DNA of 20,212 bases from a virus. This document shows, piece after piece, positions 1 to 20,212 of this stretch. Under the pieces are notes generated by a model. It was not told the origin of the DNA. It worked only from the letters and a program-made list of their open reading frames with translations, and did no database searches. Location: the IMG/VR virus record IMGVR_UViG_3300027491_000248, positions 1 to 20,212 of that record; one strand, written 5' to 3'. Position 1 is the stretch's first letter; every line of letters starts with the position of its first letter. The translations under genes were made by a program, and so were the position numbers.

Positions 1-984
1 ATGAGCACCCGTCGTCTACCGAGGAACATCCAGCAGCAGCAGAAGGCTATCTCCGATGCGGAGGCCGCCCTGCTCAATCCCAACCCCGCGCCGGCGATTC
101 CGGACCCGGACCCCGCACCGGCTGGCGATCCTCCCCAGGATCCGCCGCCAGCGGATGACCCGGGCACGCCGCCGCCGCAGGACCCGCCGACCCCCAACCA
201 GGGCGAGGAGTACTGGCGCGGTCGCTTCCAGACCGTGGAAGGCGTGCTCCGCAAGGAGCGGGATGAGCGCAAGGCCGAGCAGCAGGCCACGCAGGCTCAG
301 CTGACCAACCTGCAGAAGCAGGTCGAGCAGCTGCAGCAGCAGCGTGACCCTGTCGCGGACGTGGACCTGACCCAGCACTTCACCCAGGAGCAGATCGACC
401 AGTACGGCGCCGATCACCTCCGGTCCGTGCTGCGGGCGGCCCAGCGAACGCTGCAGCCCCAGCTGAAGGCTGCGCTGGATTCCGAGATGGCGCCGCTGCG
501 CGAAGAGATCGCGCAGACCCGCCAGAGCATGCAGCAGTCGCAGCAGAACCAGGCCAAGTCGGCCTACGACGCCTTCCTCGCGGAGGTTTCGAAGCAGGTC
601 CCGAACTGGGAGCAGGTCAACGCTGACCCGCGCTTCCACCAGTACCTGCACGGCGTGGACGAAACCACCGGTGATCAGCGGCAGACCCTGCTGGCGACGT
701 TCGAGCAGCGTCGAGATGCCGGCCGCGTGGCCCGTATCTTCAAGGACTACCTCAAGACGCAGGGTGCGAAGCCCCAGAACCCCGACCCGAGCAGGCGGCA
801 GCTGCCGACCGGCGCCGGCAATGGTGGCGGTGATCCGCCGCCGGCTGCGCCCATGGTCACGCAAGCCGAGATCCGCCAGTTCCAGGCCGACGTGTCGAGG
901 GGTCGCTATCGCGGCCGCGCCAAAGAGCAGGCCGAGATGCAGAAGAAGATCGATGACGCCTACGCCGCCGGAAGGATTGGCTAG
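1..984 (+). CDS. Head scaffolding-like protein
   Basis: This 327-residue protein probably guides assembly of the capsid shell and is then lost or cleaved; the role is inferred from its position directly before the capsid gene and from its composition. Residues about 27-66 are a Pro/Asp-rich disordered stretch, about 70-116 a Gln/Glu-rich coiled coil, and the charged C-terminal 40 residues (ending in AAGRIG) resemble the conserved tail of phage scaffold proteins, which in characterised phages binds coat protein. The ATG is the first base of the window, so its ribosome binding site cannot be judged and an upstream start cannot be excluded. No protease motif is visible, so a fused maturation protease is unlikely. 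Confidence 0.7.
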   Translation: MSTRRLPRNIQQQQKAISDAEAALLNPNPAPAIPDPDPAPAGDPPQDPPPADDPGTPPPQDPPTPNQGEEYWRGRFQTVEGVLRKERDERKAEQQATQAQLTNLQKQVEQLQQQRDPVADVDLTQHFTQEQIDQYGADHLRSVLRAAQRTLQPQLKAALDSEMAPLREEIAQTRQSMQQSQQNQAKSAYDAFLAEVSKQVPNWEQVNADPRFHQYLHGVDETTGDQRQTLLATFEQRRDAGRVARIFKDYLKTQGAKPQNPDPSRRQLPTGAGNGGGDPPPAAPMVTQAEIRQFQADVSRGRYRGRAKEQAEMQKKIDDAYAAGRIG

Positions 985-1015
985 GCACCAACCAACTTAG
1001 CAAGAGGATTCAAAC

Positions 1016-1969
1016 ATGGCACACATGCCGATTTCGGGTTCTTACCCGGACCTGTCGGCGAACGGCGCGGGTACCTCCAAGTACATCCCGACGCTGTTCT
1101 CGCAGAAGGCGACCGTCAAGCACTACGACATGACGGTTTGCGGTGAAATCACCTCCAACGACTGGGAGGGCGAGGTCACCAAGATGGGCGACAAGGTCGT
1201 CATCCGCCGCACGCCGGATGTGACCGTGGGCGACTACCAGAAGAACCTGGACGTCACCTACGAGACCCCGGAGGAGAACGCGACCGAGCTCGAACTGAAC
1301 AAGGGTAAGTACTACGCCGTTGTTCTGGACGACGTCGACCGCATCCAGAGCGACATGGGCCTGCTGGACATGTACGCCGATGACGCCGCCGAGCAGGTCG
1401 TGCTCAAGCAGGACCTCGAGTTCCTGGCAGCTCTGCCGGCAACGGTGCACGCCGACAACCAGGGCACCAACGCCGGCGCGAAGTCCGGCACCATCGACCT
1501 CGGCGCCGTCGGCGCCCCGCTGGTGATCGACACCGAGAACGCCATCAAGGTCCTGATGCGCCTCAACCAGGCGCTGACGGAGCAGGGCGTTTCCCGCGTC
1601 GGTCGCTGGGTGGTCCTGCCGGCCTGGTACTGCAGCATCCTGAAGAACACCGACGTGAAGTCGGCGCTGGTCACCGGCGACAGCGAAGGCGTGATCCGCA
1701 ACGGCCGCCTCGGCACCATCGACGGACTGACCATCTACGAGTCCAACCAGCTGACGGACTACACCGATGCGTCGCTGAACGTGACCCCGATCATCGCCGG
1801 CCACAAGGACGGCGTGACCTGGGCGAACCAGTTCATCAACGCCGAAGTCATCCGCCTGCAGACCAAGTTCGCCTCGGCGATCCGCGGCCTGGCGGTGTAC
1901 GGCTTCAAGACGGTGGAACCGAAGTACCTGGCCCTGGGCCGCGTCACGCCGGACCTGTCCGCGCTGTAA
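1016..1969 (+). CDS. Major capsid protein
   Basis: A 317-residue protein expected to form the icosahedral shell with the HK97-type fold. Support is its position straight after the scaffold gene, its typical length, and a sequence that reads like coat proteins of temperate podoviruses: an N-terminal arm with LFSQKATVKHY, a region resembling an E-loop (MGDKVVIRRTPDVTVGDY), a central helix-rich part and a C-terminal block with GLAVYGFKTVEPKY. The start has a good SD (AGAGG, about 10 bases upstream). The gene is strongly biased to GC-ending codons, as expected for a highly expressed gene. A GC-rich hairpin follows the stop codon. Assignment to a precise coat family would need a profile search. 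Confidence 0.88.
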   Translation: MAHMPISGSYPDLSANGAGTSKYIPTLFSQKATVKHYDMTVCGEITSNDWEGEVTKMGDKVVIRRTPDVTVGDYQKNLDVTYETPEENATELELNKGKYYAVVLDDVDRIQSDMGLLDMYADDAAEQVVLKQDLEFLAALPATVHADNQGTNAGAKSGTIDLGAVGAPLVIDTENAIKVLMRLNQALTEQGVSRVGRWVVLPAWYCSILKNTDVKSALVTGDSEGVIRNGRLGTIDGLTIYESNQLTDYTDASLNVTPIIAGHKDGVTWANQFINAEVIRLQTKFASAIRGLAVYGFKTVEPKYLALGRVTPDLSAL

Positions 1970-1975
1970 CCCTGA

Positions 1976-1995
1976 GCCCCGGGGCAACCCGGGGC
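1976..1995 (+). other. GC-rich hairpin after the capsid gene
   Basis: GCCCCGGG (1976-1983), loop GCAA (1984-1987) and CCCGGGGC (1988-1995) form a perfect 8-bp stem capped by a GNRA tetraloop, seven bases after the capsid stop codon. No U-tract follows, so it is not a canonical intrinsic terminator. It may stabilise the 3' end of the capsid message or slow polymerase before the next small gene. Confidence 0.6.
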
Positions 1996-2020
1996 CATTC
2001 CAATCCAAGAGGAACACGAC

Positions 2021-2152
2021 ATGAACGTCAAGGAAAAGATCGGCAAGCCGGTCAACCCGTACACCAAGCCCGGCGCCACGCCGGATGGCACGCAGAAGTC
2101 CAACCCGACCCGGAAGGCCTACTGCGACCCGAAGCACAACCAGAAGAAGTAA
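2021..2152 (+). CDS. Small basic protein, possible capsid cement
   Basis: A 43-residue ORF reading MNVKEKIGKP at the start and DPKHNQKK at the end, with a strong SD (AAGAGGA) about 8 bases before the ATG. It is rich in Lys, Pro, Asn and Thr, lacks hydrophobic segments and is predicted to be extended and basic. It sits between the capsid gene and a strong terminator, so it would share the capsid transcript and its high level. By position I infer a capsid decoration or cement role, or an internal DNA-binding head peptide; there is no recognisable domain. It is a real gene in my view because of the SD, phage-like codon use and spacing. Confidence 0.65.
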   Translation: MNVKEKIGKPVNPYTKPGATPDGTQKSNPTRKAYCDPKHNQKK

Positions 2153-2167
2153 GCCGGCAACGGCTGG

Positions 2168-2193
2168 AGGGCCCCAGAAATGGGGCCCTTTTT
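2168..2193 (+). terminator. Intrinsic terminator after the capsid/small-protein pair
   Basis: AGGGCCCC (2168-2175), a 6-base loop AGAAAT (2176-2181) and GGGGCCCT (2182-2189) form an 8-bp stem, followed by a T-run at 2189-2193. This is a textbook rho-independent terminator in the forward direction. Because morphogenesis genes continue only 15 bases downstream, it should act as a partial terminator or be overridden by antitermination. Confidence 0.88.
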
Positions 2194-2208
2194 CATTAGG
2201 AGCGCAGC

Positions 2209-2682
2209 ATGACCAAATACTGCATCCGGGATGACGGTGCTGTCTTCCCGTACTCGCCGGCACTGGCCGGCCTGTCCAACTTCAAGATCGTTGACGAGCT
2301 ACCCGAGTCGCACCTCAAGAGCATCGAGCGCTCGAAGGGCCGGTTCGATGAGCGCGCCCACGCGGCCAAGGCCATGCGCCAGGCGCACGATCAGCGCATC
2401 GCCGACCGCAAGGCTGTCACGCAAGCGGTGCGCTCGCGCATCGCCGAGGGCCCTGCCGTGGATGTGCAGGCTGCCGCCGAAGCGCAGCGCCAGGCCGACG
2501 AGTTCAGCGGCAACGTCGCCGCCGAGCCCGAAGCCGCGAGCGAGTTCGTGATCGGCACGGCGAGCGAAGAGGCCCTGCGCAAGTACGCCAAGGATACCTT
2601 CGGCGTGACCCTCCACCACAAGGCCGGCATCGACAAGCTGCGCGCCAAGGTGGCCGAGCTCGCTGGTGTGAAGCCGGAGTAA
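2209..2682 (+). CDS. Phage structural-module protein with HeH/LEM-like C-terminus
   Basis: A 157-residue protein. The N-terminus (about 1-30, YCIRDDGAVFPYSPALAG) resembles a short beta-hairpin segment common in phage head-region proteins. The middle (about 40-100) is charged, Ala-rich and helical. The C-terminus (about 119-151, ALRKYAKDTFGVTLHHKAG and onward) looks like a small helix-extended-helix HeH/LEM/SAP-type domain, which in other proteins binds DNA or protein. The ATG has an AGGAG SD. Its place between capsid and adaptor genes suggests a head-completion or accessory head role, but the function is not known. The domain call is by eye. Confidence 0.7.
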   Translation: MTKYCIRDDGAVFPYSPALAGLSNFKIVDELPESHLKSIERSKGRFDERAHAAKAMRQAHDQRIADRKAVTQAVRSRIAEGPAVDVQAAAEAQRQADEFSGNVAAEPEAASEFVIGTASEEALRKYAKDTFGVTLHHKAGIDKLRAKVAELAGVKPE

Positions 2683-2685
2683 TCC

Positions 2686-3351
2686 ATGGGCACAATCGCC
2701 TGTTCCGTCATCCTGAACCGAGCCGCCAAGACGCTGTTCGATGAGACCGGTGTCCGCTGGCCGCCGGCTGAGCTTCTGGACTACCTCAATGCTGGGATCG
2801 TGGCGGTCATTGCCGCCAAGCCCGACGCCGGCGCCGTGAGCGAGCCGTTCGAGCTTGAGGACGGGACGCAGCAGGAGATTCCGGCCGAGTTCAGCCAGTT
2901 CCTGGGCCTGACCCGGAACATGGGCGAGAATGGATTGACCCCGGGCAAGGCGATCCGCCAGATCGAGCGCAACGAGCTGGACCACAACAACCCGGACTGG
3001 CACACCGTGACCGGCTCCGCCGTGCTGCACTACACGCACGACAAGCGCCTGCCGCGGGTGTTCCACGTCTACCCGGGCTGCACGGGCTGGGTGGAACTGC
3101 AGGGCGTGAAGGTGCCCGCCGCCGTCACCGATCCGGCCTACGAGCTGCCCATCGATGACCTCTACGAGAGCCCGCTGCACAACTGGGTGGTGGGCTATGC
3201 CTACGCCAAGAGCAGCAAGTCCGGGGACATGAACCGCTCCGGCGCCTACATGACGCTGTTTGCCAACGCCCTCGGCCTTAAGAGCCAGATGCAGTTCAGC
3301 TTCGCCCCGAAGGATCCGGATGTCGCGGCCAAGACGGGTGAGGACGACTGA
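2686..3351 (+). CDS. Head-tail adaptor-like protein (DUF6682-like)
   Basis: A 221-residue protein likely to bind the portal ring and connect head to tail. The N-terminal helical part (NRAAKTLFDETGVRWPPAEL, then LLDYLNAG) matches the pattern I recall for the podovirus DUF6682 family, with a beta-rich middle (VFHVYPGC) and a C-terminal helical region containing WVVGYAYAKSSKSGDMN. It lies between the HeH-like gene and a second adaptor-like gene, the usual place for T7 gp11/gp8-neighbourhood adaptors. Its stop overlaps the next start (TGATG), indicating translational coupling. Family assignment is from memory of the pattern, not from a search. Confidence 0.7.
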   Translation: MGTIACSVILNRAAKTLFDETGVRWPPAELLDYLNAGIVAVIAAKPDAGAVSEPFELEDGTQQEIPAEFSQFLGLTRNMGENGLTPGKAIRQIERNELDHNNPDWHTVTGSAVLHYTHDKRLPRVFHVYPGCTGWVELQGVKVPAAVTDPAYELPIDDLYESPLHNWVVGYAYAKSSKSGDMNRSGAYMTLFANALGLKSQMQFSFAPKDPDVAAKTGEDD

Positions 3352-3974
3352 TGGCCACCCTCGAATCCCTGCTGGGTCTGGTACGCCGGGAGGCCGCCGG
3401 CTGCCCGGATTTCGTGCTGATCGACCACCTGCGGCACGCCGCGCAGGAGTTCTGCCGGGATTCGTGGTTCGCGCGCCGGTCCATCGAGGTGACGCTGGTT
3501 GCCGGCCAGGCCTTCTACGACCTGACGCTGGCGGACGCCGCCGAGGAGATCATCGGCATCGACGCGGCGGAGTACCAGGGCAACCCCCTGTATCCCGCCG
3601 AGCAGAAGGACGTCGCCCAGAAGACCGGGAAGCCGTATTGGTTCATCTTCCTGCCGCCGGCGGCCCTGGAACTGGTGCCGTATCCTGCCGAGGACGCCAC
3701 AGGCCTGACGGATCCGGTGCGGGTGTCGGTCATCGTGCAGCCCACCGCGGCGGCGACCACCTTGGGCGACGACATAGTGCGCCAGTGGGACCACGCCATT
3801 GCCGATGGCGCCATCGCGCGGGCCTGCGGCACCGAGGGCGCCGCCTGGTTCTCGGCCGGCAAGGTCCAGCTGCACGGCCAGCGCTTCTACACGGCCAAGA
3901 TGAACGCCAAGGGTAAGGCTCTCCGTGGCCATCAGCCCCGCGGCCTCGCGGTCCAGCCCCGCCGCTTCTGCTGA
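3351..3974 (+). CDS. Second adaptor/tail-tubular-like protein
   Basis: A 207-residue protein whose plan resembles the preceding adaptor: an N-terminal helical part (LLIDHLRHAAQEFCRDSW-like pattern), a beta segment (VTLVAGQAFYDL), and a C-terminal helical part (QWDHAIADGAIARACG) that recalls T7 gp11-type adaptor proteins. It probably joins the portal/adaptor ring to the nozzle protein encoded next. Both ends are coupled: its ATG overlaps the previous stop and its stop overlaps the next ATG (TGATG at both junctions). The last 20 residues are basic (ending QPRRFC) and may be a flexible extension. No enzymatic motif is visible. Confidence 0.65.
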   Translation: MATLESLLGLVRREAAGCPDFVLIDHLRHAAQEFCRDSWFARRSIEVTLVAGQAFYDLTLADAAEEIIGIDAAEYQGNPLYPAEQKDVAQKTGKPYWFIFLPPAALELVPYPAEDATGLTDPVRVSVIVQPTAAATTLGDDIVRQWDHAIADGAIARACGTEGAAWFSAGKVQLHGQRFYTAKMNAKGKALRGHQPRGLAVQPRRFC

Positions 3975-6682
3975 TGAAGATCACGATCCGGCCGGCCCGA
4001 GGGGTGATCCCGAGGCTGGCGCCCCAGTTGCTGCCCGCCGATCACGCCCAGGTCGCGATCAACGCCAGGCTCCTGTCCGGCGATCTCGAAGCCTGGAACG
4101 ACATCGAGTTCGTGTCGCAGCTGTTCAAGTCGGGGACGGTCAACACGATCCACCTGATGGCCCGGGAGTACTGGCTCCACTGGGTGAACTCGGAACTGGG
4201 CGAGGGGGCGGTCGAGGTCGACGTTGCCCGCGGGCCCATCGCCGGCGACATCACGGAGCGGACCTACTTCACCGGCACCGATGCGCCGCGCGTCACCGAC
4301 ATTGCCCGCGCCATCGGCAGCTGTGGCCAGCAGTACCCCTGCGACTCGCTGTTGCTGGGTGTGCCGGCGCCGACCGTTGCCCCTGTCCTGACCCTGGACG
4401 CTGCCGAGCCCGATGAATCGAACGTCGAGATCGACAACCCGGGAGCTGAGACCGGCAATACCACGGGGTGGCTGGTGGATGAGGGCGACCTCGACGTCCA
4501 CGACGCCGACGATGTCGCCGGTCAGACCCCGAAGGAGGGGAACTACTATTTCTACGGCGGCGCCGCGGCGGCGAATACCGAAGCACATCAGCCTCGCGTG
4601 CTTGAAACGGATGGCGTTTTCCCGCAGCAGAAGCTCGAGTTGAAGTGGTGGCAGGCCAGCGGCGCCAATGGCAGCAAGGCGGCGATGGGCCTGCGGTTCT
4701 ACAACGCCAGCAGCACCCTGCTCAGCGAGACCATCGAAACCGTTGAGGCGATGACGCCGACGAACACCTGGGTAGAGCGCGCGGTTTCCGCTGAGGTCCC
4801 GCTCGAGGCGGTGACCTATGACCTAGTGATGCTCTTCGAGCGCGTCGGCGCCGGTGAGAACGACGCCTTTATCGATTCCATCACGCTCGCCAGTTCCAAC
4901 TTCGACCAGAACTACTTCTGCGACAGCTTCGATGGCTGGCTGAAAGGACCTGAATCCGGCGTCACCAAGGTGGAAGTCGACGCTACCTTCGGGCGTCCCG
5001 CGCCGTGCTGGCGATTCACGCAAAACAACAGCGTCTCCTACGTCTACAAGGACATCGGTCTCGCGACGAGCCCCAAGGCCCACATCGAGGCCGACGTACG
5101 TTCCGCCGAGAACATCAATCTGATGCTCTACGCCAGTGCGGATGGCTACGGCGTGGCGGTCAACATCGGGAGCAGCGGCTGCCGCCTGATGCGGTACAAC
5201 GCCTGGGACGATCAGTCCGGCGCTGTTCTGGCGACTCTTGCCCCAAGCCTGAAGAACAAATGGTGCCGCGTCGTGGTTGACGTGAACACGATCAGCGCAT
5301 CGTCGGCGAATCTCAAGCTTACCGTCACCAATCTCGACACCGGAACCGCAGTAGTAACCGGCCACGAAGCGGTCATAGAGGTCAACGGCTCCTACGTCGG
5401 CTTCAAATCGCGCTCCAACGAGACCAGCGAGCGCAGCTACGTCGACAACGTGTCGCTCTCCGTGGTCGCTCCGGAGGCGGAAGACTCGGACACGATCGTT
5501 TTCACCAACTTCGTCTACACCTACAAGAACGTCTACAACGAAGAAGGCCCGCCGAGCCCGGTCAGCCGTACCGTGCAGCGCAGTGACAACGCGCCTATCG
5601 AGGTGGACACGCCAACCACGGCGCCAAACGGCTACGGGATCACCCACAAGTGCCTCTACCGGGCAGTGACAGGTAGCTCCGGCACCGCCTACCAGTTGGT
5701 GGACGAAATCCCGCTGGCGACGGAGTCCTATACCGACATCAAGGCCGATTTCGACCTCGGCCGGGTGCTGGAATCGCAGATTTTCGACCTGCCGCCGACC
5801 GACATGCGCGGCCTGCTGGCGATGCCGAACCGATTTCTGGCTGGATTCGCCAAGAACGAGTTGATTTTCTCGGTCCAGGGCCGATATCACGCCTTCCCGG
5901 TGGACTACCGGCAGGCGACGGACTATCCGATCGTGGCCATCGGCGCCATCGACGCCAGCCTGATCGTTCTGACCGAGTCGCACCCCTACATCGCGACCGG
6001 ATACGCGCCGGATGCGGTGTCGATGCGCAAGCTGGAGTATCACTACGCCTGCAGCAGCAAGCGCAGTGTCACCAATCTCAAGGATTTCGGCATCGTCTAT
6101 GCATCGCCGGACGGCCTGGTGGCTATCAATGGCCAGGGTGCGCCGATCCTGCTGACCGACCAGCTGCTGACCCGCGAGCAGTGGGAGGCCCTGAACCCGG
6201 AATCGATCTACGGCATCGCTCACGACGACCGCTACTTCGGGTTCTACGACAAGGGTAACGGTGACAAGGGCGGATTCATCCTCGACGCCAAGCAGGGCGG
6301 CTTCGGGCTCATCTTCACCGACGTCTGGGCTCAGGCCGCGTTCAGTGACGCGCTCACCAGCCGCCTGTTGCTGGTCAACGAAAACGAGATTTGGGCCTGG
6401 GACGAGAGTACCTACAAGCTCCCGTACCAGTGGCGCTCGAAGCTGATCAAGCTGCCGCGCCCCACGTCGTTCGCTGCCGCCCAGGTGCGCGCCGCGGACT
6501 ACGACGATCTCACCCTGAAACTGCTCAAGGACGGGACGGTTTACTTCACGAAGCAGATCCTGTCCGAGGAAGAGTTCGTGCTGCCGGCTGACGTCTGCCG
6601 CTACACCCTCGAATGCGAGCTTTCTGGCACCTCCCGCGTGCAGGAAGTGCAGATCGCCGAAGAGATGGAGGAGCTGGCGTAG
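3974..6682 (+). CDS. Tail nozzle-like protein with inserted jelly-roll domains
   Basis: A 902-residue protein that probably forms the tubular nozzle of the short tail (counterpart of T7 gp12). Residues 1-145, including RGVIPRLAPQLLPADHAQVA and the LLLGVPAPTVAP segment, and residues about 505-902, with YTYKNVYNEEGPPSPVS and then beta-propeller-like repeats, form the usual family body. Between them, residues about 150-307 and 308-500 look like two beta-sandwich (carbohydrate-binding-like) domains, each opening with an aromatic/Gly pattern such as TTGWLVDEGD or SFDGWLKGP and ending with a DSITL or DNVSL strand. The insertion makes the protein longer than the 550-700 residues I would expect. It is coupled to the adaptor upstream. 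The domain boundaries are estimates. Confidence 0.72.
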   Translation: MKITIRPARGVIPRLAPQLLPADHAQVAINARLLSGDLEAWNDIEFVSQLFKSGTVNTIHLMAREYWLHWVNSELGEGAVEVDVARGPIAGDITERTYFTGTDAPRVTDIARAIGSCGQQYPCDSLLLGVPAPTVAPVLTLDAAEPDESNVEIDNPGAETGNTTGWLVDEGDLDVHDADDVAGQTPKEGNYYFYGGAAAANTEAHQPRVLETDGVFPQQKLELKWWQASGANGSKAAMGLRFYNASSTLLSETIETVEAMTPTNTWVERAVSAEVPLEAVTYDLVMLFERVGAGENDAFIDSITLASSNFDQNYFCDSFDGWLKGPESGVTKVEVDATFGRPAPCWRFTQNNSVSYVYKDIGLATSPKAHIEADVRSAENINLMLYASADGYGVAVNIGSSGCRLMRYNAWDDQSGAVLATLAPSLKNKWCRVVVDVNTISASSANLKLTVTNLDTGTAVVTGHEAVIEVNGSYVGFKSRSNETSERSYVDNVSLSVVAPEAEDSDTIVFTNFVYTYKNVYNEEGPPSPVSRTVQRSDNAPIEVDTPTTAPNGYGITHKCLYRAVTGSSGTAYQLVDEIPLATESYTDIKADFDLGRVLESQIFDLPPTDMRGLLAMPNRFLAGFAKNELIFSVQGRYHAFPVDYRQATDYPIVAIGAIDASLIVLTESHPYIATGYAPDAVSMRKLEYHYACSSKRSVTNLKDFGIVYASPDGLVAINGQGAPILLTDQLLTREQWEALNPESIYGIAHDDRYFGFYDKGNGDKGGFILDAKQGGFGLIFTDVWAQAAFSDALTSRLLLVNENEIWAWDESTYKLPYQWRSKLIKLPRPTSFAAAQVRAADYDDLTLKLLKDGTVYFTKQILSEEEFVLPADVCRYTLECELSGTSRVQEVQIAEEMEELA

Positions 6683-7506
6683 TGGCCAATCGCACTCCTG
6701 CCATCCAGAAGCCTCGGGAGTTCACCACGCCCGGCGGCGCGCGCGCTGCAGCCGAGGCGATCGACGCCATCCGTATCCGCCTGGAGCGCATGGAGTTGAG
6801 TCAGGACGCTGCTGGCACCAGTCTGTCGGCCCTCCGCGAGGAACTGCTGAAGCTGATCGCGCAGATCAAGCCGACTACGCCCTCGGAGGCGGGCCGGCCG
6901 CGCTCGGAGCTGCTCGCTGGCGAGGCGCTGAGTGTCGGAGATGTGATTGCACTGGTGTCCGGGCTGGCGATCCGCGCCGACACCGGTACGGAGTCCCACG
7001 CCGCGGCGGTGGCCGGCCTTGTATACGCGGCGCGACCCGAGGGGAAGGTTTCCCTCGCGGCGGACGGCGACATCGTCACCTCCGCGGCCTGGTCATGGGC
7101 GGATGGCGACATCCTCTACGCCGGCGCCGATGGCGCGCTCTCCGACGATCCCGGTTCTGATGCCTGGCTCCGCCGCATCGGCATCGCCATCGACTCCCAG
7201 CGAGTGCTGGTGCTGATCGGGGAGCCGATCCTGCTGGGCAATGACCCCGACACCGTCTTTCTGGCGCGCGCCGGCGCACTGCTTGCGGTGCGCCAGGCGA
7301 TCAGCGTGCGAGACGAAGCGATCGCCGGAGTAGTCGCCTCGCGGGCCGACGGCGTTATCGATCCTTCGATGGCGGTGATCGGCTGCGGTAACTCGGCACA
7401 CGGAATTTACACGGGCGCCGAAGGGGAGGCAAAGATCATTGCCGTTGAAGACGGCTGGTCAGACGAATTCGGCGCTGATGGCGATGGCCGAGTTATTGAA
7501 GTCTAG
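6682..7506 (+). CDS. Tail-associated structural protein before the fibre
   Basis: A 274-residue protein with a GTG start at 6682 that shares its G with the TAG stop of the nozzle gene; the SD GGAGG lies just upstream, so I prefer this over the in-frame ATG at 6613, which would overlap the nozzle gene by 70 bases. An N-terminal helix/coiled segment (IDAIRIRLERMELSQDAAG) is followed by two similar beta-rich parts containing GDVIALVSGLAIRA and GDILYAGADGALS, a pattern seen in small trimeric fibre/collar domains. Position between nozzle and fibre suggests a fibre-attachment or collar role. Function is inferred; no catalytic motif is seen. Confidence 0.62.
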   Translation: MANRTPAIQKPREFTTPGGARAAAEAIDAIRIRLERMELSQDAAGTSLSALREELLKLIAQIKPTTPSEAGRPRSELLAGEALSVGDVIALVSGLAIRADTGTESHAAAVAGLVYAARPEGKVSLAADGDIVTSAAWSWADGDILYAGADGALSDDPGSDAWLRRIGIAIDSQRVLVLIGEPILLGNDPDTVFLARAGALLAVRQAISVRDEAIAGVVASRADGVIDPSMAVIGCGNSAHGIYTGAEGEAKIIAVEDGWSDEFGADGDGRVIEV

Positions 7507-7514
7507 GAGAAGAA

Positions 7515-9311
7515 ATGGCTATTCCCGGCATTCGCAGGAAGAGGATCGCAGAAAGCCTCATGGCCCCTTCGGCAGATGGAACCTTCCTCAACGAGGTCGT
7601 TTCCGCAGACCGTATAGCCATCATCCTGAACGACCACCTCGGCAACCAGTACCCGATCCTGCCGACGCCGCTGGACAATCTCACGGCAACCACTGACCCC
7701 ACGGTTAATGACGACGGCGGGGATGGCTACTCGCAAGGCTCGAAGTGGTACAACCAGTCTTCCAAGGAAATCTTCCTGCTGATCGATGCCTCCGTGGGAG
7801 CGGCGGTCTGGGCCAAGACCACGCTGACGATCGATGAGCTCGGCAGCATGGCACTGCAGGACGCCAGCGCCGTCAACATCACCGGCGGCGATATCAGCGG
7901 CGTCACGATCACCGGCGCTACAGTAGCTGGCTACCAGCCGCTGGACGCGACACTGACGGCTCTGGCCGGGCTTACTATTGCCGCGAATTCCCTGACTATC
8001 GGTACGGGCGCGGACGCGTTCTCGCAGGTAACTTTCGCCGCGAATACGCTCCCGGCTCGGGCCGGCACCGGGGACTTGGAAGCCAAGCCGATCAGCGACT
8101 TCTCTATTGGCGCGCTGAACTACGCCAGCGAGGCCGCATGGCGGACGGGGCTTGGCCTAGCAGCGGGAGGTGCCGGGGACATCTGGGTCGAGAAGGCTGG
8201 CGACACGATGACCGGCGGCCTAGTACTGGCGCCCGGCACAACGTCTCTGGTGCCACTGAAGTTTCAGGCCGGCGCTGCTCCTCTATCTCCAACGGTCTTT
8301 GATGCTTGGCACGATGGGACCTCGATAACGGTCGGCGGCGGCCTCAAGATTCTTGGGAATGCAGGCATCTATACGGCGAATTACACCGTTGGCGCCAGCC
8401 TGTCGGGGGTCGGGTTTGCTGGAACATTCCCTTCCGGGGTGTCGTTCAACAATGTCTTTCGCGCCGAAGCATCGCTAGACCCAGGAGGAACCACCAATAC
8501 TTGTGGAGTGCTAGGCGAGTTGGTGATTACCGGGACCAACACGACAGCCAGTTCCTTGATTGGATTTCGAGGCAATGCGGTAGTCAGTGGAACATCGGGG
8601 ACTTTGGGGTCGATTACAGCTTTCGCTGGCGTAATCCGGCTCAACAATGCAATGGCCCTTGCCGACCCGGAAGTCTTCCGGGCGCAGCTACAGCTACAGG
8701 GATCAGGGAACATTACAGGCACGGCCACTTACTACAACGTTACTAGCGGTGGGGTTTCCTCTGGAGAAATTACTGGCAGCCAGATCGGTTATAACGTCAG
8801 CAATGCTGGCCGCGCGGGCTCGGCAAATTTCACCGGTTTCCGAATGCTGGCGCAGACAGCGGGATCAGGCTTTGTCCGCGGCTTAGATTTGCGCCAGGCC
8901 GCGGGGACTAACCAGTGGAATCTGTACCTCGAGGGCACCGCGCAGAACTACATCGCAGGGCTCCTCGGCCTTGGGGCAACCGTCCCGACTGCCGTCATAG
9001 ACATCGGCGCATCGACCACAGCTCGTGCGTCTGCCCGCATCCGCAGCGGCACGGCCCCATCGGCGCCGAACACTGGTGATATCTGGAGCGATGGCACCAA
9101 CCTAGTCGTCAACGGCCTGAACATTCTGGCGAGTGCATATCGAGTCGGGGCCAACCAAGTTTTGGGATCGCGGAAGACCGGATGGACGGCTCCTACCGGG
9201 ACAGCGACCAGAACTACTTTCGACACGGCTACCGTCACGCTGCCGGAATTGGCCGAGCGGGTAAAAGCACTGATTGACGATCTCATTTCCCACGGAGCGA
9301 TTGGAGCATGA
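7515..9311 (+). CDS. Tail fibre / receptor-binding protein
   Basis: A 598-residue fibre. The N-terminus (1-60) should anchor it to the tail. Residues about 66-100 form a small domain common in phage fibres (GYSQGSKWYNQSS, then VGAAVW). Residues about 138-195 carry the neck repeat YQPLDATLTALAGL through AGTGDLEAK, and a GDTMTGGL motif lies at about 229-236. Residues 240-540 are Gly/Thr/Ser-rich and probably beta-solenoid, the likely receptor-binding part. The C-terminus (about 572-598) is a helix with LAERVKALIDDLISHG. The SD AGGAGAAG is strong. The central part is less GC-rich than its neighbours, suggesting exchange of the host-range region. No endosialidase or S74 autoprotease motif is visible. 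Confidence 0.82.
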   Translation: MAIPGIRRKRIAESLMAPSADGTFLNEVVSADRIAIILNDHLGNQYPILPTPLDNLTATTDPTVNDDGGDGYSQGSKWYNQSSKEIFLLIDASVGAAVWAKTTLTIDELGSMALQDASAVNITGGDISGVTITGATVAGYQPLDATLTALAGLTIAANSLTIGTGADAFSQVTFAANTLPARAGTGDLEAKPISDFSIGALNYASEAAWRTGLGLAAGGAGDIWVEKAGDTMTGGLVLAPGTTSLVPLKFQAGAAPLSPTVFDAWHDGTSITVGGGLKILGNAGIYTANYTVGASLSGVGFAGTFPSGVSFNNVFRAEASLDPGGTTNTCGVLGELVITGTNTTASSLIGFRGNAVVSGTSGTLGSITAFAGVIRLNNAMALADPEVFRAQLQLQGSGNITGTATYYNVTSGGVSSGEITGSQIGYNVSNAGRAGSANFTGFRMLAQTAGSGFVRGLDLRQAAGTNQWNLYLEGTAQNYIAGLLGLGATVPTAVIDIGASTTARASARIRSGTAPSAPNTGDIWSDGTNLVVNGLNILASAYRVGANQVLGSRKTGWTAPTGTATRTTFDTATVTLPELAERVKALIDDLISHGAIGA

Positions 9312-9499
9312 GCAACGAAGTGAACGCGCAGCACCTCATAAACGTCTATGCGGCCCAGCGAAATGCCGCTTTGGATCAGGCCGCTATTGTGGCGGCCCAG
9401 CTCGCTGGCGCGCAGGAGACGATCCGTGCGCTCATGGCAGAAGTCGCCGAACTGAAGAGGGATAACAGGGAGAAGACTGATGGCACTGCTACGAAGTAA
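9308..9499 (+). CDS. Small coiled-coil protein after the fibre
   Basis: A 63-residue protein, almost wholly helical and Ala/Glu-rich (AAIVAAQLAGAQETIRALMA), predicted to form a coiled coil. Its ATG overlaps the fibre stop (ATGA), so it is translationally coupled to the fibre; it overlaps the next gene by 20 bases. It has no transmembrane segment or signal peptide, so an Rz-type spanin is unlikely. A fibre chaperone or fibre-associated role is an inference from position only. Confidence 0.6.
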   Translation: MSNEVNAQHLINVYAAQRNAALDQAAIVAAQLAGAQETIRALMAEVAELKRDNREKTDGTATK

Positions 9500-9830
9500 G
9501 CCGACGGCGCTCGGCGTCACGCTGACCTACTGGAACATCGGCGAGCGCCGCATCAACGACTGCATGAAGCAGTGCGAGGTTCGGATGAACCCCTACCTCG
9601 ATGAGGCCGCCCGCCGCGCTGTCGGTGCCATGCCGTTCGGCCCGGAGGCGGAGTGGATACACCTGGACTACGACGCCCGCGATGCGATCCCGGCATTAGA
9701 GGCAGCCCCGGAGAATGGCGTCGCGGCGCAGGCGGCGGTACCGGCCTACCCGGGCATCGGTGACGGTAGCCGCGCAGCACTGTACGCGGCGATCAAGTGG
9801 CACTGGCCGGACGCGCAGGACGCACAATGA
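9480..9830 (+). CDS. Hypothetical phage protein in the fibre module
   Basis: A 116-residue protein starting inside the end of the coiled-coil gene, with the SD GGGAGAAG six bases before the ATG, and ending in an ATGA overlap with the next gene. It has a Trp- and Asp-rich middle (EAEWIHLDYDARDAIP) and a short helical C-terminus (AALYAAIKWHWP). I recognise no family. Tight coupling on both sides and GC-rich codon use support expression. A tail-fibre accessory or assembly role would fit its position. Confidence 0.6.
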   Translation: MALLRSKPTALGVTLTYWNIGERRINDCMKQCEVRMNPYLDEAARRAVGAMPFGPEAEWIHLDYDARDAIPALEAAPENGVAAQAAVPAYPGIGDGSRAALYAAIKWHWPDAQDAQ

Positions 9831-10300
9831 GCTACGGCTACGTCCATATTCGCCCTCAGCCTGAGCCACCAACTCAGCCGGCAGTGGGATTTTTCGACTA
9901 CGCCAGCGTTGGCGAACGCGATTTTGGATTCACTGCACCGGACTGTGGCGGCGCCGATACTGAGTTTGTTTACGCGATGATTTACGCAAATAGCACTAGC
10001 CCTTGCTCGGTGCGCGTGCGCACAATCGACGCCAGCTATGTAGCTGGTGTGGACTACATCGGCGTGGATCAGATCATCGAACTTCCGGGAACCGATCCAG
10101 GTGAAGGCGAAATTCCGGACACATTCGGCTTCGAGCTAGTGGTGACCATAAACAACCCGGCAGCGAGATGTGATAACAACCCGGCATTCCTAATTGAACT
10201 TTCTGAGCCGGTAAACTGTACTCTGGGCGGCACCCTGATAGTCGGGGAAAATTCATACGCGCTCGTGGGCAATGCTCGGGCTATTGCTCTTGGGGTCTGA
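9827..10300 (+). CDS. Calx-beta-like fibre-module protein
   Basis: A 157-residue protein; the ATG at 9827 overlaps the upstream stop (ATGA), preferred over an in-frame ATG at 9797 buried in the upstream gene. Residues about 58-152 fit the Calx-beta pattern: SVRVRTIDASYVAGVDY, then a strand ending in ELPGTDPG, FELVVTINNP, and FLIELSEPVNCTLGG. Such domains are extracellular beta sandwiches, often calcium-binding and adhesive. Four cysteines (C40, C60, C115, C131) could form disulfides. The gene is noticeably AT-richer than its neighbours, consistent with recent exchange. I infer a virion-surface adhesion role, perhaps a fibre tip or a host-surface ligand; the domain call is by eye. Confidence 0.6.
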   Translation: MSYGYVHIRPQPEPPTQPAVGFFDYASVGERDFGFTAPDCGGADTEFVYAMIYANSTSPCSVRVRTIDASYVAGVDYIGVDQIIELPGTDPGEGEIPDTFGFELVVTINNPAARCDNNPAFLIELSEPVNCTLGGTLIVGENSYALVGNARAIALGV

Positions 10301-10308
10301 CAACCACC

Positions 10309-10695
10309 ATGACGCTTCAGCCCGCCGACATCCGCCAGAACTGGGACCGCATCAAGGGCCACGTCGCCGACATCATGGTGGGTGACGGTGAGCGTCCCGA
10401 AGACGTCTACGCCGACTGCCGGCACGGCAAGGCTCATCTCTACGTCTGCGAGCATGGCTTCGTCGTCCTCAAGCGCTATGTCCGCGACGACACCGGAGAG
10501 CCGGAGGTCTTGATCTGGCTCGGATACGGCGAGGGCGGCAAGGACCTCGCGAACCTGTACCTGCCTGAGCTTGAGGGCCTGGCGCGCAAGGCAGGCGCCA
10601 AGACCCTTGCGTTCCGCACCCGGCGCCGGGGCTTCGAGCGCATCCTGAACTCCCGCTGGGAACTGCGGGCCGTCGAATACCAAGTGAGGCTCTGA
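10309..10695 (+). CDS. GNAT-like / gp13-like phage protein
   Basis: A 128-residue protein resembling the short acetyltransferase-fold proteins that many podoviruses encode just before the internal virion genes. Strands with AHLYVCEHGFVVLKRY and EVLIWLGYG are followed by a helix (LANLYLPELEGLARKAGA), and the C-terminus has RRGFERIL plus a short strand ending EYQVRL, a layout seen in GNAT-type proteins. A clear acetyl-CoA loop (Q/RxxGxG/A) is not evident, so catalysis is doubtful. The counterpart in T7-like gene orders (gp13) helps virion assembly. SD is weak. Confidence 0.6.
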   Translation: MTLQPADIRQNWDRIKGHVADIMVGDGERPEDVYADCRHGKAHLYVCEHGFVVLKRYVRDDTGEPEVLIWLGYGEGGKDLANLYLPELEGLARKAGAKTLAFRTRRRGFERILNSRWELRAVEYQVRL

Positions 10696-10697
10696 TC

Positions 10698-11345
10698 ATG
10701 GGCAGCAAACCGAAAGCACCCGGCGAAACCGCCGAGGAGCGGGAACTCGCGGGAATCGCCGCCGAGTCGTACGACGACTGGCGGCAACGCTGGCTGCCGC
10801 TGCAGCAGGAGTTCTTCGAGGACATGCAGGACGTTGAGCCGCGCCGCATGGAAGCCCTGGGCAGCGCCAACGCTGACTACGCGCAGGCCTTCGGGCGCGC
10901 AGAGCGGGGCCTGGAAAGCAGCCTGATGGCAGGTAGTGGCGGACCCGGATCCGGGCGCTTCGCCATGGGGCTCGGCGGGTTCTCGCTGGATCGTGCGCAG
11001 TCGACAGGGCAGGGCATGGCTGATGTTGACTCGCTGATCGATGACCAGTACGCCGCCGGCCTGCAGTCGTTGATCGACATGGGCCGCGGCGAGCGTTCGA
11101 ACGCGCTGCAGGGCATGTCGCAAGCGGCTGATGTGGCGCAGCGCCAGGCCTTCTCCGATGCGCAGACGGCATTCAGCAATCGCGCAGCGAACATGAACGC
11201 GATCGGCACCGGGGTTGGCCTTGCGACGGCTTACGGCCTGAAGGGCATTGGACCTGGCGTTGGGTCTGACGCGTGGGGGAAGAAGATGGGCCTCAGCACC
11301 CCGATTTCCAGCAATGGCCCGGTCGTCGAGCAGTACAACTTCTGA
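10698..11345 (+). CDS. Internal virion protein (gp14-like)
   Basis: A 215-residue protein, rich in Ala, Gln, Gly and Asp, predicted mostly helical. It starts three bases after the previous stop with the SD GAGG nearby. The N-terminal half (ESYDDWRQRWLPLQQEF) and central helical repeats (QAFGRAERGLESSL, SNALQGMSQAADVAQRQA) resemble T7 gp14-type ejection proteins, and the C-terminal third is Gly-rich (NAIGTGVGLATAYGLKGIG), with possible membrane-interacting character. Such proteins leave the head with the DNA and build a channel across the host envelope. The assignment rests on position and composition. Confidence 0.65.
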   Translation: MGSKPKAPGETAEERELAGIAAESYDDWRQRWLPLQQEFFEDMQDVEPRRMEALGSANADYAQAFGRAERGLESSLMAGSGGPGSGRFAMGLGGFSLDRAQSTGQGMADVDSLIDDQYAAGLQSLIDMGRGERSNALQGMSQAADVAQRQAFSDAQTAFSNRAANMNAIGTGVGLATAYGLKGIGPGVGSDAWGKKMGLSTPISSNGPVVEQYNF

Positions 11346-11355
11346 GGAGAACGAA

Positions 11356-11799
11356 ATGTTTGGACTCAACCAAACCGCGTCATCCGCATCGAACGCCTTT
11401 GGCATTGATCCCGGTGACAAGAACTACGCCTCCAAGATCCGCGCCGCCATCGCCCGAGCGGACTGGAACCGCTACAAGCAGACGGTGCGGCCCATCGAGG
11501 ACAGGCTGATCTCGATGTACGACAACCCGCAGATGCGCCAGTCCGGGATCGCCACGGCACGCCAGCACGTCGAGCGCGCGTTCCAAGGTGGTGGCCGCGC
11601 CTTCGAGGACCGCCTCGCGAGTTACGGCCTGAGTCTGAGCCCGGCGCAGAAGCAATCCTATGACCGCCAGCGCAACCTGTCCTATGGCCTCGCCGATGTG
11701 AATGCGGCGAACCGCGCCAATCGCGCCTTCGACAACAGAGACATGCGGATCATGACCGGCAGTGGCCAGCGCTACGGCTTGCAGGGAGGCGGACAGTGA
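11356..11799 (+). CDS. Internal virion-region protein
   Basis: A 147-residue protein. The ATG at 11356, beginning MFGLNQTASSASNAFG, has an AGGAGAA SD and follows the upstream stop by ten bases; the longer in-frame reading from 11248 would overlap the preceding gene and lacks support. It is charged and helical, with Arg/Asn/Gln-rich segments (QHVERAFQGGGRAFEDRLAS, NRANRAFDNRDMR). I do not recognise a named family. It lies in the ejection-protein cluster and its stop overlaps the next GTG start, so a role inside the virion is likely. Confidence 0.62.
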   Translation: MFGLNQTASSASNAFGIDPGDKNYASKIRAAIARADWNRYKQTVRPIEDRLISMYDNPQMRQSGIATARQHVERAFQGGGRAFEDRLASYGLSLSPAQKQSYDRQRNLSYGLADVNAANRANRAFDNRDMRIMTGSGQRYGLQGGGQ

Positions 11800-12059
11800 A
11801 CGGACTTCTCGGTACCGGATTTGCGGCAAAGCAGGAATCCGATCAGCTCTGGGACCAGGTTGCTGATCGCGATCAGGTGCGAAACCAGCAGCGGCAGCAG
11901 TTCAAGCAGGCGGAACAGGCGCAGAAGGGCAGCATGATGGGCTTGGGCGCCGGACTTGGCGGAGCCGTCGGCGCTGGTATGTCGGCAGGCATGGTCGGCG
12001 GCCCAGTGGGCGCCCTGGTGGGCGCCGGCATCGGTCTGCTGGCCAACGAGTTGTTCTAA
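11796..12059 (+). CDS. Small glycine-zipper virion protein
   Basis: An 87-residue protein with a GTG start overlapping the upstream stop (GTGA). The N-terminal half (about 10-45) is a charged Gln-rich helix; the C-terminal half (about 46-84) is a glycine-zipper segment, GAGLGGAVGAGMSAGM followed by GGPVGALVGAGIG, typical of membrane-inserting proteins. In the ejection cluster this suggests a component that inserts into the host membrane during DNA delivery. It is too short for T7 gp14 itself; perhaps it works with the preceding two proteins. A holin is a less likely alternative, given its charged N-terminus and surroundings. Confidence 0.62.
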   Translation: MNGLLGTGFAAKQESDQLWDQVADRDQVRNQQRQQFKQAEQAQKGSMMGLGAGLGGAVGAGMSAGMVGGPVGALVGAGIGLLANELF

Positions 12060-12068
12060 GGAGCGGGC

Positions 12069-12644
12069 ATGCAAGAGAAAATGAAGAAGGCCGCCGAGTT
12101 CCTCAGCAGCGACTTCGGCCGGCAGTTTGATGACCCGCAGTTCCGCCAGCAGGCAATGCAGATCGACGCGATGTTGAACGACGACAAGCCGGGCGGCGAC
12201 CTTACAGCCGATGGCTTGTACGAATTCGCCAACCGGCTCTTCAGCCGCGAGCTGCAGCACGGCGTCGGCGAGCAGCTGCCCAATGGTGACACCATTGTCT
12301 CCAAGCGCCTCGAGCGCGCCTATGAGTCGGAGGACGGCATGATCACCCTGGAACTGTCGATCCAGGCCGAGCAGCCTGACGGCACGGTTTACGAGTACCA
12401 GGCGCCAGCGACAAAAAATCGCACGGCGGCCGAGACTGATGAAGTGCTGCAGCTACCGGCGCAGGCCGTCCGCGACCGCCTCCGCGGCGCTTCGATGCTT
12501 GCGCAGGGCCTGGAGCGGGCCGGCGGGCGCGAGGCTGTGCTGGCGCAGCTGCAGGGCGCCGAGTCGGGCGAAGAGCAGCAGATGCCGCCGATGCAGGGAC
12601 AGGGCGAGCGTATGGGCCTGATGGGGCCGGGAGGTGTGCAGTGA
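12069..12644 (+). CDS. Internal virion-region protein, Met/Gln-rich C-terminus
   Basis: A 191-residue protein starting ten bases after the glycine-zipper gene with an AGGAG SD. The N-terminus (about 1-45) is helical, the middle (about 75-120) looks beta-rich (TIVSKRLERAYESEDGMITL), and the C-terminus is a low-complexity Gln/Gly/Met tail (QMPPMQGQGERMGLMGPGG). I recognise no family. Its stop overlaps the GTG start of the next gene. It probably belongs to the set of proteins packaged with the DNA. Confidence 0.6.
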   Translation: MQEKMKKAAEFLSSDFGRQFDDPQFRQQAMQIDAMLNDDKPGGDLTADGLYEFANRLFSRELQHGVGEQLPNGDTIVSKRLERAYESEDGMITLELSIQAEQPDGTVYEYQAPATKNRTAAETDEVLQLPAQAVRDRLRGASMLAQGLERAGGREAVLAQLQGAESGEEQQMPPMQGQGERMGLMGPGGVQ

Positions 12645-13795
12645 GCGGCTATCGCAACCAAGGCTTCATGGACGGCCTGCTTCGGGGCTGGAGCTTCGTT
12701 TCCGACCTCCAGCAGCGTGACAAGGACAACGAGTTCCGCCAGCAGGAGTTCGGGCTGCGGCAGAGGGCGGATGACCGAGAGCAGAGCGACTTCGATTATC
12801 GGAAGGACTCGCGCCCCGATGCCGCGCTCGCACGCCAGGCTGGTGAGGCGGGGCTGAACGACACGATCGGCGCGGCCGACTACAACACTAAGGACCGCGC
12901 GACGAAGACGGCTGGGATGAAGACCCCGGAACAGGCAGCCTTGGAGCGTGATCGTGGCCATGCCGATGTCCTGGGCGGCTATCAAGACAACGAAGGCGCG
13001 CGCGCCCACAATGCGTGGGAGCGCGGGTATAAGCGTGAGACCGCGCCCGACCCGCAGCTTGTGCGGCGCGCCTATGGTCTCGATGTCGAGGGCAAGCACC
13101 TCGGGAATCAGAAGACCCTGGCCGAGATTGACTACACGCGGCGCAAGGGGCTGCAGGGCTCTGGCGGCGGCGGTGGCTTCACCTTCGATGAGGAAGGGCG
13201 CCTGGTGCAGATGCCTGGTTACGGCAAGCCTGTGCCGGCTGCTGTGTTAAAGCAGGCCACCGACGCGCGTGAAGGGCTGCGCGCCGCGGAGAACATGCGG
13301 ACGACGCTGCAGAGCGCGCGCGAACTGGTCAGTGGCGGCGGGCGCGTGTTCGATTACAAGCAGGGCAAGATGGTCGATGCGCAGCCGCTGAAGACGGGGC
13401 CCGTTGATCGGGCATATGCCTATGCCGCCAACAAGAGCGGGCTCGGAACTGATGCAAATACTCGGGGTTTGCTACGGCTCAAGCAGATTCGCGAGAAGTT
13501 GCGCGGCGACTACCTGATGCTGGCGAAGGGCGTTCAGACCGAAGGTGACGCGCAGCGTGCGATGGACGCAATGATGCCTGACACGAATGATCCGAATGCT
13601 CTGCTGATGCAGATCGATGCGCTCGGCAAGGCATCAGAGAATCTTGCTCGCATGCATGAGGAATCGCTCTGGACCATTGAGAATTCCTACGGCCGCACTT
13701 TGCGCGATTCGCGCAACGGCCTGCAGGGCCCGGGAAGCGGTGCAGCGCCTGGTGGTCAGGGCGGGGGCAAAGCGGATCCGCTGGGGATTCGCTGA
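12641..13795 (+). CDS. Internal virion / ejection protein
   Basis: A 384-residue protein with a GTG start overlapping the upstream stop (GTGA). It begins SGYRNQGFMDGLLRGW, followed by a long, highly charged helical region (about 20-150, with repeated Arg/Asp/Gln), a glycine tract (GSGGGGGF) and a second helical part (about 210-360, with LLRLKQIREKLRGDYLML). The Gly-rich end may be disordered. The organisation recalls T7 gp15-region internal core proteins, though it is much shorter. It closes the first late block; the next gene lies on the other strand one base away. Confidence 0.62.
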   Translation: MSGYRNQGFMDGLLRGWSFVSDLQQRDKDNEFRQQEFGLRQRADDREQSDFDYRKDSRPDAALARQAGEAGLNDTIGAADYNTKDRATKTAGMKTPEQAALERDRGHADVLGGYQDNEGARAHNAWERGYKRETAPDPQLVRRAYGLDVEGKHLGNQKTLAEIDYTRRKGLQGSGGGGGFTFDEEGRLVQMPGYGKPVPAAVLKQATDAREGLRAAENMRTTLQSARELVSGGGRVFDYKQGKMVDAQPLKTGPVDRAYAYAANKSGLGTDANTRGLLRLKQIREKLRGDYLMLAKGVQTEGDAQRAMDAMMPDTNDPNALLMQIDALGKASENLARMHEESLWTIENSYGRTLRDSRNGLQGPGSGAAPGGQGGGKADPLGIR

Positions 13796-13796
13796 G

Positions 13797-14009
13797 TTAC
13801 TCGGGCGCCTTGAAGCCCTCGATGACCCAGCTGATGAACCAGCCCAGGAACACAAAGGCGACGAGTGGGCCGAAGAGCAGGAAAAGGAAATCTGCTGAGA
13901 GGAAATCTTCTCTGGGGCTGTCGCCGCCTACTACAAGCGCGAGAAGGCCGACAGCCCAAATTGCCCACAGGCCGAGTGCGATTCGAGAGGTGCCTAATCT
14001 CCAGTTCAT
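13797..14009 (-). CDS. Small two-TM inner-membrane protein (moron)
   Basis: A 70-residue protein with two hydrophobic helices, about residues 10-28 (ALGLWAIWAVGLLALVVGG) and 40-63 (FLFLLFGPLVAFVFLGWFIS), joined by a charged loop (SPREDF). It is reverse to the late genes and ends one base from the stop of the preceding forward gene. Size, orientation and membrane topology fit a lysogen-expressed accessory protein, for example superinfection exclusion; the function is not shown by sequence. It may be the second gene of a reverse unit that begins at 14457. A GAGAG SD candidate precedes the ATG. Confidence 0.62.
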   Translation of the reverse strand: MNWRLGTSRIALGLWAIWAVGLLALVVGGDSPREDFLSADFLFLLFGPLVAFVFLGWFISWVIEGFKAPE

Positions 14010-14048
14010 GGGTTCATTCTCTCATCAAAACGTTGGCAGGAGCAAAAT

Positions 14049-14330
14049 ATGATCACCGACCCTACTGACCGGGACCATGCTCTGCGGGCCTTCAACGAGG
14101 CCGGCCAGGTCAAACAGTTCATGCTCATGGGCTTCCAAGAGGCGGCTCTTGAGCATATTGATCATGTACTTAGCTGGTGCGAGTCCCTGTTGGGGGCCCG
14201 TCACCCGATGGAGTTCGTGACTACCGCAGCGCCCGCAACACAGGTTCCGCTTCTGGACCAAACAGGCGCCGTCCGGTTGAACCGGGTTCGAACGCCCATT
14301 GATGCCCATCCCATAGCGCGTCTTGTTTGA
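14049..14330 (+). CDS. Possible small forward protein overlapping a reverse moron
   Basis: A 93-residue frame with a good AGGAG SD 7-8 bases before the ATG. The first 57 residues (for example AFNEAGQVKQFMLMGFQEAA) have protein-like composition and codon use like the phage genes, while the last 35 look like read-through of the opposite gene, which it overlaps by 110 bases tail to tail. It also starts only 39 bases from the divergent two-TM gene. I do not recognise it. Either it is a real late-operon gene or chance; real expression is uncertain. Confidence 0.4.
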   Translation: MITDPTDRDHALRAFNEAGQVKQFMLMGFQEAALEHIDHVLSWCESLLGARHPMEFVTTAAPATQVPLLDQTGAVRLNRVRTPIDAHPIARLV

Positions 14331-14457
14331 CGATGGCAGCGCCGTCCTGCTGATACCCCACGGATATGAGGCCGCTGGGATAGAGGGCGAGCACCACAGC
14401 GCGCTGAGTCCCAACTTGAATTACGGCGTTGAGTGAGACATCCGGTCTTTCTGCCAT
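14221..14457 (-). CDS. Small conserved-type moron protein
   Basis: A 78-residue protein with an SH3-like small beta-barrel look: VIQVGTQRAVVLALYPSGLI, then VGYQQDGAAIVKQDALWDGHQWAFE. I recall short phage and prophage proteins with the same plan (a beta meander ending in an Asp-rich segment and a WxF strand), of unknown function. A GGGGGA SD lies 4-8 bases before the ATG. A conserved upstream element shared with the lipoprotein gene (at 14481-14530) argues that it is a real, separately transcribed gene. It overlaps a weaker forward frame tail to tail. Transcription would run on toward the two-TM gene. Confidence 0.65.
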   Translation of the reverse strand: MAERPDVSLNAVIQVGTQRAVVLALYPSGLISVGYQQDGAAIVKQDALWDGHQWAFEPGSTGRRLFGPEAEPVLRALR

Positions 14458-14480
14458 AAATCCCCCGATTGGCGATCCGA

Positions 14481-14530
14481 GAGGATTCCATTCCAGCCAT
14501 GCCCGGGCAACCTGACGAGAGAGTCAGGTT
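14481..14530 (-). promoter_or_regulatory. Putative lux-box-type promoter of the 78-residue moron
   Basis: The dyad ACCTG-N10-CAGGT occupies 14510-14529 (extended AACCTGA-N8-TCAGGTT at 14509-14530). It is followed, on the reverse strand, by 16 variable bases and the block TGGAATCCTC (14490-14481). If the dyad is centred 42.5 bases before the transcription start, as in LuxR-type class II promoters, the start is near 14477 and the -10 falls within the conserved block, leaving a leader of about 20 bases with the SD. The -10 match to consensus is weak, consistent with an activator-dependent promoter. The LuxR assignment is inference. Confidence 0.55.
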
Positions 14531-14551
14531 TCGTTCGCAAAGAGGAAGCCA

Positions 14552-16276
14552 GTGAAAATCAACGAATTCCGCCAGCAGTACCCCCAATACGACGACATGT
14601 CGGACCGCGAGCTGGCCACCAAGCTCCATGCCGCCCACTACTCCGACATGCCGTTCGAGGAGTTTGCCGATCGATTTGGTGTCGCGCCTCCTCCGAAGGC
14701 AAAGGAAGGGCCGAAGGTGGGGTATGGCCTCGGTCTCGGGCGTGAAGCCCTGGGCGGGGCTACCTTCGAGTTCGCGGACGAGTTGGGCCTGGGCCTCGCT
14801 GCTGCAGCGGCGAAGGGCTCTCAGTTGGTTGGGCTCTCTCCGAGAACGGGCGAGTCTGTGGCCGACATCTATCGGGACATGCGCGGCCTCTACGGCGCGG
14901 AGCGTGGCCAGTTCCAGGAAGATCATCCAGTTGCAGCCACGACCGCCAACATCGGCGGCGCGGTGGCCACCGGTGGCGTCGGTGGGGCAAAGCTGCTGGC
15001 GAAGCTAGCGCCCACGACAGCTCTCGGCAAAACCGCGGCGATCTCTGGCGTTGGCGCGGCGGAAGGTGCGGCGTTTGGGGCCGGTGCCGCAGAGCCGGGG
15101 CAGCGACTGGAAGGAGCAGGGAAGGGCGCTGCAGTCGGTGCTGTTGTCGCGCCTGTGGCGAGCAAGGTTGGCAATGCCGTGGCCAACACCATCGCCAAGC
15201 GCAGCGCAACGAAGGAGGTTGCTCGCCTGGCGCCGACTCGCGAGGAACTGGAAGCCGCGGCGCGGCAGGCGTTCGATGAGGCGGACAACCTGGGTGTTAC
15301 CTTGACCGCTCAGAAAGCCGGACAAATCCAGTCGGCCCTGACGAATGCAGCCAAGTCCGAGGGGTTCAACTCTCACATTCACCCGAAGGTCGCCGCTGCA
15401 CTGAACTCTTTCGATGACCTGGCCACTGACGTTCCCACGTTGTCACGCATGGAGCAGCAGCGGCGCATCCTTGGAGCTGCGGCAAAGAGCCTGGAGCCAG
15501 ACGAAAGGCGCATCGCATCGCGGCTGATCGATCAGTACGACGACATGATTGGCGATCTCAAGGTTGCCGATGTCGTTTCTGGCGATGCAGCGCGCGCCGG
15601 CGAGGTGCTGGAGACCGCGCGAGGCCTTTGGCATCGGCAGTCGAAGCTGCGTGTCATCGAAGAGGCTGTCGAGAAGGCCAAAAACCAAGCCAGCGGCTAC
15701 GAAAACGGGCTCCGAACGCAGTTCCGGGCGATCCTCAACAGCCCCAAGCGCCTTCGCGGCTTCACTCCCGATGAGCGGGAGGCAATGAAGCGCATTGTGC
15801 GGGGTGGCCCCGGGGAAAACATCGCCAAATTCCTCGGCAGATTCGGCCCCGCAGAGGGTTCTGCTACGAACGTGGTCGGATCATTGATCGGCGCCGCTGC
15901 GGGCGGCTCGGTTGCAGGCGGCCCGGGCGCGGCAGCGGCCCTCATGGGCGGCCAGCTGGCTCGAAACACGGCGCAGCGCATGACTCGCGCGAACGTTGAG
16001 AAGCTGGAGCGCCTGGTTGCGACTGGCCGCCACCCCGGACAGATCGTCGGGCACTACAGCCGCCTCGCAGGGCCGCAGGCAACACCGCAGGAGCTGGCGA
16101 AAATACTGGTGTCTGCGGGCCAGGACGACCTGCTCAAGCTCTCCGCGAAGCTGAACACGCTTTCCGGCAATCAGCGGCGGCTTGCTATGGAGGCGTTCGC
16201 ACTGATTGCGGCAGGGAAGGCCGGGCTTCCTGATGAAGAGGAAGCCACGGCCGATGACGAGCCGCTGGCTCCTTAA
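14552..16276 (+). CDS. Large DNA-ejection protein with glycine zippers
   Basis: A 574-residue protein starting with GTG (SD AGAGGAAG). It opens with MKINEFRQQYPQYDDMSD, a short helical N-terminal module common in podovirus injection proteins. Residues about 130-210 and 437-470 are Gly/Ala-rich zipper segments (ANIGGAVATGGVGGAK; VVGSLIGAAAGGSVAGG). The central part (about 360-430, LRTQFRAILNSPKRLRGF) resembles a conserved segment of phage DNA-transfer proteins. The protein probably leaves the head early and forms part of the trans-envelope channel. No lytic transglycosylase motif is visible. It is separated from the other internal virion genes by the reverse cassette. Confidence 0.72.
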   Translation: MKINEFRQQYPQYDDMSDRELATKLHAAHYSDMPFEEFADRFGVAPPPKAKEGPKVGYGLGLGREALGGATFEFADELGLGLAAAAAKGSQLVGLSPRTGESVADIYRDMRGLYGAERGQFQEDHPVAATTANIGGAVATGGVGGAKLLAKLAPTTALGKTAAISGVGAAEGAAFGAGAAEPGQRLEGAGKGAAVGAVVAPVASKVGNAVANTIAKRSATKEVARLAPTREELEAAARQAFDEADNLGVTLTAQKAGQIQSALTNAAKSEGFNSHIHPKVAAALNSFDDLATDVPTLSRMEQQRRILGAAAKSLEPDERRIASRLIDQYDDMIGDLKVADVVSGDAARAGEVLETARGLWHRQSKLRVIEEAVEKAKNQASGYENGLRTQFRAILNSPKRLRGFTPDEREAMKRIVRGGPGENIAKFLGRFGPAEGSATNVVGSLIGAAAGGSVAGGPGAAAALMGGQLARNTAQRMTRANVEKLERLVATGRHPGQIVGHYSRLAGPQATPQELAKILVSAGQDDLLKLSAKLNTLSGNQRRLAMEAFALIAAGKAGLPDEEEATADDEPLAP

Positions 16277-16292
16277 TAAAGCGGCGGAGCGC

Positions 16293-17030
16293 TCAGCTTT
16301 TGGTGAATATGGCAAAAATGCCGACCTTCACCCCGCCCAGGCCCACGGCGAACGTAGGCTTGCCAGCGCCAACAGCCGGGGTATAGGTCAGAACGCCGCC
16401 CATTCCGTTGGTGGTCCCGCCGCAGACCTGATTCGTCGTGACGTGGTAGGCGTTGAAGTCAGGGTCGACAAGGGAAACGGTGCCGGAGTACGTGCAGCCG
16501 TCACTGTCAGTGCCGGTAAACTTGCCACTCGCGGCAATGGTGATGGTCGACGTCACTCCATCGTTAGTCGAGTTCCAGGTTCCTACCAGAAGGCCGAGCG
16601 ACGAGGCAATTTCGTACTCCGCCGGCACGTAGGTCAGGTTGAATGTACCGGTGTCTCCTCCCTGCGCGCGATAGGTGCCGATGAGTGTGCCGCGCTCATC
16701 AATGGTGCCCAGGATAGGGCCTTCGGTCACTGCATCCCCGTTGATGAACTCGAAGCCATCGGGAGCGAAGGCTTTGAAGAACCCATCGTACTTGTCGCCT
16801 TTTGTGTTGCCTGCTCCCTGGTAAATCGGCCCATTGTCGAGATCGACAAAGAAGAATCTTCCAGCCTCGCTCACCACGCCCTTGACGGGAAACGTCACGT
16901 TGGCGGCGTTGGAATGGAAGGTGCCCGTGTAAACGCCGCCTGGCGACTGGGGCGGGCCGCTTTCGCCACCTCCGCCGCCGCCGCAGGCAGATAGAAGCAG
17001 GGCACAGCAAACAGCGATGAGCTTTCTCAT
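16293..17030 (-). CDS. Prophage lipoprotein (moron)
   Basis: A 245-residue lipoprotein. The N-terminus MRKLIAVCCALLLSAC is a signal peptide with lipobox LSAC; lipidation is expected at C16, followed by a Gly linker (17-22) and no Asp at +2, suggesting outer-membrane sorting. The mature part is beta-rich in two halves (about 33-135 and 145-245), the second with TIAASGKFTGTDSDGCTYSG and cysteines C179 and C203 that could pair. Similar domains occur in uncharacterised lipoproteins of GC-rich Gram-negatives. It opposes the late operon, so it is probably made in the lysogen and may alter the cell surface or exclude other phages. SD GGAGAA precedes the ATG. Confidence 0.85.
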   Translation of the reverse strand: MRKLIAVCCALLLSACGGGGGGESGPPQSPGGVYTGTFHSNAANVTFPVKGVVSEAGRFFFVDLDNGPIYQGAGNTKGDKYDGFFKAFAPDGFEFINGDAVTEGPILGTIDERGTLIGTYRAQGGDTGTFNLTYVPAEYEIASSLGLLVGTWNSTNDGVTSTITIAASGKFTGTDSDGCTYSGTVSLVDPDFNAYHVTTNQVCGGTTNGMGGVLTYTPAVGAGKPTFAVGLGGVKVGIFAIFTKS

Positions 17031-17051
17031 GGGATTCTCCGGCGAATAGCT

Positions 17052-17101
17052 GAGGATTCCAGCAGATCAGAGAGTCCGCAACCTGACAGCTGATTCAGGT
17101 T
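17052..17101 (-). promoter_or_regulatory. Putative lux-box-type promoter of the lipoprotein gene
   Basis: ACCTG-N10-CAGGT lies at 17081-17100 (AACCTGA-N8-TCAGGTT at 17080-17101; the arms extend to GCAACCTGA/TCAGGTTGC at 17078-17103). On the reverse strand it is followed after 16 bases by TGGAATCCTC (17061-17052), the same block at the same distance as at 14481-14530. The predicted start near 17048 leaves an 18-base leader with SD GGAGAA. The inner bases match the published lux-box consensus better than at the other copy. The same dyad could also fold as a hairpin before the forward terminator. Confidence 0.58.
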
Positions 17102-17108
17102 GCCTCCG

Positions 17109-17131
17109 AGCCCGCTCCGCGCGGGCTTTTT
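17109..17131 (+). terminator. Intrinsic terminator just before the metallophosphoesterase operon
   Basis: AGCCCGC (17109-17115), loop TCCGC, GCGGGCT (17121-17127) and a T-run (17127-17131) form a forward rho-independent terminator. It would stop forward transcripts that have crossed the lipoprotein region. Only 17 bases separate it from the next start codon, leaving no room for a promoter, so the downstream operon must depend on read-through, antitermination or attenuation. Confidence 0.82.
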
Positions 17132-17148
17132 CATGCCCGGAGGTTTCC

Positions 17149-17397
17149 ATGACCGTCGTCTCCCTGGTGCCGCCGAAGCAGGCCGAGCGCAAGACCCCGC
17201 AGCACATCCTCGACATGCTCGATGCCATCCGGGCAGAGGCTGAGGCAGGCGTCATTTCTGCCATCGCCGCGACGTGGATTGTCGATGGCGATGTCGTCTC
17301 CAACTTCGGCTACGAGGCCGGCTCCGGCATGGCCCTGAACGGCGCCGTGCACTCCCTGGCCCTTGAGGTCAACCACGACATGACCTTCGAGGACTGA
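17149..17397 (+). CDS. Small phage protein heading the accessory operon
   Basis: An 82-residue protein with a strong CCGGAGG SD. After a helical stretch (about 17-33, QHILDMLDAIRAEAEAG) it has a beta-rich half (about 36-58, ISAIAATWIVDGDVVSNFGY) and then MALNGAVHSLALEV. The plan, a helix followed by a beta hairpin, is frequent in small phage proteins of unknown function. It ends three bases before the metallophosphoesterase start, so they are co-translated. No catalytic or DNA-binding residues stand out. Confidence 0.65.
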   Translation: MTVVSLVPPKQAERKTPQHILDMLDAIRAEAEAGVISAIAATWIVDGDVVSNFGYEAGSGMALNGAVHSLALEVNHDMTFED

Positions 17398-17399
17398 GC

Positions 17400-18593
17400 A
17401 TGGCCTCAACCCGCGCCAGATACGACTACCAGCAGCTGCGAAGCTACTGCGACACCCAGCGCCAGCATGAGGCTTTGGATGCGCTGGAGGGCCGCTCCGT
17501 GCAGGAGGCGGCCACGCACCTGGGGACCAGCGTCAGGAAGCTCTACGAGCTGCTGGAGCGCCTCAAGAAGAAGGCTGCGGCCGCCGGCTACAGTCCGGAG
17601 CACGACCTGAATCACCCGGTTGCCCCGGGATTCATCGCCAAGGGCCACAGCACGCTCTACCGCGACGGCCAACCTGTCCTGCAGTGGGTCAAGACCAAGC
17701 AGGACGACGAGGCGCGGGAACAGCTGCTGCGCGCGTTCGCTGTCGAGCTGGCCGACGGGGTGAAGGGGGCAGCGAAGCCGATTCCGACGCTGAAGTCGGG
17801 GCAGGACGCCAGCCTTCTCTCGGCCTATGTGGTGGGTGACGCCCACCTCGGCATGTACGCCTGGAAGGACGAGACCGGCGCGGAGGACTTCGACACATCC
17901 ATCGGCTGCAACGACCTGCGCGGCGCGTTCCGGCACCTGACCGCCTCGTCTCCGAGATCCCGAGTCGGAATGCTGGTCAACGTCGGCGACTTCCTGCACG
18001 CCAATGACACCACCAGCCAGACGCCGTCGAGCAAGCATGCCCTCGATACGGATGGGCGCTTCTCCCAGGTCGTGGACCGTGCTGTCGCGGTGTTCCGCGA
18101 TGCCGTACATATGATGCTGCAGCGGCACCAGGAGGTTTGGATCGTCAACGCCCGGGGCAATCATGACCCGGACGCGGCGATGTTCCTGAACAAGATTCTG
18201 GAGGCCTACTACCACCGGGAGCCGCGCGTACGCGTGCTGCCCAATGTCGGCAAATTCGTCTACGTCGAGTGGGGCCAGGTCCTGATCGGCGTGCACCACG
18301 GCGACCGGGTGAAGCGCCAGCAGCTGTACGAGGCGATGACGCGGGACAAGCGCGAGTCATGGGGCAGGGCGCGCCACGCCTATTTCTGGACGGGGCACAT
18401 TCACCACAAGAGCGCGGAGGAGATTGGAGGCTGCCTGTTCGAATCCTTCAACACGCTGGCGCCGCCGGATGCCTGGCACGCGGCGCAGGGCTATGGCGCG
18501 AACCGGGAAATGCAGCAGATCACGCTGCACCGCGAGCATGGGATCGTCGGGCGCAACGTCTGCGGGCTCGAAATGGCGAGGCTGGCGGCGTGA
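17400..18593 (+). CDS. Winged-helix/HTH metallophosphoesterase
   Basis: A 397-residue two-domain protein. Residues about 21-60 form an HTH (SVQEAATHLGTSVRKLYELL) likely to contact DNA; a linker with GHSTLYRDGQPVLQWVKTK (about 82-100) is shared by phage proteins of this type. The rest is a calcineurin-like phosphoesterase with all metal motifs: GDAHLG (D147, H149), GDFLH (D197), GNHD (254-256), HHGD (299-302) and GHIHH (H333, H335). It should be a two-metal hydrolase acting on a phosphodiester or phosphomonoester; the HTH points to a nucleic-acid substrate, though none is known. Start at the ATG three bases after the upstream stop; its TGA overlaps the next GTG. Confidence 0.85.
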   Translation: MASTRARYDYQQLRSYCDTQRQHEALDALEGRSVQEAATHLGTSVRKLYELLERLKKKAAAAGYSPEHDLNHPVAPGFIAKGHSTLYRDGQPVLQWVKTKQDDEAREQLLRAFAVELADGVKGAAKPIPTLKSGQDASLLSAYVVGDAHLGMYAWKDETGAEDFDTSIGCNDLRGAFRHLTASSPRSRVGMLVNVGDFLHANDTTSQTPSSKHALDTDGRFSQVVDRAVAVFRDAVHMMLQRHQEVWIVNARGNHDPDAAMFLNKILEAYYHREPRVRVLPNVGKFVYVEWGQVLIGVHHGDRVKRQQLYEAMTRDKRESWGRARHAYFWTGHIHHKSAEEIGGCLFESFNTLAPPDAWHAAQGYGANREMQQITLHREHGIVGRNVCGLEMARLAA

Positions 18594-18853
18594 ACTACCT
18601 GCTCGCCTTCGTGGTGTCGCTCGTCTACATCGGGCTCAAGGCGACCCAGCAGCGGCAGGTCATGGCGGCCCAGTACCTGCGCATGCCCGGCGTCAGCATC
18701 GCCATGGGCTTCTGCGAAGTTTTCATCGTGGCCAACGTCGCCCGCACCGCCGAAAGCACATGGGGCCTTGCCCTGCTGGCCTTCAGCATCGGCGCCGGCG
18801 GCGGCTTCGGATCGATGATCGGAACCTACCTGCACAAGAGGACATACGGATGA
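18590..18853 (+). CDS. Small three-TM phage membrane protein
   Basis: An 87-residue protein with a GTG start overlapping the upstream stop; longer in-frame readings would lie inside the metallophosphoesterase gene. Three hydrophobic segments lie at about 2-17 (NYLLAFVVSLVYIGL), 34-51 (VSIAMGFCEVFIVANVA) and 57-80 (the last rich in Gly), separated by short polar loops, with a positively charged C-terminus (HKRTYG). The topology resembles class I holins, but there is no endolysin or spanin next to it, and its partners are nucleic-acid or nucleotide genes. I therefore call it a phage membrane protein of unknown role. Confidence 0.68.
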   Translation: MNYLLAFVVSLVYIGLKATQQRQVMAAQYLRMPGVSIAMGFCEVFIVANVARTAESTWGLALLAFSIGAGGGFGSMIGTYLHKRTYG

Positions 18854-19128
18854 GCGAAACGATTCTCCAGGAAGCCCAGCGCGTCGTTGATGGCGCCCGG
18901 CAGCAGGACTACGGGCACCCCAAGGACAACCACGGCTGCACCGCGGCGATCTGGACTGCCTGGCTGCGGCGCCGGACCGGCCTGCCGATCGAACTCACCG
19001 CCGGTGACGTCTGCGCCCTGAACCGCCTGCAGAAGGAATCCCGGCTGGCGAACACCCCGGGACACCGGGACAGCCTGGTCGACATCGCCGGCTACGCGCG
19101 CAATCAGGAGATGATCGGGGACGGCTAG
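18850..19128 (+). CDS. DUF6378-like phage protein
   Basis: A 92-residue protein matching the pattern I recall for DUF6378: ILQEAQRVVDGARQQDYGHP near the N-terminus (about 5-24) and RLANTPGHRDSLVDIAGYA at about 65-83. This family is common in phage genomes near nucleotide-metabolism or recombination genes; the conserved His/Asp residues look catalytic or metal-binding but the activity is unknown. The start has an AGAGGA SD and overlaps the upstream stop (ATGA). Its TAG stop shares the palindrome CTAG with the stop of the convergent zinc-ribbon gene. Confidence 0.78.
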   Translation: MSETILQEAQRVVDGARQQDYGHPKDNHGCTAAIWTAWLRRRTGLPIELTAGDVCALNRLQKESRLANTPGHRDSLVDIAGYARNQEMIGDG

Positions 19129-19406
19129 GGCGGCGGCTTGAGGTCTGCGATCGATCCGGCGCCCCCACAGTGCGGACAGAGCCGCCGCGGCGCCTCCTTC
19201 TCCGGCGGCGTCACGAAGTACAGCCGTCCCTTGGCGCGGCACCTGGTGCACCGCAACCGCGGCACCACATCATCTGGCAGGCGCCGTTCCCAGCGATCTC
19301 CATAGAGCTTGCGCGCCGTGCGCAGCATCCACGGCATGTCGATCTCCACCGTCCAGTCACAGGCGGTGCAGGTCAGCTTGGTCCCGACATAGATGAATCG
19401 CCTCAT
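19125..19406 (-). CDS. Zinc-ribbon protein
   Basis: A 93-residue protein with three CxxC pairs: C13-C16 (LTCTACDW), C53-C56 (LRCTRCRAKG) and C77-C80 (LCPHCGGAG). The first two, 37 residues apart, fit a treble-clef or zinc-ribbon knuckle pair; the third is a half-site. A basic helix (RTARKLYGDRWERR) lies between them. It may bind nucleic acid or protein. Its stop overlaps that of the convergent forward gene within CTAG, and a reverse promoter-like sequence lies just upstream. It is the last gene before trpG, so it may be a phage edge gene or host; gene spacing favours phage. No SD is obvious. Confidence 0.68.
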   Translation of the reverse strand: MRRFIYVGTKLTCTACDWTVEIDMPWMLRTARKLYGDRWERRLPDDVVPRLRCTRCRAKGRLYFVTPPEKEAPRRLCPHCGGAGSIADLKPPP

Positions 19407-19417
19407 GGGACCGGCAA

Positions 19418-19439
19418 TTTATACCTGACGGGCGTCAGG
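19418..19439 (-). promoter_or_regulatory. Reverse -10 element with adjoining palindrome
   Basis: On the reverse strand a TATAAA hexamer (19423-19418) is preceded directly by the perfect palindrome CCTGACG-CC-CGTCAGG (19439-19424), which fills the usual 17-base spacer. Transcription would begin about 19411, five bases or fewer before the ATG of the zinc-ribbon gene, a nearly leaderless message. The -35 is poor (ATGGAT). The palindrome could be an operator. Its half-site CCTGAC resembles the lux-box-type elements but with a shorter spacer. Confidence 0.5.
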
Positions 19440-19630
19440 CATCCATGGCCGATGGCGCATGGATTTGATCGGCCTCGAAATTCAATCCGCGGCCCTGGGC
19501 TCCCGTACAATGTGCGCCCGCGAGGGGCGGCCTCGGCCGGTCCCAGGAAAACAAAAAGCGGGTACTTAAGCGGGTATGTTTCGGCAATAAAAGTTGATCA
19601 TATCGGCAGAATCAAGAGGTTATGCTTGAT
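19440..19630. other. Gene-free junction between prophage edge and trpG
   Basis: I see no coding gene here. The stretch contains a possible forward -10 (TACAAT, 19506-19511) with no good -35, a GC-rich hairpin (CGCCC/GGGCG, about 19515-19529), the direct repeat of AAGCGGGTA at 19556-19576 and the left arm of an inverted repeat that ends in trpG. No tRNA cloverleaf was found. The host promoter for trpG and the attachment site are probably somewhere in this stretch. Confidence 0.5.
19556..19576. repeat. Direct repeat AAGCGGGTA, 12-base period
   Basis: AAGCGGGTA occurs at 19556-19564 and again at 19568-19576. Short tandem repeats of GCGGGTA type are found near the edges of integrated elements and next to integrase genes, where they may bind integrase or overlap the attachment core. 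Here they sit between the last phage gene and trpG, so they are candidates for part of attR. This is inference; the other phage end is not in the window. Confidence 0.45.
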
Positions 19631-19636
19631 ATGATC
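19596..19636. repeat. Inverted repeat spanning the trpG start
   Basis: GATCATATC (19596-19604) and its exact complement GATATGATC (19628-19636) are separated by 23 bases that include the SD (AGAGG, 19615-19619) and one of the two candidate start codons; the other start codon lies in the right arm. Folded in RNA it would form a 9-bp, AT-rich stem; in DNA it could be a binding site. Confidence 0.5.
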
Positions 19637-20212
19637 CTGATGATCGACAACTACGACTCCTTCACCTACAACCTCGTCCAGTATTTCGGCGAGCTGGGTG
19701 CGGAGGTCGTGGTCCACCGCAACGACCAGATCAGCGTGGACGAGGTGGCGGCGCTCAAGCCCAGCCACATCATCCTGTCGCCGGGTCCCTGCACGCCGAA
19801 CGAGGCCGGCATCTGCCTGGAACTGATCGACCGGCTCAAGGGGCAGTTCCCGATCCTCGGCGTCTGCCTGGGCCACCAGTCCATCGGCCAGGCCTTCGGC
19901 GGCGTGGTGAAGCGCGCCCGCGAGGTCATGCACGGCAAGGTTAGCCCGATCCACCACGCCGACACCGGCGTGTTCCGCGGCCTGCCCTCGCCCTACACCG
20001 CGACGCGCTACCACTCCCTGATCGTGGAGGAATCGACGCTGCCGAGTGAGCTGGAAGTCACCGCCTGGACGCAGCAGCCGGACGGCAGCCGCGACGAGAT
20101 CATGGGCCTGAAGCACAAGACCCTGCCGATCGAGGGCGTGCAGTTCCATCCGGAATCGATCCTGACCGAGCACGGGCACCAGTTGCTGAAGAACTTCCTC
20201 GAGGCGTACTGA
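19631..20212 (+). CDS. trpG: Anthranilate synthase component II (glutaminase subunit)
   Basis: Hydrolyses glutamine and passes ammonia to TrpE for anthranilate synthesis, the first step of tryptophan biosynthesis; cytosolic, acting as a heterotetramer with TrpE. It is a class I glutamine amidotransferase with all key motifs: ILSPGPCTP, the nucleophile elbow GVCLGHQ (C79, counting from the ATG at 19631), and [11 protein letters not shown] with catalytic H173 and E175. The family normally begins [14 protein letters not shown], so I favour the ATG at 19631 (193 residues). An ATG at 19622 would add three residues (MLD) but lies only two bases from the SD. The stop is the last codon of the window, so trpD/trpC cannot be seen. 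PabA is an alternative name because the two cannot be told apart by this sequence. Confidence 0.93.

Follow-up and report, generated by a model that had tools for sequence, protein, structure and literature searches.

Host control of prophage genes is known from the diphtheria toxin gene under DtxR and from stx1 under Fur, and single accessory genes inserted among phage genes, or morons, are known from lambda-type phages as bor and lom. LuxR-type regulators act at lux box promoters, such as those of Vibrio fischeri luxI and the Pseudomonas las/rhl systems, in which a 20-bp dyad lies just upstream of the -35 element. Here, we analyze two reverse-strand morons of a provirus, carried on a 20,212-base virus record (the whole stretch examined, hereafter the window), whose promoters share features with each of these systems. 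Like the DtxR- and Fur-run genes, they appear from their sequence to be cargo genes with their own promoters that answer to a host chromosomal regulator, and the same operator and promoter are present at host chromosomal genes. Unlike those genes, they use an operator class restricted to one Solimonas clade, seem to be under activating control, and are two distinct cargo genes within a single prophage that appear to share that control. Like bor and lom, each is a single gene flanked by late genes, has transcription separate from theirs and is predicted to be active in the lysogen, but the moron promoters carry a shared operator that the host chromosome also uses. With lux box promoters they have in common a dyad of 20 bp, ending in ACCTG and CAGGT, that lies just before the -35 and keeps a fixed distance to the -10. 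They differ in having A/T at positions 6 and 15, in a predicted dyad centre two bases from the classical -42.5, and in that the genomes using the dyad have no autoinducer-binding LuxR.

Phage genes in the window include those for a capsid protein (PF25209) and an internal virion protein, and the window's 3' end runs into host trpG, which places the prophage end between about 19406 and 19622. Because a 78-residue stretch of this flanking trpG is 94% identical to both Solimonas fluminis and Solimonas sp. SE-A11, the sequence points to a Solimonas (order Nevskiales) as the prophage host; the host genomes examined below are hence relatives of the window's own host. Rfam and tRNA scans of the window returned no match. 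A related prophage in genome G044 was considered as a guide to the moron insertion points and dropped, given that a 574-residue protein is the only part it has in common with the window prophage.

Exact ACCTG-N10-CAGGT occurs twice in the window, at 14510-14529 and 17081-17100, and not once in 100 dinucleotide-preserving shuffles of it. Allowing up to two mismatches adds no further dyad site in the window, and matches with three mismatches are at chance level. Each dyad is followed on the minus strand by one of the exactly two window copies of the block TGGAATCCTC, and at both sites 20 bases separate CAGGT from GGAATC, so that the spacing is identical to the base. The ATG follows the block after 23 bases in the 78-residue gene and after 21 bases in the lipoprotein gene. 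Outside these promoter elements the two copies have nothing in common (Table 1).

Table 1. Features of the two moron loci and the host flank, in window coordinates.
Feature	Position	Strand	Basis or comment
78-residue moron, no recognised family	14221..14457	-	Family and relative searches
Shine-Dalgarno GGGGGA	14461..14466	-	Sequence
Predicted transcription start, 78-residue gene	14475 (plus or minus 2)	-	Inferred from -10 position
Extended -10 block TGG-AATCCT-C; hexamer AATCCT 14482-14487	14481..14490	-	Exact repeat; hexamer at offset 22 as in host promoters
Probable -35 hexamer TTGCCC, first T common with dyad 1	14505..14510	-	TTGC side conserved in host promoters (T 14/19, G 15/19, C 12/19)
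Dyad 1, AACCTGACTCTCTCGTCAGGTT (putative operator)	14509..14530	-	Exact; recurs genome-wide in Solimonas relatives
Internal virion/structural protein, located between the morons	14552..16276	+	phrog_21712, head and packaging
245-residue lipoprotein moron	16293..17030	-	Homologous to chromosomal Solimonas lipoprotein with same promoter
Shine-Dalgarno GGAG	17037..17040	-	Sequence
Predicted transcription start, lipoprotein gene	17046 (plus or minus 2)	-	Inferred
Extended -10 block TGG-AATCCT-C; hexamer AATCCT 17053-17058	17052..17061	-	Exact repeat; host-promoter alignment
Probable -35 hexamer TTGCGG	17076..17081	-	Alignment with host promoters
Dyad 2, AACCTGAATCAGCTGTCAGGTT (putative operator)	17080..17101	-	Exact
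trpG, host flank	19622..20212	+	94% identity to Solimonas fluminis over a 78-residue stretch

The promoter is not common to all reverse genes: those for a predicted small membrane protein (13797-14009) and a zinc-ribbon protein (19125-19406) have no dyad within two mismatches. A GC-rich hairpin, GCCCGC-TCCGC-GCGGGC followed by five T (17110-17131, plus strand), separates the lipoprotein promoter from the forward gene at 17149; it is absent from the list of the automatic scan and is probably a terminator that insulates the moron.

The dyad recurs in four related Solimonas genomes, in which ACCTGA-N8-TCAGGT is found 9 (G001), 14 (G002), 11 (G003) and 23 (G052) times, compared with 0-1 copies in the other 54 genomes of the family and 0-1 for the reversed control. 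The longer AACCTGA-N8-TCAGGTT has 2, 8 and 3 copies in the three nearest genomes and none in five others, and its reversed control is absent from those genomes. A stricter core, ACCTGAC-N6-GTCAGGT, was found in 1 of 368 further gammaproteobacterial genomes. From these counts, the motif is specific to one Solimonas clade. When viral contigs were scanned for the dyad together with GGAATC, 71 loci came up; the full arrangement was present at none of them, and their spacing and context look random. A literature search on the motif, Solimonas regulons and prophage lux boxes, with partial coverage of the literature, found nothing relevant.

Taking exact dyads only, with their flanks, we collected 57 host sites, none of which lies inside a called gene, as judged with a home-made gene caller and with several dyads overlapping a stop codon. 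Together with the two window sites they were grouped by sequence similarity into 39 independent clusters. In 19 of the 39 clusters (17 host and the two window sites), a -10-like hexamer, defined as nAnnnT agreeing with TATAAT at three or more of the six bases, begins exactly 22 bases downstream of the dyad, while other offsets average about 2.4 (Poisson about 1e-11, before correction for 54 offsets). Two elements unused in this selection are also conserved among the 19: TGC directly after the dyad (14, 15 and 12 of 19 at its three bases) and TGG immediately ahead of the hexamer (10, 11 and 11). The resulting consensus, ACCTGAC-N6-GTCAGGT-TGC-N16-TGG-nATcnT, parses on sequence as a -35 of TTGC, its first T being the last base of the dyad, followed after a 17-bp spacer by a weak -10 that is extended by TGn, with the dyad centre predicted at about -44.5 from the start. 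A weight matrix built from the 17 host promoters, with the window excluded, scores the window promoters at 38.0 and 37.2, within its training range of 30.6-43.5. Its best orientation at both is that of the morons, and the next best window position (23.8) falls on one of these dyads in its reverse orientation.

The preliminary description of the locus, which had reported two reverse genes with the same dyad and block at base-identical spacing, is thus borne out in its main observation and needs adjustment in the details. It had put the Shine-Dalgarno sequence and ATG 22-24 bases from the block, close to the measured distances to the ATG. It placed the block at the -10, where it stays, although TGGAATCCTC is best read as an extended -10 (TGG+AATCCT) with AATCCT as the hexamer in preference to TGGAAT. 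The box, for which it assumed a centre at -42.5, is near the class-II position but shifted as given above, and the 5' ends that it expected near 14477 and 17048 lie within two bases of our predicted starts without being identical to them.

Not every dyad need be a promoter element, given that about half of the clusters have no -10 at offset 22, that some dyads belong to a repeat family and that others overlap stop codons. At five loci (L246, L248, L254, L258 and L261) the dyad's TGA is the stop codon of the upstream gene, the operator being built into the end of a coding sequence. At five others (L238, L243, L251, L260 and L263) the dyads belong to one intergenic repeat family of G001, G002 and G003 in which the flanks are conserved, as in GCTTTGCGGCTGACATT. 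Such a family, along with a few near-identical clusters, is what could be expected if the dyad were a mobile intergenic hairpin or repeat and the window copies recent duplicates of one cassette. This is improbable, because the window copies are alike in promoter elements only and most host sites are unrelated outside the dyad, TGC, TGG and -10. A hairpin or attenuator reading for the morons was rejected, as the dyad lies upstream of the predicted start.

Whether a protein bound at the dyad would activate or repress can be judged from the same geometry. Since the last T of the dyad is the first base of the -35, a bound protein could block the polymerase, and the fixed spacing also fits a repressor that sits on the -35 and silences the genes until a signal relieves it. 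However, at both window promoters the -35 and -10 are far from consensus, and a simple sigma-70 promoter scan passes nothing in the moron promoter region, which suits promoters that need activation; exact phasing, here of 22 bases, is also more typical of activators. From the exact phasing and the weak promoter elements, we regard a repressor operator as rather unlikely and favour a regulator that activates, which would also have to work in the prophage's own host.

As to which regulator this might be, the outer ACCTG-N10-CAGGT architecture and the near class-II position of the dyad are those of lux boxes, and the preliminary description had suggested common, possibly quorum-sensing, control, in which a host LuxR-type acyl-homoserine-lactone receptor would activate both morons at high cell density. 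The genomes argue against such a receptor. The autoinducer-binding domain PF03472 has no match in G001, G002 and G003 at E<=0.001, nor in the complete-looking G052, with its 23 sites, at E<=1, whereas the Solimonadaceae genomes G005, G006 and G008 have PF03472 and lack the dyad. LuxI is absent from G001 and G003, and the single match in G002 (27.9 bits, cut-off 24) resembles weak matches in other genomes, although solo receptors would not need LuxI. In addition, G is avoided at position 7 of the dyad, and the A at position 6, fixed by the search pattern but kept in most sites with one mismatch, differs from known lux boxes. We consider control by a quorum-sensing LuxR very improbable and that link unsupported, while the common control itself remains well supported, since the promoter recurs across host chromosomes.

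A LuxR-type helix-turn-helix (GerE/NarL/FixJ) regulator that lacks the autoinducer domain could bind the lux-box-like dyad as a class-II activator, and 19-33 GerE proteins were found per motif genome searched. Nevertheless, no GerE gene examined adjoins an exact or one-mismatch dyad, and in a partial comparison (proteins of G052 and G001 against those of G004, G006 and G007) none is clearly restricted to the motif clade, leaving this a possible but unlikely identity for the activator. The CTG-N10-CAG spacing within the dyad is also that of the Escherichia coli LexA box, which would put the morons under DNA-damage control. With no RecA, LexA or DinB/ImuB motif in a motif scan of the called genes at the fetched host loci, an SOS box is the least credible of these readings.

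Many of the genes behind the host dyads code for envelope lipoproteins or other accessory functions. Lipoproteins lie downstream at L217, L224, L225, L254, L256, L258 and L264, an exported protein at L244, L255 and L270, and a flagellar-brake-like PilZ protein at L274 (dyad with one mismatch); a lipobox is present in 5 of the 14 listed downstream genes, compared with 5.7% of background genes. Accessory genes of the ATPase type are downstream at L236, where the dyad (2501-2520, G052) is near an ATPase gene resembling an accessory or defence gene, and at L271 (2501-2520, G002) a dyad is near a site-specific integrase; these suggest that the regulon includes other mobile cargo.

Neither moron has a family in PHROGs, Pfam or PADLOC, or in NCBIfam above cut-off, and no close relatives were found in viral contigs or phage records. 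The window lipoprotein does have a chromosomal homologue in G003 (34% identity over 213 residues, E 2e-34). The dyad upstream of that G003 gene is followed by TAGCCT at offset 22, and the orthologous gene in G001 retains the dyad with a single mismatch and has TAGTCT at that offset. This locus has the same neighbours in G001 and G003, nothing else there matches the prophage, and the lipoprotein family is present in 27 of 58 family genomes. Hence, one of the two prophage genes is related to a gene that already belongs to the host regulon.

By computation, the two morons share one promoter, this promoter recurs genome-wide and its geometry is exact. At the sequence level there is good support for both reverse genes being under common control, because this promoter is found repeatedly on host chromosomes with an unchanged distance between operator and promoter. 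We think it probable that both morons are on housekeeping-sigma promoters that need a putative host-encoded dimeric regulator, which would bring these prophage genes under a host regulon, and class-II activation is the most likely way in which they are wired into it. The predicted promoters combine a weak -35 (TTGC) with an extended -10 (TGG-AATCCT) across a 17-bp spacer. They would transcribe both genes once the regulator binds ACCTGA-N8-TCAGGT, which is centred at about -44.5 and reaches into the upstream end of the -35, and the bound activator would recruit RNA polymerase despite the poor -35 and -10. The same promoter class may drive about 10-25 genes per related Solimonas chromosome, many of them for envelope lipoproteins, with other accessory genes. 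The prophage would have put two lysogen-expressed genes into this regulon, one of them from a host lipoprotein family that already belonged to it, and the morons would be expressed from the prophage whenever the regulon is on, independently of the late genes, which lie on the opposite strand. More tentatively, a clade-confined regulator of undescribed specificity might run a scattered regulon rich in accessory envelope lipoproteins, into which mobile elements, including this prophage, repeatedly recruit cargo through a lux-box-like module without a LuxR receptor.

What began as two look-alike prophage sites becomes a defined class of promoter whose consensus is sharp enough for members to be found by sequence, and an ACCTG-N10-CAGGT dyad alone is no evidence of quorum sensing. 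If the proposed control is true, a temperate phage has adopted the operator and promoter geometry of its host, and its cargo would be expressed alongside host envelope genes.
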